DNA from: Candidatus Epulonipiscium sp.
GTDB taxonomy: Bacteria; Bacillota_A; Clostridia; Lachnospirales; Cellulosilyticaceae
Direction of reading: 5' to 3'
NCBI GenBank assembly: GCA_012841565.1
Contig: DUUM01000053.1
Location: 66,127 to 130,126, forward strand
Length of the DNA stretch: 64,000 bases
Part shown: in pieces, positions 1 to 64,000 of the stretch
Layout of the letters: the number at the start of each line of letters is the position of its first letter
Position numbering within the stretch: position 1 is the stretch's first letter
Notes under the pieces: generated by a model
The model's database searches: none
What the model was told of the DNA's origin: nothing
The model's input: the letters and a program-made list of their open reading frames with translations, nothing else
Made by a program: the position numbers and the translations under genes

Positions 1-117
1 AAACTAAAAGAAATTGACGAAGTATCTTATATAAGATTTGCTTCTGTCTATAAACAATTCAAAGATATTAATGAATTTATTTTAGAGTTAGAAAAAATTA
101 AAAAAGGAAAAATATAA
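1..117 (+). CDS. nrdR: NrdR C-terminal end (partial)
   Basis: The window opens inside a reading frame of 38 codons ending at TAA 115-117. The peptide contains [20 protein letters not shown], the characteristic end of the ATP-cone domain of NrdR, the zinc-finger/ATP-cone repressor of ribonucleotide reductase genes. Only the C-terminus is present; the zinc finger and most of the ATP cone lie upstream of the window. The gene converges on comM, and a shared palindromic terminator separates them. Identification rests on this short but very characteristic motif. Confidence 0.88.
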
Positions 118-143
118 ACCTATTGCTTATAAGCAATAGGTTT
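116..143. terminator. Bidirectional intrinsic terminator between nrdR and comM
   Basis: A perfect 28-nt inverted repeat (14-bp arms beginning AAACCTATTGC) starts at the nrdR stop codon. It is followed on the + strand by a T-rich run, and read the other way it lies just after the comM stop. It can serve both convergent genes. Confidence 0.85.
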
Positions 144-151
144 ATATTTTT

Positions 152-1675
152 TTATAGATTAAAAGTTCGGTCTAGGACTCTGTACTGAATTGCTTCAGTT
201 AAATGAAATAGCTCAATGGTGTCAGAGTCATCTAAATCTGCAATTGTACGAGCGATTTTAATTATTTTATGATAAGACCGGGCACTTAAATTAAGTGTAT
301 GAAATGCCTTTTTTAATAAATCTTTTTGCGCAGACCCTAAGGGGCAATACTTTTCGATTAGGGGCGGTTGTAGCTCGGAATTATACATAATAGACTCTTT
401 TTTATATCGATTAGTTTGTATCTTAATTGCATTTTTAACCCGGACAGCAATGTCATTAGAAGATTCACTGCTACTAGAAGTCAGTTGATCGTAGGCAATA
501 GCTCTGGTTTCAATGTGTATATCAATTCTGTCTAACAGAGGACCGGATAATTTTCGAAGATACTGTCTTACACTTTGAGAAGAGCACTGACATTTTGTAT
601 CATCAGGGTAGAAACCGCAAGGACATGGGTTTGTAGAGGCGATAAGCATAAAGTTTGCAGGAAAGGTTAGTGAGCTATTAACACGGGATATGGTCACGTC
701 CTTAGATTCTAATGGTTGGCGCAGTGTTTGAAGGACATTTTTATTAAATTCTAAGAACTCGTCTAAAAATAAAACTCCTTGATGTGCCAAACTGATTTCA
801 CCAGGTTTTGGTATTTTGCCTCCACCAATTAAAGCAGATGGTGTTGTGGTGTGATGAGGAGATCTAAAGGGTCTCTTAGTAATAACATGAGATTTATTAT
901 TTAATTTGCCGGAAATGCTATATATTTTGGTTACTTGAAGACTTTCCTCAAAAGATAAGTCGGGCAAAATACTAGGAAGTCTATGAGCCATCATTGTTTT
1001 TCCAGATCCAGGAGGTCCTATCATAAGGAGGTTGTGATTCCCAGCGCCAGCAATTTCAAGGGCGCGTTTCACCTCTTCCTGCCCTTTGACATCTCGGAAA
1101 TCTAAGGTTGTGCCACTGTCCTTGGGGTGATTGTTTGTATTAAATTTAACAGGAAGACATGGGTTTTCGCCTGTTAAGTGAAAAATTGCTTCTTTTAAAG
1201 ACGAGATTCCAATGGTATCAATTCCTTTGACAAGAGCGCTTTCTGATGCGTTAGAAATGGGTACAAGGCATTGCTTTAAGATGGCATCTTTTGCAGTACA
1301 GGCAATGGGTAAGATTCCATTAACACTTTGGACGCTGCCATCAAGTGAAAGTTCTCCTACAATCATATGAGAATCTAAAGCGTCTTGTTCAACAACGCCA
1401 ATACAACATAATATACCAAGTGCAATAGGGAGATCATAATAAGCACCCTCTTTTTTATAATCAGCAGGGGCTAAATTGACGGTGATACGTTTTACAGGAA
1501 AAGGATAACCACTATTTTTAATAGCGCTTCTTACACGTTCCTTTGACTCGCGCACAGAGGAGTCGGGCAATCCAACCAAATCAAAAGAGGGGAGGCCGTT
1601 ACTAATATCTACTTCTACAGTTACAATTAATCCATCTACGCCCTTAAGGGCACAACTTGTTAATTTGCAATACAT
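152..1675 (-). CDS. comM: YifB/ComM family AAA+ ATPase (Mg-chelatase-like)
   Basis: Protein of 507 aa, the usual length of the YifB/ComM family. The N-terminal part is a Lon-protease-like ChlI fold (GLPSFDLVGLPDSSVRESKE). A Mg-chelatase AAA+ core follows with Walker A GPPGSGKT near residue 219 and Walker B GVLFLDEF, plus a cysteine cluster (CPCGFYPDDTKCQCS) and a C-terminal Mg-chelatase subdomain. ComM of Gram-negative bacteria is a branch-migration helicase used in natural transformation; the Firmicute role is less clear. I start at ATG 1673-1675, which has an AGAAAGGAT ribosome-binding site and begins MYCKLTSCALKG as the family does. The frame is open 20 codons further upstream, but that extension resembles nothing in the family. 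It lies next to dprA, another transformation gene, on the opposite strand. Confidence 0.9.
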   Translation of the reverse strand: MYCKLTSCALKGVDGLIVTVEVDISNGLPSFDLVGLPDSSVRESKERVRSAIKNSGYPFPVKRITVNLAPADYKKEGAYYDLPIALGILCCIGVVEQDALDSHMIVGELSLDGSVQSVNGILPIACTAKDAILKQCLVPISNASESALVKGIDTIGISSLKEAIFHLTGENPCLPVKFNTNNHPKDSGTTLDFRDVKGQEEVKRALEIAGAGNHNLLMIGPPGSGKTMMAHRLPSILPDLSFEESLQVTKIYSISGKLNNKSHVITKRPFRSPHHTTTPSALIGGGKIPKPGEISLAHQGVLFLDEFLEFNKNVLQTLRQPLESKDVTISRVNSSLTFPANFMLIASTNPCPCGFYPDDTKCQCSSQSVRQYLRKLSGPLLDRIDIHIETRAIAYDQLTSSSSESSNDIAVRVKNAIKIQTNRYKKESIMYNSELQPPLIEKYCPLGSAQKDLLKKAFHTLNLSARSYHKIIKIARTIADLDDSDTIELFHLTEAIQYRVLDRTFNL

Positions 1676-1941
1676 AAGATTAATATCCTTTCTAAAGAAC
1701 ATAGAGTAATAAACAAACATATTAGAGTATAACAAGTTTTAAGATATATAATCATTATTTAAGAAGTTTATTAAGAATCCTTTGCAAAACATGATTGAAT
1801 CTATATTGAATGGGTAATACTAGAAAAAGGCTATCATTTTAGATATAGGAGGGTGATCATATCATTAATTGGTACTACTACTGGATAACGACCATAAAAA
1901 ACATAGGACATGTAAAAAGGAAAAAACTGCTAGGAACCTTT

Positions 1942-2955
1942 GTGACGCCCCAAAGGGCTTATGATGCAGATTATAACGATTATGAAAAGCTTCTTTACCT
2001 ATCCAAGGAAGATATTAGCTATATTATGGAATCAAAATCTCCAACTAGAATCATGGGTGAAATTGAAAAAATAAAAAGTGAAGGGATACAAATAATCTCA
2101 ATAGACGATAATGAATACCCTGAAGTACTCTCACAGATAGATCATCCGCCTTATGTTTTATATAAGAAGGGGAACATGAATATAATAAATCCATGTATTG
2201 CAATAGTAGGGTCTAGGAAATGCAGCGAATATGGGCACGCAATGGCTTATGAAATTGCAAAGGGATTGGCAAAGGTGGGGGTTGTGGTAGTGAGCGGGCT
2301 CGCCAAGGGAATAGATGCTGCAGCTCATATAGGGGCGTTAGAGATGGGGAAGACAGTGGGTGTTTTGGGAAATAGCCTAGATAAGTACTACCCCCCTAGT
2401 AATGCTAAATTACAGCGACAAATAGAGGCGCAGGGGTGTACTTTATCAGAATATCCATTAAATACTGAACCACATCCAGGATTCTTTCCTGCTAGAAACC
2501 GCATCATAAGTGGCTTAAGTAGAGGGGTCCTTATAGTAGAAGCAGCAGAAAAAAGTGGCTCTCTTATTACGGCCAATTTTGCCCTAGAACAAGGAAGAGA
2601 TGTATTTGCAGTTCCCGGGAATGCCTGGAGCAAAATGAGTATGGGAAGCAATAAGATTATTCAGCTAGGTGGGAAGCTAGTGATGAATGCAGATGATATT
2701 ATTGAAGAAATTGAACAATATTTACCTGTTCAGCCGATCAAAAATGGTGATGATGAGCAGAATAGGCATCTTAATAAACTTGCACAAGATGAAATAATGG
2801 TATATGATAACTTAAGTCGAGAACCGTTATATATAGATGAAGTAAATAATAAAATAAAATTACCAATTGCTACATTGCAACATATAATAACATCCCTAGA
2901 ACTTAAGGGGTTAATTAAAAGATTACCTGGGCAAAGATTAGTTAGAAATGAATGA
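1942..2955 (+). CDS. dprA: DNA-processing protein DprA (start uncertain; coding probably begins near 1861)
   Basis: DprA/Smf loads RecA on incoming single-stranded DNA during natural transformation. The Rossmann-like core is complete: AIVGSRKCSEYG, SGLAKGIDAAAHIGAL, GNSLDKYYPPSN, FPARNRIISGLSRGVLIVEA, SGSLITANFALEQGRDVFAVPG. A C-terminal winged helix (residues about 275-335) ends in LIKRLPGQRLVR. The first conventional start, GTG 1942, gives 337 aa but has no good ribosome-binding site. The same frame stays open upstream to a TAG at 1846 and encodes WYYYWITTIKNIGHVKRKKL, which matches the N-terminal helix-hairpin-helix region of DprA. A strong site, AGGAGG at 1847-1852, precedes it, but no ATG, GTG or TTG is present there. 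An ATC/ATT start at 1861/1864 or a frameshift near 1865-1872 is therefore likely. It is followed by topA, a usual neighbour. Confidence 0.93.
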   Translation: MTPQRAYDADYNDYEKLLYLSKEDISYIMESKSPTRIMGEIEKIKSEGIQIISIDDNEYPEVLSQIDHPPYVLYKKGNMNIINPCIAIVGSRKCSEYGHAMAYEIAKGLAKVGVVVVSGLAKGIDAAAHIGALEMGKTVGVLGNSLDKYYPPSNAKLQRQIEAQGCTLSEYPLNTEPHPGFFPARNRIISGLSRGVLIVEAAEKSGSLITANFALEQGRDVFAVPGNAWSKMSMGSNKIIQLGGKLVMNADDIIEEIEQYLPVQPIKNGDDEQNRHLNKLAQDEIMVYDNLSREPLYIDEVNNKIKLPIATLQHIITSLELKGLIKRLPGQRLVRNE

Positions 2956-3000
2956 TAGGATGTAAAAGATCCAATGTAAAAGATTAAATGGAGGGATACG

Positions 3001-5067
3001 ATGGCAGATAAATTAGTTATTGTGGAGTCGGCAGCCAAAGTAAATACAATTAAAAAATTCTTAGGTCGCGGTTATAAAGTAGAGGCCTCATTAGGACATG
3101 TTAGGGACTTACCTAAAAGCCAACTGGGTGTTAATATAGAGGAAGATTTTGAGCCCAAATACATTACGATTAGGGGCAAAGGAGAGTTGCTTGCAAAGCT
3201 ACGCAAGCAAGCTAAAACAGCTTCCAAAATATATTTAGCAACTGACCCTGACCGGGAAGGTGAGGCTATATCTTGGCATTTATACCATTCGCTAAAACTA
3301 GAAGGGAAAAATGTTAGTAGAATTTCGTTTAATGAAATTACAGAAACGGCTGTTAAAGACGCCATTAAAAATGCAAGAGAGATTGATATGGATCTTGTAG
3401 ATGCTCAACAGGCCCGTAGGATGTTAGACCGTTTAGTAGGGTACCAAATAAGCCCTATTTTATGGAAGAAAGTTCGAAAAGGACTTAGTGCAGGTCGGGT
3501 TCAATCTGTAACACTTAGATTAATTTGTGATCGGGAACAGTTAATTCGAGATTTTATAGAAGAAGAATACTGGTCAATAACAGTCGATATGAAAAGTGGT
3601 TCTAAGGCGAAACCATTTGAAGCTAAATTTTACGGGAATACGGATGGGAAACTAGAGATTGTAAATGAAACTCAAGCAAATGATATAGTAGATTCCCTAG
3701 GGAAAAATCAGTACGAAGTAACACAGGTAAAGATTGGTAGTCGTACTAAAAATACTTTGTTACCATTTACAACAAGTACGCTTCAGCAAGAGGCATCTAA
3801 GCACCTTGGATTTACCACACTGAAAACAATGAAGATAGCACAGCAATTATATGAAGGTATTAAAATCGATAAAAAAGAAGTTGGGCTAATTACATATCTT
3901 AGAACTGACTCAACGCGTATATCTGACCAAGCACAACAAGATCTCAAGGCGTATATAGGGGATAATTTCGGAGAAGAATATTTCGATAAAAGCAAAATTG
4001 TGAAGAAGTCTAAAAAGTCTAATGTGCAAGATGCTCATGAGGCAATAAGGCCGACAGGTGTTGAGATAAAACCTAACGATATTAAATCATTCTTAAGTAG
4101 GGACCAAAACAGGTTATACAAGCTTATATGGGAACGTTTTATTGCTAGTGGCATGGCGCCAGCCAAATATGAAACCTATTCAATTAAAATTAAAAATGGT
4201 GAGTATGTTTTTAATGCAAATAGCTCTATTGTATTGTTTGATGGTTTTTTAGCAGTTTATAATATGGATAAAGAAAACACTAAACAAGCTCATACGGTAC
4301 AAGTTGAGGAAGGGCAGGTTTTAGATTCTACAAATTTGAAAGCCAATCAGCATTTTACGCAACCACCGGCAAGATATACGGAAGCATCTCTTGTAAAAAC
4401 ATTAGAAGAGAATGGGGTAGGTAGGCCTAGTACATATGCGCCTACAATTTCAACACTTTTTACTAGAGGATATGTGGTTCGAGAAAAAAGAATATTATAC
4501 CCAACTGAACTAGGAGAAATTATAAATGATATTATGGTTGGATATTTTAAAGATATAGTGGACGTAGAATTCACAGCTAACTTAGAACAGGTATTGGATG
4601 GGGTAGAAACAGGAAAGTCTAATTGGAAGCAAGTCATAAGAGATTTTTATCCACCATTTAGTGAAACTTTAAAAGTTGCTGAGGAAGAAATTGGTGAGAT
4701 TAACATAGTTGAAGAAACAGATATTCTATGTGAAAAATGTAACGCAAATATGGTTGTAAAATATGGACGCTTTGGAAAGTTTATAGCGTGCCCTAATTTT
4801 CCGGAATGCAGGAATACAAAACCTTTTTATGAAGAAACTGGAATTTTATGCACAAAGTGTGGTGGCAAAGTATTTTTAAAGAAAACCAAAAAAGGCCGAA
4901 ATTATTATGGTTGTGAAAACAACCCTGAATGTGAGTTTATGTCATGGGATAAGCCTACCGGGGAAAAGTGCCCGCTGTGTCAAGAAACTTTAGTGGAAAA
5001 AGGTGGGAAGACTAAAAAGATTGTATGTAACAATAAACAATGTAATTTTGGCAAAGAGAAAAAATAG
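3001..5067 (+). CDS. topA: DNA topoisomerase I
   Basis: Type IA topoisomerase (688 aa) that relaxes negative supercoils by passing DNA through a transient single-strand break. Residues 1-115 form the Toprim domain with Glu9 (VIVESAAK) and the metal-binding DPDRE at 82-86. The catalytic tyrosine is Tyr299 in ITYLRTDSTRIS. The C-terminus holds three four-cysteine zinc ribbons (starting CEKCNANMVVKYGRFGKF, CTKCGGKVF and CPLCQETLVEKGG) that bind single-stranded DNA; their number is normal for Firmicutes. The start is supported by GGAGGGATACG before ATG. It lies 45 bp after dprA and probably shares its transcript; a strong terminator follows. Confidence 0.97.
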   Translation: MADKLVIVESAAKVNTIKKFLGRGYKVEASLGHVRDLPKSQLGVNIEEDFEPKYITIRGKGELLAKLRKQAKTASKIYLATDPDREGEAISWHLYHSLKLEGKNVSRISFNEITETAVKDAIKNAREIDMDLVDAQQARRMLDRLVGYQISPILWKKVRKGLSAGRVQSVTLRLICDREQLIRDFIEEEYWSITVDMKSGSKAKPFEAKFYGNTDGKLEIVNETQANDIVDSLGKNQYEVTQVKIGSRTKNTLLPFTTSTLQQEASKHLGFTTLKTMKIAQQLYEGIKIDKKEVGLITYLRTDSTRISDQAQQDLKAYIGDNFGEEYFDKSKIVKKSKKSNVQDAHEAIRPTGVEIKPNDIKSFLSRDQNRLYKLIWERFIASGMAPAKYETYSIKIKNGEYVFNANSSIVLFDGFLAVYNMDKENTKQAHTVQVEEGQVLDSTNLKANQHFTQPPARYTEASLVKTLEENGVGRPSTYAPTISTLFTRGYVVREKRILYPTELGEIINDIMVGYFKDIVDVEFTANLEQVLDGVETGKSNWKQVIRDFYPPFSETLKVAEEEIGEINIVEETDILCEKCNANMVVKYGRFGKFIACPNFPECRNTKPFYEETGILCTKCGGKVFLKKTKKGRNYYGCENNPECEFMSWDKPTGEKCPLCQETLVEKGGKTKKIVCNNKQCNFGKEKK

Positions 5068-5139
5068 TTGTCGCTTTATGTTGAATCCTCTTTTCAAATG
5101 TGGTATTATATTGTTATTATATAATATAGTCTAAAATCT

Positions 5140-5169
5140 GCAAAGTTAGAAAACTAACTTTGCTTTTTT
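5140..5169 (+). terminator. Intrinsic terminator after topA
   Basis: GCAAAGTTAG and CTAACTTTGC form a perfect 10-bp stem with an AAAA loop, followed by a run of T residues (5163-5169). It ends the dprA-topA unit. Confidence 0.88.
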
Positions 5170-5259
5170 GTGTAAAACAATCAATAGATGTATAGTATAT
5201 GAATATTTTGAACAAACTATATAGATAATATTATAAGCAAACAATTAGGAGGAAAAGTA

Positions 5260-6009
5260 ATGTCTATAGATTTATTGCAGAAAATGAGAAAGTTTAATCG
5301 GTTACTACAACGGGTAGGTTCTGATCGAGTGGTATTTACAGATATTTGTAAAGTACTGAGTGATGTTACGGCATCGAATATTGTGGTGATTGGCAATAAT
5401 GCAAAAGTATTAGGTATTTTTAATATTGATGAAGAAGCTTTTGTCTCTGAAGAAAAATATATTGATACAATGATTAATGATCAATTGCTTTCAATTATGG
5501 AAGTTAAAGAAAATATGCCTATGAGTAGTATATTTACAGAAGATCCCCTTAGCAAAAGATATAATGCTTGTATCATACCGGTTGTTGCAGGGGGGCAAAG
5601 AGTAGGTACTCTCTTAATTTATAAAAAAGAAGGTAATTACGTAACAGATGATATTATTTTAGGTGAATATGGTGCTACGATTATAGCGGTAGAGGTACTT
5701 CGCTCTGTAAGAACTGAAATAGAAGATGAAGAAAGAAAGACCGCTATTGTTAAGTCTGCTATAGGAACATTATCATATTCGGAACTCGAAGCAATTTTCC
5801 ATATCTTTGATAAGTTAGATGGAACAGAAGGTCTACTAATTGCAAGTAAGATTGCAGATAAAGTAGGGATTACGAGATCAGTTATTGTCAATGCTCTTAG
5901 GAAATTTGAAAGTGCAGGCGTAATTGAATCAAGATCCTTGGGCATGAAAGGGACGTATATTAAAGTTCTTAATAATGTTCTTATTGAAGAATTAAATAAA
6001 CTAAGATAA
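5260..6009 (+). CDS. codY: GTP- and branched-chain-amino-acid-sensing global repressor CodY
   Basis: CodY (249 aa) represses stationary-phase, nutrient-acquisition and often motility genes when GTP and isoleucine/valine/leucine are abundant. The N-terminal GAF-type ligand domain covers about residues 1-155. The C-terminal winged helix-turn-helix contains ASKIADKVGITRSVIVNALR and ends SAGVIESRSLGMKGTYIKVL, nearly the family consensus. The start follows AGGAGGAAAAGTA. It stands between topA and the flagellar cluster, separated from both by hairpins. Adjacency to the fla/che genes fits CodY's known influence on motility in Bacillus, but I did not find a convincing CodY box before flgB. Confidence 0.97.
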   Translation: MSIDLLQKMRKFNRLLQRVGSDRVVFTDICKVLSDVTASNIVVIGNNAKVLGIFNIDEEAFVSEEKYIDTMINDQLLSIMEVKENMPMSSIFTEDPLSKRYNACIIPVVAGGQRVGTLLIYKKEGNYVTDDIILGEYGATIIAVEVLRSVRTEIEDEERKTAIVKSAIGTLSYSELEAIFHIFDKLDGTEGLLIASKIADKVGITRSVIVNALRKFESAGVIESRSLGMKGTYIKVLNNVLIEELNKLR

Positions 6010-6016
6010 CTACTCT

Positions 6017-6047
6017 AAGCTGTCATTTAATAATTCAATGACAGCTT
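6017..6047 (+). terminator. Hairpin after codY (weak terminator candidate)
   Basis: AAGCTGTCAT and ATGACAGCTT form a 10-bp perfect stem around an 11-nt loop, 8 nt after the codY stop. No T-run follows, so termination here is uncertain. Confidence 0.45.
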
Positions 6048-6071
6048 AAATTGTCTAATCGTCTAAAACTA

Positions 6072-6220
6072 CTTTAAATGACAGTCAGCTATCGAATAAG
6101 AGGATTTTTTGTATAAGACTAAGATGTTGTATACATAGCTCTATATAAAACAAATGATATACTTGATTTATTTGGAATTGGGGTATATAATGTGGTATAT
6201 TCAAAATTAACTGTATAAAA
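6072..6220 (+). repeat. Direct repeat copy A: riboswitch 3'-half remnant plus promoter
   Basis: Imperfect copy of 6324-6476. Shared blocks are TTTAAATGrCAGyCAGCTAyCGAAT, GAGGAT followed by Ts, GTATAyATAGyTCTATATAA, ACTTGATT/GCTTGATG and ACwGTATAAAA (lower-case letters mark differences). Copy A contains the 3' part (P3 side) of a c-di-GMP-I aptamer but no 5' part, so it cannot fold as a riboswitch. It carries the promoter that lies upstream of the intact riboswitch. Confidence 0.8.
6163..6191 (+). promoter_or_regulatory. Sigma-A-type promoter P1 upstream of the riboswitch
   Basis: TTGATT (6163-6168), 17-bp spacer, perfect TATAAT (6186-6191). A start near 6198 would place the whole c-di-GMP riboswitch in the leader, so P1 transcripts should be riboswitch controlled. 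Confidence 0.75.
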
Positions 6221-6260
6221 AATCGGATTATGATAGATAGCCTAAACTGTTTCAATATAG

Positions 6261-6366
6261 CAAAATATCTTTTTAACGATAATAGCAAACTTGACGAAAG
6301 GTAAGGACGCAAAGCTAAAGGGCCTTTTAAATGGCAGCCAGCTACCGAATGAGGATATTTTTTTAT
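6261..6366 (+). ncRNA. c-di-GMP-I (GEMM-I) riboswitch controlling the flagellar cluster
   Basis: The conserved GEMM-I parts appear in order: GCAAAC (6285-6290), the P2 hairpin with a GAAA tetraloop (6296-6299), GGACGCAAAG (6305-6314), GGGCC (6320-6324) and the P3 side ending GCTACCGAAT (6341-6350). A closing stem pairs AAAATATCT (6262-6270) with GGATATTTT downstream, running directly into a T-rich stretch (to 6363). The closing helix could therefore act as the terminator. In Clostridioides difficile a type I c-di-GMP riboswitch in the same position, before flgB, switches the operon off when c-di-GMP is high. The same logic is inferred here; the ON/OFF sense is not proven by sequence alone. 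Confidence 0.9.
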
Positions 6367-6476
6367 GCAAAAATAAAGAAATATGTATATAGTTCTATAT
6401 AATATAACCTGTATATGCTTGATGTTTTTGGTACGGGGGGGTTATAATAGAATATATTGTAGAAAAACAGTATAAA
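6324..6476 (+). repeat. Direct repeat copy B: riboswitch 3' half plus downstream promoter
   Basis: Partner of 6072-6220. Its first about 27 bp are the 3' end of the intact riboswitch; the rest is leader with a second promoter. The 104-bp segment between the copies holds the riboswitch 5' half, which exists only once. Confidence 0.8.
6418..6447 (+). promoter_or_regulatory. Promoter P2 downstream of the riboswitch
   Basis: TTGATG (6418-6423), 18-bp spacer containing a run of seven G, perfect TATAAT (6442-6447). It is the repeat counterpart of P1 but lies after the riboswitch, so transcripts from it would escape c-di-GMP control. flgB starts about 85 bp downstream. Confidence 0.65.
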
Positions 6477-6534
6477 AGAAGATTTTATGCTATAATAAAC
6501 TATACCTAAAAATTATTTAGCAAAGGAGAAATAG

Positions 6535-6915
6535 ATGACTAACAACAGAATGTTTAGCTTGCCAGATATTATGAACAAAGCTATTGAATCATCATGGAAA
6601 AGACAAGAATTATTAAGTACTAATATTGCCAACAAAGATACCCCAGGATATAAACGTAAAGATATAAATTTTGAAAAAGTTCTTACTGCAGAATTTGAAA
6701 AAACAGGTAATATGCATGAAGTGAATATTAATAAGTTGTATGGAGAAATTATGTCTCCCTATTCAGATTTCCAGCAGAGATTAGATGGCAGTAATGTAGA
6801 TATAGATTGGGAAATGGCTGAGGTTGCTAAAAACAAGATTAAGTACGATGCTTTAGTTACTCAGACATCAAGACAGTTACAACGTATTGAAAGTGTTATT
6901 ACTAACGTTAGATAA
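6535..6915 (+). CDS. flgB: Flagellar basal-body rod protein FlgB
   Basis: FlgB (126 aa, normal length) forms the proximal rod of the flagellar basal body and is exported by the flagellar type III system. The N-terminal flagellar rod signature appears as RQELLSTNIANKDTPGYKRK (residues about 22-41), and the C-terminus has the usual amphipathic helix pattern (KYDALVTQTSRQLQRIESVI). The ATG follows AAAGGAGAAATAG. It is the first gene of the large motility cluster and the first target of the riboswitch. flgC follows after 21 bp. Confidence 0.97.
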   Translation: MTNNRMFSLPDIMNKAIESSWKRQELLSTNIANKDTPGYKRKDINFEKVLTAEFEKTGNMHEVNINKLYGEIMSPYSDFQQRLDGSNVDIDWEMAEVAKNKIKYDALVTQTSRQLQRIESVITNVR

Positions 6916-6936
6916 TTAAAAGAAGGGGGGAAAACA

Positions 6937-7377
6937 ATGTCATTCTTAAGTTCTATAGATATAAGTGCGTCTGGTCTTACGGCACAAAGATTAAGGCTTG
7001 ATGTAATTTCTCAAAACATTGCAAACGTTAATACCACGAGGACTGAAGATGGAGGTCCATATCGTAGAAAAGCAGTCATATTTGAAGAGAAAAAAGCGCA
7101 ACAGCCATTTTCGGAGGTATTATCGAGTAGTAAACAAGGCCAAGCAAGTGGAGGGGTCCGTGTATCTCGTATAGAAGAAGATGCCAGTCCATTTGTCATG
7201 AACTACGATCCGGGGCACCCAGATGCAAATGAAGAGGGATATGTGGCAATGCCAAATGTTAATATTGTATCAGAGATGGTTAATATGATTTCGGCTAGTC
7301 GTTCATATGAGGCAAATGTTACAGCTATGAATGCTATGAAGTCAATGGCTACTAAAGCATTAGAAATAGGTAGATAA
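6937..7377 (+). CDS. flgC: Flagellar basal-body rod protein FlgC
   Basis: FlgC (146 aa) is a rod protein stacked with FlgB, FlgF and FlgG. The N-terminal rod motif (LRLDVISQNIANVNTTRTED) and the C-terminal helix (VNMISASRSYEANVTAMNAM) are both typical. AGAAGGGGGGAAAACA precedes the ATG. It is tightly spaced between flgB and fliE, so probably translated from one transcript. Confidence 0.97.
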   Translation: MSFLSSIDISASGLTAQRLRLDVISQNIANVNTTRTEDGGPYRRKAVIFEEKKAQQPFSEVLSSSKQGQASGGVRVSRIEEDASPFVMNYDPGHPDANEEGYVAMPNVNIVSEMVNMISASRSYEANVTAMNAMKSMATKALEIGR

Positions 7378-7406
7378 TACCTAGGGGAAATTAGGAGGAG
7401 TATTTA

Positions 7407-7712
7407 ATGGTGAATAAAATCCAAAACATAGGATTGCCAAATTTGGCGCAAAACAAAGAAACGGTAAAAAATGAAGCAGCAAACGGTGTTTTTGAAGATT
7501 TTTACAAAGCAGCTATTAATTTAATTGAAGACACTAATAACTTGGAATTAGAAGCAGACCAAAAGAGCTTAGAATTCGCAATGGGTAAAACTAGCAATAT
7601 TGAAGAGGTTTTAATTGCTCAAAAGAAAGCTAATATTTTACTTCAGTTTACTATTCAAGTTAGAAATAAAGCAGTGGAATCATATAAAGAAATTATGAGA
7701 ATGCCTTTATAA
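7407..7712 (+). CDS. fliE: Flagellar hook-basal body complex protein FliE
   Basis: FliE (101 aa) links the MS ring to the rod. It has the family's conserved C-terminal half: IEEVLIAQKKANILLQFTIQ, then VRNKAVESYKEIMRMPL at the end. ATG follows TAGGAGGAGTATTTA. Position between flgC and fliF is the standard Firmicute order. Confidence 0.95.
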   Translation: MVNKIQNIGLPNLAQNKETVKNEAANGVFEDFYKAAINLIEDTNNLELEADQKSLEFAMGKTSNIEEVLIAQKKANILLQFTIQVRNKAVESYKEIMRMPL

Positions 7713-7740
7713 TAATGAAGAATAGAAAAGAGGTGGAATA

Positions 7741-9342
7741 ATGCCAGAAGCACTTACCCAGATGTCTGGGCAGCTTACGGAAAAGTGGAGTGAACTTGAA
7801 AAAAAGCAAAAAATTAAAATTGCGGTCATATCAGCAGTAATAATAGGCATTATTGCGGTTTCTATGATTCTTTTAAGTAGACCTAAGATGGTTATATTAA
7901 TGAGGGATTTAGAATCAAAGCAAGCCAGCAGAGCATCTGAGGTTTTAGACGCAGAAGCCATTAAATATGAATTCAAAAATGATGGTCGTACGATTCTAGT
8001 GGAGAATAAGGACGCAAATAAAGCAAAACTTATTATGGCTAGGGAAGATATACCAAAAGGGCGGTTTGCTTTTGAAGATGCCCTAAATAATACAATGTCT
8101 ACAACAGAGTCAGAAAAACGAGTAAAATTACATAAATCTAAGGAAAATGAAATTGCAACTACCCTAGAATCAATTGAATCCGTTGAAACAGCACAGGTTA
8201 ATTTGGTTATTCCAGAAGAAGATAACTCTTTTTTAGAATCTAAACAAAAAGCGACGGCAGCGGTTATATTAGAACTGTCAAATTCTATTACAAATAAACA
8301 AATTAATGGAATCGCCAACTTTGTATCTAGAAGTGTTAAAAATTTAGATATCCAGGATATAAATATTATCGACACAGAAGGTAATAACCTTTACATTGGA
8401 GATAAGGCCGAGTTAGATGGGGACTATTCTAATAAGCAAGAACAAAAGATTTTTGCAGAGCAAGACCTAAAAAACAAAGTCGCTGAACTAATGGGGAAAA
8501 TGTATGATGATGTAAGAGTAAGCCCTAACCTTGTATTTGATTATGATCAATACATAGAAACAAAGGAAAGCTATGAATCACCTATACCCGATAGTAATAA
8601 AGGGATTATTACAGACGAAAAAATAACCTCTAGTTCCTCAACTAATAGCCAAACAGGTGCAGAACCTGGCGAGGTTGCCAATGGTGGTGAAGCGCCAACA
8701 TATGTAATGGGCGGGGAAGGTTCGGGAGAGTCTAAAAGCAATACTAAAGATACAGAATATGCTGTAGATAAGACGATTTCTAACAAAACAAAAGCAGTAG
8801 GAAAAGTGGATGTTACCTTATCATCTATTGCAGTTCATGCTTTTAGAAATAAAATATATAAACAAACAGAAGTAGAGGCTAAGTTGCCGCCAACTCAAAC
8901 CTGGGAAGAATTTAAGGAACTCAATAAAGAGCGGGCAGTATTACCGGTTGATGATCTTTTGATTGATTCTATACAAAAAGCAACAGGTCTTCAAAATGTG
9001 GCAGTTCAGAGTTTTGAAATTCCAGTATTTATTGACCAAGAAGTATTTAAAATGGCAGCAAAAGACTATATACCATATATATTATTACTTGTATTTCTTG
9101 CAGTACTTGGTTTTGCAATTTATAAATTTGCAAGTCCTAAGGAAATTATTGAACTTGAACCTGAGCTTTCAATTGAGGACATGCTTCAAAGTGCTAAAAA
9201 AATGCAAGAGGTACCGCTTGATGATATTGAATACGGTGAAGATATAGAAGTTAAGAAACATATTGAAAAATTTGTAGATGAAAAACCAGAAGCTGTAGCT
9301 AGTTTATTACGTAACTGGTTGGCTGATGATGGATGGGAGTGA
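7741..9342 (+). CDS. fliF: Flagellar MS-ring protein FliF
   Basis: FliF (533 aa) assembles the MS ring in the membrane, the base on which the export gate and rotor are built. Two membrane segments flank a large extracytoplasmic part: one at about residues 27-46 (IAVISAVIIGIIAVSMILL) and one at about 443-462 (YILLLVFLAVLGFAIY). Between them are the ring-building motifs (YKFNDGR-like, VNLVIPEEDNSFL, VKNLDIQDINIID). The cytoplasmic tail ends EAVASLLRNWLADDGWE, the conserved FliG-binding sequence. ATG follows AGAGGTGGAATA. Confidence 0.97.
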   Translation: MPEALTQMSGQLTEKWSELEKKQKIKIAVISAVIIGIIAVSMILLSRPKMVILMRDLESKQASRASEVLDAEAIKYEFKNDGRTILVENKDANKAKLIMAREDIPKGRFAFEDALNNTMSTTESEKRVKLHKSKENEIATTLESIESVETAQVNLVIPEEDNSFLESKQKATAAVILELSNSITNKQINGIANFVSRSVKNLDIQDINIIDTEGNNLYIGDKAELDGDYSNKQEQKIFAEQDLKNKVAELMGKMYDDVRVSPNLVFDYDQYIETKESYESPIPDSNKGIITDEKITSSSSTNSQTGAEPGEVANGGEAPTYVMGGEGSGESKSNTKDTEYAVDKTISNKTKAVGKVDVTLSSIAVHAFRNKIYKQTEVEAKLPPTQTWEEFKELNKERAVLPVDDLLIDSIQKATGLQNVAVQSFEIPVFIDQEVFKMAAKDYIPYILLLVFLAVLGFAIYKFASPKEIIELEPELSIEDMLQSAKKMQEVPLDDIEYGEDIEVKKHIEKFVDEKPEAVASLLRNWLADDGWE

Positions 9343-9348
9343 TGAAAA

Positions 9349-10359
9349 ATGGCAACACAAGATACACTGACAGGTAGACAGAAAGCTGCCATGCTCCTAA
9401 TCACATTAGGGCCTGAAAAGGCAGCAAAGATATTTAAATATCTAAAAGAAGAAGAGATTGAGCAACTGACACTAGAAATAGCTAACATAAGAGCTGTATC
9501 TCCTCAAATGAAACAAGATGTACTCAATGAGTTTTATGAAATTTGTATAGCGCAACAATATATCGCTGAAGGTGGTATTGAATACGCCAAGCAAATTCTT
9601 GAAAAGGCATTAGGAACAGATAATGCTATGGAAGTTATTAACAGATTAACCGTGTCGTTGCAAGTAAGACCATTTGATTTTGCACGTAAAACAGAAGCTA
9701 GTCAGTTAATAAACTTTATTCAGAGTGAACATCCACAGACCATTGCTTTGATTTTATCCTACCTAAGGCCTAGTCAAGCATCAGGTGTCTTAGCAGCATT
9801 AAGTTCTGAGAAGCAAGCTGATGTTGCGAGAAGGATAGCGCTGATGGATAGGGCCTCCCCAGATGTTATTAAATCTGTGGAAAGAGAATTTGAGAAAAAA
9901 TTATCATCTCTTGTAACAGAAGACTATACAACTGTCGGAGGAATTGACTCTATTGTCGAGATTATTAACCTTGTGGATAGAGGAACAGAAAAGAACATTA
10001 TGGAAACCTTGGATATGGATGATCCAGAACTTGCAGAAATTATTAAGAAGAAAATGTTTGTATTTGAAGATATTCTTACACTTGATAATAGATCAATTCA
10101 ACGTATCCTCAGAGAAGTTGATAATCATGAGCTTGCAGTTGCATTAAAAGGATCCAATGAAGAAGTAAAAGAAGCTATATTTGGAAACATTTCTTCAAGA
10201 CTTGCGGCGATGATTGCAGAAGACTTAGAGTATATGGGGCCAAAACGTATTAAGGAAATTGAAGAAGCGCAACAAAGAATTGTTAACATTATACGTAAGT
10301 TAGAAGAAACGGGCGAGATTGTTATTTCACGTGGTGGAGGTGACGAGATTATTGTCTAG
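9349..10359 (+). CDS. fliG: Flagellar motor switch protein FliG
   Basis: FliG (336 aa) is the rotor protein that receives torque from MotA and links the MS ring to FliM. N-domain GRQKAAMLLITLGPEKAAKI, middle EHPQTIALILSYLRPSQAS with the EHPQ motif, and a C-domain with the charged torque helix (DDPELAEIIKKKMFVFEDI, then DNRSIQRILREVD) are all present. It begins 6 bp after fliF, and fliH begins inside its last codons, which indicates translational coupling. Confidence 0.97.
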   Translation: MATQDTLTGRQKAAMLLITLGPEKAAKIFKYLKEEEIEQLTLEIANIRAVSPQMKQDVLNEFYEICIAQQYIAEGGIEYAKQILEKALGTDNAMEVINRLTVSLQVRPFDFARKTEASQLINFIQSEHPQTIALILSYLRPSQASGVLAALSSEKQADVARRIALMDRASPDVIKSVEREFEKKLSSLVTEDYTTVGGIDSIVEIINLVDRGTEKNIMETLDMDDPELAEIIKKKMFVFEDILTLDNRSIQRILREVDNHELAVALKGSNEEVKEAIFGNISSRLAAMIAEDLEYMGPKRIKEIEEAQQRIVNIIRKLEETGEIVISRGGGDEIIV

Positions 10360-11122
10360 CATTATAAAAGGGCAGAGAATTAGAAGCGAATCAATACTAG
10401 AAATAGAAAACACAAACGCATATATAGCCCTAAAAGAAGTGGACGAAAATCTTACCACTGATATTCAGGAGCAAAAAGAAGATATTAGGCGTAAAATGCA
10501 ACAAGTAGAATCAAAAGCTAATATAATCATAGAAAAAGCCACTGAAGAAGCCATAGCAAAGGCTGCTGTGATTATAAAAGAAGGCCAAGATAGGGTTAAG
10601 ATAGAATCCGCTATAGTTCTTGAGCGAGCCCAGGAAGAAGGCTACCAAGTAGGCTACGAGACAGGATATGAAGAAGGAAAGCTAGAAGCTCAAAGCCTAA
10701 TTGAAGAAGGAAACCAGGTGGTTCTAGATGCAAATGAGCAGAAACAACAATTGTTAGATGAGATAGAACCACAAATAATTGAAATGATTATCGGAATATG
10801 TGGTAAACTTATAGATGAAGAGATTAATCATAATAAAGACACGATATTACTATTAATTCGTAAAACATTAGGACAAGTTTCTTCTGATACATCCGAGATT
10901 AGTGTAAAGGTATCACCAGATGAATATGAATATGTGTTAGAAAACAAGGATTTAATTGCGCAAGGCACTGCGAATCCTGAGAATATGCAAATTAAAACAG
11001 ATGCTAACCTAACCAAAGGGGTGTGCGTCATAGAAACACCCTTTGGAAGTGTAGCTTGTAATGTAAATGAAGCCTTTTCAGAAATCAAAAAACAAATGCG
11101 CTTAATTTGTAGTCAGAAATAG
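10352..11122 (+). CDS. fliH: Flagellar assembly protein FliH
   Basis: FliH (256 aa from this start) binds and regulates the export ATPase FliI. The long N-terminal region (residues about 35-150) is charged and helical, consistent with the family's coiled coil, with the glycine-rich stretch GYQVGYETGYEEGKLEAQ. The C-terminal part (EMIIGICGKLIDEEI, ITDANLTKGVCVIETPFG-like sequence) is the FliH/YscL domain. I choose TTG 10352, giving LSSIIKGQRI, because GGAGG lies 12 nt upstream; the frame is open further back to 10319 but that stretch overlaps fliG without family resemblance. It overlaps fliG by 8 bp. Confidence 0.9.
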   Translation: MSSIIKGQRIRSESILEIENTNAYIALKEVDENLTTDIQEQKEDIRRKMQQVESKANIIIEKATEEAIAKAAVIIKEGQDRVKIESAIVLERAQEEGYQVGYETGYEEGKLEAQSLIEEGNQVVLDANEQKQQLLDEIEPQIIEMIIGICGKLIDEEINHNKDTILLLIRKTLGQVSSDTSEISVKVSPDEYEYVLENKDLIAQGTANPENMQIKTDANLTKGVCVIETPFGSVACNVNEAFSEIKKQMRLICSQK

Positions 11123-11132
11123 AGGGATAGAT

Positions 11133-12440
11133 ATGATTGATTTAACTAAATATGACTCTATCTTAGATAAGGATTACATGGTGAGATTTGGCTATGTTAG
11201 TCAAGTTGTAGGTCTAACAATTGAATCTGTAGGACCTATGTGCACAGTAGGAGATCTATGCTACATTGTACCCCAACAAGAAGATGGTGAAGGGGTCTAT
11301 GTTGAAGTCGTAGGGTTTAGAGGTAAAAACCTTTTGCTAATGCCTCTGGGTGAGACAACAGGGATAGGGGTTGGCAGTATCGTACAGGCTACTGGGAAAC
11401 CACTACAGGTAGGTGTAGGAGACCAGTTATTAGGCAAGGTAGTGGACTGGCAAGGTAACCCTTTAGATAAAGATGACAAGGTATTTTGCAGTGATTATGT
11501 AGATATCGTTAATCAACCGCCGAACCCTTTAACAAGGCAAAGGATAACAGAAGTAATGCCTTTAGGGATTAAAGCAATAGATGGCATGTTAACAGTTGGT
11601 AAAGGTCAAAGGATTGGCGTATTTGCGGGAAGTGGCGTTGGTAAAAGTACACTTATGGGGATGATTGCTAGAAATGCCCATTCCGATATTAACGTTATTG
11701 CCTTAATAGGGGAGCGGGGAAGAGAAGTACGAGAGTTCCTCGAAAAAGACCTTAAGGAAGAGGGGCTAAAAAGATCCATTGTAGTCGTAGCTACCTCAGA
11801 TCAACCAGCTCTTACAAGAATTAAAGCAGCTCAAACAGCTACAGCAATTGCAGAATATTTTAGAGATCAAGGTAAATATGTATTGCTACTAATGGACTCA
11901 TTAACCAGGTTTGCAATGGCCCAAAGAGAAGTAGGCCTTGCAATAGGAGAACCGCCCGTAACAAGAGGGTATACGCCTTCAGTTTTTGCAGTAATGCCTA
12001 AGTTATTAGAAAGGGCAGGTAACTCAGAAAATGGCAGTATAACAGGAATATATACAGTGCTGGTAGATGGTGATGATATGAATGAACCGGTTACAGATAC
12101 GGTTAGAGGGATCCTAGATGGGCACGTTGTATTATCAAGGAAGCTTGCTAATAGGAATCACTTCCCAGCCATAGACGTCTTACAAAGTATTTCAAGGGTT
12201 ATGAGTGATATTGTCACAAATGATCATAAGGCAGCGGCATCTGAAGTGAAAAAGAATCTAGCAGTCTATCAGGAATCAGAAGACCTAATTAATATTGGTG
12301 CCTATGTAGAAGGAAGTAGCTCAGACATTGATGAAGCCATTGATAAAAACCCGAAGATTACAGAGTTTTTACGTCAACAAGTAGATGATAAGATAGAATT
12401 TGAAGATGTATTAACACTTTTAAAAGATACCTGCAATTAA
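11133..12440 (+). CDS. fliI: Flagellar export ATPase FliI
   Basis: FliI (435 aa) is the F1-beta-like hexameric ATPase of the flagellar type III export apparatus. Walker A is GSGVGKST (about residues 167-174), Walker B VLLLMDSLTRFAMAQREV, with RGYTPSVFAVMPKLLERAG and GDDMNEPVTDTVRGILDGH typical of this clade. The N-terminal beta-barrel and the C-terminal helical domain are present and the length is normal. ATG follows AGAGGGATAGAT. FliH lies immediately upstream and FliJ downstream, its two partners. Confidence 0.97.
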   Translation: MIDLTKYDSILDKDYMVRFGYVSQVVGLTIESVGPMCTVGDLCYIVPQQEDGEGVYVEVVGFRGKNLLLMPLGETTGIGVGSIVQATGKPLQVGVGDQLLGKVVDWQGNPLDKDDKVFCSDYVDIVNQPPNPLTRQRITEVMPLGIKAIDGMLTVGKGQRIGVFAGSGVGKSTLMGMIARNAHSDINVIALIGERGREVREFLEKDLKEEGLKRSIVVVATSDQPALTRIKAAQTATAIAEYFRDQGKYVLLLMDSLTRFAMAQREVGLAIGEPPVTRGYTPSVFAVMPKLLERAGNSENGSITGIYTVLVDGDDMNEPVTDTVRGILDGHVVLSRKLANRNHFPAIDVLQSISRVMSDIVTNDHKAAASEVKKNLAVYQESEDLINIGAYVEGSSSDIDEAIDKNPKITEFLRQQVDDKIEFEDVLTLLKDTCN

Positions 12441-12455
12441 ACAAGGGGGTATACC

Positions 12456-12899
12456 ATGGCTAACTTTAAATATGAATTAGAAAATGTGCTGAATGTAAGA
12501 GAAAAACTGCAAAACATTAAGCAAAAAGAATATGCAGATGCATTAGAATTATTAAAAAAAGAGAAACAAATAAAAAAGCAGATTAACCATTCATTAAATA
12601 ATAGTAGACATGCTTTTAAAAGTTCAATCAGTGATTATATAGATCCTAAAAAAATAAAATCACAGCAAAACTATCATATGCTTTTAGAAGATCAGTATCA
12701 AATAGCAACTGAAAAAGTTGAAATAGCAAAAGGTAAAACTGAAAAACAAAGAATAGAACTACTCAATGCTATGAAGAACAAAAAGACGTTAGAAATCCTT
12801 AAAGAAAAAAGGTTTGAACAGTTTATAGAACAAGAGAAAAAAGATGAGCAACAAGTTGTAGATGAAATCGTAAGCTTTGCATACAAAAAGTCTAAGTAA
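12456..12899 (+). CDS. fliJ: Flagellar export protein FliJ
   Basis: FliJ (147 aa) is a two-helix coiled-coil stalk inside the FliI hexamer that couples ATP hydrolysis to export. The sequence is almost entirely charged helix (KEYADALELLKKEKQIKKQI, then EKQRIELLNAMKNKKTLEIL), with the family N-terminus FKYELENVLNVREKLQ. Start ATG follows AAGGGGGTATACC. Identification depends on length, coiled-coil character and position after fliI. Confidence 0.92.
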   Translation: MANFKYELENVLNVREKLQNIKQKEYADALELLKKEKQIKKQINHSLNNSRHAFKSSISDYIDPKKIKSQQNYHMLLEDQYQIATEKVEIAKGKTEKQRIELLNAMKNKKTLEILKEKRFEQFIEQEKKDEQQVVDEIVSFAYKKSK

Positions 12900-12912
12900 T
12901 GAGGTGATTACC

Positions 12913-13671
12913 ATGGATGATGTAACAATAGATTTAAGTACCAACGATTTAGATATGAATGATGTTAAACTTAAAGATGGTAGGCCTATTAAATCAAAAC
13001 GCAAAAAATCTTATATGATACCTATAGTCGTTTTAGCCGTAGTAGCAGTTATCGTACTTTTTGTTAAACTGGATATAGGAAAAATATCAAGTAAATATAT
13101 AGCACCTAAAATAGAAAACATCCCATTCATTAATAAGATATTGCCAAATACTAAACAAGGGGATGGCTTATACGATAGCCAAAGTAAAAAGCAATTAATT
13201 GATATTATTAGTGGGAGCGAAACAGAACTAGAAATAGCGCAAATGGAAATAGAAGACCACTTAGATAGAATCAGTGATTTAGAAAAAAAGATTAAAGATT
13301 TAGAGGTCTTTGAAGATGAGTATCTTAAATTCAAGGAAGAAAAACAAATATTTGATGACTATATTGGTAATATGGAAAAAGAGGAATTTATAAAATTCTA
13401 TGAACAAATGAATCCAGAAAATGCACAGACTATTTATGCAGAACTTGTAAAAGTTCAGCAAATGACCAAAGAGCAAAGGAAATATTCAGCACTTATTTCT
13501 GAAATGGATGAAACAAGTGCAGCCAAAGTGTTAGAAAACCTGTTTCAAACAGATATGGATATTATACTTTCGATATTGTCCAATATGGATACTGAAAGTG
13601 CATCAGCCATTCTAGGAGAAATGGATTCTAAAATAGCATCAATGGTAGTTAAACAACTATCACCAGAATAA
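12913..13671 (+). CDS. YlxF/MotE-family flagellar cluster protein with MgtE-N-like domain
   Basis: Protein of 252 aa with a short cytoplasmic N-terminus, one membrane helix at about residues 36-54 (YMIPIVVLAVVAVIVLFV), a coiled coil (residues about 105-155) and a C-terminal MgtE-intracellular-N-like repeat region (FYEQMNPENAQTIYAELVKV, VLENLFQTDMDIILSILSNM, ASAILGEMDSKIASMVVKQL). This matches YlxF of the Bacillus fla/che operon, in the same place between fliJ and fliK. Related MotE proteins help stator or switch assembly; the function here is inferred. ATG 12913 follows GAGGTGATTACC; an upstream in-frame ATG lies inside fliJ and was not used. Confidence 0.85.
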   Translation: MDDVTIDLSTNDLDMNDVKLKDGRPIKSKRKKSYMIPIVVLAVVAVIVLFVKLDIGKISSKYIAPKIENIPFINKILPNTKQGDGLYDSQSKKQLIDIISGSETELEIAQMEIEDHLDRISDLEKKIKDLEVFEDEYLKFKEEKQIFDDYIGNMEKEEFIKFYEQMNPENAQTIYAELVKVQQMTKEQRKYSALISEMDETSAAKVLENLFQTDMDIILSILSNMDTESASAILGEMDSKIASMVVKQLSPE

Positions 13672-13689
13672 AAGAGAGGAGGCAAAAAC

Positions 13690-15033
13690 GTGAACGTACA
13701 ACCAATGACATTAGACCTTAATTCATTACGTGCACCCCAGAAGCTAAGCAATCAGCAAGTAAGTAATAAAAAGGAAGATGAGTTTTCATCTGTACTTGAA
13801 AAATCTAGAAAAAATCAAGAAACACCTGTAAAAGCAAAAGAAAACAAGGCAAAAGAAGATGTTACCCCGACTTCAAAAGAAAAAGAGACAATTGAATCTT
13901 CAGCAGAAACGGCAACTGAGTCTAAAGATCCGGTTACAAAAGAAACTGATAAATCCAAAGAAACAAAACTAGAAGATCAGGTATTAGTGAAAGAAGAAAA
14001 TGAAAAAGTTATCCAAGCCATAGCAGATTTGCTAGGAATAGCAGTTCCAGAGTTAGAGCAAATGCTTGCAACCCTGCAAATTGAAATGAGTGATTTACTA
14101 AAAGGTGATAACTTACAACAATTAATCATGCAGGTACACGGGGTTGAAGAGCCTATGGATTTACTGTTAATTCCTGAAGTAGCATCTGAGATTAAAGTGA
14201 TATCATCAATGCTAGAAGAACATTCTGCTAACACGGTTGTAAGACCAGATCAAGAGGTGTTGCAAGTTGCACCACAGCAAGTAGAAGCAGGACAAGCAGA
14301 AGCTAAGGTTAATCCAGAGACTCAAGTAGCAACTGGGGCCCAACAAAAAAACGTGCAGCAAGCATCTACACCAGCTATGGACAATGCGGTTTTAGAAGTA
14401 GACCCAGAACAGGTAAGTAAATTAAATGTTACAGCGCCAAATAATGAAAAGTCAGCTCAAAACGAAGAACAATCCACACCTAACCAAAATAACGCAGCTA
14501 GTCAGTTTTTAGACCATTTATCACAGTCAATGGGAGAAGTATTCCAGACTCAAAACAATCAAGTCAATGAAACCTTTGAAACGATTGCAACGAGAAATGA
14601 AGTCGTTAATCCTAGAATGGTTCTAGATCAAATTGTCGAAAGAATTAAAGTATCATCCCTAAAAGATGAGGCCCTAATGAGTATCCAATTAAAGCCAGAA
14701 CATCTTGGTAAGCTAAGTATGGAAGTTATTTCAAAGCAAGGTATAATGACGGCTCACTTTGTAGTAGAAAATGAAAAAACAAAAGCCATGCTAGAGCAGA
14801 ACATTCAAAGCTTAAGAGACAGTCTAGAAGATAAAGGACTTGTTATTCAAGAATTAGAAGTAACCGTTGGGCAAAATCAAAATGATGATAAACAAACCTA
14901 TCAAAGTCCCAAATCAAATAGAAATATATCGGATATAATTAATGGGATTATGAACGAAGATCTATTAGAAGAAGAAACACAAGCTAATAATAGATTTAAG
15001 AATGAAGAGAATGAAGTCGATTTTATAGCATAG
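13690..15033 (+). CDS. fliK: Flagellar hook-length control protein FliK
   Basis: FliK (447 aa) measures hook length and switches export specificity through FlhB. The N-terminal two thirds are low complexity, rich in Lys, Glu, Gln and Ala, as is usual. The C-terminal hook domain (about residues 305-400) holds the conserved SIQLKPEHLGKLSMEVISKQ and LRDSLEDKGLVIQELEVTVG. Start is GTG 13690 after AGAGAGGAGGCAAAAAC. It is followed by flgD after 14 bp. Confidence 0.93.
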   Translation: MNVQPMTLDLNSLRAPQKLSNQQVSNKKEDEFSSVLEKSRKNQETPVKAKENKAKEDVTPTSKEKETIESSAETATESKDPVTKETDKSKETKLEDQVLVKEENEKVIQAIADLLGIAVPELEQMLATLQIEMSDLLKGDNLQQLIMQVHGVEEPMDLLLIPEVASEIKVISSMLEEHSANTVVRPDQEVLQVAPQQVEAGQAEAKVNPETQVATGAQQKNVQQASTPAMDNAVLEVDPEQVSKLNVTAPNNEKSAQNEEQSTPNQNNAASQFLDHLSQSMGEVFQTQNNQVNETFETIATRNEVVNPRMVLDQIVERIKVSSLKDEALMSIQLKPEHLGKLSMEVISKQGIMTAHFVVENEKTKAMLEQNIQSLRDSLEDKGLVIQELEVTVGQNQNDDKQTYQSPKSNRNISDIINGIMNEDLLEEETQANNRFKNEENEVDFIA

Positions 15034-15047
15034 AAAGGAGTCGCCTT

Positions 15048-15851
15048 ATGAGTAATGTAACTGGAGTTCACTATGTAAGTGCAGATGATGAGAAAATCAA
15101 ATCTAGTGCAACAGATAGAAACCCTAAAAATGACTTAGGCAAAGATGCTTTTATGCAACTTTTAGTCACTCAGCTTAGATACCAAGATCCACTCAATCCA
15201 ATGGACAACCAAGCGTTTATGGCCCAAATGGCTCAGTTTTCAGCCCTTGAGCAAATGATGAATATGAGTGCATCAATGGAAAAATCCAATGCACATGGTT
15301 TAATTGGTAAAGTAGTAGAAGCCACATACAAGGATCCTAGTACCAATCAATTAGAGGATATTGTTGGAAAAGTAGATGGCGTCGTTATGAAGAATAACCA
15401 AAATTTTTTAATGGTGAACGGAAAAGAAATAGAACTAAAAGACGTTCAAAGTGTCATTGATCCAAGTTTAATTAGTAGTACAGATATAACATCTGGTTTT
15501 GAACTGCTTGGAAAAACAGTACAAGCTTCTGTGAAAGACAAAGAATCAGGTAAAGAGTTCATATATGAAGGTGAAGTGCAACAAATCCTTATGAAAGAGG
15601 GGAATCCACATGTTGTTATAGGGGTAGGCGAAAATGCAGTAATAATCCCTGTAGATAATGTTAAAAATGTGATTGAAAAACCTACCATTACCGGCAAACA
15701 TGCGACTGGAACCATGACAGAAGAAGATGGAACAATCGTAAATGTAGCAGGAACCGTAGAGTACCTTTTAGTAATTGATGGCAAAATACAAGTATCCATA
15801 GATGGAACATTAATACCTTTTGACAAATTAGACAAAGTATCTAAAAGCTAA
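15048..15851 (+). CDS. flgD: Hook-capping protein FlgD
   Basis: FlgD (267 aa) is the scaffold cap that directs polymerisation of hook protein FlgE. The N-terminal signature LGKDAFMQLLVTQLRYQDPL, then NQAFMAQMAQFSALEQMMNM, is clear. The C-terminal portion contains two FlgD Tudor/Ig-like segments (GLIGKVVEATYKDP, LLGKTVQASVKD), longer than in Bacillus. ATG follows AAAGGAGTCGCCTT. It stands before a small flagellar operon protein and flgE. Confidence 0.95.
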   Translation: MSNVTGVHYVSADDEKIKSSATDRNPKNDLGKDAFMQLLVTQLRYQDPLNPMDNQAFMAQMAQFSALEQMMNMSASMEKSNAHGLIGKVVEATYKDPSTNQLEDIVGKVDGVVMKNNQNFLMVNGKEIELKDVQSVIDPSLISSTDITSGFELLGKTVQASVKDKESGKEFIYEGEVQQILMKEGNPHVVIGVGENAVIIPVDNVKNVIEKPTITGKHATGTMTEEDGTIVNVAGTVEYLLVIDGKIQVSIDGTLIPFDKLDKVSKS

Positions 15852-15873
15852 ATGTATAGGAGGTTGCCTCATA

Positions 15874-16257
15874 ATGATGAAACAAATCAATGCGCACCAA
15901 ATTAAGCCTATATCATTAAAGGCTAATGAAATAAAACCTTTGGTTAAACCAGTAAGTACAGAAATGTCTTTTAACCAAGTACTTCAAGGAACCTTAAACA
16001 AGGTTAATCTTCAGTATTCTAAACATGCTGACTTTAGAATGAAGTCACTAGGGATTGTAAGAAATAAAGAATTTGAAAATCAATTAGAAGTAGCAGCAGG
16101 TAGAGCAAGAGCCAAAAACATTAAAGAAGGTCTGATCCTAAAAGAAGATTATGGTTTTGTTGTGAGTATTAAAAACAACACGGTCATTACAGTAGTTGAC
16201 TTGAAAGATAAGGAAGACAATGTATTTACAAATATTGATGGCGCCGTAATAATATAG
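15874..16257 (+). CDS. Flagellar operon protein, TIGR02530-type family
   Basis: Protein of 127 aa with no membrane segment. The core (SFNQVLQGTLNKVNLQYSKH, RAKNIKEGLILKEDYGFVVS, then NTVITVVDL) resembles the small Firmicute family always found between flgD and flgE, described only as a flagellar operon protein. It presumably assists hook assembly or its control; no biochemical role can be read from the sequence. Start ATG 15874 (or 15877) follows AGGAGGTTGCCTCATA. Confidence 0.85.
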   Translation: MMKQINAHQIKPISLKANEIKPLVKPVSTEMSFNQVLQGTLNKVNLQYSKHADFRMKSLGIVRNKEFENQLEVAAGRARAKNIKEGLILKEDYGFVVSIKNNTVITVVDLKDKEDNVFTNIDGAVII

Positions 16258-16334
16258 CTGGACCGACAGGAGAGCATACATCTTGGACTGATGGAAGAGA
16301 TGAAACGGCAATACAAACCAGGAGGTTGATAATT

Positions 16335-17720
16335 ATGATGAGATCCATGTATTCAGGTGTTTCAGGATTACGTACCCATCAAATAAAAATGGACGTAATA
16401 GGAAACAATATAGCCAACGTTAACACAGTAGGTTTTAAATCGCAAAGGGCTACATTTAACGAAGTATTTAGCCAGACTATTCAAAGTGCAAGTTCTGCTA
16501 ATGCTGACACAGGCCGTGGTGGTCTTAACCCTATGCAAGTAGGACTTGGGGTTAACGTATCCTCAATCGACATGATGATGACACAAGGGGCAGCCCAAAG
16601 AACAGACAATCCATTTGACTTAATGATTAATGGTGATGGATTTATGGTTGTAGGAGATGCTAGTGGCCAATTCTTTACAAGAGCTGGAGCCCTTCGTAAA
16701 GATGATGATGGTAACCTTATTATTCCTAATGGAATGAAGGTAATGGGGTGGCAAGCTGATGCTGAAGGTAAAAATATTGTCAGAAGTAATGTAAGTGCTA
16801 TTAAGTTAGATAGCCCGGAAAATAAGACAGCAAAGCCACAATTGACATCAAAAGTAGAAATTTCGGGTAATCTTGATGTCGGAGAGGCATTAATGAAGGC
16901 GAATCCACCTGATCCTCTTAATCCTGACAAACTAGTTACAAATCCAGATGGAATATCTATGCAAATTAAGATGTTTGATAGTTTAGGGAATGAATACTCT
17001 ATGAATATGAGAGCAACTTATGATCCTGACCTAGTGCAGGACCCCCCTACTACCCCTCCTAGACAAGGTCAATGGTCAATGGCGCCTATTGTTGATGGCG
17101 GTCTAGTCACTTTAACAGACCAAAAGGGCAGGGCACATAAAGTTGGATTTACAGATACGCCAGTAAAATTTGCATTCAACGCAGCTGGCGAGTTAGATAT
17201 GGGGGTTACTGATACAGCAAGTTCTTTTAAATTCGCTGGTGGTACAGGGGATGATCCTTTCACATTAGCTGGCGTAAACTCCAATTTAGGGCCAATCACT
17301 GTAGATTTTAAGGGGCTTACTCAGTATAACGCCAAAACAAATATCGACCCTAAAACAGTAGACGGTCGCAGACCAGGTGAAATGCAAGGTTACGACATCG
17401 GCCCAGACGGAATCATTACAGCCTACTATGACAACGGAGAGTTTAAACTCCTAGGACAAGTTGTTATTGCGAACTTTGACAACCCAGCAGGCCTTGAAAA
17501 AGTAGGGGATAACATCTATAGAAACACTGCCAACTCTGGCGACTTTGATGGGATAGGGACTGCAGGTATATTCCAAGCAGGTGTTTTAGAAATGTCTAAC
17601 GTAGATTTATCTCAGGAATTTACTGAGATGATTACAACTCAAAGAGGTTTCCAAGCAAACTCCAAGATTATTAGTACCTCTGATGAAATGCTTCATGAAC
17701 TCGTTAACCTAAAACGTTAA
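16335..17720 (+). CDS. flgE: Flagellar hook protein FlgE
   Basis: FlgE (461 aa) is the hook subunit. The N-terminal rod/hook motif (MYSGVSGLRTHQIKMDVIGN, NIANVNTVGFKSQRATF) and the C-terminal motif (VLEMSNVDLSQEFTEMITTQ, RGFQANSKIISTSDEM) flank the variable domains D1-D2. Start ATG 16335 follows AGGAGGTTGATAATT; the TTG nine bases upstream overlaps that site and is not used. A strong hairpin follows the gene before flbD. Confidence 0.96.
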   Translation: MMRSMYSGVSGLRTHQIKMDVIGNNIANVNTVGFKSQRATFNEVFSQTIQSASSANADTGRGGLNPMQVGLGVNVSSIDMMMTQGAAQRTDNPFDLMINGDGFMVVGDASGQFFTRAGALRKDDDGNLIIPNGMKVMGWQADAEGKNIVRSNVSAIKLDSPENKTAKPQLTSKVEISGNLDVGEALMKANPPDPLNPDKLVTNPDGISMQIKMFDSLGNEYSMNMRATYDPDLVQDPPTTPPRQGQWSMAPIVDGGLVTLTDQKGRAHKVGFTDTPVKFAFNAAGELDMGVTDTASSFKFAGGTGDDPFTLAGVNSNLGPITVDFKGLTQYNAKTNIDPKTVDGRRPGEMQGYDIGPDGIITAYYDNGEFKLLGQVVIANFDNPAGLEKVGDNIYRNTANSGDFDGIGTAGIFQAGVLEMSNVDLSQEFTEMITTQRGFQANSKIISTSDEMLHELVNLKR

Positions 17721-17735
17721 TAGGGTTAAACAATT

Positions 17736-17766
17736 AATTTAGGGAGGAGCAATCTCCTCCCAAATT
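17736..17766 (+). other. Strong hairpin between flgE and flbD
   Basis: GGGAGGAG-CAAT-CTCCTCCC forms an 8-bp GC-rich stem, extended by AATTT/AAATT across a single bulged A. There is no T-run after it, so a 3'-end stabiliser, processing site or partial attenuator that sets flgE stoichiometry is more likely than a terminator. Confidence 0.6.
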
Positions 17767-17834
17767 ATAAGCTACAATTCCTTGCAATTAATATTCAAAG
17801 ATCATTATAGAATACATATAATAGGAGCGAAGAT

Positions 17835-18041
17835 ATGGTTGAAGTGACGCGGTTTAACAAAGAAACAATCATTATTAATGCGGACTTAATTGAAATGATT
17901 GAGGCTGCACCAGATACGGTTATTACAATGACAACAGGGAAGAAATTTGTTGTCAGTGAAACAAAAGAAGAGATGGTTGATAAAATCGTTAAGTACAAAC
18001 AAAGAATTTTATCAATAATAAGTATTAGTGAGGTGAAGTAG
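17835..18041 (+). CDS. flbD: FlbD family flagellar protein
   Basis: Small protein (68 aa) of the FlbD/SwrD family: VTRFNKETIIINADLIEMIE, DTVITMTTGKKFVVSET, EEMVDKIVKYKQRIL. In Bacillus subtilis the homologue SwrD raises flagellar power by supporting stator function, which fits its position directly before motAB. ATG follows TAGGAGCGAAGAT. Its stop overlaps the motA GTG start by one base. Confidence 0.92.
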   Translation: MVEVTRFNKETIIINADLIEMIEAAPDTVITMTTGKKFVVSETKEEMVDKIVKYKQRILSIISISEVK

Positions 18042-18832
18042 TGGATATTACTGCAATTGGTGGATTGGTAGCGGGTATAATATTTATGGTTGTATCGATT
18101 ATGTTAGGTGGAAGATTAGGTCTGTTTTTTGACGTTCCATCCATAATGATCACATTTGGGGGATCTTTTTCAGCTATGCTGATTTCCTACCCATTACATA
18201 AGTTTATAAGTTCTATGAAAACAGCAAGGCTAGCTTTTCAGGTACAGCGTTTAAACCCAGGAGTCGTCATTAAGCAAATTATTGACTTAGCTTTTACTGC
18301 TAGAAAAGAAGGACTCTTAGCATTAGAAGAAATGGCTCAAACAATGGAAGATGAGTTTCTTAAAAAAGGAATTCTTTTAATTGTAGATGGAACTGACCCA
18401 GAGCTCGTTCGTAGCATTATGGAAACAGAGTTAGCCTTTGTTGAAGATAGACACAAAGAAAATCAAGGATTTTGGCAAACACTGGCATCAATGGGGCCAT
18501 CCTGGGGTATGATTGGAACACTCATTGGCCTTATTAACATGTTAGATAACTTAGATGACCCATCTACCCTAGGACCTAGTATGTCAGTTGCACTTATGAC
18601 CACCTTATATGGATCAGTACTCGCAAACTTTATTGCAGATCCAATAGCTAACAAGTTAAAATCAAGAAGTGGGGAAGAAGTTTTACTAAAAGAAGTAACC
18701 ATTGAAGGACTTTTATCTATTCAAGCAGGGGAAAATCCAAGAATTATTGAAGAAAAGCTAAAAGCTTTCCTATCACCAGCCTTGCGCAAGGGGTTATCAG
18801 CTCAAGCAGATGGTCGAGAAGGTGATGAATAA
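18041..18832 (+). CDS. motA: Flagellar stator protein MotA
   Basis: MotA (263 aa), the five-subunit ring of the proton or sodium channel that turns the rotor. Four membrane segments are visible, two at the N-terminus (residues about 3-20 and 30-50) and two after the cytoplasmic loop (about 148-165 and 180-200). The channel helix has MGPSWGMIGTLIGLINML and PSMSVALMTTLYGSVLAN. The start is GTG 18041 within the flbD stop, with GAGGTGAAGTA as ribosome-binding site. motB overlaps its stop by one base. Confidence 0.95.
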   Translation: MDITAIGGLVAGIIFMVVSIMLGGRLGLFFDVPSIMITFGGSFSAMLISYPLHKFISSMKTARLAFQVQRLNPGVVIKQIIDLAFTARKEGLLALEEMAQTMEDEFLKKGILLIVDGTDPELVRSIMETELAFVEDRHKENQGFWQTLASMGPSWGMIGTLIGLINMLDNLDDPSTLGPSMSVALMTTLYGSVLANFIADPIANKLKSRSGEEVLLKEVTIEGLLSIQAGENPRIIEEKLKAFLSPALRKGLSAQADGREGDE

Positions 18833-19590
18833 TGAGCAAAAAAGTAGAAGAAGTAGTTGTAGCTCCTGGTGCACCAGCGTATATGAATACATACGGAGAT
18901 ATGATGACCCTATTACTTGTTTTCTTTGTATTATTGTTTGCTATGTCAAATGTTGATATGGAGAAATATAAAGCCTTTGCAAGTGCCTTTGATGGGGGTT
19001 CAGGTGTATTACAAAGTGATCCAAATCAAGGTGGGGGCATCTTAATAGGTGATGGTATGACACAATTACCCGGTATTGAAAACTCAGCAATGGATGGCCA
19101 AGAAGAGAAGGACAAAGCAAAAAGGTTACAGGCCATGGAGAAAGAAATAAAAGAACATTTAGAAAAAAATAATATAGCTCAAAAGGTAGAGACAAGCAAT
19201 AATGGTGACTATATTACAATAAAGTTTGATGATATACTATTATTTGATCTAGGAAAAGCAAAATTAAAACCGGGTGCTGCAGATGTTTTAGATAAAGTGG
19301 GGGACTTACTGGTAACATATTTAGAAGAACCACAATTGAAACTTGCATTTGAAGGACACACGGACAATATACCCATTAACACAACTCAGTTCCCTAGTAA
19401 CTGGGAATTATCAGCAGCAAGGGCAATAGCAGTAGCTAAATTTTATATAGAAGAAATGAATTTTAATCCAAGCCAAATATCGACAGAAGGCCTAGGAGAA
19501 TATGTGCCTATTGAATCCAATAACACAGCTGAAGGAAGGGCCACAAATAGAAGGGTAGAAATTAAAATAATAAATGAGCCCAAGAGATGA
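18832..19590 (+). CDS. motB: Flagellar stator protein MotB
   Basis: MotB (252 aa) anchors the stator to peptidoglycan. One membrane helix near residues 20-42 carries the ion-binding aspartate in YGDMMTLLLVFFVLLFAMS. A plug/linker region follows, then an OmpA-like peptidoglycan-binding domain with FEGHTDNIPINTTQFPSNWE and GRATNRRVEIKI. It overlaps motA (TAATGA arrangement), so the pair is translationally coupled and made in fixed ratio. Confidence 0.95.
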   Translation: MSKKVEEVVVAPGAPAYMNTYGDMMTLLLVFFVLLFAMSNVDMEKYKAFASAFDGGSGVLQSDPNQGGGILIGDGMTQLPGIENSAMDGQEEKDKAKRLQAMEKEIKEHLEKNNIAQKVETSNNGDYITIKFDDILLFDLGKAKLKPGAADVLDKVGDLLVTYLEEPQLKLAFEGHTDNIPINTTQFPSNWELSAARAIAVAKFYIEEMNFNPSQISTEGLGEYVPIESNNTAEGRATNRRVEIKIINEPKR

Positions 19591-19625
19591 AACAAGCTAA
19601 AAAGATAAGGTGAAGGGGAAAAAAT

Positions 19626-20099
19626 ATGGATGGTAAATTTAAGGTTTTTGTTGTAGTAGCATTTTTAGTAGTATTTTTGGGAATGGTTGGTGGCGGTTAT
19701 GTTGTTTTAAAAAGTGTTTCCAACAATGCGTCAACTGTACAAGCAGGAGGATCTGTAAAAAATCCTCAAAATATAGTAATTTTTCCGATAGCTGGTGATA
19801 TAACAACTAATCTTATTTCAGAAGTTGATGATCAAAGCAAGCATGTCATTAAAATTACTGTAGGATTTGGGATTGATAAAAAAGGGAGAGATTTTAAAGC
19901 GCTTTCTAAGGAGTTTGTTGAAAAAGAAATGCTAATTCGAAATGAAATTATTCAATCCCTGAGAGATCAATCTTATGAGAGTATGGCCAAGCCAGATGCT
20001 CAAGCGAAGCTATCAGAAATAATAGTATCACGTTTATCCACACTTCTTGTCACCCAATCAATAGAAGATATGTATTTTGGAGATTTTTTTGTACAATAA
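19626..20099 (+). CDS. fliL: Flagellar basal-body-associated protein FliL
   Basis: FliL (157 aa) forms a ring around the stator and supports torque. One N-terminal membrane helix (FVVVAFLVVFLGMVGGGYVV, residues about 8-27) is followed by an extracytoplasmic domain ending in the family pattern LSEIIVSRLSTLLVTQSIED and YFGDFFVQ. ATG follows AAGGTGAAGGGGAAAAAAT. Its position after motB and before fliM is standard. Confidence 0.92.
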   Translation: MDGKFKVFVVVAFLVVFLGMVGGGYVVLKSVSNNASTVQAGGSVKNPQNIVIFPIAGDITTNLISEVDDQSKHVIKITVGFGIDKKGRDFKALSKEFVEKEMLIRNEIIQSLRDQSYESMAKPDAQAKLSEIIVSRLSTLLVTQSIEDMYFGDFFVQ

Positions 20100-20131
20100 A
20101 ATTGAGTCTGAGATAAAAGGATGTGGTGTTT

Positions 20132-21124
20132 ATGGCTGACATATTGTCGCAAAATGAAATTGATGAACTCTTAAACGCACTTAGCTCAGGTGAAGTGGAT
20201 GTAGAAGATATAGATTCCAAGGGAAGCAATAAACAAATAAAAGAGTATAATTTTGCAAGACCATCTAAGTTTTCAAAAGAACAACTTAGAACCTTAGAGA
20301 TTATATTTGATAATTATGGTAGAGAAGTTTCCACCTTTTTATCAGGATATTTGCGTACACTTACACAAGTTGAAGTTATTAATGCAGAAGCAGTTACTTA
20401 TTCTGAGTTTACAAACTCCTTAACAAATCCAGTCGTATTATCGATTGTAGACTTCCAGCCATTAAATGGTTCCATTATATTGGAATTTTCACCTAATATG
20501 GGATATGTTATTATTGACCGTATCTTAGGGGGGCAAGGACAATCTTTAAGTAAAATCAGGGAATATACTGAGATCGAAAAGATTTTGTTAGAAAGAGTAA
20601 TTCACCAATTTGTCAATCTTCTACCAGAGCCATGGGAAAATGTAATTGCTTTAGAGCCGGTATTAGAAAAAATTGAAACAAACTCTCAAGTTGCCCAAAT
20701 TATTTCACCTAATGAGATCATTGCTCTTATTACTTTCAATGTGAAAATAGGGAATATTGAAGCAATGCTAAATATATGTATTCCACATATGGTTATTGAG
20801 CCTATTATGGATAAATTAAATACACGATATTGGTTTGCACATGAGAAGAAACAAACTAAGAAACAATACCGTCATCAAATTGAAAAAAGATTGGAACTTT
20901 CTAGAATACCTGTGAGTGCAATTTTAGGGAGAACACAAATAACAGTTAAAGAATTTATAGAATTACAAAAAAATGATATAATAACCCTAGACTCCTCTGT
21001 TGAGTCTGATATGCAAATAAAAGTGGGTAATTTTTTGAAATTCTATGGTAAGCCAGGTGTTCATAAGAATAAAAATGCAATACAAATTACCTCTGTTGTG
21101 AGGGGGGAGGATGATGAGGAATGA
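20132..21124 (+). CDS. fliM: Flagellar motor switch protein FliM
   Basis: FliM (330 aa) binds phospho-CheY and reverses the motor. The N-terminal CheY-binding motif is DILSQNEIDELLNAL (residues about 3-17). The middle CheC-like domain and the C-terminal SpoA domain (PVSAILGRTQITVKEFIELQ, NDIITLDSS) follow. ATG 20132 has AAAGGATGTGG upstream; GTG 20123 lies within that site. The last codon overlaps fliY by four bases. Confidence 0.96.
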   Translation: MADILSQNEIDELLNALSSGEVDVEDIDSKGSNKQIKEYNFARPSKFSKEQLRTLEIIFDNYGREVSTFLSGYLRTLTQVEVINAEAVTYSEFTNSLTNPVVLSIVDFQPLNGSIILEFSPNMGYVIIDRILGGQGQSLSKIREYTEIEKILLERVIHQFVNLLPEPWENVIALEPVLEKIETNSQVAQIISPNEIIALITFNVKIGNIEAMLNICIPHMVIEPIMDKLNTRYWFAHEKKQTKKQYRHQIEKRLELSRIPVSAILGRTQITVKEFIELQKNDIITLDSSVESDMQIKVGNFLKFYGKPGVHKNKNAIQITSVVRGEDDEE

Positions 21125-22275
21125 GTGAAGGCGTACTGTCTCAAGATGAAATAAATGCTCTTTTGGGTATGGCCTCTGGAAATGATGATGAAATAATGAA
21201 TAATGAGTTGTTAACTGATGAAGAAAAAGATGCTATTGGAGAAATTGGTAATATTAGTATGGGCACATCAGCAACAACATTGTTTACTCTTTTAAATCAA
21301 AAAGTATCAATTACAACACCGCGTGTAAAGGTGTGGGAATGGGAAGATTTCCTAGATAGCTATCCAGATGACATTGTTATTATTAATGTAGATTATAAAG
21401 AAGGATTAACAGGCACTAATTTATTATTATTAAAAGAAGAAGATGTTAAGAAGATTACGGATATTATGATGGGGGGGGATGGGACAAATATCACTGGTGA
21501 GCTTACTGAAATTCACTTAAGTGCTATTGCAGAAGCCATGAATCAAATGGTGGGCTCAGCATCTACATCTATGTCACAGATGTTAGATATGAAAATAGAT
21601 ATCTCACCACCTCAAGCATTTATGACAACGCTGGATACAGATAAAGATCCAGACACAAATTTTGCTAAAGCGGGGATTGTTCAGGTGGCATTTAGCATGA
21701 AAATAGGTGATATAATTGATAGTGAAATCATGCAGATCTTACCAATTCAGTTTGCTAAAGAAATGGTTCAAAAACTAATGAACCCTAAAAAGAAAATAAT
21801 AGAAGATCAAATACCACCAATAACACCAGATAGACCTCAGGTTGCGCCACAAAGGCAAACACCGCCAGCACCAAGTGCACCAGTACAAAGTGCTCCAATG
21901 CAAAGTACACCAGTGCAACAATATGCAGCGCCAACACAACAAGAGTATGCGCCAAACATTGCTAGGGATATAGATGTTCAAACGCCTCAATTCCCAAGTT
22001 TTGATGATAGCTATCTAGTGCAACAAAAAGAAAATATGGATATCATAATGGATGTTCCACTTGAAGTTACAGTAGAGCTTGGTAGAACAAGCAAAAAAAT
22101 AAAAGATATTTTAGAGTTTAACCCGGGTACAGTTATTGAACTTGATCGACTAGCTGGGGAACCCATTGATATTTTAGTGAATGGTAAATATGTAGCCCAA
22201 GGTGAAGTTGTTGTAATTGATGAAAATTTTGGTATACGAATAACAGAAATTATTAGTCCTGAAAATAGAATTTAG
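21121..22275 (+). CDS. fliY: FliY: switch protein with CheY-P phosphatase and FliN domains
   Basis: FliY (384 aa) combines a CheC-like CheY-P phosphatase with a FliN C-terminus, as in Bacillus. Residues 1-17 repeat the FliM-type motif (VLSQDEINALL). The phosphatase helices are EKDAIGEIGNISMGTSATT (about 35-53) and HLSAIAEAMNQMVGSAS. A proline/glutamine-rich linker with short APVQS-type repeats spans about 235-290. The SpoA/FliN domain is at 305-384 (VTVELGRTSKKIKDIL, GTVIELDRLAGEPIDILVNG). It overlaps fliM by four bases (ATGA). Confidence 0.95.
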   Translation: MSEGVLSQDEINALLGMASGNDDEIMNNELLTDEEKDAIGEIGNISMGTSATTLFTLLNQKVSITTPRVKVWEWEDFLDSYPDDIVIINVDYKEGLTGTNLLLLKEEDVKKITDIMMGGDGTNITGELTEIHLSAIAEAMNQMVGSASTSMSQMLDMKIDISPPQAFMTTLDTDKDPDTNFAKAGIVQVAFSMKIGDIIDSEIMQILPIQFAKEMVQKLMNPKKKIIEDQIPPITPDRPQVAPQRQTPPAPSAPVQSAPMQSTPVQQYAAPTQQEYAPNIARDIDVQTPQFPSFDDSYLVQQKENMDIIMDVPLEVTVELGRTSKKIKDILEFNPGTVIELDRLAGEPIDILVNGKYVAQGEVVVIDENFGIRITEIISPENRI

Positions 22276-22295
22276 AAAATAAAGGGGTGCTTATT

Positions 22296-22658
22296 TTGGC
22301 AAATAGAATTTTAATAGTAGACGATGCAGCATTTATGAGAATGATGATTAAAGATATTTTAACCAAGAATGATTATGAGGTAGTTGGTGAGGCAGAGAAC
22401 GGCCTTAAAGCAGTAGAGAAATTTAAGGAATTGTCACCGGATCTTGTACTTATGGATATAACCATGCCTGAGTTAGATGGGATCCAAGCAGTAAAACAAA
22501 TCAAAGAATTTGATTCAACTGCTAAAGTAGTTATGTGTTCTGCTATGGGACAACAAGCAATGGTTATAGAATCAATTCAAGCAGGAGCAAAAGACTTTAT
22601 TGTAAAGCCTTTCCAAGCAGAAAGAGTAATAGAGGCTATTCAGAAAGTACTTAAGTAA
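22296..22658 (+). CDS. cheY: Chemotaxis response regulator CheY
   Basis: Single-domain receiver of 120 aa. The acid pocket is Asp9-Asp10 (ILIVDDAAFMR), the phosphorylation site is Asp54 (LVLMDITMPELDG), and the conserved Ser (VVMCSAMGQQ) and Lys (DFIVKPF) are present. CheA phosphorylates it; it then binds FliM, and FliY and CheC remove the phosphate. I take TTG 22296 as start, 8 nt after AAAGGGG; GTG 22287 sits on that site. It is encoded between the switch genes and fliO, as in Bacillus. Confidence 0.95.
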   Translation: MANRILIVDDAAFMRMMIKDILTKNDYEVVGEAENGLKAVEKFKELSPDLVLMDITMPELDGIQAVKQIKEFDSTAKVVMCSAMGQQAMVIESIQAGAKDFIVKPFQAERVIEAIQKVLK

Positions 22659-22700
22659 GAGATGAAAAATAATAGATAATGTGATAGGAGGTTATAAAAT

Positions 22701-23030
22701 ATGTTTTGGGAAGGAATATCCTTGCTTTTTGTTTTTGTTTTCGTAATAGGCTCAGCATATTTTATAACTAAGAAAATAGCTTCTTTAGGATTTCGCCGAA
22801 TGCAAGGTAAAAATATGAAAATAATTGAAACACTCCAACTAGGAATGAATCAAATGATTTGTTTGGTTAAAGTTGGAGAGAAAACAGTAATAATAGGTGT
22901 TTCAAAAGATAGGATGACATACTTGTCAGAGGTTGATGATAATTTAATTGACTGGGCAGTTTATAAGACTTCCGATGATACACCGACTTTTGAAGATTAT
23001 TTTAAAAAGGTAATGCCAAAGAAGAAATAA
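22701..23030 (+). CDS. fliO: Flagellar biosynthetic protein FliO
   Basis: FliO/FliZ (109 aa) is a membrane protein that assists FliP ring assembly. One membrane helix at residues about 2-22 (LLFVFVFVIGSAYFITKKIA) precedes a small cytoplasmic domain with the pattern MKIIETLQLGMNQMICLVKV and VIIGVSKDRMTYLSEV. ATG follows ATAGGAGGTTATAAAAT. It directly precedes fliP. Confidence 0.9.
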   Translation: MFWEGISLLFVFVFVIGSAYFITKKIASLGFRRMQGKNMKIIETLQLGMNQMICLVKVGEKTVIIGVSKDRMTYLSEVDDNLIDWAVYKTSDDTPTFEDYFKKVMPKKK

Positions 23031-23053
23031 AATATAGATATGGGGAGAATAGA

Positions 23054-23836
23054 ATGCCACATCGTAAATATAAGCGACGTATAAGAACAATAATAATTAG
23101 TATTATTTGCATGCTATTTTTTGCTATAACCCTATATGCAGAACCAGTAGCCCTACCTAATATAAACATTGATATTGGTCAAAGCACTGATCCAACTCAA
23201 GTAACAAGCAGCTTGCAGATGATTTTTTTACTGACTATATTGGCATTAGCACCATCTTTATTGGTGATGATGACGGCATTTACAAGAATTATTATATCAC
23301 TGCATTTTGTTAGGTCAGCACTAGGCACGCAACAGATGCCACCTAATCAAGTTTTGATTGGACTTGCACTTTTTTTAACGTTATTTGTGATGGCTCCTAC
23401 GTTTGAAGTTGTAAATAACGAAGCCATAAAACCCTATTCTGCTTCTGAGATATCTCAAGAAGTGGCGATAGAAAAAGGTATGTATCCAATCAAAGAATTT
23501 ATGCTAAAGCAAACAAGGGATATTGATTTAAAGTTGTTTGCAGACATTGCAAAAATGCCACCCTTACAAGAAGGTGAAGATATTATAGCAGAGATTCCAG
23601 TGACCATACTCATACCAGCTTTTATTATTAGTGAAATAAGGGCAGGATTTATGATTGGATTCTTAATTTTTATTCCTTTTATTGTAATCGACATGGTTGT
23701 AGCGTCTACGCTTATGTCTATGGGGATGATGATGCTTCCCCCAGCAATGATTGCATTGCCATTTAAAATATTATTATTTATTATGGTAGATGGGTGGAAT
23801 TTAGTTATTGGTCAGCTTGTACAGACCTTTAAATAG
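23054..23836 (+). CDS. fliP: Flagellar export gate protein FliP
   Basis: FliP (260 aa) is the main core subunit of the export gate. A cleavable-looking N-terminal signal (IIISIICMLFFAITLYAEP, ending about residue 33) precedes the family body: SLLVMMTAFTRIIISLHFVR, ALGTQQMPPNQVLIGLALFL, then FLIFIPFIVIDMVVASTLMS and MGMMMLPPAMIALPFKI. Start ATG follows TGGGGAGAATAG. fliQ begins 13 bp later. Confidence 0.96.
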   Translation: MPHRKYKRRIRTIIISIICMLFFAITLYAEPVALPNINIDIGQSTDPTQVTSSLQMIFLLTILALAPSLLVMMTAFTRIIISLHFVRSALGTQQMPPNQVLIGLALFLTLFVMAPTFEVVNNEAIKPYSASEISQEVAIEKGMYPIKEFMLKQTRDIDLKLFADIAKMPPLQEGEDIIAEIPVTILIPAFIISEIRAGFMIGFLIFIPFIVIDMVVASTLMSMGMMMLPPAMIALPFKILLFIMVDGWNLVIGQLVQTFK

Positions 23837-23849
23837 TAAGGAGTAAAAA

Positions 23850-24116
23850 ATGGAAGAAAAAGTCATAGATGTTATGCGCACTGCGTTTTTAATGATAATT
23901 AAAGTGTCAGCGCCAATGTTATTAGTGGCATTAGTAGTAGGATTAATTGTTAGTGTATTTCAAACAACCACATCAATTCAAGAGCAAACACTTTCTTTTG
24001 CACCTAAAATTGTTGCTATTTTTTTGGCCATGATTGTTTTTGGTCCATGGATGATGAATACTTTGATGGAGTTTATTAATGAGCTGTACCATAGTTTCAA
24101 TTTGTTTTTAAAATAA
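23850..24116 (+). CDS. fliQ: Flagellar export gate protein FliQ
   Basis: FliQ (88 aa, normal length) with two membrane helices at residues about 14-40 and 50-75 (VALVVGLIVSVFQTTTSIQE, LSFAPKIVAIFLAMIVFGPW). It packs around the FliP-FliR core of the export gate. ATG follows TAAGGAGTAAAAA. Confidence 0.95.
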   Translation: MEEKVIDVMRTAFLMIIKVSAPMLLVALVVGLIVSVFQTTTSIQEQTLSFAPKIVAIFLAMIVFGPWMMNTLMEFINELYHSFNLFLK

Positions 24117-24145
24117 TAGAAAGATAAAGATATAGGAGAAAAAAT

Positions 24146-24928
24146 ATGAATGCAATAATTGATTTTTATACGCAAATAGATATATTTCTTCTGGTTTTTA
24201 CTCGTATAATAGCTTTATTGTCAGTTGTTCCTATATTCTCAGATAAAAGTGTACCTGAAATAGCAAAAGCAGGACTCGCTCTTATGATTTCTATTATTGT
24301 TGTATATTCCAATCCAATGATGGAAATTAATTATAATGCAAGTATTGTAGCTTATGGTGTTTTAATCCTTAAAGAGATTGTGGTAGGATTGATTATTGGA
24401 TTTGTGATCTATATGATGTTTCAAGTTTTCTTTTTCGTAGGTCAATTAGTTAGTATGGCATCAGGGTTATCCATGAGTAATATGTTTGACCCAACAATTG
24501 GGCAACAAGTTCCAACAATTGGTGTTTTATATAATTATGTTGCTTCTGCGTTGTTTTTAGTAACCAATGGCCATCACATCATATTTCGCGCCCTAATCCA
24601 CAGCTATTTGTTAATACCAATTGGAGAAGGACAGGTAAATGCAGGAATAATCGATCAGTTTATTAGAATGCTAAACAGCTACTTTATTATCTCTGTTAAA
24701 ATAGCCGCGCCTATAATGGTGACCATGTTTATACTGGATTTTGCTTTAGGAATACTTGCTAGAACCGCACCGCAGATGAATATGTTTGTAATAGGGTTCC
24801 CAATTAAAATAATGGCGTCACTCATCATGCTTTTAATGGCGACGGTTTTAATGAATACAGCCTATATGTATGTCTATGACCAAATTGATATTAATCTTTT
24901 GGAAGTAATACAAGGAATGAGAAAATGA
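24146..24928 (+). CDS. fliR: Flagellar export gate protein FliR
   Basis: FliR (260 aa) completes the FliPQR core. Around six hydrophobic segments are visible; recognisable motifs include FTRIIALLSVVPIFSDKSVP and QVFFFVGQLVSMASGLSMSN with MFDPTIGQQVPTIG. ATG follows ATAGGAGAAAAAAT. Its stop overlaps the flhB start (ATGA), suggesting coupled translation of FliR and FlhB, which are fused in some clostridia. Confidence 0.95.
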   Translation: MNAIIDFYTQIDIFLLVFTRIIALLSVVPIFSDKSVPEIAKAGLALMISIIVVYSNPMMEINYNASIVAYGVLILKEIVVGLIIGFVIYMMFQVFFFVGQLVSMASGLSMSNMFDPTIGQQVPTIGVLYNYVASALFLVTNGHHIIFRALIHSYLLIPIGEGQVNAGIIDQFIRMLNSYFIISVKIAAPIMVTMFILDFALGILARTAPQMNMFVIGFPIKIMASLIMLLMATVLMNTAYMYVYDQIDINLLEVIQGMRK

Positions 24929-26034
24929 AAACACAAGAAAATATAAAACTTGTTTTAAACTTACAATTCTTCTCTGCTGAAAGTGAAGGTAGAACAGAAA
25001 AAGGAAGTAGCAAAAAACGTACTGATGCAAGAAAAAAAGGTCAAGTGGCCAAAAGTATAGAAATCAATACGGCATTTTTATTTATAGCGGCATTTTGGAG
25101 TTTAAAAACATTTGGTTCTTATATGAAGTTTTCACTGGAACAAATATTTATTCAAACTTTCAACAAAATATCATCAGTAGAGACTTTTTTTGAAGCTAAG
25201 TATATGAGTCATTATATAGCCACCATATTTCTTTCAATTATTAAAATAGTGGCACCTGTGCTTATTCCTATTTTAATAACAGGGATAGGGGTTAGTGTTA
25301 TGCAGGTGGGATGGAAACCATCCCTAGAACCCATGACACCTAAATTCAGTAAATTAAATCCCCTTTCTGGCTTTAAGAGAATGTTTTCATCTCAAAGTTT
25401 AATGGAACTTTTAAAAGCCACCTTCAAGGTAGTCGTTTTAGGGACTGTTATATACTCAAGAATTAAAACAGAAATTCCAACATTTTTATTACTAATAGAT
25501 ATGTCTCTTATTCAGATTTTAAGTTATGTGGGAGAACTTGTTATATCCATAGGATTTAGGATAGCAATGATTTTTATCTTTATGGCAGTGGCAGATTTTG
25601 CATACCAGAAACATAAATTTGAAGATAGTATTAAAATGACAAAGCAAGAAGTCAAAGATGAATATAAGCAAGCAGAGGGTGATCCTCAGCTTAAAGGTAA
25701 GATTAAACAAAAAATGCGAGAAATGTCTATGAAAAGAATGATGCAATCAGTTCCCGAAGCGGATGTTATTATTACAAACCCGACCCACTATGCGGTAGCT
25801 ATTCAGTATAGCCCGGAAAAAGGGACAGCCCCTATTGTAACGGCTAAAGGGGCGGACTATATAGCACAGAAAATAAGAGAAAAGGCTGCGGAACATGATA
25901 TTCAAATTATAGAGAATAAACCACTGGCAAGAACATTATATGCTGTAGTGGAAATAGGAGATGAAATACCGCCAGATTTATATAAGGCCGTAGCAGAGAT
26001 ATTAGCATTTATTTATAATTTAAAAAATACATAA
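24925..26034 (+). CDS. flhB: Flagellar export switch protein FlhB
   Basis: FlhB (369 aa) controls substrate switching from hook to filament. An N-terminal cytoplasmic tail is followed by four membrane helices (residues about 45-65, 95-120, 150-170, 190-215). The cytoplasmic domain contains the autocleavage sequence NPTH in EADVIITNPTHYAVAIQYSP, where cleavage occurs after Asn. The following KGADYIAQKIREKAAEHDIQ and ENKPLARTLY are conserved. It overlaps fliR by four bases. Confidence 0.96.
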   Translation: MKTQENIKLVLNLQFFSAESEGRTEKGSSKKRTDARKKGQVAKSIEINTAFLFIAAFWSLKTFGSYMKFSLEQIFIQTFNKISSVETFFEAKYMSHYIATIFLSIIKIVAPVLIPILITGIGVSVMQVGWKPSLEPMTPKFSKLNPLSGFKRMFSSQSLMELLKATFKVVVLGTVIYSRIKTEIPTFLLLIDMSLIQILSYVGELVISIGFRIAMIFIFMAVADFAYQKHKFEDSIKMTKQEVKDEYKQAEGDPQLKGKIKQKMREMSMKRMMQSVPEADVIITNPTHYAVAIQYSPEKGTAPIVTAKGADYIAQKIREKAAEHDIQIIENKPLARTLYAVVEIGDEIPPDLYKAVAEILAFIYNLKNT

Positions 26035-26059
26035 AATAGATACATAGGAGGGGAAAGTT

Positions 26060-28093
26060 TTGAAAGTAAAATCAGGGGATTTAATTTTAGCTGGATTTGT
26101 TATTTCGATTTTGTTTCTAATTATAATACCAATAAACGACTTTTTACTAAGTTTATTTATAATCATTAACATTGCAATAGCTCTTATCCTACTTCTGAAT
26201 GCGTTGTTGGCAAAAGAACCTCTAGACATGTCTTTATTCCCCACAATCCTCCTGATATCAACATTATTTAGATTAGCACTTAATATATCATCCACTAGAC
26301 TAATCTTAACTCACGGTGATGCAGGGGCTGTCGTAGAGGCCTTTGGACAGTTTGTAGCCGGCGGGAATGTAGTTATTGGTGGCGTGGTGTTCATAATTAT
26401 TGTTATTGTGAACTTTTTAGTTATTACTAAAGGTTCTGAGAGGGTATCAGAAGTATCTGCAAGATTTACACTTGATGCAATGCCAGGTAAGCAAATGGCT
26501 ATTGATGCAGACTTAAACGCAGGTTTTATTGATGAAGTAACGGCTAGAGAAAGGCGTAAAAAAATACAAGATGAATCTAGTTTTTTTGGTGCCATGGACG
26601 GTGCTTCTAAGTTTGTAAAAAATGATGCAGTGGCAGGGATTCTCATCACATTTATTAATATTATAGGCGGTATTCTCATAGGGGTACTAATGGGTGATAT
26701 GGAAATCATGGAGGCTATGCAAAAATACACCCTATTAACAATCGGTGATGGATTAGTTAGCCAGGTTCCAGCTCTTTTAATATCGACAGCTACAGGTATA
26801 TTAGTAACAAAAACAGCTAGTGATACAGAACTCAGTACAATGATGTTTAATCAATTAGCAGGTGCGCCACATATTTTATACATAACTGCCTTTGTTCTAT
26901 TGGCATTAGGGCTTACTCCTATAGGGTTTTCTGTAACAATTCCAATAGCCCTATTTTTGGTGATTATAGGAAATGTGATAGGGAAAAAACTGAAATTAGG
27001 AGACATAGAAGAATCCATAGATGAGGAAGATATAGAGGCAAATGAGATTAGAAAACCTGAAAATGTAATCCATCTTTTAAATGTAGATCCTATTGAGTTA
27101 GAATTCGGATATGGTGTCATTCCACTTGCAGATATTAATCAAGGTGGAGACCTTTTAGACCGGGTGGTTATGATTCGTAGGCAAATAGCTTTAGAGCTAG
27201 GTTCAGTCGTTCCGATTATAAGGCTTAGGGATAACATTCAGCTTAACCCCAATGAATATGTTATTAAGATTAAAGGTGTAGAAGTGACAAAAGGAGAAAT
27301 TCTATTTGATCACTATATGGCTATGAATCCAGGGTATGTAGAGGAAGAAATAGATGGTATAGAAACAACGGAACCAGCCTTTGGGCTTCCAGCACTCTGG
27401 ATAACGGCCTCTCAAAGAGAAATGGCAGAAGTTAAAGGGTATACAGTTGTAGACACACCTTCAATTATAGCAACCCATTTAACAGAAGTTATTAAAAAAC
27501 ACTTATATGAATTATTGAATAGACAAGATGTACAGGTGCTAATTAATAATATAAAAGAAACACACCCTGTACTCATTGAAGAACTAACGCCAAAACTATT
27601 ATCAGTAGGCGAAATTCAAAAAGTTTTAGCAAATCTTTTAAAAGAAAATGTTTCAATAAGAGACTTAGCATCCATATTTGAATCATTAGCAGATCATGGC
27701 GGTAGCGTTAGAGATGTAGATATCTTGACTGAATATGCAAGGCAAGCATTATCGCGTTCCATATCACAAAAGGTACTCGTGAATTCACCTAACCAGGTCA
27801 TTACGCTAGATCCAGCTATAGAACAACAAATTATGGATAGTGTACAGCAAACAGAACAAGGGGCATATGTTGCCTTAGATCCTCAAATAACCCAACAGAT
27901 TTTAGATAAGTTACAACAAGAATTAACCAGATTAACATCCATCGGTTTACAACCAATAATATTAACATCACCCATAGTAAGAATATATTTTAGGCATTTA
28001 ACCGAACAATACTTGCCTAACCTTACTATACTCTCGTATAATGAAATAGACCCTAGTATAGAAATACAATCTATAGGGATGGTGAGTATTTAA
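26060..28093 (+). CDS. flhA: Flagellar export apparatus protein FlhA
   Basis: FlhA (677 aa) forms the nonameric export ring. The N-terminal half has about eight membrane helices with the FHIPEP signature region ISSTRLILTHGDAGAVVEAF and RFTLDAMPGKQMAIDADLNA. The C-terminal half is the cytoplasmic docking domain (ILTEYARQALSRSISQK near residue 556). The start is TTG 26060 after TAGGAGGGGAAAGTT. Its last base overlaps the flhF ATG. Confidence 0.96.
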   Translation: MKVKSGDLILAGFVISILFLIIIPINDFLLSLFIIINIAIALILLLNALLAKEPLDMSLFPTILLISTLFRLALNISSTRLILTHGDAGAVVEAFGQFVAGGNVVIGGVVFIIIVIVNFLVITKGSERVSEVSARFTLDAMPGKQMAIDADLNAGFIDEVTARERRKKIQDESSFFGAMDGASKFVKNDAVAGILITFINIIGGILIGVLMGDMEIMEAMQKYTLLTIGDGLVSQVPALLISTATGILVTKTASDTELSTMMFNQLAGAPHILYITAFVLLALGLTPIGFSVTIPIALFLVIIGNVIGKKLKLGDIEESIDEEDIEANEIRKPENVIHLLNVDPIELEFGYGVIPLADINQGGDLLDRVVMIRRQIALELGSVVPIIRLRDNIQLNPNEYVIKIKGVEVTKGEILFDHYMAMNPGYVEEEIDGIETTEPAFGLPALWITASQREMAEVKGYTVVDTPSIIATHLTEVIKKHLYELLNRQDVQVLINNIKETHPVLIEELTPKLLSVGEIQKVLANLLKENVSIRDLASIFESLADHGGSVRDVDILTEYARQALSRSISQKVLVNSPNQVITLDPAIEQQIMDSVQQTEQGAYVALDPQITQQILDKLQQELTRLTSIGLQPIILTSPIVRIYFRHLTEQYLPNLTILSYNEIDPSIEIQSIGMVSI

Positions 28094-29262
28094 TGAAAAT
28101 AAAAAGATATCAGGGTAAGAATGAACAAGAAATCATTAAAACCATAAAAGATGAGCTTGGCCCATCGGCAATTATTTTAAATGTTAGAACCATAAAACGG
28201 AATTGGATGTTAAGATTGTTAGCAAAGGACAAAATTGAGATTACAGCAGCAATTGATGAGGAGCCAACAGAGCCAACACCAGTCATCAAAGAACAAAATG
28301 TAATAGCTTTAGATACAGGGCTAGACGAACTAAAAGATAAGATGAGTAGTATGGAGCAGTTGTTAACATCGGCCACGGATAAAATGGCGTATTTATACAA
28401 TGAATCCTACTACAATAAAGAAAAACTAGAACCAGCAATAGAACAAAAACCTAAAAAAAACAAATACAAAATGGAAGATCTTATCTATGAACATTTAGTA
28501 AAGCAAGAGGTTGAAGAAGAAGTGGCAAGAGCACTTCTTAGAGAAACAGATGATTTAGGTGAAAATCCCGACATTCAAGATATTATTAGGATTGTATATA
28601 ATAATATTTCTGAAACCATTGGTGAAGCTAATATTATTGAAGAAAAGACAGACGGTGTCCAAGGACCACAGGTCGTTTTTTTCATTGGCCCTACAGGCGT
28701 TGGAAAAACAACTAGTATTGCAAAATTAACCGCAGATTTTAGTCTTAAAAAACAAAAAAAGGTGGCACTTATTACAGCTGATACTTATAGGATCGCAGCA
28801 ATTGATCAGTTAAGAACCTATGCTGAAATATTATCAGTGCCGCTTAAAGTAGCTTACTCGGCAAACGAGTTACAACTTGGAATAGAAGAATTGCAAGATA
28901 AGGATTTTATTTTTGTAGATACTGCCGGGCGATCACATAAAAATGATGAGCACTTAGGGGAGTTAGAAGATATGTTAAGCATGTTTCAGGAAAAACAAGT
29001 ATACCTTGTACTGAGTGCAACAACAAAATTTACAGATTTAATAAGTATTATAAAAAAATACGCACAGTTTTGTGATACGTATTCAATTATTATTACAAAA
29101 ACAGATGAGACTGCCTCAGCAGGAACTATTTTAAATATAAAATACTATACAGGTAAGTCGCTTTCATATGTGTCATTTGGTCAAAATGTTCCTGATGATA
29201 TTGAAATAATAAATGGTCCACAATATGCTAAAATATTACTAGGGAGTTTCAATGATGAATGA
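28093..29262 (+). CDS. flhF: Flagellar biosynthesis GTPase FlhF
   Basis: FlhF (389 aa) is an SRP-family GTPase that sets the number and position of flagella. The N-terminal basic B domain (MKIKRYQGKNEQEIIKTIKD) and a charged middle precede the NG domain with P-loop IGPTGVGKTTSIAKLTADF (about residues 199-217), G2/G3 TADTYRIAAIDQLRTYAE and DTAGRSHKND, and G4 ITKTDET. It overlaps flhA and flhG, so the three form a tight translational series. Confidence 0.96.
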   Translation: MKIKRYQGKNEQEIIKTIKDELGPSAIILNVRTIKRNWMLRLLAKDKIEITAAIDEEPTEPTPVIKEQNVIALDTGLDELKDKMSSMEQLLTSATDKMAYLYNESYYNKEKLEPAIEQKPKKNKYKMEDLIYEHLVKQEVEEEVARALLRETDDLGENPDIQDIIRIVYNNISETIGEANIIEEKTDGVQGPQVVFFIGPTGVGKTTSIAKLTADFSLKKQKKVALITADTYRIAAIDQLRTYAEILSVPLKVAYSANELQLGIEELQDKDFIFVDTAGRSHKNDEHLGELEDMLSMFQEKQVYLVLSATTKFTDLISIIKKYAQFCDTYSIIITKTDETASAGTILNIKYYTGKSLSYVSFGQNVPDDIEIINGPQYAKILLGSFNDE

Positions 29263-30142
29263 TCAAGCGGAACAACTTCGACAAATTATTAAAGAGCAGC
29301 CCACAAGTGTGAATGCCACCGCGTCATCAGCTAGGATTATAACGGTAACAAGTGGTAAAGGAGGGGTAGGGAAATCTAATACAGTCGTGAATATAGCCCT
29401 ATGCCTAAAAGACTTAGGGAAAAAAGTTGTAATCCTAGATGCTGATTTAGGTCTAGCAAATATAGAAATATTATTGGGTGTTATCCCAAAATACAATTTA
29501 TCACATGTTTTAAGTGGCGATAAAAAAATTGAGGAAGTTATTGAACAAAATGAAGATGGGGTACAGTTCATCTCCGGTGGCTCTGGAATCAATGAATTAA
29601 TGTTCCTAAGTAAGGAGCAAATAACCCAGTTTGCAAGTAATATTGCAAGTCTTGAGAAAATGACAGACTTTATATTGATAGATACCAGTGCAGGTATTAC
29701 AGATGCGGTCCTTAGTTTCTGTAGGTTGGCACATGAAATTATATTTATTACAACACCGGAACCAACATCTATTACAGATGCATATGCACTTATCAAAACA
29801 TTTAAAGCCAATAGTAATACAGGATTACCACTGATTAAAATACTGGTTAATAAGGCAGAAACAAATAATGAAGTACAGCAGGTATATACTAAATTATCAA
29901 GCGTATGCAAACATTTTTTAAATATGAATATTGAGTATTTAGGGCATGTTTTGTTTGATTACAACATAATGAAAGCGGCAAAACTTCAAGAACCAATATG
30001 CAAGTGTTATCCTAAAAGTAGTGCTAGTAATTCGTATAAGGTTATTGCGAAAACCATTATGGAGACAATTTCAGAAACAGAAAAGCTACCAGAAAAAAAT
30101 AATTTGTTTAAACAGGTATTAAATATGTTCTCTAGGCGTTAA
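29252..30142 (+). CDS. flhG: FlhG/YlxH, MinD-type ATPase of flagellar number control
   Basis: FlhG (296 aa) is a MinD/ParA-family ATPase that stimulates FlhF GTPase. The N-terminal stretch DQAEQLRQII matches the FlhF-activating helix of the family. The deviant Walker A is TSGKGGVGKSNTVVNIAL, switch region VVILDADLGLANIEILLGV, and DTSAGITDAVLSF follows. ATG 29252 and 29255 are both possible; the gene overlaps flhF by 11 bp. Confidence 0.94.
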   Translation: MMNDQAEQLRQIIKEQPTSVNATASSARIITVTSGKGGVGKSNTVVNIALCLKDLGKKVVILDADLGLANIEILLGVIPKYNLSHVLSGDKKIEEVIEQNEDGVQFISGGSGINELMFLSKEQITQFASNIASLEKMTDFILIDTSAGITDAVLSFCRLAHEIIFITTPEPTSITDAYALIKTFKANSNTGLPLIKILVNKAETNNEVQQVYTKLSSVCKHFLNMNIEYLGHVLFDYNIMKAAKLQEPICKCYPKSSASNSYKVIAKTIMETISETEKLPEKNNLFKQVLNMFSRR

Positions 30143-30182
30143 TGTATGGTAAGATATTATAATGATGGGAGTTTTGTGGAAT

Positions 30183-30776
30183 ATGTCAAATAAGGATACT
30201 TATAAAACGATTGTTGCTATAGGTACATCTACAGGAGGTCCTAAAGCACTTCATGAGTTACTATTGGGATTACCCAAGGATCTTCAAGCAACATATTTAA
30301 TTGTCCAGCATATGCCAGCAGGATTTACCAAGTCATTAGCAGAAAGAATTGATGCAAGTGCGGAAATTGCCGTTAAAGAGGCAGAAGATGGCGAGCAGTT
30401 ACAACAAGGCACAGCATATATAGCTCCTGGGGGATACCATATGCTCGTTGAAAATAATAGTAGGCCAACTATTAAGCTTACAAAACTTCCCCCAGTAAAA
30501 GGACACAGGCCTTCTGTTAATATGATGCTTGGTTCTTTGCATCTAATGAATACCAAGCACAAAATAATAGGTGTCATTATGACAGGGATGGGATCTGATG
30601 GACTAGATGGACTAATGGCCTTAAAAGAAAAAGAAAACATACCAATTATTGCACAAAATGAAGCAAGCTGCGTTGTATACGGAATGCCCCGGGCGGTAGT
30701 AGAGGCCGGGATTGCAAATAAGATTGTGCCATTAAACCAAATTGCTAACGAGATAATAAGATACGTAAGGGGGTAA
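30183..30776 (+). CDS. cheB: CheB methylesterase domain protein lacking the receiver domain
   Basis: About 197 aa consisting only of the CheB methylesterase domain, which removes methyl groups from (or deamidates) chemoreceptors. The catalytic triad is intact: Ser in IGTSTGGPKAL, His in VQHMPAGFTKSLAERI and Asp in MTGMGSDGLDGL. Ordinary CheB is about 350 aa with an N-terminal CheY-like receiver that inhibits the esterase until phosphorylated. Here only 20-40 bp separate the gene from flhG, so the receiver is absent, not missed. Activity should thus not depend on CheA. The start is uncertain: ATG 30183 is used; in-frame ATG 30162 or TTG 30174 are alternatives. Confidence 0.9.
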   Translation: MSNKDTYKTIVAIGTSTGGPKALHELLLGLPKDLQATYLIVQHMPAGFTKSLAERIDASAEIAVKEAEDGEQLQQGTAYIAPGGYHMLVENNSRPTIKLTKLPPVKGHRPSVNMMLGSLHLMNTKHKIIGVIMTGMGSDGLDGLMALKEKENIPIIAQNEASCVVYGMPRAVVEAGIANKIVPLNQIANEIIRYVRG

Positions 30777-30780
30777 GTTT

Positions 30781-32823
30781 ATGGACATGAATCAATATAT
30801 GCAAATGTTCATCGAAGAATCGCAAGATAACTTGCAAAGACTAAATGAAAACTTATTAAAATTGGAAAAGGATCCAGAGGATTTAGGAATATTAAATGAA
30901 ATCTTTCGGATTGCGCACACCCTGAAGGGTATGTCAGGTACAATGGGATTCACTAAGATACAAAATTTAACCCATAATGCTGAAAATGTGTTATCTGAAC
31001 TTAGAACGGGTGAAATTAAAGTCTCAACAGGGCTAATTGATATCCTATTTAGTAGTTTAGATGCATTGGAAAATTATGTAGATGAAATTGTTAGGACAGG
31101 TATTGAGGGTCACGAAGAGTACTCACACATTATAGTATCCTTAAACGCGATATTAGAAAGCAAGGATTCTAAGAAAGAAGATGCGCTTATAGGGCAGCCT
31201 GAGAAAGCAATAGTAGTTGCGGAAGATAAAGATAATTCCGGAGATTTTGTTCTACCAGAAGCACAACAAAATGTCGTTAGGGAAGCCCAACGCCAAGCTT
31301 TAAATGTATATAGAATAAGTATATCTTTAAGCCCTCTATGTGTGCTTAAATCAGCTAGAGCTTTTATTATATTTAGAGAGTTAGAGTCTATCGGTGAGAT
31401 TATTCATGCTATTCCTTCAGTACGAGAGATAGAAGATGAAAAATTTGACACTGATTTTGAAGTGGTACTCATTACAGGAGATATAGAAGATGCTGTTAAA
31501 GAGATTTTAATGAATGTGGTTGAAGTTGATAAGGTTGAGATTAGTAGTGTTGCCGTTCCAGAAGAAAAAGTAGGTAATGTAGGCAATACTGAGAATGTAA
31601 ATAATGCAGATCAAACGAATACACCGGATCATGATGATAAAGAATCTGACTCTAGCCAGGAGAGAATAAAGCCAAAAGCAGGTAAAACAGTTAGAGTAGA
31701 TATAGAACGTCTAGATTCCCTCATGAACCTCGTAAGTGAATTAATTATTGTTAAAACGCAATTGGAAGGTATAGGCTCTTCAGAAACAGAAGACGTAAGC
31801 TATGGAGAATCTGTTGAATATTTAGAAAGAGTCACAACTAGTTTACATGATGCTGTCATGAAAGTGCGAATGGTACCAGTAGAAATTGTATTTAATCGTT
31901 TTCCACGCATGATAAGAGATGTTTCGCGAAAATTAAACAAAGAGATAGAACTTGTTATGTCAGGAGAAGAAACTGAGCTCGACAGAACGGTCATTGATGA
32001 AATCGGAGACCCATTAATCCATTTACTTAGAAATGCTGCTGATCATGGATTAGAAACAACAGAAGAAAGACTTAAACTTGGAAAGCCTAGAAAAGGTACA
32101 GTGGATCTAAAGGCATATCAAGATGGTAATAACGTTGTCATTGAAGTAAACGATGATGGGGCAGGAATTGATGTTAAAAAAATACGAAAAGCTGCTATAA
32201 CAAAAGGCGTTATTAGCAAAGAAGTAGCTGCTAATATGTCTGATCAAGAGATAATAGAGCTTCTTTTTGCACCAAGCTTTACAACTTCTGAAGAGATTAC
32301 AGATGTTTCAGGTAGAGGCGTTGGACTAGATGTCGTAAAGAGTAAAATAGCTGTTTTAGGTGGAAATATAGAGGTTAAAACTGAAATGGGTAAAGGCAGT
32401 AAATTTATTGTACGTTTACCACTTACACTAGCTATTATTCAAGCATTAATGGTTCAGTTAGGGGAAGAAAAATATGCAATCCCACTTAGTAACATACAAA
32501 ATATTGAAGACATTAAAGTTTCGGATATTCAGTATGTGCAAAAGCAAGAAATAATTTTACTCAGGAATGAAGTCATTCCTATTATACGTTTACACAAATT
32601 ATTAGGTGTAGAAAACCAAGAAGAAAAAGAGACAATTATGGTTGTTATTGTTAAAAAAGGAGACAAACAAGTTGGATTTGTTATTGATGCTTTAATAGGA
32701 CAACAGGAAATTGTTATTAAATCATTAGGTAAATACTTAAGTGGCATTAAAATGATTGCAGGTGCAACTATTCTTGGTAACGGTGAGGTTGCATTAATTC
32801 TTGATATTAATACATTAATATAA
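30781..32823 (+). CDS. cheA: Chemotaxis histidine kinase CheA
   Basis: CheA (680 aa) receives signals from chemoreceptors through CheW and phosphorylates CheY. P1 HPt domain with phospho-accepting His46 (IFRIAHTLKGMSGTMGF), P2 CheY-binding domain about 175-260, a charged linker, P3 dimerisation (about 300-365), P4 ATPase with N-box DPLIHLLRNAADHGLE, G1 DDGAGID and G2 GRGVGLDVVKSKI, and a C-terminal CheW-like P5 (ALMVQLGEEKYAIPLSNI). GTG-free ATG start follows TAAGGGGGTAAGTTT. cheW is next. Confidence 0.97.
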   Translation: MDMNQYMQMFIEESQDNLQRLNENLLKLEKDPEDLGILNEIFRIAHTLKGMSGTMGFTKIQNLTHNAENVLSELRTGEIKVSTGLIDILFSSLDALENYVDEIVRTGIEGHEEYSHIIVSLNAILESKDSKKEDALIGQPEKAIVVAEDKDNSGDFVLPEAQQNVVREAQRQALNVYRISISLSPLCVLKSARAFIIFRELESIGEIIHAIPSVREIEDEKFDTDFEVVLITGDIEDAVKEILMNVVEVDKVEISSVAVPEEKVGNVGNTENVNNADQTNTPDHDDKESDSSQERIKPKAGKTVRVDIERLDSLMNLVSELIIVKTQLEGIGSSETEDVSYGESVEYLERVTTSLHDAVMKVRMVPVEIVFNRFPRMIRDVSRKLNKEIELVMSGEETELDRTVIDEIGDPLIHLLRNAADHGLETTEERLKLGKPRKGTVDLKAYQDGNNVVIEVNDDGAGIDVKKIRKAAITKGVISKEVAANMSDQEIIELLFAPSFTTSEEITDVSGRGVGLDVVKSKIAVLGGNIEVKTEMGKGSKFIVRLPLTLAIIQALMVQLGEEKYAIPLSNIQNIEDIKVSDIQYVQKQEIILLRNEVIPIIRLHKLLGVENQEEKETIMVVIVKKGDKQVGFVIDALIGQQEIVIKSLGKYLSGIKMIAGATILGNGEVALILDINTLI

Positions 32824-32847
32824 TGATTTAGATAGGAGGGGAAAATC

Positions 32848-33297
32848 GTGGATATAGAAAGCGCCGTAAAACAATATGTTATACTACAGTTAGGTGAGGA
32901 GTCTTATGGGGTCGATATACAATCTGTCCAAGGGATTGAAAAGATTAAGAAAACTGCCCGCGTGCCCAAAGCAACGGAGTGTATTGAAGGTGTCATGAAT
33001 CTAAGGGGAGAAATTATTCCAGTTATGAGCCTAAGAAAAAGATTTGATATAGGTCATAAAGAGTATGATGATCATACAAGAATTATCATTGTAAGAATAG
33101 AAGATTCTCAAGTAGGCTTGATTGTGGACGAGGTAAAAGAAGTTTTAGAACTACACGAAGAAGAAATAGAAAATATACAAGTGATAGACCGTAAGGTTGA
33201 TATAGATTATATTTCAGGTGTAGGAAAAATAAAGGGTGGCACCTTAGTCGTTACCCTACTTAACTTAAAAACTCTTATTGAAGAAACTCTTTTATAA
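32848..33297 (+). CDS. cheW: Chemotaxis coupling protein CheW
   Basis: CheW (149 aa) links chemoreceptors to CheA. The SH3-like fold is seen in YVILQLGEESYGVDIQSVQG, VMNLRGEIIPVMSLRKRFDI and RIIIVRIEDSQVGLIVDEVK. Start is GTG 32848 after ATAGGAGGGGAAAATC. It stands between cheA and cheC. Confidence 0.96.
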   Translation: MDIESAVKQYVILQLGEESYGVDIQSVQGIEKIKKTARVPKATECIEGVMNLRGEIIPVMSLRKRFDIGHKEYDDHTRIIIVRIEDSQVGLIVDEVKEVLELHEEEIENIQVIDRKVDIDYISGVGKIKGGTLVVTLLNLKTLIEETLL

Positions 33298-33336
33298 GAG
33301 TTGCTATACAAATTTAAAAATAGGGAATGATATTTC

Positions 33337-33960
33337 GTGAGCGACGTAGAGTTTAATAATTTGAGTGAAGGGCATATTGATATGCTTTCAGAAATTGGGA
33401 ATATTGGTGCGGGCAATGCTAATACAGCGCTTAGTCTAATGCTAAATAAAAGAATAGATATGGATGTGCCAGTTGTTAAAATCACAAATTTTGATGAAAT
33501 ATCAGAGGTACTAGGAGGTGCGGAAAATCCAGTCGTTGGTATACTCATTCATGTGAGCGGAAATGTTAACGGGATGATGATTGTAGTGATTGAGCAAGCC
33601 TCAGCCCATAAGTTAGTTAATATGCTAATGAGTAAGGAAATCAATGAATTTGAGAGTTTTACACAAATGGATTTATCAGCTCTTTGTGAGATTGGAAATA
33701 TATTGGCGAGTTCTTACCTATCCTCATTAGCAACAATGACAGGTCTTACGATGGAACCTTCAGTGCCTCATCTAGCAATAGATATGGCGGGGGCTATCTT
33801 GAGTGTTCCTGCAATAGAATTTGGGAAAATTGACGACCGGGTACTTCTCATTAAGACTGAATTTTTAGAGGGTGGAGAATCAGTTCTAGGGAATTATATA
33901 TTACTTCCAGACCCACCATCTTTTACAAAAATTCTAACATCATTAGGTGCAACTCTATGA
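33337..33960 (+). CDS. cheC: CheY-P phosphatase CheC
   Basis: CheC (207 aa) dephosphorylates CheY-P and binds CheD. Both phosphatase helices keep the D/S-xxx-E-xx-N pattern: DMLSEIGNIGAGNANTALS with the following MDVP, and SALCEIGNILASSYLSSL with PSVP. Start is GTG 33337; the upstream site is weak (AGGGAATGATATTTC). The stop overlaps cheD by four bases, matching the known CheC-CheD partnership. Confidence 0.95.
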   Translation: MSDVEFNNLSEGHIDMLSEIGNIGAGNANTALSLMLNKRIDMDVPVVKITNFDEISEVLGGAENPVVGILIHVSGNVNGMMIVVIEQASAHKLVNMLMSKEINEFESFTQMDLSALCEIGNILASSYLSSLATMTGLTMEPSVPHLAIDMAGAILSVPAIEFGKIDDRVLLIKTEFLEGGESVLGNYILLPDPPSFTKILTSLGATL

Positions 33961-34448
33961 GTGAAGGAAAAACGATAAAAGTAGGTATGGCAGATTTAAA
34001 TATAGCAAAATCCCCAGACAAGCTAATGACGTTAGGTCTAGGATCGTGTATAGGCATTGTCTTATACGATCCTGCTGTAAAAGTGGGGGGAATGGCACAC
34101 ATTATGTTGCCAGATAGTACCCAGATTAAAAACAATAGTAACCTAGCTAAATTTGCGGATACTGCAATCGGGGTACTTATTAACAAGATGACAGATATAG
34201 GGGCAAATAAAAGCAGACTTGTTGCCAAACTAGCAGGTGGCGCCCAAATGTTTGATTTTAAGCAAACATCTGACATAATGAGAGTAGGGTACCGGAATGA
34301 TATAGCTACTAGAAAAATCCTAGAGGAGTTAAGAATTCCCATTATTGCTGATGATACAGGTGAAAACTTTGGTAGGACAATAGAATTACATACACAAACA
34401 GGGGCCTTACTGATTAAAACAATTAACCATGGTACAAAGGAAATATAA
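33957..34448 (+). CDS. cheD: Chemoreceptor glutamine deamidase CheD
   Basis: CheD (163 aa) deamidates receptor glutamines and is regulated by CheC and CheY-P. The catalytic Cys is in TLGLGSCIGIVLYDP and the His in GGMAHIMLPDS; KLAGGAQMF and NIGRTIEL-type motifs follow (FGRTIELHTQTGALLIK). Translational coupling to cheC (ATGA) supports the pairing. Confidence 0.96.
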   Translation: MSEGKTIKVGMADLNIAKSPDKLMTLGLGSCIGIVLYDPAVKVGGMAHIMLPDSTQIKNNSNLAKFADTAIGVLINKMTDIGANKSRLVAKLAGGAQMFDFKQTSDIMRVGYRNDIATRKILEELRIPIIADDTGENFGRTIELHTQTGALLIKTINHGTKEI

Positions 34449-34472
34449 AACGACGGAGCAGGAGGGATGATA

Positions 34473-35225
34473 GTGTCAGATAAAGAAATAGAGAAAATGT
34501 GGCAGCAGTACGCACTTAATCAGTCGCCTGAAATTAAAGAAAAACTAATCATCCATTATGCACCGCTTGTAAAATATATTGCAGGAAGATTAAATATGTA
34601 TCTTGGACAAAACGTGGAGTATGACGATTTAATAAGTTATGGGGTTTTTGGGCTTATAGATGCAATTGATAAATTTGATTTAACGAAGGAAGTTAAGTTT
34701 GAAACATATGCTTCCCTAAGAATTAGAGGATCCGTCATTGACCATATGAGAAAAATGGACTGGGTTCCCAGGTCATTAAGAAAACAGCAAAAAGATATGG
34801 AACGGGCCTATACTCAGCTTGAGCATACTTTAGGTAGACCAGCAACTGATGAAGAAATGATAGGATTTCTAGAGATAAGCCCTGAAGAATTTAATGAGCT
34901 CATTAAAAATACTAGTATTTCAACACTAACATCACTAGAGCAGCATATAGAGCAAGGTCAAAGCTCTGAAGACATCGGGAGTACTATTAAAATCGAAGAA
35001 TCTCCAGAGGAGCATGTAGAACAGTTAGAAATGCAGGAAATGTTAAAGAACTCTATTAATCAGTTACCTGAAAATGAAAGAAAAGTGGTCACACTGTATT
35101 ATTATGAAGAGCTGACATTAAAAGAAATAAGTGCGATTATAGGAGTTTCCGAATCTAGAATTTCACAAATACATACAAAAGGTATCAGTCGACTAAGAGG
35201 TAAGCTAAGTATAGAGGAGGGATGA
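34473..35225 (+). CDS. sigD: Flagellar sigma factor SigD (FliA/WhiG family)
   Basis: RNA polymerase sigma factor of 250 aa that transcribes late motility genes (flagellin, autolysins). Region 2 (YDDLISYGVFGLIDAIDKFD, RIRGSVIDHMRKMDWVPRSL), region 3 (LGRPATDEEMIGFLEISPEE) and region 4 (LTLKEISAIIGVSESRISQI) are complete. I use GTG 34473, 6 nt after GGAGGG; ATG 34467 lies directly on that site. It comes at the end of the fla/che cluster as in Bacillus. No flgM, fliC, fliD or flgKL is present in this window. Confidence 0.95.
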   Translation: MSDKEIEKMWQQYALNQSPEIKEKLIIHYAPLVKYIAGRLNMYLGQNVEYDDLISYGVFGLIDAIDKFDLTKEVKFETYASLRIRGSVIDHMRKMDWVPRSLRKQQKDMERAYTQLEHTLGRPATDEEMIGFLEISPEEFNELIKNTSISTLTSLEQHIEQGQSSEDIGSTIKIEESPEEHVEQLEMQEMLKNSINQLPENERKVVTLYYYEELTLKEISAIIGVSESRISQIHTKGISRLRGKLSIEEG

Positions 35226-35228
35226 AAA

Positions 35229-35540
35229 TTGATCAGACCAATTGATGCGCAAATATTACACCCACAAACGCCAATAATTGCGGGACGTGAGCAAAGAAGC
35301 AATCATCTTCCCGTAGAACAGCAATCTCAGTTTGGGGATATTATGCAAAAAGAAGTAACACATAAAAAAGATACTGTTGTAGCACCTCAAAACCCTGAGC
35401 ACTTAAAATCAAATAAAGATGGTGCTAAGCAATCAGCTCATCAAAACAAAAAAGGATCTAAGAAAAAGCAAGAAGAAAATGATGCTGAAAAAGATAAAAC
35501 TAGAAATAACTCAGCAACTAAAATAGATATTAGAATTTAA
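35229..35540 (+). CDS. Uncharacterised charged protein at the end of the flagellar cluster
   Basis: Protein of 103 aa, start TTG 35229 after GAGGAGGGATG. It is hydrophilic: the C-terminal 50 residues are almost entirely Lys, Asn, Glu, Asp, Gln and Ser, and no membrane segment or domain is recognised. It sits 3 bp after sigD and 12 bp before the next gene, so it belongs to the operon. Similar small low-complexity proteins follow sigD in other Clostridia; function unknown. Confidence 0.75.
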   Translation: MIRPIDAQILHPQTPIIAGREQRSNHLPVEQQSQFGDIMQKEVTHKKDTVVAPQNPEHLKSNKDGAKQSAHQNKKGSKKKQEENDAEKDKTRNNSATKIDIRI

Positions 35541-35552
35541 ATGGGGTGTATC

Positions 35553-35930
35553 ATGGAAATGCAAGATATTTTGCCAATAACGAGTATTTCTCTTATAGTT
35601 CTTGGGTTTATAATCGTTTTAATTGGTTTTATATGGATGGCAAATGTTATGAGTAATGAAGAATCAGCAACAAACTTCTCCAACACAGAAGATATTATTG
35701 GAGAAATGAATCAGATGTTTACATATTTTACAGACAAAATTGATCATAGGAACAAAAAAGATAATCTAAAAGAAGAAAAACAAAACAATGAATTTAGTCT
35801 TGGGAACGAGCATTATGCCAAAGTATTAGAGGCTAAAAAACAAGGTAAAACACCAGATCAAATAGCTAAAGAACTAAATATAGGTAAAGGTGAGGTCAAT
35901 TTAATTTTAGGTATTGATCAAATGAGGTGA
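35553..35930 (+). CDS. Membrane-anchored protein with C-terminal HTH-like segment (DUF6115-like)
   Basis: About 125 aa. A single N-terminal membrane helix (ISLIVLGFIIVLIGFIWMAN, residues about 10-29) precedes a charged helix and a C-terminal segment YAKVLEAKKQGKTPDQIAKE, LNIGKGEVNLILGI, which resembles the helix-turn-helix of a small Firmicute family found at the end of fla/che operons. Whether it contacts DNA is unknown. ATG 35553 is used; ATG 35541 is an alternative overlapping the previous stop. Confidence 0.78.
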   Translation: MEMQDILPITSISLIVLGFIIVLIGFIWMANVMSNEESATNFSNTEDIIGEMNQMFTYFTDKIDHRNKKDNLKEEKQNNEFSLGNEHYAKVLEAKKQGKTPDQIAKELNIGKGEVNLILGIDQMR

Positions 35931-35934
35931 TATA

Positions 35935-36435
35935 TTGAAAATTAACAAAAAGGCAATGTTAATAAGCTGGTTTATTGGTGTTGGGTTTGGACTTTTTTTT
36001 AGTGGTATTATACTGAGTATTTTAATATATACATCCAATAAAACTGATATTAATGAAACAGAGAATCAAGAACAAGTAATTGTCAATGAAGACAATAAAT
36101 ACAATAAAGAGACTTTAAGTGAAGAGAAAACTAACCCTAAAATAACAGAAACTGTAGAAATAAAACACATTGAGAAAATAGAAGAGCAAACAACATCTAC
36201 AGAAAATAATAATGATGTGGCAGTAGAAACAATAGAATTAGAAATAAAACAATCTGCAACAGCAAAAGAAATAACTAAAATGCTAGTGGAAAACGGTGTT
36301 ATTTCGGATTATGATGAGTTTATAGCCTATATTGTTTCTATGGATGCAGAGCGAAGTCTGACTCATGGTAAAAAAACATTTCCTCTACATTCAGACGTGG
36401 AAACAGTTTTTAAAATATTAAGACCTTATAAGTAA
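35935..36435 (+). CDS. Membrane-anchored protein with MltG-like LysM-type domain
   Basis: Protein of 166 aa, TTG start at 35935 after GAGGTGATATA. Residues about 8-32 form a membrane helix (AMLISWFIGVGFGLFFSGII). An Asn/Glu/Thr-rich spacer follows. The C-terminal 60 residues (ATAKEITKMLVENGVISDYD, EFIAYIV, then GKKTFPLHSDVETVFKIL) resemble the LysM-like N-terminal subdomain of MltG (YceG) endolytic transglycosylases; the catalytic domain is absent. A role in anchoring at peptidoglycan is inferred only. It is the last gene before the rpsB promoter. Confidence 0.72.
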   Translation: MKINKKAMLISWFIGVGFGLFFSGIILSILIYTSNKTDINETENQEQVIVNEDNKYNKETLSEEKTNPKITETVEIKHIEKIEEQTTSTENNNDVAVETIELEIKQSATAKEITKMLVENGVISDYDEFIAYIVSMDAERSLTHGKKTFPLHSDVETVFKILRPYK

Positions 36436-36442
36436 AATAACG

Positions 36443-36471
36443 TTGATGATTATAAAGTTATATGGTATAAT
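36443..36471 (+). promoter_or_regulatory. rpsB promoter
   Basis: TTGATG (36443-36448), 17-bp spacer, TATAAT (36466-36471). It begins within 10 bp of the preceding stop codon and drives rpsB-tsf with a leader of about 100 nt. Confidence 0.78.
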
Positions 36472-36503
36472 GTAAAGTGGAAATAAAAACACACGTATAT
36501 TGA

Positions 36504-36539
36504 TTTTATAAGATGGTGCCAAAAAGGTATCTTATAAAA
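36504..36539 (+). promoter_or_regulatory. Leader hairpin before rpsB (putative S2 autoregulatory element)
   Basis: TTTTATAAGAT and ATCTTATAAAA form a perfect 11-bp stem closing GGTGCCAAAAAGGT, in which GCC and GGT can pair. It lies in the rpsB leader, 40 nt before the start codon and without a T-run, so it is more likely a protein-binding or stability element than a terminator. Assignment to ribosomal protein S2 control is inferred from position. Confidence 0.5.
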
Positions 36540-36579
36540 AATGAAGTATACGGAGGCAAACAAAACCAGGAGGTATATT

Positions 36580-37314
36580 ATGAGCGTAGTTTCAATGAAA
36601 CAATTATTAGAAGCAGGTGTGCATTTCGGCCACCAAACAAGAAGATGGAACCCAAAAATGGGAGAATACATCTTTACAGAAAGAAATGGTATTTATATCA
36701 TAGACTTACAAAAAACATCACGTAAAATCAACGAGGCGTATGCAGTTGTTCGTCAAGCAGTTGAAGATGGTGGACAAGTGTTATTTGTAGGAACAAAAAA
36801 ACAAGCACAAGACTCGGTGAAAATAGAAGCAGAGCGTAGTGGCATGTTTTATGTAAACCAAAGATGGTTAGGTGGTATGCTTACTAACTTTTCAACAATT
36901 AAAAGTCGTGTTGCAAGATTAAAAGAGTTAGAGAAAATGGATGCAGATGGTGTCTTTGAACTCTTACCTAAAAAAGAAGTTATAGAGCTTAAAAAAGAAC
37001 AAGAAAAACTTGAGAGAAATCTTGGTGGCATTAAGGAAATGAAAAAACTTCCTTCACTAATTTTCATTGTAGATCCAAGAAAAGAAAGAATTGCTATTCA
37101 AGAAGCACATAAATTAGGAATTCCAATTGTTGCAATAGTAGATACTAACTGTGACCCAGATGAGATAGATTATATCATCCCAGGTAATGATGATGCGATT
37201 CGTGCAGTAAAATTAATCACATCAAAAATGGCAGATGCAATTATAGAAGTTAATCAAGGAAGACAACATGAAACTTCAGAGAAATCAAATGATGAAGAAG
37301 TAGTGGCAGAATAA
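36580..37314 (+). CDS. rpsB: 30S ribosomal protein S2
   Basis: S2 (244 aa). Signature [20 protein letters not shown] near the N-terminus, then [38 protein letters not shown] and [20 protein letters not shown]. Start ATG 36580 follows AGGAGGTATATT; an in-frame ATG at 36541 falls in the leader and is rejected. It is paired with tsf as in most bacteria. Confidence 0.98.
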
Positions 37315-37353
37315 TATAATTAGTAAGATAACCAAAAGTAATGGAGGCAAATA

Positions 37354-38265
37354 ATGGTAATTACAGCTAAAATGGTAAAAGAGCTACGTGAAAGAACAGG
37401 CTCCGGTATGATGGACTGTAAGAACGTTTTAAAAGAAACAGATGGAGATATTGACAAAGCAATCGATCTTTTAAGAGAAAAAGGTCTTGCTACAGCAGCT
37501 AAAAAATCAGGTCGTATTGCGGCTGAAGGATTAGTTAAAGAACTACTTAGCCCAGATTTTAAAACAGCTGCAGTTGTTGAAGTTAACTCTGAAACAGACT
37601 TTGTTGCTAAAAACGTTCAATTTATAGAGTTTGTAGATAGCGTAGGACAATTAGTTTTAGATAATGAAATTGCTACACTTGAGGAATTACAAGCATTACC
37701 ATGGATTAACGATAGCTCAAAAACTGTAGCAGATGTTTTAGTAGAAATGGTTTCTACAATCGGAGAGCACCTAACAATTCGTCGTTTTGAAAGATTAACA
37801 ACAAACGGTATTTTTGCATCATACACTCATGGTGGTGGTAAAATTGTTGCAGTTGTTGAAATTGAATCAGATGTTGATGTAGCAAAAAAACAAGAAGTGG
37901 GTAAAAATATCGCAATGCAAGTTGCAGCAGTAAACCCAGAGTTTATTTCTACTAATGACGTTTCAGATGAGAAGAAGGAAAGCGAAAGAGCTATCTTAAT
38001 AGCACAAGCTCTTAACGAAGATCCAAACAAACCTGAAAGTATTATCGAAAAAATGGTTATTGGTCGTTTAAACAAAGAGTTAAAAGGAATGTGTTTATTA
38101 GAACAAGCATATATTAAAGACGGCGATTTAACCGTAAAGAAATATGTAACTGATGAACTTGGAAGTGAAGATGCAATTAAAAAAATACTTCGTTTTGAAA
38201 CAGGAGAAGGAATTGAAAAAAGAGAAGAAAACTTTGCTGATGAAGTAGCAAGACAAATGCAATAA
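37354..38265 (+). CDS. tsf: Elongation factor Ts
   Basis: EF-Ts (303 aa) exchanges GDP for GTP on EF-Tu. N-terminal UBA-like signature TAKMVKELRERTGSGMMDCK, core motif VEVNSETDFVAKNVQFIEFV, second signature IAMQVAAVNPEFIST. ATG follows AATGGAGGCAAATA. A terminator follows, ending the rpsB-tsf unit. Confidence 0.98.
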   Translation: MVITAKMVKELRERTGSGMMDCKNVLKETDGDIDKAIDLLREKGLATAAKKSGRIAAEGLVKELLSPDFKTAAVVEVNSETDFVAKNVQFIEFVDSVGQLVLDNEIATLEELQALPWINDSSKTVADVLVEMVSTIGEHLTIRRFERLTTNGIFASYTHGGGKIVAVVEIESDVDVAKKQEVGKNIAMQVAAVNPEFISTNDVSDEKKESERAILIAQALNEDPNKPESIIEKMVIGRLNKELKGMCLLEQAYIKDGDLTVKKYVTDELGSEDAIKKILRFETGEGIEKREENFADEVARQMQ

Positions 38266-38280
38266 CAATAAAAAATTAGC

Positions 38281-38306
38281 AAGGGGGCACTCAGTGTCCC
38301 TTTTTT
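38281..38306 (+). terminator. Intrinsic terminator after tsf
   Basis: GGGGCAC-TCA-GTGTCCC stem (one G-T pair) flanked by A and T tracts; six T residues follow (38301-38306). Confidence 0.8.
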
Positions 38307-38405
38307 CATACCATAACTAAGATTTATTTAGAATATAATATATTTATTTAATATAGAAAAAAACAGGGAAATATGATACAGTATTATCAGTGGAAGGTGA
38401 AAAAC

Positions 38406-39110
38406 ATGCATAATATGAATAGAGTTTTGGTTAAGCTAAGTGGTGAAGCACTAGCGGGTGACCAAGCAACAAATTTTGACCATGATATTATTATAGGTGT
38501 ATGCAAGCAGTTAAAGCAACTTGTCGACCAAGGTATTCAAGTATGCGTGGTTATTGGTGGTGGGAACTTTTGGAGAGGCAGATCTGCAATGGATATGGAC
38601 AGAACTAAAGCAGACCAAATTGGGATGTTAGCCACTATTATGAACGCTATTTATGTTTCAGATGCGTGTCGTACTATAGGCTTAGATTCTGTTGTTCAAA
38701 CACCATTTTATGTAGGAAGTATGACAGAACTTTTTTCAAAAGATAGGGCCCTTTTACATATGGGGGAAGGTAAGGTTGTTTTTTTTGCAGGCGGAACAGG
38801 ACATCCTTTCTTTTCAACCGATACAGGGGCTGCTTTAAGAGGATGTGAAGTAGAGGTAGATATGCTTCTTTTTGCGAAGAATATAGATGGTGTCTATAGT
38901 GCAGATCCTAAAGAAGACCCAAATGCGCAAAAATATGAAACTATATCATGCAAAAGTGTACTAGATAATAATCTGAATGTGATAGATGCGCCTGCTGCTA
39001 GTTTGTGTATAGATCAAAAGATTCCTATTAGGGTTTTTGGTTTAAATGAAGAAAAAAGTATTATAAGAGCGGCATCTGGTGAGAATATAGGAACTTTAAT
39101 TACCATATAA
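38406..39110 (+). CDS. pyrH: UMP kinase
   Basis: UMP kinase (234 aa) phosphorylates UMP to UDP in pyrimidine nucleotide synthesis. Motifs: RVLVKLSGEALAGDQ, VVIGGGNFWRGRSAMDMDRT, ADQIGMLATIMNAI, GTGHPFFSTDTGAALRGCEV, KNIDGVYSADPKEDPNA. ATG 38406 follows GGAAGGTGAAAAAC; the frame is open to 38373 but with no better site. Co-transcribed with frr. Confidence 0.97.
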   Translation: MHNMNRVLVKLSGEALAGDQATNFDHDIIIGVCKQLKQLVDQGIQVCVVIGGGNFWRGRSAMDMDRTKADQIGMLATIMNAIYVSDACRTIGLDSVVQTPFYVGSMTELFSKDRALLHMGEGKVVFFAGGTGHPFFSTDTGAALRGCEVEVDMLLFAKNIDGVYSADPKEDPNAQKYETISCKSVLDNNLNVIDAPAASLCIDQKIPIRVFGLNEEKSIIRAASGENIGTLITI

Positions 39111-39140
39111 TAAATTAAATAATTTAAGGAGGAAGTAATT

Positions 39141-39695
39141 ATGAACGATCAATTAAATCTATATAAAGATAAAATGGGGAAAGCAATTGAGGCATTACAA
39201 GAAGAATTTAACACAATTAGGGCAGGACGTGCAAACCCTAATGTCCTTAACAAACTAAGCATTGACTACTACGGAGCACAAACGCCTCTTGCACAAGTAG
39301 GTAATATCACCGTGCCTGAAGCACGTATTTTACAAATTCAACCTTGGGATGCATCTGCCCTCAAGGCAATAGAAAAAACAATCAATGAATCTGATTTAGG
39401 AATAAACCCTTCTAATGATGGTAAGGTAATTAGACTTATTTTTCCAGAACTGACAGAAGAAAGACGTAAAGATCTTACAAAAGATGTAAAGAAAAAAGGG
39501 GAAACAGCAAAAGTTGCCATTAGAAATATTCGACGTGAAGCAATTGATTTTTTCAAAAAATTAGAAGCTGACAAAGAAATCTCAGAAGATATTCTAAAAG
39601 ATTTAGAAGTTCAAGTGCAAGATTTAACGGATAAATATGTGGATATGATTGATAAGAATGTTGAGATTAAAAGCAAGGATGTTCTGTCCGTATAA
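39141..39695 (+). CDS. frr: Ribosome recycling factor
   Basis: RRF (184 aa) splits post-termination ribosomes with EF-G. Three-helix-bundle motifs FNTIRAGRANPNVLNKLSID, YYGAQTPLAQVGNITVPEAR, then LTEERRKDLTKDVKKKGET and KVAIRNIRREAIDFFKKLE. ATG follows AAGGAGGAAGTAATT. A terminator-like hairpin follows. Confidence 0.98.
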   Translation: MNDQLNLYKDKMGKAIEALQEEFNTIRAGRANPNVLNKLSIDYYGAQTPLAQVGNITVPEARILQIQPWDASALKAIEKTINESDLGINPSNDGKVIRLIFPELTEERRKDLTKDVKKKGETAKVAIRNIRREAIDFFKKLEADKEISEDILKDLEVQVQDLTDKYVDMIDKNVEIKSKDVLSV

Positions 39696-39723
39696 TGGTT
39701 AAAAATCAAACCCAGTAACACAA

Positions 39724-39749
39724 CAAACCCCTCAGAACAGAGGGGTTTG
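39724..39749 (+). terminator. Hairpin terminator candidate after frr
   Basis: CAAACCCCTC-AGAACA-GAGGGGTTTG is a perfect 10-bp stem. The downstream run is only partly T-rich (CTTGCTT), so termination may be incomplete before uppS. Confidence 0.65.
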
Positions 39750-39782
39750 CTTGCTTAATAACAGTATGATTTGGAGGTATTT

Positions 39783-40490
39783 ATGAACCTAGAAAACTTG
39801 CCTGAGCATGTTGCAATTATAATGGATGGGAATGGAAGATGGGCTAAAAGTCATAATAGAGCCCGTGATTTTGGCCATCAAAGAGGAGCCAAAGTATTAG
39901 AGAAAATATCCCTTTATGCAAATAAAATTGGTATTACATATATGACTGTGTATGCTTTTTCAACAGAAAATTGGAATAGACCAAAAGATGAAGTAAATGG
40001 CTTAATGGATTTACTGCGACGTTATTTAAAAGGTCATATTAAAGATTCCAGTAAAAACAATCTAAAAATGTATATTATAGGAGATACTAAAGAGTTACCA
40101 GAAGATATTCAAGTGCTCATCACAAAGCTAGAAAATATAACAAAAGATAAAGATGGCATGATCTTAAATATAGCCCTTAATTATGGGGGTAGAGATGAAA
40201 TAATGCGAGGGATTCGTAAGTTGTTAGTAGATGTCAAAAGTGAAAGAATAAATGGTTCCCAAATAAATGAAGAAGTGTTTGCTAAATATTTGGACACGGC
40301 TCATATCCCGGACCCTGATTTACTTATTCGTACAAGCGGGGAGCAGCGTCTTAGTAACTTTTTGACTTGGCAAAGTGCTTATAGTGAGTTTTACTTTGCA
40401 GATTGCTTATGGCCTGATTTTAGTGAAAAAGAGTTTGAAAAGGCTCTAGAAGTTTATAAGAGTAGAGAAAGACGCTTTGGAACGATATAG
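39783..40490 (+). CDS. uppS: Undecaprenyl diphosphate synthase
   Basis: Cis-prenyltransferase (235 aa) making the C55 lipid carrier for cell-wall synthesis. Catalytic Asp15 is in AIIMDGNGRWAK; other motifs are TVYAFSTENWNRP, NYGGRDEI and DLLIRTSGEQRLSNFLTWQS with EFYFADCLWPDF. ATG 39783 follows TTTGGAGGTATTT. First gene of the envelope group uppS-cdsA-dxr-rseP-ispG. Confidence 0.97.
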   Translation: MNLENLPEHVAIIMDGNGRWAKSHNRARDFGHQRGAKVLEKISLYANKIGITYMTVYAFSTENWNRPKDEVNGLMDLLRRYLKGHIKDSSKNNLKMYIIGDTKELPEDIQVLITKLENITKDKDGMILNIALNYGGRDEIMRGIRKLLVDVKSERINGSQINEEVFAKYLDTAHIPDPDLLIRTSGEQRLSNFLTWQSAYSEFYFADCLWPDFSEKEFEKALEVYKSRERRFGTI

Positions 40491-40510
40491 TAATATAAGG
40501 AGGAAGGGAT

Positions 40511-41308
40511 TTGCTTACAAGAATAATAACAGCACTTATTGGTATTCCGGTATTATTATTTATAATTATTAGTGGTGGATGGGTTTTGAGATTTACAATT
40601 ATTGCTATCGTTATTATAGGATTTTATGAATTTTGTAATGCGGTATCTAAGCAATATAATCCAATGCGTCCTTTAGGTTTTGCATCCGTAGTAATGATTG
40701 CAAATGGGTCATTATATGCTCATGAACCTTTTGAGGTGTTTTTAGCTGTACTTATAATATTCGTTCTTATAGTAGTGGTTATAACATACCCTAAACACAC
40801 GATTGTTGATGCAAGCATTACGGTTTTTGGGGTACTTTATCTTGGCTTCTTATTCCCATTTGTCTCTCTTGTTAGGGAAATGGCCATGGGAGAATTTTTT
40901 GTGTGGTTAATATTTATCAGTGCATGGGGAACAGATACCTTTGCCTATTTTACAGGATATTTTCTTGGTAAAAACAAACTAGCGCCTGTCCTGAGTCCTA
41001 AAAAAACCATAGAAGGGGCAATCGGTGGTATTATTGGCGCTGCATTGCTAGGCTTTGCATACACGTGGGTATATGGAACATACTATAATACTGGTATTAT
41101 GCCCTATTTATGGGGGGTTCCGCTTATTGTAGCAGTGGGATCAGTTGTGGCTCAGTTTGGAGACTTATCTGCATCCACCATTAAAAGATATTTAGATGTT
41201 AAAGACTTTGGTCATATATTACCTGGACATGGTGGGATTTTAGATCGTTTTGATAGTGTGCTGTTTACAGCGCCATTTATTTATATTGCATTATATTTTA
41301 TATTTTAA
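40511..41308 (+). CDS. cdsA: Phosphatidate cytidylyltransferase CdsA
   Basis: CDP-diacylglycerol synthase (265 aa), integral membrane enzyme of phospholipid synthesis. Seven or eight hydrophobic helices are visible. The signature is KRYLDVKDFGHILPGHGGIL, DRFDSVLFTAP, with SPKKTIEGAIGG upstream. Start is TTG 40511 after AGGAGGAAGGGAT. Order uppS-cdsA-dxr-rseP is conserved. Confidence 0.95.
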   Translation: MLTRIITALIGIPVLLFIIISGGWVLRFTIIAIVIIGFYEFCNAVSKQYNPMRPLGFASVVMIANGSLYAHEPFEVFLAVLIIFVLIVVVITYPKHTIVDASITVFGVLYLGFLFPFVSLVREMAMGEFFVWLIFISAWGTDTFAYFTGYFLGKNKLAPVLSPKKTIEGAIGGIIGAALLGFAYTWVYGTYYNTGIMPYLWGVPLIVAVGSVVAQFGDLSASTIKRYLDVKDFGHILPGHGGILDRFDSVLFTAPFIYIALYFIF

Positions 41309-41325
41309 AATGAAGGGGGTATGTC

Positions 41326-42489
41326 ATGGCAAAGATAATATCTATATTAGGCTCTACAGGTTCGGTTGGAACTCAGACATTAGAGGTTGTTTCAAACATG
41401 GGAAACATATCTGTAAGAGGGCTGACAACAAACGTAAATATTGATTTATTAGAAAAACAAATTAATATATTTAAGCCTATTAAGGTAGCCGTTATGAACG
41501 AACCTAAAGCTATAGAGTTACAGAAACGTCTAAGAAGTAAAGGGATAGAAGTTGAAGTGTTATCAGGTATAGAAGGATTAACCCAAATAGCAACGTTACC
41601 TGAAGTGGATACAGTTGTTACTTCAGTTGTTGGCATGATAGGCCTTATTCCTACTATTAGGGCAATAGAAAGCGGAAAAGATATTGCACTTGCAAATAAA
41701 GAAACATTAGTAACGGCGGGGCAAATTGTAATGGAAAAAGCTAAGGAAAAGGGTGTTGCTATTTACCCAGTAGACAGTGAGCACTCAGCTATATTTCAAT
41801 GTTTAAGAGGAAATGAAAATGAACCCATACATCGCATTATTTTAACGGCTTCAGGTGGGCCATTTAGGTCAAAATCTATAGAAGATTTACATCATGTGAC
41901 GGTTGAAGATGCCCTAAAGCATCCTAACTGGGATATGGGTAAGAAAATTAGTATTGACTCAGCGACCATGATGAATAAAGGACTTGAAGTTATAGAGGCA
42001 AAGTGGTTATTTAATGTGGCGTTAGAACAAATAGATGTCATTGTACATCCACAAAGCATTATTCATTCAATGGTAGAGTTTGAAGATACGACTATTATGG
42101 CACAATTAAGTAGTCCTGATATGAAAGGGCCAATACAATATGCCCTTAATTATCCAGACAGAAAGGTTAGTAATATAGAAAGAGTGAATTTTACGACTTA
42201 TAACGCCTTAACCTTTGAAGAGCCAGATCATATAAAATTCCCTTGTTTAGAATATGCTTTTAAGGCAATGAAAATTGGAGGCACCATGCCTGCGGTATTG
42301 AATGCTGCTAATGAAATAGCGGTAGAAGCTTTTTTAAACCGAGCAATTTCATTTATGGATATTCCTAAATTAATTCATGATACCATGGAGGCGCACATAT
42401 GTATAAACAAGCCCTCATTAACTCAAATATTAGAATCTGATCAGTGGGCAAGAGAATTTTCAAGAGAGAAGGTTGATGCATGGAAGTAA
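41326..42489 (+). CDS. dxr: 1-deoxy-D-xylulose 5-phosphate reductoisomerase
   Basis: DXR (387 aa), NADPH-dependent second enzyme of the MEP isoprenoid pathway. NADPH-binding ISILGSTGSVGTQTLEV, substrate/metal region YPVDSEHSAIFQCL, flexible loop TASGGPFRSKS, and SIDSATMMNKGLEVIEAKWL. It supplies precursors used by uppS; ispG of the same pathway is three genes on. The 3' end overlaps rseP by 10 bp. Confidence 0.97.
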   Translation: MAKIISILGSTGSVGTQTLEVVSNMGNISVRGLTTNVNIDLLEKQINIFKPIKVAVMNEPKAIELQKRLRSKGIEVEVLSGIEGLTQIATLPEVDTVVTSVVGMIGLIPTIRAIESGKDIALANKETLVTAGQIVMEKAKEKGVAIYPVDSEHSAIFQCLRGNENEPIHRIILTASGGPFRSKSIEDLHHVTVEDALKHPNWDMGKKISIDSATMMNKGLEVIEAKWLFNVALEQIDVIVHPQSIIHSMVEFEDTTIMAQLSSPDMKGPIQYALNYPDRKVSNIERVNFTTYNALTFEEPDHIKFPCLEYAFKAMKIGGTMPAVLNAANEIAVEAFLNRAISFMDIPKLIHDTMEAHICINKPSLTQILESDQWAREFSREKVDAWK

Positions 42490-43535
42490 TGTCAATGGTA
42501 ATAAAGATAGCTATTGTACTGCTGGTATTTACGGTTATCGTAACCGCTCATGAGTTTGGGCACTTTATTATGGCAAAACGAAGTGGCGTTTTGGTGAAAG
42601 AATTTGCAATAGGAATGGGTCCCAAAATAATAAGTAAGCAATGGGGAGAGACTGCCTATTCACTTAGGATTTTGCCTATTGGTGGGTATTGTATGATGCA
42701 AGAAGAAGTAGGGGACTCTGAGGATTTAAGATCATTAAGCTCAAAAAGTGTCGGTCAAAGGCTATCTATTTTATTTGCAGGTCCAGTAATGAACTTTTTG
42801 CTTGCATTTGTATTAATGTTTATCATTGTAATGGCTCAGGGGCAGGCATCTAATGTTATAGGAGAAATGAACCCTGGCTTCCCTGCTGAACAAGCAGGTA
42901 TGCAGATAGAAGATAAAATTATTATGGTAAATGGAATTAAGACAAAAAACATGCACGATATCACCAAAGCATTAAGTACTATAGAAAATAACATAGTTGA
43001 ATTTAAGATTAACCGAGGTGGGGAAGAAATAGGCATAACCCTAGAACGCCAATATAGTGAAGCTAATGAAAGATACTTAGTAGGCTTTACACCAACCTAT
43101 GTAAAGGGAAATATCATTAATGGCATACAAAATGGGTTTGTGCAAACAATAAACCTACTTAAGATGACAATAGATGGCTTTGTTATGCTGCTTACAGGGC
43201 AGATGGGCGTTGATGAACTGGCAGGGCCTGTTGGTGTCATTACCGCAGGGGTACAGGTTTGGGATGCAGGGATTAAAGAAAGTGTTTGGTTTGCAGTTCA
43301 ACAAATGTTTTTCTTGGGAGCCTTGATTTCTGTTAATCTAGGAGTTTTTAATCTATTTCCATTTCCAGCACTTGATGGAGGAAGAATACTTTTCACCACT
43401 ATTGAGGGTGTTAGAGGCAAACCAGTAGACCCTAAAATCGAAGGATTTTTTCATGTGCTTGGATTTGTTTTAATCATGGGACTCATGGTATTTGTCATGT
43501 ACAATGATATCGCAAGAGGGATAGGAAAGCAGTGA
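42480..43535 (+). CDS. rseP: Site-2 zinc metalloprotease RseP
   Basis: Intramembrane protease (351 aa) of the RseP/RasP family, which cleaves anti-sigma factors and signal-peptide remnants. Zinc motif HEFGH at residues 24-28 in the first membrane helix, PDZ domain about 110-190 (GEMNPGFPAEQAGMQIEDKI), and the second metal motif NLFPFPALDGGR. C-terminal helix VLGFVLIMGLMVFVMYND. Start ATG 42480 overlaps dxr; ATG 42489 is an alternative. Confidence 0.95.
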   Translation: MEVMSMVIKIAIVLLVFTVIVTAHEFGHFIMAKRSGVLVKEFAIGMGPKIISKQWGETAYSLRILPIGGYCMMQEEVGDSEDLRSLSSKSVGQRLSILFAGPVMNFLLAFVLMFIIVMAQGQASNVIGEMNPGFPAEQAGMQIEDKIIMVNGIKTKNMHDITKALSTIENNIVEFKINRGGEEIGITLERQYSEANERYLVGFTPTYVKGNIINGIQNGFVQTINLLKMTIDGFVMLLTGQMGVDELAGPVGVITAGVQVWDAGIKESVWFAVQQMFFLGALISVNLGVFNLFPFPALDGGRILFTTIEGVRGKPVDPKIEGFFHVLGFVLIMGLMVFVMYNDIARGIGKQ

Positions 43536-43569
43536 CCAAGATAGCTGTAGCTAGGATAGGAGTTATATT

Positions 43570-44634
43570 ATGAGCATTAGATTTGAAAGAAGAGATACAA
43601 AGGGTGTAATGGTGGGAGATATAATGATTGGCTCTAAGGCGCCAATCATTATTCAATCTATGACGAATACAGATACTAAAAATATAGAACAAACGGTAGC
43701 TCAAATAAATGCCCTAACAAAGGCAGGATGCGAAATCGTACGTGTAACTGTTCCAGATATGCCGTCGGCAATGGCGATTTCAAAAATTAAAGAGCAGATT
43801 AGTATTCCCTTAGTAGCAGATATACATTTTGACTACCGTTTAGCCTTAGCATCAATTGAAAATGGGATTGATAAGCTTAGAATTAATCCAGGAAATATTG
43901 GTGATACGTCTAGAGTTAAAGAAGTTGTAAATGCAGCTAAGGAAAAAGGTATCCCGATACGAATTGGTGTTAATGGTGGCTCTTTAGAAAAAGAGCTCCT
44001 AGCTAAATATGGGGGTGTGACACCTGAAGCGCTAGTAGAGAGTGCTTCGAGGCATGTTGACATATTAGAAAAACTAGATTTTCAAGACATTATCGTCTCC
44101 ATGAAAGCATCTAATGTCCCGCTTTGCACAAAAGCATACGAACTTTTTTCTGAAAAATATAATTATCCTGTACATGTTGGTATAACAGAAGCGGGTACCT
44201 TATATGGCGGAACGATTAAATCTGCAGTTGGCCTTGGGGCTATTTTATCACAAGGCATAGGAGATACCATTCGTGTTTCTTTAACAACGGACCCAGTAGA
44301 AGAAATTAAGTGCGCAAGACAGATTTTACAAGCATTAGGCATACGAACTTTTGGGGTGGAGATTATCTCTTGTCCTACTTGTGGTAGAACCAAAGTGGAT
44401 CTAATTCCTTTAGCTGAGCAAGTAGAGCGTCTAACAGCTCACATTGAGAAGCATATTACAATTGCTGTAATGGGCTGCGCAGTTAATGGCCCGGGTGAAG
44501 CAAGAGAAGCAGATATTGGGATTGCTGGGGGTAATGGGGTTGGTCTCATTTTTAAAAAAGGTGAAATCATTAAAAAAGTAAAAGAAGAGGAATTATTAGA
44601 TGAACTTATGAAAGAGATATATAAACTAGTTTAG
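43570..44634 (+). CDS. ispG: 4-hydroxy-3-methylbut-2-enyl diphosphate synthase IspG
   Basis: IspG/GcpE (354 aa), 4Fe-4S enzyme of the MEP pathway that reduces methylerythritol cyclodiphosphate. N-terminal TIM barrel (IIQSMTNTDTKNIEQTVAQI, DIHFDYRLAL, KLRINPGNIGD). The cluster ligands are in ISCPTCGRTKVDL and AVMGCAVNGPGEAREADIGI. ATG follows ATAGGAGTTATATT. Confidence 0.97.
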   Translation: MSIRFERRDTKGVMVGDIMIGSKAPIIIQSMTNTDTKNIEQTVAQINALTKAGCEIVRVTVPDMPSAMAISKIKEQISIPLVADIHFDYRLALASIENGIDKLRINPGNIGDTSRVKEVVNAAKEKGIPIRIGVNGGSLEKELLAKYGGVTPEALVESASRHVDILEKLDFQDIIVSMKASNVPLCTKAYELFSEKYNYPVHVGITEAGTLYGGTIKSAVGLGAILSQGIGDTIRVSLTTDPVEEIKCARQILQALGIRTFGVEIISCPTCGRTKVDLIPLAEQVERLTAHIEKHITIAVMGCAVNGPGEAREADIGIAGGNGVGLIFKKGEIIKKVKEEELLDELMKEIYKLV

Positions 44635-44650
44635 ATAAAGGAGGATTTTA

Positions 44651-47600
44651 ATGATTTTAAAAAACGAAGCTGTATCTTTTGCATCTGTATTTCAAAACCT
44701 AGAATTAGGAAAAGAATTACAAGAAATATTTGAAAATACAACTGTTAGTAATATAAAAATCCTCAAACATAACCAAGAGATGGAAATAGTCTTAGAAAAT
44801 GAAAGAGAAATTAAAAAAAATCTTATTAAGTTATTAGAAAAAGAAATTTGTCGTTTAATTCCAGGGATAGAAAAATCAAAAGTTACCTTAATACTTCCAA
44901 AGGTGGGTGTGGAATCACTAACTTCTGAAGAAATACATGGAAAAATTAAAGCAGCTTGGCATAAAATTTTGGAGAAGACCTCGCAGAGTAGTCCTCTAGC
45001 TTCTTCTATATTAAGTGAATGTGACTGGGAGCTCAAAGATAATGATTTAATTATTAATATTACTAAATCATACTGTTTTTATATTAAAAAGAGAAATTTC
45101 AAACCCCTTATTGAAAAAGCTATTCAAGATATAACACATTTAAAACTTAACGTAAACTGGCGTGAGCAGTCTGAGCTAATTGAAAATCAATCTGAGAAAT
45201 TATTAGAAGAAGCAATTGAAAATACCTTAGCGTTATCATGTAATAGGCCTCAGGTTGTCAACACGGAAGGTAAGCCAATTGTACCCCAGGTTATTGGAAA
45301 GCCAATTAAAGATGATGTTATGTCTATATCCTCCATTAATGATGATGTTACACAAGGTGTTATTGAGGGACAAATAATAGCTGTGGAAGCCAGAGAGATT
45401 AAAAATAATAAATATATTGTTACTTTTGATATAACAGATCTTACCAATTCACTGACAGTAAAGTTTTTTATTAAAAAAGATGTTTTTGAAAATGAAGTGA
45501 AAAGCCGTATTCAAAAAGGAAGTTGCTTCCGTATACGTGGCAAGGTGGAGTTTGATACCTATATGCGTGAGCGGGTTATTATGGCCAGGGATATCGTACA
45601 AATTGGTGACTTTAAGAAAAGACGGGAAGATAACGAATCTGTTAAGCGAGTAGAATTACATCTTCATACTCAAATGAGTCGGATGGATGCCACTCACTCT
45701 GTAAAGGACCTTGTAGCCCAAGCGGCTAAGTGGGGGCACAAAGCTATAGCGATTACAGATCACGGCGTTGTACAGGCATTTCCTGACGCTGCGGCTGCAA
45801 GTAAGAAACTCGGCATCAAAATCTTATACGGCGTAGAAGCATATGTAGTTGATGATCTAGGAGCCGTGGTACAAAGTCCTAAAGAGCAAACTCTCCAAGA
45901 TACATTTGTTGTATTTGATATTGAAACCACAGGACTCAAACCAGGTGCCAACAAAATCACAGAAATTGGTGCCGTAAAGATGAAGAATGGGGAAGTGATA
46001 GAAGAGTTTCAGTCCTTTGTAAATCCAGGCGTTAGTATTCCAGAAAAGATAGTCAAACTTACAGGAATTACTGATCAGATGGTAAAAGGGGCGCCATCAG
46101 TCGAGAAGGTGTTGCCGGAATTCTTAAATTTTATAGGTGACTCGTGCCTAGTCGCTCATAACTCAGGGTTTGACATGGGTTTTATACGTTACTTTGCAGA
46201 TGAGATGGGGATTGTCATTTATAATAGTGTCATTGATACGCTAGGATTATCCCGTACATTACTTCCTCATTTGCGCCGGCACCGGTTAAATCTTATTGCT
46301 GAGGATTTAGGTATAACACTTGAAAATCATCATAGAGCAGTGGATGATGCAAGAGCAACGGCAGAAATTTTTCAAATATTTGTAGAGATGCTGACAGAAA
46401 AAGGTATTGTTTATATAAAAACAATTAACAGTTTTGTAAGTGGTAAAATTGATGCTAAGCAACTAAAGCCTTATCATGGCATCATTATAGCCAAAACACA
46501 GCAAGGCCTTAAAAACTTATATCAGTTAATCACCAAATCACATATTGATTACTTTTTTAGAACCCCTAGAATACCTAAGAGCGAAATTTTAAACCATAGG
46601 GAAGGTCTCATTCTTGGAACTGCATGTGAAGCGGGGGAATTGTACCAAGCAATTCTACAAAATAACCCTGAAGATACCATAGAACAAATTGTAAACTTTT
46701 ATGATTACCTAGAAATCCAACCACTCAAAAACAATCAATTTATGATTGATAAGGGAATTGTAGAATCAGAGCAAAACTTAGTCAATATAAATAAAAAGAT
46801 TGTTCAATTAGGTGAAAAATATAATAAATTAGTTGTAGGAACATGTGATACACATTTTTTGGATCCTGAAGATGAGATATTTAGAAAAATCATTATGAAG
46901 GGTCAAGGGTTTGATGATGCAGATAATCAACCACCTTTGTATTTAAGAACCACAAAAGAGATGTTAGAAGAGTTTTCTTATTTAGGCAAAGATAAAGCTT
47001 ATGAAATTGTTGTAACCAATACCAACAAGATTGCAGATTCTACGGATCATATTATACCTGTTCCAGAAGCAACATTTCCGCCTAAACTTGAGGGCTCAGA
47101 GGATGAATTAATAAGCATTACATATAATAAAGCAAAGGAAATATATGGGGAAGTACTACCGGAAACCGTCCAAGAACGTTTAGACCGGGAAATCAACTCG
47201 ATTGTTAAAAATGGCTTTGCGGTATTATATATTATTTCACAAAAACTTGTATGGAAATCACTAGAAGACGGGTATTTAGTAGGGTCTAGAGGATCGGTAG
47301 GATCTTCTTTTGCAGCTACAATGGCTGGTATCACAGAGGTTAATCCATTACCACCCCATTATATTTGCCCCAATAAAGACTGTAAATACTCAGACTTTAA
47401 CTCAGAAGTTGTTGTTTCTTTTGCAGGGACATCAGGATGTGATATGCCAGATAAAAAATGTCCTAAATGTGAAACGCAGCTCGTTAAAGAAGGTCATGAC
47501 ATACCATTTGAAACTTTTTTAGGGTTCGATGGGGATAAAGAGCCTGATATCGATCTTAACTTTTCAGGGGAATATCAAGCCCGTGCTCATGCCTATACAG

Positions 47601-48964
47601 AAGAACTATTTGGAAGCTCTCATGTATTTAAGGCTGGGACTATAGGGACCCTTGCAGATAAGACTGCTTATGGTTTCGTTCAAAAGTATTTAGATGAGAA
47701 AGATATAATAGCATCAAGAGCAGAAACCACAAGGCTAATACAAGGCTGCGTTGGTATTAAGAGAACAACAGGGCAGCACCCTGGAGGGCTGATTGTTGTT
47801 CCAATAGACAATGATATTCATAATTTTTGTCCCTTACAAAGACCGGCCAACGATATGAAAACAACCATAACGACCACTCATTTTGATTATCATTCTATTA
47901 GTGAGTGTTTACTGAAATTAGATATATTAGGCCACGATGATCCAACGATTATTCGTATGCTAGAGGACCTAACGGGCATTGATGCTACAACCGTTCCACT
48001 AGATGATAAACAAACAATGTCATTGTTTACATCTACAAAAGCTTTAGGGATTGAGCCAGAGGATATTAATAGTAAAGTAGCATCCCTAGCAGTCCCTGAG
48101 TTTGGAACTAAATTTGTAAGACAAATGTTAGTAGATACAAAGCCCACTACTTTTTCAGAACTAATTAGAATTTCAGGACTTTCTCATGGGACGGATGTAT
48201 GGCTTAATAATGCTCAAAACTTAGTTAGGGCAGGAACAGCTACTCTTTCAGAGGTTATTTCAACAAGGGACGATATTATGGTATATTTAATTATCCAAGG
48301 TGTTGATAAAAAAGAGGCTTTTAAAATTATGGAATCTGTGCGTAAAGGTAAAGGCCTCTCAGATGAACAAGAAGAAGCTATGATAGATGCGGGAGTTCCT
48401 AATTGGTACATTGACTCATGTAAGAAAATAAAGTATATGTTTCCAAAAGCTCACGCCGCAGCCTATGTCATGATGGCATTTAGAATAGCCTATTTTAAGG
48501 TGCATCACCCAGAGTGTTTTTATGCCACTTATTTTTCAATACGAGCCAGAGGGAAATTTGATTATAGTTTAATGTGTAAAGGGAAAGAAAAAGTACAATT
48601 AGAGATAGAGAATTTAGAAAATGCACAAAAATTAACAGCTACAGAAAAGGATACCCTAACGGTTCTTGAAGTTGTAAGGGAAATGTATGCAAGAGGTATT
48701 CAGTTTATTGATATGGATTTATATGAATCTGATGCTAGAAAGTTTTTAGTAAAACCAGATGGGATACTCCCGCCTTTTAACACATTGCAAGGTCTAGGGG
48801 ACACAGTTGCAGATAATATTCTAATTGCAAGAGATGAGGGGGAATTCCTTTCTCTAGAAGAATTTAGAGCCAGAACTAAAGCAAGTAAAACAACTGTGGA
48901 ACTGATGAAGGCGAACAATATGTTACAAGGAATTCAAGAAACGAACCAACTCAGTTTCTTCTAA
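44651..48964 (+). CDS. polC: DNA polymerase III PolC
   Basis: PolC (1437 aa, normal) is the replicative polymerase of low-GC Gram-positives. The N-terminal domain and OB fold (about 1-330) are followed by a PHP domain (starting VELHLHTQMSRMDATHSV near 335) interrupted by a DEDDh 3'-5' exonuclease (VVFDIETTGLKPGANKITEI near 420, HHRAVDDARAT). The zinc module has CPNKDCKYSD and CPKCETQLVKEG. The palm catalytic aspartates lie in PDIDLNFSGEYQARAHAY near 965. Fingers, tandem helix-hairpin-helix and tail follow. ATG follows AAAGGAGGATTTTA. It lies at the end of the envelope operon. Confidence 0.98.
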   Translation: MILKNEAVSFASVFQNLELGKELQEIFENTTVSNIKILKHNQEMEIVLENEREIKKNLIKLLEKEICRLIPGIEKSKVTLILPKVGVESLTSEEIHGKIKAAWHKILEKTSQSSPLASSILSECDWELKDNDLIINITKSYCFYIKKRNFKPLIEKAIQDITHLKLNVNWREQSELIENQSEKLLEEAIENTLALSCNRPQVVNTEGKPIVPQVIGKPIKDDVMSISSINDDVTQGVIEGQIIAVEAREIKNNKYIVTFDITDLTNSLTVKFFIKKDVFENEVKSRIQKGSCFRIRGKVEFDTYMRERVIMARDIVQIGDFKKRREDNESVKRVELHLHTQMSRMDATHSVKDLVAQAAKWGHKAIAITDHGVVQAFPDAAAASKKLGIKILYGVEAYVVDDLGAVVQSPKEQTLQDTFVVFDIETTGLKPGANKITEIGAVKMKNGEVIEEFQSFVNPGVSIPEKIVKLTGITDQMVKGAPSVEKVLPEFLNFIGDSCLVAHNSGFDMGFIRYFADEMGIVIYNSVIDTLGLSRTLLPHLRRHRLNLIAEDLGITLENHHRAVDDARATAEIFQIFVEMLTEKGIVYIKTINSFVSGKIDAKQLKPYHGIIIAKTQQGLKNLYQLITKSHIDYFFRTPRIPKSEILNHREGLILGTACEAGELYQAILQNNPEDTIEQIVNFYDYLEIQPLKNNQFMIDKGIVESEQNLVNINKKIVQLGEKYNKLVVGTCDTHFLDPEDEIFRKIIMKGQGFDDADNQPPLYLRTTKEMLEEFSYLGKDKAYEIVVTNTNKIADSTDHIIPVPEATFPPKLEGSEDELISITYNKAKEIYGEVLPETVQERLDREINSIVKNGFAVLYIISQKLVWKSLEDGYLVGSRGSVGSSFAATMAGITEVNPLPPHYICPNKDCKYSDFNSEVVVSFAGTSGCDMPDKKCPKCETQLVKEGHDIPFETFLGFDGDKEPDIDLNFSGEYQARAHAYTEELFGSSHVFKAGTIGTLADKTAYGFVQKYLDEKDIIASRAETTRLIQGCVGIKRTTGQHPGGLIVVPIDNDIHNFCPLQRPANDMKTTITTTHFDYHSISECLLKLDILGHDDPTIIRMLEDLTGIDATTVPLDDKQTMSLFTSTKALGIEPEDINSKVASLAVPEFGTKFVRQMLVDTKPTTFSELIRISGLSHGTDVWLNNAQNLVRAGTATLSEVISTRDDIMVYLIIQGVDKKEAFKIMESVRKGKGLSDEQEEAMIDAGVPNWYIDSCKKIKYMFPKAHAAAYVMMAFRIAYFKVHHPECFYATYFSIRARGKFDYSLMCKGKEKVQLEIENLENAQKLTATEKDTLTVLEVVREMYARGIQFIDMDLYESDARKFLVKPDGILPPFNTLQGLGDTVADNILIARDEGEFLSLEEFRARTKASKTTVELMKANNMLQGIQETNQLSFF

Positions 48965-48976
48965 ATTATATTAAAC

Positions 48977-49005
48977 TTGCATTTTTGTCGAAAAAGTATT
49001 ATAAT
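48977..49005 (+). promoter_or_regulatory. Promoter of the rimP-nusA-infB operon
   Basis: TTGCAT (48977-48982), 17-bp spacer, perfect TATAAT (49000-49005), starting 13 bp after the polC stop. It produces a leader of about 145 nt before rimP. Confidence 0.78.
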
Positions 49006-49021
49006 TTATGCAAGAATATAT

Positions 49022-49060
49022 ACGTGGGAGAAGAGTGGGTACATACCCACTCTTTCTATT
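49022..49060 (+). ncRNA. rimP leader hairpin (putative attenuator)
   Basis: AAGAGTGGGT-ACAT-ACCCACTCTT forms a perfect 10-bp stem (49031-49054), preceded by GTGGGAG and followed by a T-rich run. Position and the repeated GTGGG element resemble the rimP-leader family known upstream of rimP in Firmicutes; it could terminate transcription soon after initiation. The long downstream leader (49061-49156) shows no further clear structure. Confidence 0.6.
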
Positions 49061-49156
49061 TGTCTAAGGGTATTGGCAAAGCTAAAAAGTTAATAACTAG
49101 AAATGTATATACAAAAATCATAGTGGTAAACTAAAGATAAAAGGAAGGATGAGATT

Positions 49157-49621
49157 ATGAGCAAAAAAAGTATAGAATCTACCGTAACCAAGTATTTAGA
49201 ACCAATTGCCATAGAATTTAAATATGAGATAGTGGATGTGGAATATATCAAGGAAGGGGCAACATGGTATCTTCGTGTTTATATTGATAAGCCAGGTGGC
49301 ATAACAGTTGATGACTGTGAGAAAGTTAGCAGGCCATTAGGAGAACTATTAGATGAAAAAGATCCAATTCAAGAGGCATATATATTAGAAGTAAGTTCAC
49401 CAGGACTTGATAGGCCGCTAAAAAAAGAAGCTGATTTTAACCGTTCTATAGGAAAGATAATTGATATTAAGCTATTCAAATCACTCAATAACCAAAAAGA
49501 ATTCCAAGGAGAATTGCATGATTTCAAAGATGAAATAGTCACTATCGTTACAGAAGAAGACGAGACACTATCATTTAATCTTAAAGACATCGCAATTGTA
49601 AGACTTGCAATTATATTTTAA
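49157..49621 (+). CDS. rimP: Ribosome maturation factor RimP
   Basis: RimP (154 aa) assists 30S assembly. N-terminal domain IVDVEYIKEGATWYLRVYID, KPGGITVDDCEKVSRPLGEL, then LEVSSPGLDRPLKKEADFNR; the C-terminal SH3-like domain ends FNLKDIAIVRLAIIF. ATG follows AAAGGAAGGATGAGATT. First gene of the classic nusA-infB operon. Confidence 0.96.
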   Translation: MSKKSIESTVTKYLEPIAIEFKYEIVDVEYIKEGATWYLRVYIDKPGGITVDDCEKVSRPLGELLDEKDPIQEAYILEVSSPGLDRPLKKEADFNRSIGKIIDIKLFKSLNNQKEFQGELHDFKDEIVTIVTEEDETLSFNLKDIAIVRLAIIF

Positions 49622-49674
49622 AACAACATGATAATAACAATACAATTGTTATTTACAAACAGGGAGGATCAAGG

Positions 49675-50745
49675 ATGAATAACGAATTCATCAATGCACT
49701 AGAACAAATTTTAAAAGACAAAGGGATCGATAAAGAAATATTATTTGAGGCCATTGAATCATCACTCGTAACAGCATGTAGAAAAGATTTTAGCCCTTCC
49801 CAAAACGTTATGGCTAAAATAGATAGAAAAACTGGAAAAGTAAAAGTTTTTGCTCAAAAAGAAGTGGTGGAAGATGACCTTTTAGAAAGTGAATCAGGCC
49901 AAGTTAGATTATCAGATGCAATGGGGATAAATCCTGCGCACAAGGTCGGAGACATTGCAAGTGTAGATGTAACACCAAAAAATTTTGGTAGAATAGCTGC
50001 CCAAAACGCTAAACAAGTTGTCACACAAAGAATAAGAGAAGCGGGTAGGGAAATGATTTACAAAGAATATGTTGCGAAAGAGCAAGATATAATAAGTGGG
50101 TTAATTCTTCGTACAGAAAAAAAGATGGTTGTTGTAGAGTTAGAAAAAACAGAAGCAGCTCTTATGCAAAGTGATCAGATTATAGGAGAAGAATATAACC
50201 ACGGTCAAAGAATGACATTTTATATTATGGAAGTAAAACAAGCTAGCAAAGGAAGTAAAGGACCTCAAGTAATCGTCTCACGTAACCATCCAGAGCTTGT
50301 AAAAAGACTTTTTGAACATGAAGTTACAGAAGTTTCAGAAGGTATTGTAGAAATTAAAAGTATTGCCCGTGAAGCAGGATCTAGAACCAAAATAGCTGTA
50401 CATTCTAACGAAGAAGATGTTGACCCAGTTGGCGCCTGTGTGGGGCAAAATGGGCAAAGGGTTAATATTATCGTTGATGAATTAGGCGGAGAAAAAATTG
50501 ATATTATTAAGTGGAATGAGGACCCAAAAGTATTTATTGCAGCAGCACTGAGTCCCTCTAAAGTAATAGATGTTGTGTTGAATGTAGAAGAACATAATGC
50601 CACAGTAATTGTTCCGGATTATCAGCTTTCTCTTGCGATTGGAAAAGAAGGACAAAATGCAAGACTCGCAGCTAAGCTAACAAATTGGAGAATTGACATA
50701 AAAAGCGAAGCAAGCATAAGCCCTGGAGATTCTGTAGAAGCCTAA
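49675..50745 (+). CDS. nusA: Transcription termination/antitermination factor NusA
   Basis: NusA (356 aa, the short Firmicute form without the C-terminal acidic repeats). N-terminal RNA-polymerase-binding domain 1-130, S1 domain about 135-200, and two KH domains (VDPVGACVGQNGQRVNIIVD, LAIGKEGQNARLAAKLTNWR). ATG follows AGGGAGGATCAAGG. It affects pausing and termination. Confidence 0.97.
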   Translation: MNNEFINALEQILKDKGIDKEILFEAIESSLVTACRKDFSPSQNVMAKIDRKTGKVKVFAQKEVVEDDLLESESGQVRLSDAMGINPAHKVGDIASVDVTPKNFGRIAAQNAKQVVTQRIREAGREMIYKEYVAKEQDIISGLILRTEKKMVVVELEKTEAALMQSDQIIGEEYNHGQRMTFYIMEVKQASKGSKGPQVIVSRNHPELVKRLFEHEVTEVSEGIVEIKSIAREAGSRTKIAVHSNEEDVDPVGACVGQNGQRVNIIVDELGGEKIDIIKWNEDPKVFIAAALSPSKVIDVVLNVEEHNATVIVPDYQLSLAIGKEGQNARLAAKLTNWRIDIKSEASISPGDSVEA

Positions 50746-50769
50746 AGCCATGTATAAGGGAGTGATATA

Positions 50770-51042
50770 ATGCTAAAACCAAGAAAACTACCCCTACGCA
50801 AATGTACTGGTTGCCAAGAGATGAAGGATAAACGGGAAATGATCAGGGTAGTAAAAGATACAACTGGAGCAATCAATCTTGATTTTACTGGAAAAAAGTC
50901 AGGCAGAGGAGCCTACGTGTGTCCTAGGCTTGAATGCCTTGAAAAGGCAGAAAAATCTAGAGGGTTAGAGCGCTCATTTAAAATGGGTATTTCAAAAGAA
51001 ATATATGAGTCACTAAGAAATGAGTTAACCAAGAATGGATAA
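50770..51042 (+). CDS. ylxR: YlxR/RnpM family RNA-binding protein
   Basis: YlxR (90 aa), recently linked to RNase P modulation in Firmicutes. Motifs LRKCTGCQEMKDKREMIRVV and DFTGKKSGRGAYVCPRLECL are conserved, with Cys residues placed as in the family. ATG follows AAGGGAGTGATATA. It overlaps ylxQ by 8 bp. Confidence 0.93.
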   Translation: MLKPRKLPLRKCTGCQEMKDKREMIRVVKDTTGAINLDFTGKKSGRGAYVCPRLECLEKAEKSRGLERSFKMGISKEIYESLRNELTKNG

Positions 51043-51346
51043 AAAAATATATGGGCTTATTGGCATATGCCAGAAAGCAGGTAAGCTTGCATCGGGAGAA
51101 CTAGCTTGTGAGCTAGCAGTAAAAAAAAATGAAGCATATTTAGTTATTTTGGCACAGGACGCATCAAAAAATACAAATAAAAAGTTCAATGACAAGTGTA
51201 CGTACCGAAAAGTTCCATTAATTAAATATGGAACAAAAGAATCACTTGGGAATGCAATTGGCAAAGTTGCAAGAGCATCTATAGCTGTAACAGATGAAAA
51301 GTTGGCTGAAAAAATTGCAGAGTTGATCAAGCAAAGCACGCAGTAA
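51035..51346 (+). CDS. ylxQ: YlxQ, L7Ae-family RNA-binding protein
   Basis: L7Ae/L30e fold protein (103 aa) of the nusA-infB operon. Motifs [20 protein letters not shown] and [20 protein letters not shown] are typical; it probably binds K-turn RNA. Start ATG 51035 lies inside the end of ylxR, without a strong site of its own, indicating coupling. Confidence 0.92.
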
Positions 51347-51360
51347 ATGGAGGTGGCTTA

Positions 51361-53427
51361 ATGTCAAAAGTAAGAGTATATGAGTTAGCAAAACAATTAG
51401 AAATAAGTAGTAAAGAAGTTATCGAAAAGCTAAAAAGTTATGATGTCAATGTACATAGTCACATGAGTACATTGGAAGCAGAACAAGCAGATCTTATTAT
51501 TAAACATTATAGCAAAGATCAAGTAACAAACAATAAAATAAGCAAGGACGAACCTAAAAACATGACAAATAAAACAAATGTAACACCCAAGACTCAGATA
51601 GAAGAACCAATAGAAGAAGTAATAGAAGAAGTAATAGAAGAAGAGTTGGTAGAGGAAATAGAAGATGAAGAAGACTTCGTTGTAGTAGAAATTCCAGCTT
51701 CAATTGCAGTTAAAGATTTAGCTGAAAAATTAAGTACCACAGCTGTCGTATTAATTACGTCCCTCATGGACAAGGGTATTATGGCTACTATCAATCAAGA
51801 AATCGACTTTGAAACAGCATCTATTTTAGCAGGAGAGTTAGATATCCTATTAGAGCTAGAAGAAACTGTAGACTTATTAGAAGAAATTTTTACCCAAGAG
51901 CCAGAGAAAGAAGAAGATTTAGTATCCAGGCCTCCTGTTGTTGTTGTCATGGGTCACGTTGATCATGGTAAAACATCATTATTAGATGCTCTTCGTTCTA
52001 GTAAAGTAACAGAAAAAGAAGCTGGAGGAATTACGCAGCATATTGGTGCGTCTACAATTCCAGTAGGGGATCAAATAGTAACTTTCTTAGATACACCAGG
52101 GCATGAGGCTTTTACAGCAATGAGAATGAGGGGGGCACAAGTTACAGATATTGCAATTTTAGTTGTTGCATCTGATGACGGTGTTATGCCTCAAACGGTA
52201 GAAGCAATTAACCATGCCAAAGCAGCAGGTATACAAATCATTGTAGCTATTAACAAAATGGATAAGGCAAGTGCAAATCCTGATCGTGTAAAACAAGAAC
52301 TTGCAGATCATGGACTTCTTGTGGAAGAATGGGGTGGAGAAACAATCTGTGTACCAGTATCTGCCTTAACAGGAGATGGTCTTGATACTTTGCTTGAGAT
52401 GATTTTACTTGTTGCAGAAATGAATGAGTATAAAGCTAATCCAAATAAAAAAGCTAGAGGAACAATTATTGAATCTGAGTTAGACAAAGGACGCGGGCCA
52501 GTAGCGACTGTACTTGTACAAGAAGGAACCTTAAAAGTAGGAGATCCGATTGTTGCAGGACTTGCATATGGACGAATTCGTGCCATGATTGATGATAAAG
52601 GGAAATCAGTTAAAAAAGCAACACCATCAATGCCAGTAGAAGTTTTAGGTCTTTCAGAAGTACCAATTGCTGGCGATATGTTCTACGTTGCTGCAAGTGA
52701 TAAGCAAGCAAGACAAGTGGCTGAAAAGGTCAAAGCGCAAGGTAGAAACCAGCTGATGGTTCAAACACCTAGCAAAGTATCCCTAGATGATCTTTTTACC
52801 CAAATACAAGCAGGTAAAGTAAAAGATCTTAATATTATCGTAAAAGCAGACGTTCAAGGATCAGTAGAAGCAGTACGCCAAAGTTTAGAAAAATTATCTA
52901 ATGAGGAAGTTCGTATTAGAATAATCCACGGCGGTGTAGGTGCGGTTACAGAATCTGATGTTATTTTAGCATCAGCATCTAATGCAATTATTATAGGATT
53001 TAATGTAAGACCAGACTCAGGTGCAAGATCAGTTGCAGACCATGAGGAAGTTGACGTTCGTCTCTATAGAGTTATATATAATGCAATAGAAGATATTGAA
53101 GCTGCCATGAAGGGTATGCTAGATCCGGAATACAAAGAAAAAGTAATAGGACATGTAGAAGTACGTCAAACTTTTAAAATATCAAGTATGGGTACCATTG
53201 CAGGATCACATGTAATTGATGGTAAGATAACCCGTCATTCACAAGTTAGAATTGTTAGAGATGGTATTGTTGTATACGAAGGAAATTTAACGTCCTTAAA
53301 GCGTTTTAAAGACGATGCAAAAGAAGTAAATACAGGTTATGAGTGTGGATTAATGTTCGAAAGATTTAATGACGTTAAAGAAGGCGACGTTGTTGAAGCA
53401 TTTATAATGGAAGAAATTCCAAGATAG
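51361..53427 (+). CDS. infB: Translation initiation factor IF-2
   Basis: IF-2 (688 aa, short N-terminal form) positions initiator tRNA. The N-terminal IF2_N domain ([20 protein letters not shown]) is followed by an acidic linker with a short [10 protein letters not shown] repeat and a second IF2_N-like domain. The G domain starts [20 protein letters not shown] (about residue 197) with [17 protein letters not shown] and NKMDKA. Domains II, III and the fMet-tRNA-binding IV ([19 protein letters not shown]) follow. ATG follows TGGAGGTGGCTTA. Confidence 0.98.
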
Positions 53428-53440
53428 GTAAGGTGAAAAA

Positions 53441-53800
53441 ATGGCAACACAAAGAATGATTCGGATTAACGAAGAAATGAAAAAAGAAATATCTGCAACA
53501 ATTAATAGAGGAATAAAAGATCCGAGGGTTCAAGATGTTCTTATTTCAATTGTTGAAGTTGATGCTACGAATGACCTTAAAACTGCTAAAGTATATGTGA
53601 GTATACTTGCAGAAGATGAAAAAAGAGAAGATGTTATGAAAGGTTTAAAGGCAGCAGGAGGATATATTAGGCGAGAAATTGCGCGTAAAATAAACCTAAG
53701 AAACACACCTGAATTGTTATTTGAACTAGATAACTCTATTGAGTATAGCGCTAAAATGTTTAAAAAAATTGACGAAGTTTTAAGAGAGAGTGAGCAATAA
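53441..53800 (+). CDS. rbfA: Ribosome-binding factor A
   Basis: RbfA (119 aa), KH-type 30S maturation factor. Motifs RINEEMKKEISATINRGIKD, VSIVEVDATNDLKTAKVYVS-like sequence and KAAGGYIRREIARKINLRNT, PELLFELDNSIEYSAK. ATG follows TAAGGTGAAAAA. Two bases separate it from nrnA. Confidence 0.96.
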   Translation: MATQRMIRINEEMKKEISATINRGIKDPRVQDVLISIVEVDATNDLKTAKVYVSILAEDEKREDVMKGLKAAGGYIRREIARKINLRNTPELLFELDNSIEYSAKMFKKIDEVLRESEQ

Positions 53801-53802
53801 GA

Positions 53803-54759
53803 ATGGATTTATTTAAAGATTTAATTAAACACATTCAAGATGCCTCATATATTTTAATTGCAGGACATGTAAGCCCGGATGGAGATGCCATTGGGGCTTG
53901 CACCGCAATGGGGCTTATTTTAGAGCAAATGGGTAAAGAATATTCTATTTTACTTGAAAAATCTGATGAAAGATATAGCTATTTATTAGATCATGTTCAT
54001 GTTATACAAGAGATTCCTGAAAGGGACTGTGATTTATTTATTGCTTTAGATTGTGGCGATCTAGACAGACTAGGCGATTTTAAATCTGCTCATGATAATG
54101 CACCTATTTCATGGAACATAGATCATCATATTAGTAATACGGGCTATAGCAAATATAACCACGTTGATACAAAAGCTTCATCGGCAAGCGAAATAGTATT
54201 TAATATTTATAAAGCGTCAGAAGTTAAACTAAATACTCAGATTGCTGAGGCCATCTATACAGGAATTGTCTACGATACAGCGGCATTTAAGCATAGTAAC
54301 ACCACGCCTAAGACATTTGCAGTTGCTTCGGAGTTGTTAAAACAGCCATTTGACTTTTCAAGTATTATACAAAAGATGTTTTACGAACAATCCTTGTTGT
54401 CTATGCAATTACAGGGAGCAGCTATAAGAAATATGGAGAGCTATTATAATAATGCACTGATGGTATCAACACTGTCCCTAGAAGAAATTCATAGCTATAG
54501 TGATGAGACAAATGGTACTGGTGGAATTGTAAATGTCCTTAAAAACATTAAAGATAGCAAAGTAGCCCTTTTTTTATACGAAAAATCAGAAGGTGTTATA
54601 AAAGTAAGCATGAGATCGGAAGATCCTTATGATATTTGTGAGATAGCCAAACAATTTGGTGGTGGTGGTCATAAAAAAGCTGCTGGGGCCACATTGAACT
54701 CAACTCTTGAAGAGGCTAAGGAACAAATTATCCCTTTACTCATGGCACTTTTTAAGTAA
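53803..54759 (+). CDS. nrnA: DHH-DHHA1 phosphoesterase NrnA (oligoribonuclease/pAp phosphatase)
   Basis: NrnA (318 aa) degrades very short RNA (and in some hosts pGpG or pAp). DHH motifs: AGHVSPDGDAIGACTAMGL, ALDCGDLDRLG, NIDHHISNTGYSKYNHVDTK with ASSASEIVF. DHHA1 ends with QFGGGGHKKAAGATL. The pGpG link is notable because the window also has a c-di-GMP riboswitch, but nrnA is normal in this operon. Start ATG 53803. Confidence 0.95.
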   Translation: MDLFKDLIKHIQDASYILIAGHVSPDGDAIGACTAMGLILEQMGKEYSILLEKSDERYSYLLDHVHVIQEIPERDCDLFIALDCGDLDRLGDFKSAHDNAPISWNIDHHISNTGYSKYNHVDTKASSASEIVFNIYKASEVKLNTQIAEAIYTGIVYDTAAFKHSNTTPKTFAVASELLKQPFDFSSIIQKMFYEQSLLSMQLQGAAIRNMESYYNNALMVSTLSLEEIHSYSDETNGTGGIVNVLKNIKDSKVALFLYEKSEGVIKVSMRSEDPYDICEIAKQFGGGGHKKAAGATLNSTLEEAKEQIIPLLMALFK

Positions 54760-54772
54760 GGAGCAATTAATA

Positions 54773-55687
54773 ATGAACGGTATTATTAATATTTATAAAG
54801 AACTTGGGTATACATCTCACGATGTAGTCGCTAAAGCCCGTGGTATCCTCAAGGTGAAGAGAATAGGTCACACAGGGACCTTAGACCCTCAAGCAGAAGG
54901 AGTCCTTCCTATCTGTGTTGGAGTGGCTACTAAGGCGGCGGACCTTTTAACCAATAAAGATAAAAGATACGTTGCCACCGTTGCCCTAGGGGCAACAACG
55001 ACAACGGAAGATGCAACTGGAGAAATATTAGAAGAAAAACCAGTAGATGTTACAAAAGAACAAATTCAAAAAGCTGTAGATTCGTTTGTAGGGTCATATA
55101 TGCAAACACCTCCTATGTATTCTGCTCTTAAAGTTAATGGTAAAAAATTGTATGAGCTGGCAAGAGAAGGTATCGTTATTGACCGTAAATCTAGAGAAAT
55201 AATGATTTACGAATGCAATATAATAGAATATATTTCGCCTAGTGAATTTGTTATTGATGTAAAATGTTCTAAAGGAACCTATATTCGTACATTATGCAAA
55301 GATATAGGGGAAGCCCTTGGTACTGGTGCACATATGAAAACCTTAATAAGAACACAAGTAGGGAATTTTAATGTTGCAAATAGTATTAAATTATCAGAGC
55401 TAGAAAAACTAAGAGACGATGATCAGATTGAATCCTGTTTAATTCAAACAGATCAACTCTTTTTAGAATTACCAAAGTTACAGGTAAAACCGAGTGGAAA
55501 TAAATACTTATATAATGGGAATCAACTACAAGAAGATTTAATTATAGAAGAAGTCCACATAAAACTTCATAATAGAGTTAGAATATATGACTTTGAAAAT
55601 GTATTTATAGGAATTTACAAAATTAAACAAATAGAATCCAATATCTATTTTACCCCAGAAAAGATATTTTTATCCCGTGGTATATAA
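54773..55687 (+). CDS. truB: tRNA pseudouridine-55 synthase TruB
   Basis: TruB (304 aa) makes pseudouridine 55 in the T-loop of tRNAs. Catalytic Asp in RIGHTGTLDPQAEGVLPICV; further motifs YVATVALGATTTTEDATGEI, MYSALKVNGKKLYELAREG and CSKGTYIRTLCKDIGEALGT. C-terminal PUA-like segment follows. ATG 54773 has AAGGAGCAATTAATA upstream; the frame opens at 54707 within nrnA, which is rejected. Confidence 0.96.
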   Translation: MNGIINIYKELGYTSHDVVAKARGILKVKRIGHTGTLDPQAEGVLPICVGVATKAADLLTNKDKRYVATVALGATTTTEDATGEILEEKPVDVTKEQIQKAVDSFVGSYMQTPPMYSALKVNGKKLYELAREGIVIDRKSREIMIYECNIIEYISPSEFVIDVKCSKGTYIRTLCKDIGEALGTGAHMKTLIRTQVGNFNVANSIKLSELEKLRDDDQIESCLIQTDQLFLELPKLQVKPSGNKYLYNGNQLQEDLIIEEVHIKLHNRVRIYDFENVFIGIYKIKQIESNIYFTPEKIFLSRGI

Positions 55688-55714
55688 TAGGATTGTATAG
55701 TGGGAGTCTACAAT

Positions 55715-56632
55715 ATGAAACATATATATGGTGTAAAAAATATAAAATTATTAGAACGAAGCATCGTGATACTAGGCAATTTTGATGGTATACACATCGG
55801 TCACCAAAAGCTTTGTGAAATGGCTAAAGAAGTGGGAGATGAAAAAGGGTTCAAAACAGTGCTTTTTTCCTTTTACCCACATCCTACATGGATTTTAGGA
55901 GACAAGCCAACAGCCTTATTAATGACGAGAGAAGAAAAGGCGGATAGGGTTAAGCAGTTAGGAATAGATATTTATGTAGAATATCCATTTTCTTTAGAAT
56001 TTGGTCAAAAAAGTGCCGAAGATTTTGTAACAGGGGTGCTTTTAGATAAACTCACCTGCAAAGCAGTTATCATTGGAGATAATTACTTTTTCGGTAATAA
56101 TCAAGAAGGTAATGTAGCGTATATGCAAAAACTTGGTCATAAATATGACTTTGAAGTATTTGTAGTTGATGAGGTTAAAGAAGGAAATAAGACTGTATCG
56201 AGTACTTTGATTAGGGATTTAGTTCTAAGAGGAAACATTGAGTTAGCAAACAAGTTAATAGGACAACCCTATATGGTAAAAGGTGTGGTCGTACAAGGTA
56301 AACAATTAGGGCGGACCCTAGGATTCCCGACAGTTAATCTTATACCGGATGCTAATAAAGTACTCCCACCTAATGGCGTTTATATAACTAAAACCCATAT
56401 ATTAGGTACAGTATATGATAGTTTGACCAACATAGGAAATAATCCAACGGTTAATGGCACGCAGAAAATGGTGGAAACTTTTATTTTTGACTTCTGCAAA
56501 GATGTATATGGAGAAAAAATAACAGTGGAAATTATTAAGCACGTTAGACCAGAGACTAAGTTTAATTCTTTAGTTGAACTTACGAATCAGATGAATAAAG
56601 ATAAAAGCTTTGCGCTTGACTATATAAAATAG
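55715..56632 (+). CDS. ribF: Bifunctional riboflavin kinase/FAD synthetase RibF
   Basis: RibF (305 aa) converts riboflavin to FMN and FAD. N-terminal adenylyltransferase: LGNFDGIHIGHQKLCEMAKE, IGDNYFFGNNQEGNV, VSSTLIRDLVLRGNIELANK. C-terminal kinase: GRTLGFPTVNLIPDANKVLP and NGVYITKTHILG, NIGNNPTVNG. I use ATG 55715, 8 nt after GGGAG; GTG 55700 is a weaker alternative. It closes the nusA operon. Confidence 0.95.
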   Translation: MKHIYGVKNIKLLERSIVILGNFDGIHIGHQKLCEMAKEVGDEKGFKTVLFSFYPHPTWILGDKPTALLMTREEKADRVKQLGIDIYVEYPFSLEFGQKSAEDFVTGVLLDKLTCKAVIIGDNYFFGNNQEGNVAYMQKLGHKYDFEVFVVDEVKEGNKTVSSTLIRDLVLRGNIELANKLIGQPYMVKGVVVQGKQLGRTLGFPTVNLIPDANKVLPPNGVYITKTHILGTVYDSLTNIGNNPTVNGTQKMVETFIFDFCKDVYGEKITVEIIKHVRPETKFNSLVELTNQMNKDKSFALDYIK

Positions 56633-56645
56633 AGATAAGTATTCA

Positions 56646-56674
56646 TTTACAAAGAAAAAGGTATATGATATAAT
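56646..56674 (+). promoter_or_regulatory. rpsO promoter
   Basis: TTTACA (56646-56651), 17-bp spacer, TATAAT (56669-56674). It starts rpsO separately from ribF with a leader of about 85 nt. Confidence 0.75.
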
Positions 56675-56675
56675 C

Positions 56676-56752
56676 AGTTTTGGTAGAGAGCCTCTGCTCA
56701 GAAACTGGATACTCCAACCAATTCTTGGCAATAGGCGATTATAAAATTATAA
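56676..56752 (+). promoter_or_regulatory. rpsO leader (putative S15-responsive)
   Basis: The leader can pair CAGTTT (56676-56681) with AAACTG (56703-56708) over an inner AGAGCCTCT-type stem, followed by ACTCCAACC and TTGGCAATAGGCG. Autogenous S15 leaders are common before rpsO; no specific class could be confirmed by eye. Confidence 0.4.
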
Positions 56753-56765
56753 GGAGGATTTAACA

Positions 56766-57029
56766 ATGACAAAAGAACGTAAGCAAGAACTCATTGCAAA
56801 ATTTGGTAGAAGTGAAGGGGATACAGGATCTCCAGAAGTACAAATTGCACTTTTAACAGAGAGAATTAATCACCTAACAGATCATTTGCGTACACATAAG
56901 AAAGATCACCACTCACGTAGAGGTCTTCTAATGATGGTAGGGCAAAGAAGAGGATTACTTAACTACTTAATCAAAAGTGATATTGCAAGATATCGTACAG
57001 TTATTTTAGAATTAGGAATCAGAAAATAA
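56766..57029 (+). CDS. rpsO: 30S ribosomal protein S15
   Basis: S15 (87 aa), four-helix rRNA-binding protein. Signature [55 protein letters not shown] follows AAGGAGGATTTAACA. A strong terminator follows and pnp is next, the usual order. Confidence 0.98.
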
Positions 57030-57041
57030 TCCAACCACTAA

Positions 57042-57067
57042 AAAAGAGCGGCTACAACCGCTCTTTT
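57042..57067 (+). terminator. Intrinsic terminator after rpsO
   Basis: AAAAGAGCGG-CTACAA-CCGCTCTTTT, 10-bp stem ending in a T-run. Confidence 0.88.
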
Positions 57068-57133
57068 TTACAATGCAATTATTAATAATAATTTACACAT
57101 ATAAGATAGATATAAAAGAAGGAGAAAGTATAT

Positions 57134-59254
57134 ATGATGAAAACCTATTCAATGGAACTAGCTGGCAGAAAGCTAGAAATAGAAATTGGTAAAGTTGCAG
57201 AACTTGCCAGTGGGGCGGCTATGGTTAGATATGGGGATACAGTAGTTCTTGCTACGGTTGTTGCAAGTGATGAACCAAGAGAGGGAATTGATTTTTTCCC
57301 ACTTCAAGTTAACTACGAAGAAAAAAAATATGCTGTTGGTAAGCTTCCAGGTGGATTTCTAAAAAGAGAAGCAAGACCATCAGATCACGCAGTGTTAACA
57401 TCACGTGTTATTGATCGTCCACTTCGTCCGCTTTTCCCAGGAGACTATCGTAATGATGTTGTTTTAACACTTACAGTTATGTCAGTTGATCAAGATTGTA
57501 GCCCAGAAGTAGCCGCAATGATAGGTGCATCAGTTGTACTTGATATCTCACAAATTCCATTTGCAGGTCCTTTAGGATCTATACAAGTAGGTTATGTAGA
57601 TGGGGAATATGTTATAAACCCTAGGCTTGCAGAAAGAGAAGTTAGTGACATGGTTTTAACAGTATCATCTACTAAACATAAAGTAATGGCTATTGAAGCG
57701 TCAGCTAATGAACTTTCTAATGAAATCGTTTATGATGGGATTATGTTAGCACATGAAGAAAATCAAAAGGTTATTGATTTTATTCAAAACATAAAAGACG
57801 AATGTGGTAAAGAAAAATCTGAGTACGAAATTATGTCAATTCCAGAAGATATCTACAAAGAGATTACAGCTCTTGTAGGAGATAAGCCTATGGAAGAGGC
57901 TATTTTAACAGATGATAAAGAAACAAGACAAAAGCAGCTTAAAGCCTTAACAGATGAAGTTATGGCTAAGCTAGAAGCAGAAGGAAAAGAAGCCCACATA
58001 GCGCAATTTCAAGATGCATTTTATGAATTTGAAAAACAAACAGTGCGCCGTATGATTTTAGAAGATGGACTCCGTCCTGATCGTAGAGCGCTTAACGAAG
58101 TTAGACATCTTAGCGCAGAAATAGATATTTTACCTAGAACTCATGGTACAGGTATGTTCTCACGTGGACAAACGCAGGTACTAACAGTTACAACATTAGC
58201 ACCACTTACTGAAACACAAATAGTAGATGGTTTAGATGATCTAGAAGTTTCAAAGAGATATATGCACCATTATAATTTCCCGCCATATTCAGTAGGGGAA
58301 GCAAGAGCACCAAGAGGACCCGGAAGACGTGATATTGGTCACGGAGCATTGGCTGAAAAGGCGTTAATACCTGTTTTACCAAGCACTGATGTTTTCCCAT
58401 ATGCAATCCGCACAGTATCGGAGATTTTAAGTTCCAATGGGTCAACATCACAAGCTAGTATATGTGCTTCATCATTATCACTTATGGCAGCCGGAGTACC
58501 TATTACCGCCCCAGTAGCTGGAATTTCTGTAGGTCTTGTAACAGGAGCAACAGATGATGATTTTATTTTATTAACTGACATTCAAGGACTAGAAGATTTC
58601 TACGGTGATATGGATTTTAAAGTTGCAGGAACACACAAGGGAATTACTGCTATCCAAATGGACATGAAAATCCAAGGTCTTACAAAAGAAATAATTAAAG
58701 GTGCTCTTGATCAGACCAAAATAGCAAGAGACATGATTATTGATGATATCATGCTAAAAGCAATTGCAGAGCCGCGTGCTGAAGTTTCACAATACGCTCC
58801 AAAAATTATTCAAATTAATGTTAAACCAGAAAAAATCAGTGAGGTTATTGGGCCAAAAGGTCGTATGATTAATAAAATCATTGATGAAACTGGCGTTAAA
58901 ATTGATATCGAAGATGACGGTAGAATCTTTATTTGTGGTGTTGATGAATCTAAAGTAGCAAAAGCAATTGAAATTATAGAAGGTATTGTTAGGGATGTTG
59001 AAGAAGGACAAATATATGAAGGTAAAGTGAAGAACATTACTGCCTTTGGCGCATTTGTTGAAGTTCTTCCAGGTAAAGAAGGATTGCTTCATATTTCAGA
59101 AATTGCACATGAAAGAATTGCTAATGTAGAAGATGTTTTAAGCGAAGGCGATATGATTATGGTAAAAGTAATAGAAATTGATAAACAAAACCGTTTCAAA
59201 CTTTCCCGTAAAGCAATGTTGGCTAAGCCGAATCAAGAAGAAACATCTAAATAA
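57134..59254 (+). CDS. pnp: Polynucleotide phosphorylase
   Basis: PNPase (706 aa) degrades RNA by phosphorolysis from the 3' end. Two RNase PH cores (ELAGRKLEIEIGKVAELASG; FSRGQTQVLTVTTLAPLTET), FFRREGRPS-like GGFLKREARPSDHAVLTSRV, a KH domain (ISEVIGPKGRMINKIIDETG) and an S1 domain (YEGKVKNITAFGAFVEVLPG). ATG 57134 or 57137 follows AAGGAGAAAGTATAT. dut is 17 bp downstream. Confidence 0.98.
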   Translation: MMKTYSMELAGRKLEIEIGKVAELASGAAMVRYGDTVVLATVVASDEPREGIDFFPLQVNYEEKKYAVGKLPGGFLKREARPSDHAVLTSRVIDRPLRPLFPGDYRNDVVLTLTVMSVDQDCSPEVAAMIGASVVLDISQIPFAGPLGSIQVGYVDGEYVINPRLAEREVSDMVLTVSSTKHKVMAIEASANELSNEIVYDGIMLAHEENQKVIDFIQNIKDECGKEKSEYEIMSIPEDIYKEITALVGDKPMEEAILTDDKETRQKQLKALTDEVMAKLEAEGKEAHIAQFQDAFYEFEKQTVRRMILEDGLRPDRRALNEVRHLSAEIDILPRTHGTGMFSRGQTQVLTVTTLAPLTETQIVDGLDDLEVSKRYMHHYNFPPYSVGEARAPRGPGRRDIGHGALAEKALIPVLPSTDVFPYAIRTVSEILSSNGSTSQASICASSLSLMAAGVPITAPVAGISVGLVTGATDDDFILLTDIQGLEDFYGDMDFKVAGTHKGITAIQMDMKIQGLTKEIIKGALDQTKIARDMIIDDIMLKAIAEPRAEVSQYAPKIIQINVKPEKISEVIGPKGRMINKIIDETGVKIDIEDDGRIFICGVDESKVAKAIEIIEGIVRDVEEGQIYEGKVKNITAFGAFVEVLPGKEGLLHISEIAHERIANVEDVLSEGDMIMVKVIEIDKQNRFKLSRKAMLAKPNQEETSK

Positions 59255-59271
59255 TTCCGAAAGGACTATAA

Positions 59272-59724
59272 ATGGTGTCACAAATAACCTTAAAGATTAA
59301 ACAAACTGACGATGCAAAAGATTTACCATTGCCATTTTATATGACTAAAGGTGCAGCAGGCATGGATTTGTATGCGAATATTTCAGATACAATAACTTTA
59401 GGCAAGGGAGAAATTAAAGTTATTAAGGTAGGTATTTGCATTGCAGTACCGGATGGCTTTGAAGCTCAGATACGCCCACGAAGCGGACTTGCGGCAAAGT
59501 ATGGTATTGGACTTGTCAACAGCCCTGGAACGATTGACTCGGATTACAGGGGTGAGATTAGGATTATTATGATTAATTATGGGGAAAAGGATTTTCTTAT
59601 TAATAGAGGGGATCGTATAGCTCAAATGGTCATTAATAAAATTGAAATTGTAACCCTCAAACTAGAAGAAATACTAGATAACACCGAGCGTGAAGACGGT
59701 GGATTTGGTCATACAGGAATATAG
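59272..59724 (+). CDS. dut: dUTP diphosphatase
   Basis: Trimeric dUTPase (150 aa) converting dUTP to dUMP. The five motifs are visible: [43 protein letters not shown] and [11 protein letters not shown] at the C-terminus. ATG follows GAAAGGACTATAA. A terminator separates it from the dipicolinate operon. Confidence 0.96.
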
Positions 59725-59726
59725 AG

Positions 59727-59762
59727 AAAAGCATGATTCATATGAATCATGCTTTTTTATTT
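59727..59762 (+). terminator. Intrinsic terminator after dut
   Basis: A perfect 30-nt inverted repeat (15-bp arms beginning AAAAGCATGATTC) at 59727-59756 runs into a T-rich tract. It isolates the sporulation operon from pnp-dut. Confidence 0.88.
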
Positions 59763-59794
59763 TGTTGTTCTTTTGAAGAAAAGCATATACAAGC

Positions 59795-59822
59795 ACAATA
59801 AAAACGCCAAATTCATACAGTA
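59795..59822 (+). promoter_or_regulatory. Candidate sigma-K-type promoter of dpaAB
   Basis: CATACAGTA (59814-59822) matches the -10 pattern CATAnnnTA of the mother-cell factor sigma-K exactly. An AC dinucleotide in GCACA (59795-59796) lies 17 bp upstream as expected for the short -35. The dpaA start is 42 bp downstream. Bacillus spoVF and Clostridioides dpaAB are sigma-K dependent; use here is inferred. Confidence 0.6.
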
Positions 59823-59863
59823 TATTATCGAATGTTCCATTTTATTAGCCGGAGGTGAAGCGC

Positions 59864-60283
59864 ATGAAGTTCGAAAAGATATCTTTTTCCGTTATCGGAG
59901 GGGATACAAGGCAAGTCAAATTGTGTAATCATTTAATACAACATGATTATCCAGTTAGTATGTTTGGATTTTCAAATATACAGGTGAATTCATCAGTAAA
60001 ACAATGTAAAAGTCTAGAAGAAGCTATAAATGATTCAGATATTATTATAGGTCCTATTCCATGTTCGCAAAATGACAAGGATTTATTTACCATGTATTAT
60101 GATAAAAAGATTAAAGTAGAGGATGTATTGAAAAGAATGAATAAACATCAGATATTTATGGCTGGACGGTTAACAGAAAAAATACAAAAAAATTTAACTG
60201 AGTATGATATAACCTATATTGATCTTTTAGAAAGAGATGATATGGCCATCCGTAATGCTATCCCTACAACATTTCTGTTTTGA
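59864..60283 (+). CDS. dpaA: Dipicolinate synthase subunit A, 5' part (gene interrupted)
   Basis: N-terminal half of DpaA/SpoVFA, the oxidoreductase subunit making dipicolinic acid for spores. Start ATG 59864 follows GGAGGTGAAGCGC; GTG 59855 is within that site. SFSVIGGDTRQVKLCNHLIQ and DLLERDDMAIRNAIPT match the family. The native sequence stops after codon 135 (NAIPT); the next four residues, TFLF, come from the inserted element and end at TGA 60281-60283. The conserved motif continues (AEGALQYA) only at 61931 onward, in frame after a 14-bp duplicated core. Alone, this piece lacks the NADP-binding domain and should be inactive. With the 3' part it gives 294 aa, close to the 297 aa of Bacillus DpaA. 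Confidence 0.93.
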   Translation: MKFEKISFSVIGGDTRQVKLCNHLIQHDYPVSMFGFSNIQVNSSVKQCKSLEEAINDSDIIIGPIPCSQNDKDLFTMYYDKKIKVEDVLKRMNKHQIFMAGRLTEKIQKNLTEYDITYIDLLERDDMAIRNAIPTTFLF

Positions 60284-61228
60284 ATTTTTTCTTAAAATTC
60301 TTTGTACCTCTACCCACTTTGAGCCCGGTATAATACCCTTATGTTTTCCTATGGCAATAATCCACTGATCAACACTTTTAGGTTTTCCGGATTTATTATC
60401 TTGATCAGTTCTATTATAGGCAGTTGTGCCATAGTCACCATTATAATCAGTAGGGGTGCCACACACCTTAGCCTCCAGAGCAGTGAAATAATCATAGATA
60501 CTAGCATCAGCATAAGCATAAACTGGATTAATTAATACATCTCTGATGGTAGCAGCTGAAAAATTACAATTGTTTTTAGTTTTAATACCTTGTTCCAAGA
60601 AATATGATTCGACTTTCCTTAATTTTTTGAAGCTGATAAAGCTATTAAAGATCATTATGATTAAATTGATTTCTTCCGGGACAGAAACTAGTTTATACAT
60701 TTTTTTTTTATTTAAATTGTTATCATAATACTCTATGGGCTCACTTTTAAATCCAGTGGGACATGTGCCACCTAACCACCTTCCAGAGCATGCTAGGGCA
60801 TACATATTATCTTTAATACGCTCTGCAATGGTTTCTCTTTCTAATTGGGCGAAGACCATAGCAATATTGAGCATGGCTCTGCCTATAGGACTGGAGGTAT
60901 CAAATTGTTCTTTAACAGAGACAAATTCAACATGGTATTTTTGTAGCACTTCATATGTATTTGAAAATTGAGCAATATTACGGGATATGCGATCTAGTCT
61001 ATAGCAAATAAGAATATTAAATTTTTTTTCCTTTGCATCTGCTATCATTTGTGTAAACATAGGTCTTTTAGTATTACCGCCAGAAAATCCTTCATCTGTA
61101 TAAATAAAAATATCGTCGTTACTGGGAAAAAATTCTTTTGCATAATCTTTACAAAGTTGTATTTGGTTAAATGTTGAATCTCCTTTTTCAGTGAGCTTAC
61201 TTTTACGTGAGTAAATGGCTATTTTCAT
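60227..61228 (-). CDS. Large serine recombinase (SpoIVCA-like), C-terminally truncated
   Basis: Protein of 333 aa. The resolvase catalytic domain (1-150) keeps the nucleophile Ser10 (AIYSRKS), YRLDRISRN and SSPIGRAMLNIAMVFAQLER with ETIAERIKDN. A recombinase DNA-binding domain follows (GRWLGGTCPTGFKS, then TIRDVLINPVYAYADASIYD, up to PGSKWVEVQRILRKNSK). Full-length relatives of about 500 aa continue with a zinc ribbon and coiled coil, both missing here. The frame instead runs through the left core, and its last eight residues (TDGHIISF) are encoded by dpaA DNA outside the element. After excision and circularisation the tail would become LYPYTVFISLLN. ATG 61226-61228 follows AAGGAATGAGATAA. 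Likely the excisase for this element. Confidence 0.93.
   Translation of the reverse strand: MKIAIYSRKSKLTEKGDSTFNQIQLCKDYAKEFFPSNDDIFIYTDEGFSGGNTKRPMFTQMIADAKEKKFNILICYRLDRISRNIAQFSNTYEVLQKYHVEFVSVKEQFDTSSPIGRAMLNIAMVFAQLERETIAERIKDNMYALACSGRWLGGTCPTGFKSEPIEYYDNNLNKKKMYKLVSVPEEINLIIMIFNSFISFKKLRKVESYFLEQGIKTKNNCNFSAATIRDVLINPVYAYADASIYDYFTALEAKVCGTPTDYNGDYGTTAYNRTDQDNKSGKPKSVDQWIIAIGKHKGIIPGSKWVEVQRILRKNSKQKCCRDSITDGHIISF
60254..60267 (+). repeat. Left attachment core (attL) in dpaA
   Basis: AATGCTATCCCTAC, identical to 61917-61930. It encodes NAIPT in dpaA. The first AA is the predicted crossover dinucleotide, because it is the exact centre of the inverted repeat seen at the right end. Confidence 0.88.
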
Positions 61229-61296
61229 TTATCTCATTCCTTATTGTTAGCTTTATAACAAGATATGCTATAAAGAGTAAGTTTAGTAATGATAAT

Positions 61297-61320
61297 AAGG
61301 GCAGGAATATTCCTGCCCTT
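61297..61320 (-). terminator. Palindrome after the coat genes
   Basis: A perfect 24-nt inverted repeat (12-bp arms, AAGGGCAGGAAT) 6 bp after the coat gene stop. It separates coat genes from the recombinase; no long T-run follows, so termination strength is uncertain. Confidence 0.65.
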
Positions 61321-61326
61321 ATGGTA

Positions 61327-61575
61327 TTAACCCATAGATAACTCAGATTTTGTTGAATTAATTTCGTTCTGAGGAGCCTCGCAAGCAGGCTTGTAGTAGC
61401 CTCTTTGTTTAGCTGCTTGGTAAATCTTATATTGACGTTGCTCATCATTATCTCTCATTTGTTGGAAGGTTTGTCTAAGCTGAGGATTATCTGTTTGAGC
61501 AATGGTAGTAGCATATCCAGATAAACTGCCGTTAATCATATTTAAATAGTCATTCATTATATCCTTTTCTGTCAT
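61327..61575 (-). CDS. CotF-like spore coat protein
   Basis: Small protein (82 aa) of the spore coat F family of Clostridia: EKDIMNDYLNMINGSLSGYA, then NPQLRQTFQQMRDNDEQRQY, KIYQAAKQRGYYKP. ATG follows GGAGGCCATTTAC. It is the second gene of a two-gene unit on the minus strand inside the dpaA element. Mother-cell expression is expected for coat proteins, the same compartment in which dpaA must be repaired. Confidence 0.85.
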   Translation of the reverse strand: MTEKDIMNDYLNMINGSLSGYATTIAQTDNPQLRQTFQQMRDNDEQRQYKIYQAAKQRGYYKPACEAPQNEINSTKSELSMG

Positions 61576-61587
61576 GTAAATGGCCTC

Positions 61588-61773
61588 CTAGCCTAAAAAA
61601 GTCATTAGTTTTTGTTTGCTGTTTTTTGCATCTTGGGCATCATCTTGTAACATTTGCTTTAATTGTGGATCAGTACATTGTTGAGACATTGACTCTAGTT
61701 TGTTTGCCACAGTCCCATGTGCACCAACCAAGTGTCTGATGTGTTGCAATTCTAACTGATTTAAATTTGCCAT
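61588..61773 (-). CDS. Small CotF-type spore coat protein
   Basis: Protein of 61 aa, helical: LNQLELQHIRHLVGAHGTVA, NKLESMSQQCTDPQLKQML, QDDAQDAKNSKQ. It resembles the first helices of CotF-family four-helix proteins that are encoded next to a longer CotF partner. ATG follows AAGGAGTGATTTT; 12 bp separate it from the next coat gene. Between its start and the right core (61774-61916) there is no further gene; the stretch should hold the promoter. Confidence 0.8.
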   Translation of the reverse strand: MANLNQLELQHIRHLVGAHGTVANKLESMSQQCTDPQLKQMLQDDAQDAKNSKQKLMTFLG

Positions 61774-61904
61774 AAAATCACTCCTTAATTTTAAGATTTC
61801 TTACTCAAAGGTATTATTTCACAAGGCAACTTTTTTTATTCTCTTTTTTGAAAAAAGGTTTAAAAATGAAACTTAAATTAATTTAATAAGGATATGAAAA
61901 CAGT

Positions 61905-61930
61905 GTAGGGATAGAGAATGCTATCCCTAC
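61905..61930. repeat. Inverted repeat around the right attachment site
   Basis: GTAGGGATAG (61905-61914) and CTATCCCTAC (61921-61930) are a perfect 10-bp inverted repeat with a 6-nt centre AGAATG. The left site lacks this symmetry. On excision the circle would carry this dyad as attP, with AA (61917-61918) at the exact centre. Confidence 0.85.
61917..61930 (+). repeat. Right attachment core (attR) in dpaA
   Basis: AATGCTATCCCTAC, identical to 60254-60267 and in the same reading phase of dpaA (NAIPT). Flanking bases differ on both sides, so the identical stretch is exactly 14 bp. Confidence 0.9.
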
Positions 61931-62411
61931 TGCTGAGGGAGCATTACAGTATGCCATGGTTAATAGTCAGATCACGTTACACGGAAGCAAATGCATTGTA
62001 TTAGGCTTTGGAAGATGTGGTAAGGTATTAGCTCATATGCTAAAGGGAATTGGCGCAGATTTAAGTGTAGAGGCGCGCTCCCAAATAGATTTAGCTTACA
62101 TTCAAAGTTATGGTTATAACCCTGTGCCACTTAAGGATCTAGCTGAATATATTGGTCAATATGATTTTATATTTAATACCATACCATCATTAGTCTTAGA
62201 TGAAAAAAAGTTAATGAATATGAAAAAAGATTGCTTAATTATTGAACTGGCATCAAAGCCAGGGGGGATAGATGTTGAAGCTGCAAAAAGGGTTGGTATA
62301 AAGGTGGTAGATGGTCAAAGTTTACCAGGCAAAGTCGCACCAGAAACAGCTGCAAAAATTATATTCGATACAATACTAAATGCATACAGTGATATGGGGG
62401 TTATGTTATGA
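61917..62411 (+). CDS. dpaA: Dipicolinate synthase subunit A, 3' part (gene interrupted)
   Basis: C-terminal 164 residues of DpaA, given from the core onward. It reads NAIPTAEGALQYAMVNSQIT, then the Rossmann NADP site CIVLGFGRCGKVLAHML, FNTIPSLVLDEKKL and LIIELASKPGGIDVEAAKRV, PGKVAPETAAKII. The frame runs on upstream into the element. The first ATGs (61951, 61956) have no suitably spaced ribosome-binding site, so separate translation is unlikely. It joins the 5' part without loss or frame change after excision. The stop overlaps dpaB by four bases. Confidence 0.93.
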   Translation, partial: NAIPTAEGALQYAMVNSQITLHGSKCIVLGFGRCGKVLAHMLKGIGADLSVEARSQIDLAYIQSYGYNPVPLKDLAEYIGQYDFIFNTIPSLVLDEKKLMNMKKDCLIIELASKPGGIDVEAAKRVGIKVVDGQSLPGKVAPETAAKIIFDTILNAYSDMGVML

Positions 62412-62995
62412 ACTTAAAAGGCCTCAGGTTAGGCGTAGCACTTTGTGGGTCCTATTGTACCCATAATGTGGTATTTGAACAAATAGAAAAATTAGTAGGG
62501 TTAGGCGTAGAGGTTTTCCCAATTATGTCTGAGAAGACATATATAACAGACACAAGATTTGGTAAAGCAGAAGATTTAATCATAAAGATAGAAACGCTTA
62601 CGGGTAGAAAAGTAATTCATACAATTGTAGATGTTGAGCCTATGGCCCCAAATAGTGTAATAGATATGTTGTTGATTGCACCTTGTACAGGTAATACCGC
62701 TGCAAAACTGGCCAATGCCATTACAGATACATCTGTGACAATGGCGGCTAAAGGAATGTTTAGAAATCATAAAAAAGTCATTATTGCCCTAGCTACTAAC
62801 GATGGGCTAGGTTTAAATTTGAAAAATATTGCAGCTCTTAAAAATTCAAGGGATGTGTATTTTGTACCCATTGGTCAAGATAATTATTTGAAAAAGCCAA
62901 ATTCATTAGTATCCCATATGGAATTAATCCCAGAAACGATTGAGAAAGCATTAAATGACGAGCAGTTACAGCCTGTTTTAAAGTCGTATAAATAA
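62408..62995 (+). CDS. dpaB: Dipicolinate synthase subunit B
   Basis: DpaB/SpoVFB (195 aa, normal), flavoprotein-like subunit. Motifs RLGVALCGSYCTHNVVFEQI, GVEVFPIMSEKTYITDTRFG, MLLIAPCTGNTAAKLANAI, TDTSVTMAAKGMFRNHKKVI. It is intact, unlike dpaA. Start overlaps the dpaA stop (ATGA), so DpaB synthesis probably depends on translation of the dpaA 3' part and thus on excision. Confidence 0.95.
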   Translation: MNLKGLRLGVALCGSYCTHNVVFEQIEKLVGLGVEVFPIMSEKTYITDTRFGKAEDLIIKIETLTGRKVIHTIVDVEPMAPNSVIDMLLIAPCTGNTAAKLANAITDTSVTMAAKGMFRNHKKVIIALATNDGLGLNLKNIAALKNSRDVYFVPIGQDNYLKKPNSLVSHMELIPETIEKALNDEQLQPVLKSYK

Positions 62996-63005
62996 TAAAC
63001 TAATG

Positions 63006-63054
63006 AAACTTAATTCAGTTGGAAAGAAAAAGACTACTGAGTTAAGTTTTATTT
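63006..63054 (+). terminator. Hairpin terminator candidate after dpaB
   Basis: AAACTTAATTCAGT (63006-63019) pairs with ACTGAGTTAAGTTT (63036-63049) through 14 bp with one G-T pair; the T-rich run follows. Confidence 0.7.
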
Positions 63055-63062
63055 TATGGGCT

Positions 63063-63091
63063 TTGATTTTAGAAAGTAGTATACTTAATAA
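63063..63091 (+). promoter_or_regulatory. Candidate aspartokinase promoter
   Basis: TTGATT (63063-63068), 17-bp spacer, TAATAA (63086-63091). The -10 box is imperfect. With the upstream terminator it suggests separate expression from dpaAB. Confidence 0.45.
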
Positions 63092-63124
63092 GTAACTAGA
63101 AATTTAGCAAAAGGAGAACAGTGC

Positions 63125-64000
63125 ATGAAAATAATTGTACAAAAATTTGGAGGCACATCTGTCTCAACTAAGCAAACAAGAAATACTGTCATCAAAAAAA
63201 TAATAAATAGTAAAAAAAATAATAATAATGTGGTTGTTATCGTATCTGCAATTGGTAGGACTGGTGATCCTTATGCAACGGATACATTAATAAACTTTTT
63301 AAAGGCTAATAGCGACGATGTTAATCCAAGGGAAATGGATATTCTTTTATCTTGCGGAGAATTAATATCAGCCGTAGTTTTAGCTTCCATGTTAGAAAAT
63401 AAAGGGTATAGAGCAATGGCTTTAACAGGGGGGCAGGCAGGCATTATTACAGATGATCAGTACCAAAATGCAGAAATTACTATGACAAAGTCAGCTTATA
63501 TTCTGGAATTATTAGAAAAAGATATTATACCTGTTGTAGCGGGATTTCAAGGGATGACTAGCTCAGGACAAATTACAACCTTGGGACGCGGCGGCAGTGA
63601 TACGAGTGCAGCTATAATAGCCACGTCTATAAATGCAGATGCCATTGAAATTTACACAGATGTAGATGGCATTATGACAGCAGATCCTAGAATGTGTGAA
63701 GGTGCCCATGTAATCCCTAAAATTAGTTATAAAGAAGTCTTCCAAATGGCCGATTCAGGGGCAAAAGTAATCCATCCAAGGGCTGTAGAAATAGCTATGA
63801 ATGCCAATATACCACTTATTATTAAAAATACTTTTAGTAATGAGGACGGAACATTAATTACACAAAATATACCGACAGGTAAAAAGATGGATTCTAAAGG
63901 TATTAAGGTTATAACAGGAATAGCACACCGATTAGGGCGCCTCCAAGTTCAGCTTATGGAAGGTGATATAGAAGATGAAAATCTTTTTCAGGTATTTGCA
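63125..64000 (+). CDS. dapG: Aspartokinase (3' end outside window)
   Basis: First 292 aa of an aspartate kinase, which commits aspartate to the lysine/diaminopimelate/dipicolinate branch. KFGGTSVSTKQTRNTVI at the N-terminus, DILLSCGELISAVVLASML, TLGRGGSDTSAAIIATSI and IEIYTDVDGIMTADPRM are present; the ACT regulatory domain begins near residue 265 and is cut by the window end. ATG 63125 follows AAAGGAGAACAGTGC. Position after dpaB matches dapG of the Bacillus spoVF operon; lysC-type naming is equally possible. Confidence 0.9.
   Translation, partial: MKIIVQKFGGTSVSTKQTRNTVIKKIINSKKNNNNVVVIVSAIGRTGDPYATDTLINFLKANSDDVNPREMDILLSCGELISAVVLASMLENKGYRAMALTGGQAGIITDDQYQNAEITMTKSAYILELLEKDIIPVVAGFQGMTSSGQITTLGRGGSDTSAAIIATSINADAIEIYTDVDGIMTADPRMCEGAHVIPKISYKEVFQMADSGAKVIHPRAVEIAMNANIPLIIKNTFSNEDGTLITQNIPTGKKMDSKGIKVITGIAHRLGRLQVQLMEGDIEDENLFQVFA

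What the first reader, a model, noticed from the sequence alone, without database searches (positions are those of the whole stretch)
59864..62411. Dipicolinate synthase gene dpaA split by a skin-like excisable element
Two dpaA halves flank a 1,663-bp segment with a serine recombinase. A 14-bp direct repeat lies in the same codon phase at both ends, and joining restores a 294-residue DpaA with the conserved NAIPTAEG motif unbroken. Established cases of sporulation-specific DNA rearrangement (skin in sigK, intervening sequences in spoVFB, gerE and spsM) share this plan, but I do not recall one in dpaA of a Clostridium-type host. If real, DPA synthesis is gated by DNA excision in the mother cell.
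Basis: partly seen in the sequence, partly recalled or inferred. Interest (0 to 1): 0.95.

Follow-up and report, generated by a model that had tools for sequence, protein, structure and literature searches.

The report
Mini-element splits spore gene dpaA
A bacterium whose nearest match is an uncultured Lachnospirales genome has its gene for the spore chemical dipicolinic acid cut in two by a 1.66-kb DNA piece with a shortened recombinase, which is predicted to remove itself during sporulation; 21 other public protein clusters hold the gene broken at the same place, so the split is likely an old working switch and not a dead gene.

Summary
dpaA (dipicolinate synthase A) is split by 1,663 bp between two in-phase copies of AATGCTATCCCTAC; the joined flanks read a 294-residue DpaA, the length of the intact gene in the closest relative found (79% identity, no gaps). 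It is not one broken gene: 22 of 22 truncated DpaA clusters, the window's included, break at the same residues; by equal contig length 14 share a contig with a homologous recombinase and 9 with a C-half. The recombinase belongs to a clade of 16 that ends right after the recombinase domain: zinc ribbon and coiled coil, which hold back excision in relatives, are missing, and the outer attP arms lack the symmetry seen in a prophage. Prophages with 49-57% identical, full-length recombinases sit in the same codons of three other genomes. Best reading: a domesticated prophage remnant, skin-like, likely excised in the mother cell, perhaps without a directionality factor (an untested 81-aa ORF in a skr-like position is a candidate). 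No excision, timing or expression was measured; tests for a precise natural loss are only suggestive (AU p 0.07-0.13). New variant of a known kind; I saw no paper naming dpaA/spoVFA as an interrupted gene.

The parts
59793..59822 (+). sigma-K-like promoter of dpaA: GCACA, 15 nt, TCATACAGTA
   Evidence: 11 of 12 consensus positions; 0.7% of 300 two-base-block shuffles as good. The same boxes stand upstream of the intact dpaA in L001, one base closer together, outside my scan's spacing, so the L001 score is not significant
59864..60267 (+). dpaA 5' half, ending in NAIPT; the open frame runs into the element and stops at 60283
   Evidence: PF16924 E 8.2e-31; NF006162 positions 3-136
60254..60267 (+). 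attL core, first copy of the 14-bp repeat; predicted crossover at its leading AA
60227..61228 (-). serine recombinase, 333 aa, catalytic plus recombinase domain, no zinc ribbon or coiled coil; its stop codon lies in dpaA sequence
   Evidence: PF00239 E 5.8e-35, PF07508 E 6.9e-16, no PF13408; alignment A1; model matches the LI integrase recombinase domain over 148-317
61203..61448 (-). 81-aa ORF that overlaps the first codons of the recombinase gene and the end of the Coat_F gene; possible directionality factor by position only, or chance
   Evidence: no Pfam or PHROGs match
61295..61322 (.). perfect 14+14 bp hairpin between the Coat_F gene and the recombinase gene
61327..61575 (-). Coat_F-domain protein, 82 aa
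   Evidence: PF07875 E 3.6e-21; 88% identical gene outside dpaA in the MAG G001
61588..61773 (-). small DUF1657/Coat_F-like protein, 61 aa
   Evidence: PF07870 E 1.7e-4, below the curated cut-off; a similar ORF neighbours the Coat_F gene in G001
61812..61841 (-). sigma-G-like promoter of the two small genes (GAATA, 18 nt, AATAATA)
   Evidence: 10 of 11, 2.1% of 1000 block shuffles; same site in L001, 2.7%
61905..61930 (+). attR inner palindrome GTAGGGATAG/CTATCCCTAC; its right part 61917-61930 is the second repeat copy
61917..62411 (+). dpaA 3' half (NAIPTAEG onward); no start codon until ATG 61956
   Evidence: NF006162 positions 132-287, E 5.3e-64
62408..62995 (+). dpaB, overlapping the end of dpaA
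   Evidence: TIGR02852 above cut-off

Best explanation
dpaA is split at its NAIPT codons by a 1,663-bp element that encodes a serine recombinase without zinc-ribbon and coiled-coil domains and is predicted to cut itself out in the mother cell of a sporulating cell, which would rejoin a 294-codon dpaA in front of dpaB. Shown: the split, the in-phase repeats, the open frames of both halves in many clusters, the missing domains, and prophages with related full-length recombinases in the same codons. Inferred: a prophage integrated into dpaA, lost its phage genes and then the C-terminal domains of its recombinase; because the coiled coil is what blocks attL x attR synapsis in a studied large serine recombinase, the remaining protein likely acts as an intramolecular resolvase and may need no directionality factor. 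Control would then lie in when the recombinase gene is transcribed. The spore chromosome would keep the element; the mother cell, which dies, would lose it. Excision would also put dpaB back behind the dpaA promoter.
For: In-phase 14-bp repeats and a restored 294-aa frame, 79% identical without gaps to an intact DpaA. 22 of 22 truncated DpaA clusters (one is the window's own) break at the same residues. By equal contig length, 14 of these 22 share a contig with one of the homologous recombinases, 9 with a C-half, 8 with both, the window counted each time; one such contig is only 3,119 bp. Proteins stay conserved: N-half identities 51-84%, recombinases 60-81% among the 14 pairs; window versus L001 dN/dS about 0.11 and 0.06 for the two halves, 0.14 for dpaB (dS near saturation). 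Short recombinases form one clade (16 rows, 99/100); two dpaA recombinases that keep the zinc ribbon lie just outside it. Ser10, Arg8 and other catalytic-domain positions are invariant in 22 aligned proteins (their role is recalled). In positions 14-25 the two attP arms agree at 10 of 12 in the prophage G019 but 5 of 12 in the window (random mean 4.1), as expected if no zinc ribbon reads them. LI integrase without its coiled coil acts as an unregulated resolvase within one molecule and does not integrate (PMC3783163, passages). One intact DpaA (MAG L001) falls among the split ones in trees of either half.
Against: No excision product, circle or expression was observed. LI integrase lacking the whole zinc-ribbon domain is deficient in DNA binding (PMC3783163), so the short protein must bind by other means or be weak. 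An 81-aa ORF at 61203-61448 overlaps the start of the recombinase gene by 26 bp, a place like that of skr, the 64-aa factor of the B. subtilis skin, which overlaps spoIVCA by 101 nt (PMC6957869); a directionality factor is therefore not excluded. No significant sigma-E or sigma-K site was found before the recombinase gene. The small genes' promoter looks forespore-type, not mother-cell. Recombinase and dpaA trees agree only partly: Mantel r 0.39, P 0.065 for 14 pairs; 0.21, P 0.12 for 12 short ones; 0.43, P 0.003 only after contig 2716 is dropped, so some transfer or mis-assembly is likely. The nested intact copy is not proven: AU p 0.068 (N), 0.067 (C), 0.127 (both halves, 19 rows). Contig sharing is inferred from equal lengths, and a database of predicted proteins favours open copies.
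Confidence: 0.78

Rival explanations
1. The two halves are translated separately and DpaA works as a two-piece protein; the element is a permanent spacer.
For: Both halves stay open and conserved in many clusters, and the cut lies between the DpaA_N domain and the NAD-binding domain. A few C-halves in other clusters have an upstream start (six listed proteins of 168-191 aa).
Against: In the window the 3' half has no start codon before ATG 61956 and in-frame stops at 61884-61889, so it would lose NAIPTAEG; N131, P134, T135, E137 and G138 of that motif are invariant in 21 intact DpaA. N-half tails after NAIPT differ in length (1 to 50 and more residues) and sequence, though some close rows share them. 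A conserved recombinase and core repeat would have no purpose.
Confidence: 0.08
2. A decayed mobile element that has killed dpaA; the host makes DPA otherwise or not at all.
For: The recombinase has lost a domain needed for DNA binding in a related enzyme, and the element has no recognisable phage genes.
Against: The same split persists across N-halves only 51-84% identical, dN/dS is low in both halves, and the truncated recombinase is itself conserved in 16 sequences. Caveat: predicted-protein databases favour open copies.
Confidence: 0.07
3. An ordinary active phage or island with no developmental link: excision is sporadic and dpaA is only a convenient integration site.
For: dpaA is a repeated target: prophages in G019, G023 and G008, and an unrelated recombinase (24% over 98 aa) in a 2.9-kb element in G233. 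Partly discordant trees hint at some mobility.
Against: The window element has no phage, replication or transfer gene that I could recognise, and the recombinase lacks the part that integration needs in LI integrase.
Confidence: 0.07

Closest known systems
vfbin element in spoVFB (dpaB) of Bacillus weihenstephanensis
   Same: Intervening element in a dipicolinate synthase gene with a serine recombinase (named in PMC4191935, PMC6957869, PMC10747680 and PMC5595907; passages or sections seen).
   Different: Other subunit, Bacilli host; vfbin is described as carrying phage-related genes. Its own paper (Abe 2013) was not held.
skin elements in sigK (B. subtilis, C. difficile)
   Same: Sporulation gene split by a prophage-like element that encodes a serine recombinase; mother-cell gene.
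   Different: 48 kb in B. subtilis (PMC3416734). Both need a directionality factor: Skr (PMC6957869) and CD1234 (PMC5025042); the C. difficile recombinase has zinc ribbon and coiled coil. Here 1.66 kb, no zinc ribbon, factor unknown.
gin in gerE (B. cereus) and yin in yabG (C. botulinum)
   Same: Same plan with serine recombinases; gin also has no phage genes.
   Different: gin is 28.6 kb and uses GirC plus directionality factor GirX (PMC5595907); yin is a putatively functional prophage with a PF13408 recombinase (PMC10747680).
Delta-CC LI integrase (laboratory mutant)
   Same: Lacks the coiled coil and recombines attL x attR in one molecule without a directionality factor (PMC3783163).
   Different: Keeps the zinc ribbon and its DNA binding; made in the laboratory. 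Here the whole zinc-ribbon part is absent in nature.

Membership tests
sporulation gene-intervening (skin-like) elements | Sporulation gene split in frame by short direct repeats | tested here: met
sporulation gene-intervening (skin-like) elements | Site-specific serine recombinase encoded within the element next to an att site | tested here: met
sporulation gene-intervening (skin-like) elements | Target expressed in the mother cell | tested here: inconclusive
   sigma-K-like promoter of dpaA, 11 of 12; expression not measured
sporulation gene-intervening (skin-like) elements | Precise excision during sporulation | not testable with these tools
   needs cells or reads; a precise empty site in a relative (L001) is compatible
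sporulation gene-intervening (skin-like) elements | Separate recombination directionality factor (known for SPbeta, gin, both skins) | tested here: inconclusive
   two Coat_F-like genes, whose counterparts stand outside dpaA in a genome without a close recombinase, and an 81-aa ORF without family match
large serine recombinases | Resolvase (PF00239) and recombinase (PF07508) domains | tested here: met
large serine recombinases | Zinc-ribbon domain (PF13408) with coiled coil | tested here: not met
   absent in the window protein and in 16 of 16 of the short set; present in P0017 and P0019 and in G008, G023 and G233

The most novel reading that the evidence does not exclude
A natural family of one-way developmental DNA switches in which a prophage integrase was stripped of its directionality machinery: removal of the zinc ribbon and coiled coil turned it into an excision-only resolvase, its attP lost the outer arms, and one 1.66-kb cassette with coat-protein genes now gates dipicolinic acid synthesis without any directionality factor.
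Probability: 0.38. Interest if true: 0.88.

Novelty: new variant of a known kind. Interest (0 to 1): 0.8.

Why it matters
If true, it adds subunit A of dipicolinate synthase to the genes that spore formers keep split, in a lineage outside the Bacillus and Clostridium cases, and shows a graded series from whole prophages to a 1.66-kb remnant at one codon. The conserved loss of the very domain that blocks excision would be a natural answer to how an integrase can be made excision-prone, testable with two short DNA sites and one protein and of use for recombinase engineering. It also warns that automatic annotation may report such genomes as lacking an intact dpaA.

Tried and rejected
The host genome is not held, so uniqueness of dpaA and read mapping could not be tested. 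No DNA of another mini-element could be obtained: the one genome-contig scan gave one intact relative; searches of 24 genomes of the MAG's family, 392 of its order, 391 of its class and 8 of G060's family gave only longer recombinases (open frames 455-648 aa, 33-57% identical) or nothing at the thresholds set; viral contigs gave 14 integrase loci (46-52%) and what looks by eye like a second record of the G019 prophage end. Comparison of mini-elements therefore rests on proteins and on contig lengths. Promoter scans for sigma E and K before the recombinase and small genes gave nothing above shuffles. That a Coat_F-like protein is the directionality factor was put aside because G001 keeps such a pair near dpaA without any close recombinase (best 27%), but it is not excluded. 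Strict vertical inheritance was considered and not claimed. A claim that this is the smallest such element is not made: PMC6957869 mentions small ones whose sizes I did not see. Besides the 16 short recombinases, P0018 (261 aa) and P0102 (306 aa) also lack PF13408; I left them out as possible fragments. The structure model has mean pLDDT 74.9 and is used only to locate the end of the recombinase domain. Among named phages the best match of the recombinase is Terrisporobacter phage TPELB_ph1, 47% (1,019 records matched).
Full report
What is there. dpaA starts at 59864, reads to the codons N-A-I-P-T at 60254-60267, and then enters foreign DNA and a stop at 60283. The rest of the gene resumes at the same codons at 61917 and ends at 62411, overlapping dpaB. 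The repeat AATGCTATCCCTAC stands at both points in the same codon phase, 1,663 bp apart, and nowhere else exactly in 64 kb. The NCBIfam DpaA model is covered at positions 3-136 by the first and 132-287 by the second half. Joining the flanks in a script gives 294 residues with no internal stop, 79% identical and without gaps to the intact 294-residue DpaA of the MAG in L001.

The element. It holds a 333-aa serine recombinase on the minus strand, an 82-aa Coat_F protein and a 61-aa DUF1657/Coat_F-like protein. No phage gene was recognised. The other ORFs of 40 aa or more overlap these genes; one of 81 aa (61203-61448, minus) overlaps the recombinase start by 26 bp and has no Pfam or PHROGs match. 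In the B. subtilis skin the factor gene skr overlaps spoIVCA in a similar way (PMC6957869, passages), so this ORF is a candidate by position only. The recombinase frame runs through the left repeat and stops inside dpaA; in the excised circle it would end differently, at 337 aa. The pair of small genes also exists in the MAG G001, 88% identical for the 82-aa protein, but there it starts about 2.3 kb beyond the end of dpaB, outside dpaA; 1 of 7 other genomes searched had a 51% match. Upstream of the pair a sigma-G-like site is shared by both genomes (10 of 11; 2.1% and 2.7% of shuffles as good). dpaA itself has a sigma-K-like site (11 of 12; 0.7% of shuffles). Sigma consensus strings came from the table in PMC3416734.

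It is a family. A search with the truncated N-half, which by the tool's length rule admits proteins of 0.55 to 1.75 times its length and so not intact DpaA, found 22 clusters at E up to 1e-5 among 26 candidates, the window's own included; all 22 depart from DpaA at the same point (18 read NAIPT, 2 NATPT, 1 NAMAT, 1 NAIPA). A recombinase search listed 120 of 7,778 matches; the top 16 are short (317-334 aa; the other 15 are 68-76% identical to the window's) and lack PF13408, the 17th (529 aa) and 19th (546 aa) keep it. Matching the listed longest-contig lengths, 14 of 22 N-halves share a contig with one of these recombinases (12 short, 2 long), and 9 share one with a C-half from a third search (120 of 1,617 listed); 8 contigs have all three. 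One contig of 3,119 bp holds N-half, recombinase and C-half. Eight N-halves have no recombinase partner in the list, among them contigs of 23,379, 7,054 and 3,998 bp. Four short recombinases have no N-half partner; their contigs are 2,401 bp or less.

Evolution. In the N-half tree the 21 split rows (P0140 dropped, its end did not fit my cut pattern) and one intact row, P0143 (the DpaA cluster of L001), form one group, and P0143 sits inside a 12-row set with 11 split rows (96/90). Trees of the C-half and of both halves together also put it among split rows, and in none of 200 bootstrap trees are the split rows alone one side of a branch, but AU tests do not reject a split-only clade (p 0.068, 0.067, 0.127). 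Intact rows were chosen by me from the listing: 14, fewer in the later trees; P0185 and three partial proteins (P0240, P0253, P0259) were left out of the C-half set. So a precise natural loss is likely but not shown. Short recombinases form one clade (99/100), the two zinc-ribbon-bearing dpaA recombinases lie just outside it (98/95 for all 18 together), and the prophage recombinase of G019 (P0022) further out: one loss of the C-terminal domains after insertion is the simplest history. Recombinase and N-half distances agree weakly (r 0.39, P 0.065, 14 pairs; 0.21, P 0.12, 12 short; 0.43, P 0.003 without contig 2716), so I do not claim strictly vertical descent.

Prophages in the same codons. 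In G023 they are 23.5 kb apart, with terminase, portal and baseplate genes between. In G008 the N-half meets a 556-aa recombinase; no C-half was found and the contig ends 16 kb further on. These recombinases are 57, 49 and 55% identical to the window's. In a sample of 392 genomes of the order, 175 had a DpaA match; at least G019, G023, G008 and G233 are split at this site, and in G090 and G165 both halves end at contig ends within NAIPT; the match list was cut, so this is a lower bound. G233 carries a 2.9-kb element with an unrelated, zinc-ribbon-bearing recombinase (24% over 98 aa) and a short-chain dehydrogenase gene, so the site has been hit by more than one recombinase family.

Known or new. 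Papers seen: PMC5595907 (outline, introduction, discussion), PMC10747680 (outline, introduction, section 3.1), passages of PMC3416734, PMC5025042, PMC5553647, PMC4191935, PMC6957869 and PMC3783163. They name sigK, spoVFB, spoVR, spsM, gerE and yabG as interrupted genes. Searches with dpaA, spoVFA, spoVFB and dipicolinate synthase (9 of 9, 20 of 72, 20 of 131, 25 of 266 and 20 of 142 papers listed) gave none in which I saw dpaA/spoVFA named as the interrupted gene; only an open-access library was searched, Abe 2013 was not held, and most listed papers were not opened, among them PMC4773242, which mentions spoVFA. I file it as a new variant: same plan, new target gene, small size, and a recombinase without the domain that sets direction.

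Noticed in passing
L082 (G233:C14:29001-39000), 3570-6512: An unrelated 536-aa serine recombinase with a short-chain dehydrogenase gene forms a 2.9-kb element at the same dpaA codons, so this motif is hit by at least two recombinase families.
   Followed up: partly
L083/L085 (G090) and L084/L086 (G165): Both dpaA halves end at contig ends within NAIPT in two genomes; in G165 the two contig ends share 14 bases of the site. Assembly may have broken at a mixed integrated/excised site.
   Followed up: partly
L001:11326-11821: The Coat_F gene pair that lies inside the window element stands outside dpaA, beyond genes that look by eye like panBCD, in the intact relative; capture by the element or later relocation is open.
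   Followed up: partly
L056-L057 (G019:C6), L058-L059 (G023:C80), L060 (G008:C113): Prophages in dpaA with full-length large serine recombinases (47 and 23.5 kb, the third cut by a contig end); the G019 one also holds a tyrosine integrase.
   Followed up: partly
window 60227-60267: The recombinase stop codon is supplied by antisense dpaA sequence, so the protein's last residues change between integrated and circular form (333 or 337 aa).
   Followed up: yes
PMC3416734, section 12 (passage): The Epulopiscium genome paper could not recover spoVFA next to spoVFB; a split or missing dpaA in that relative would be worth a look.
   Followed up: no
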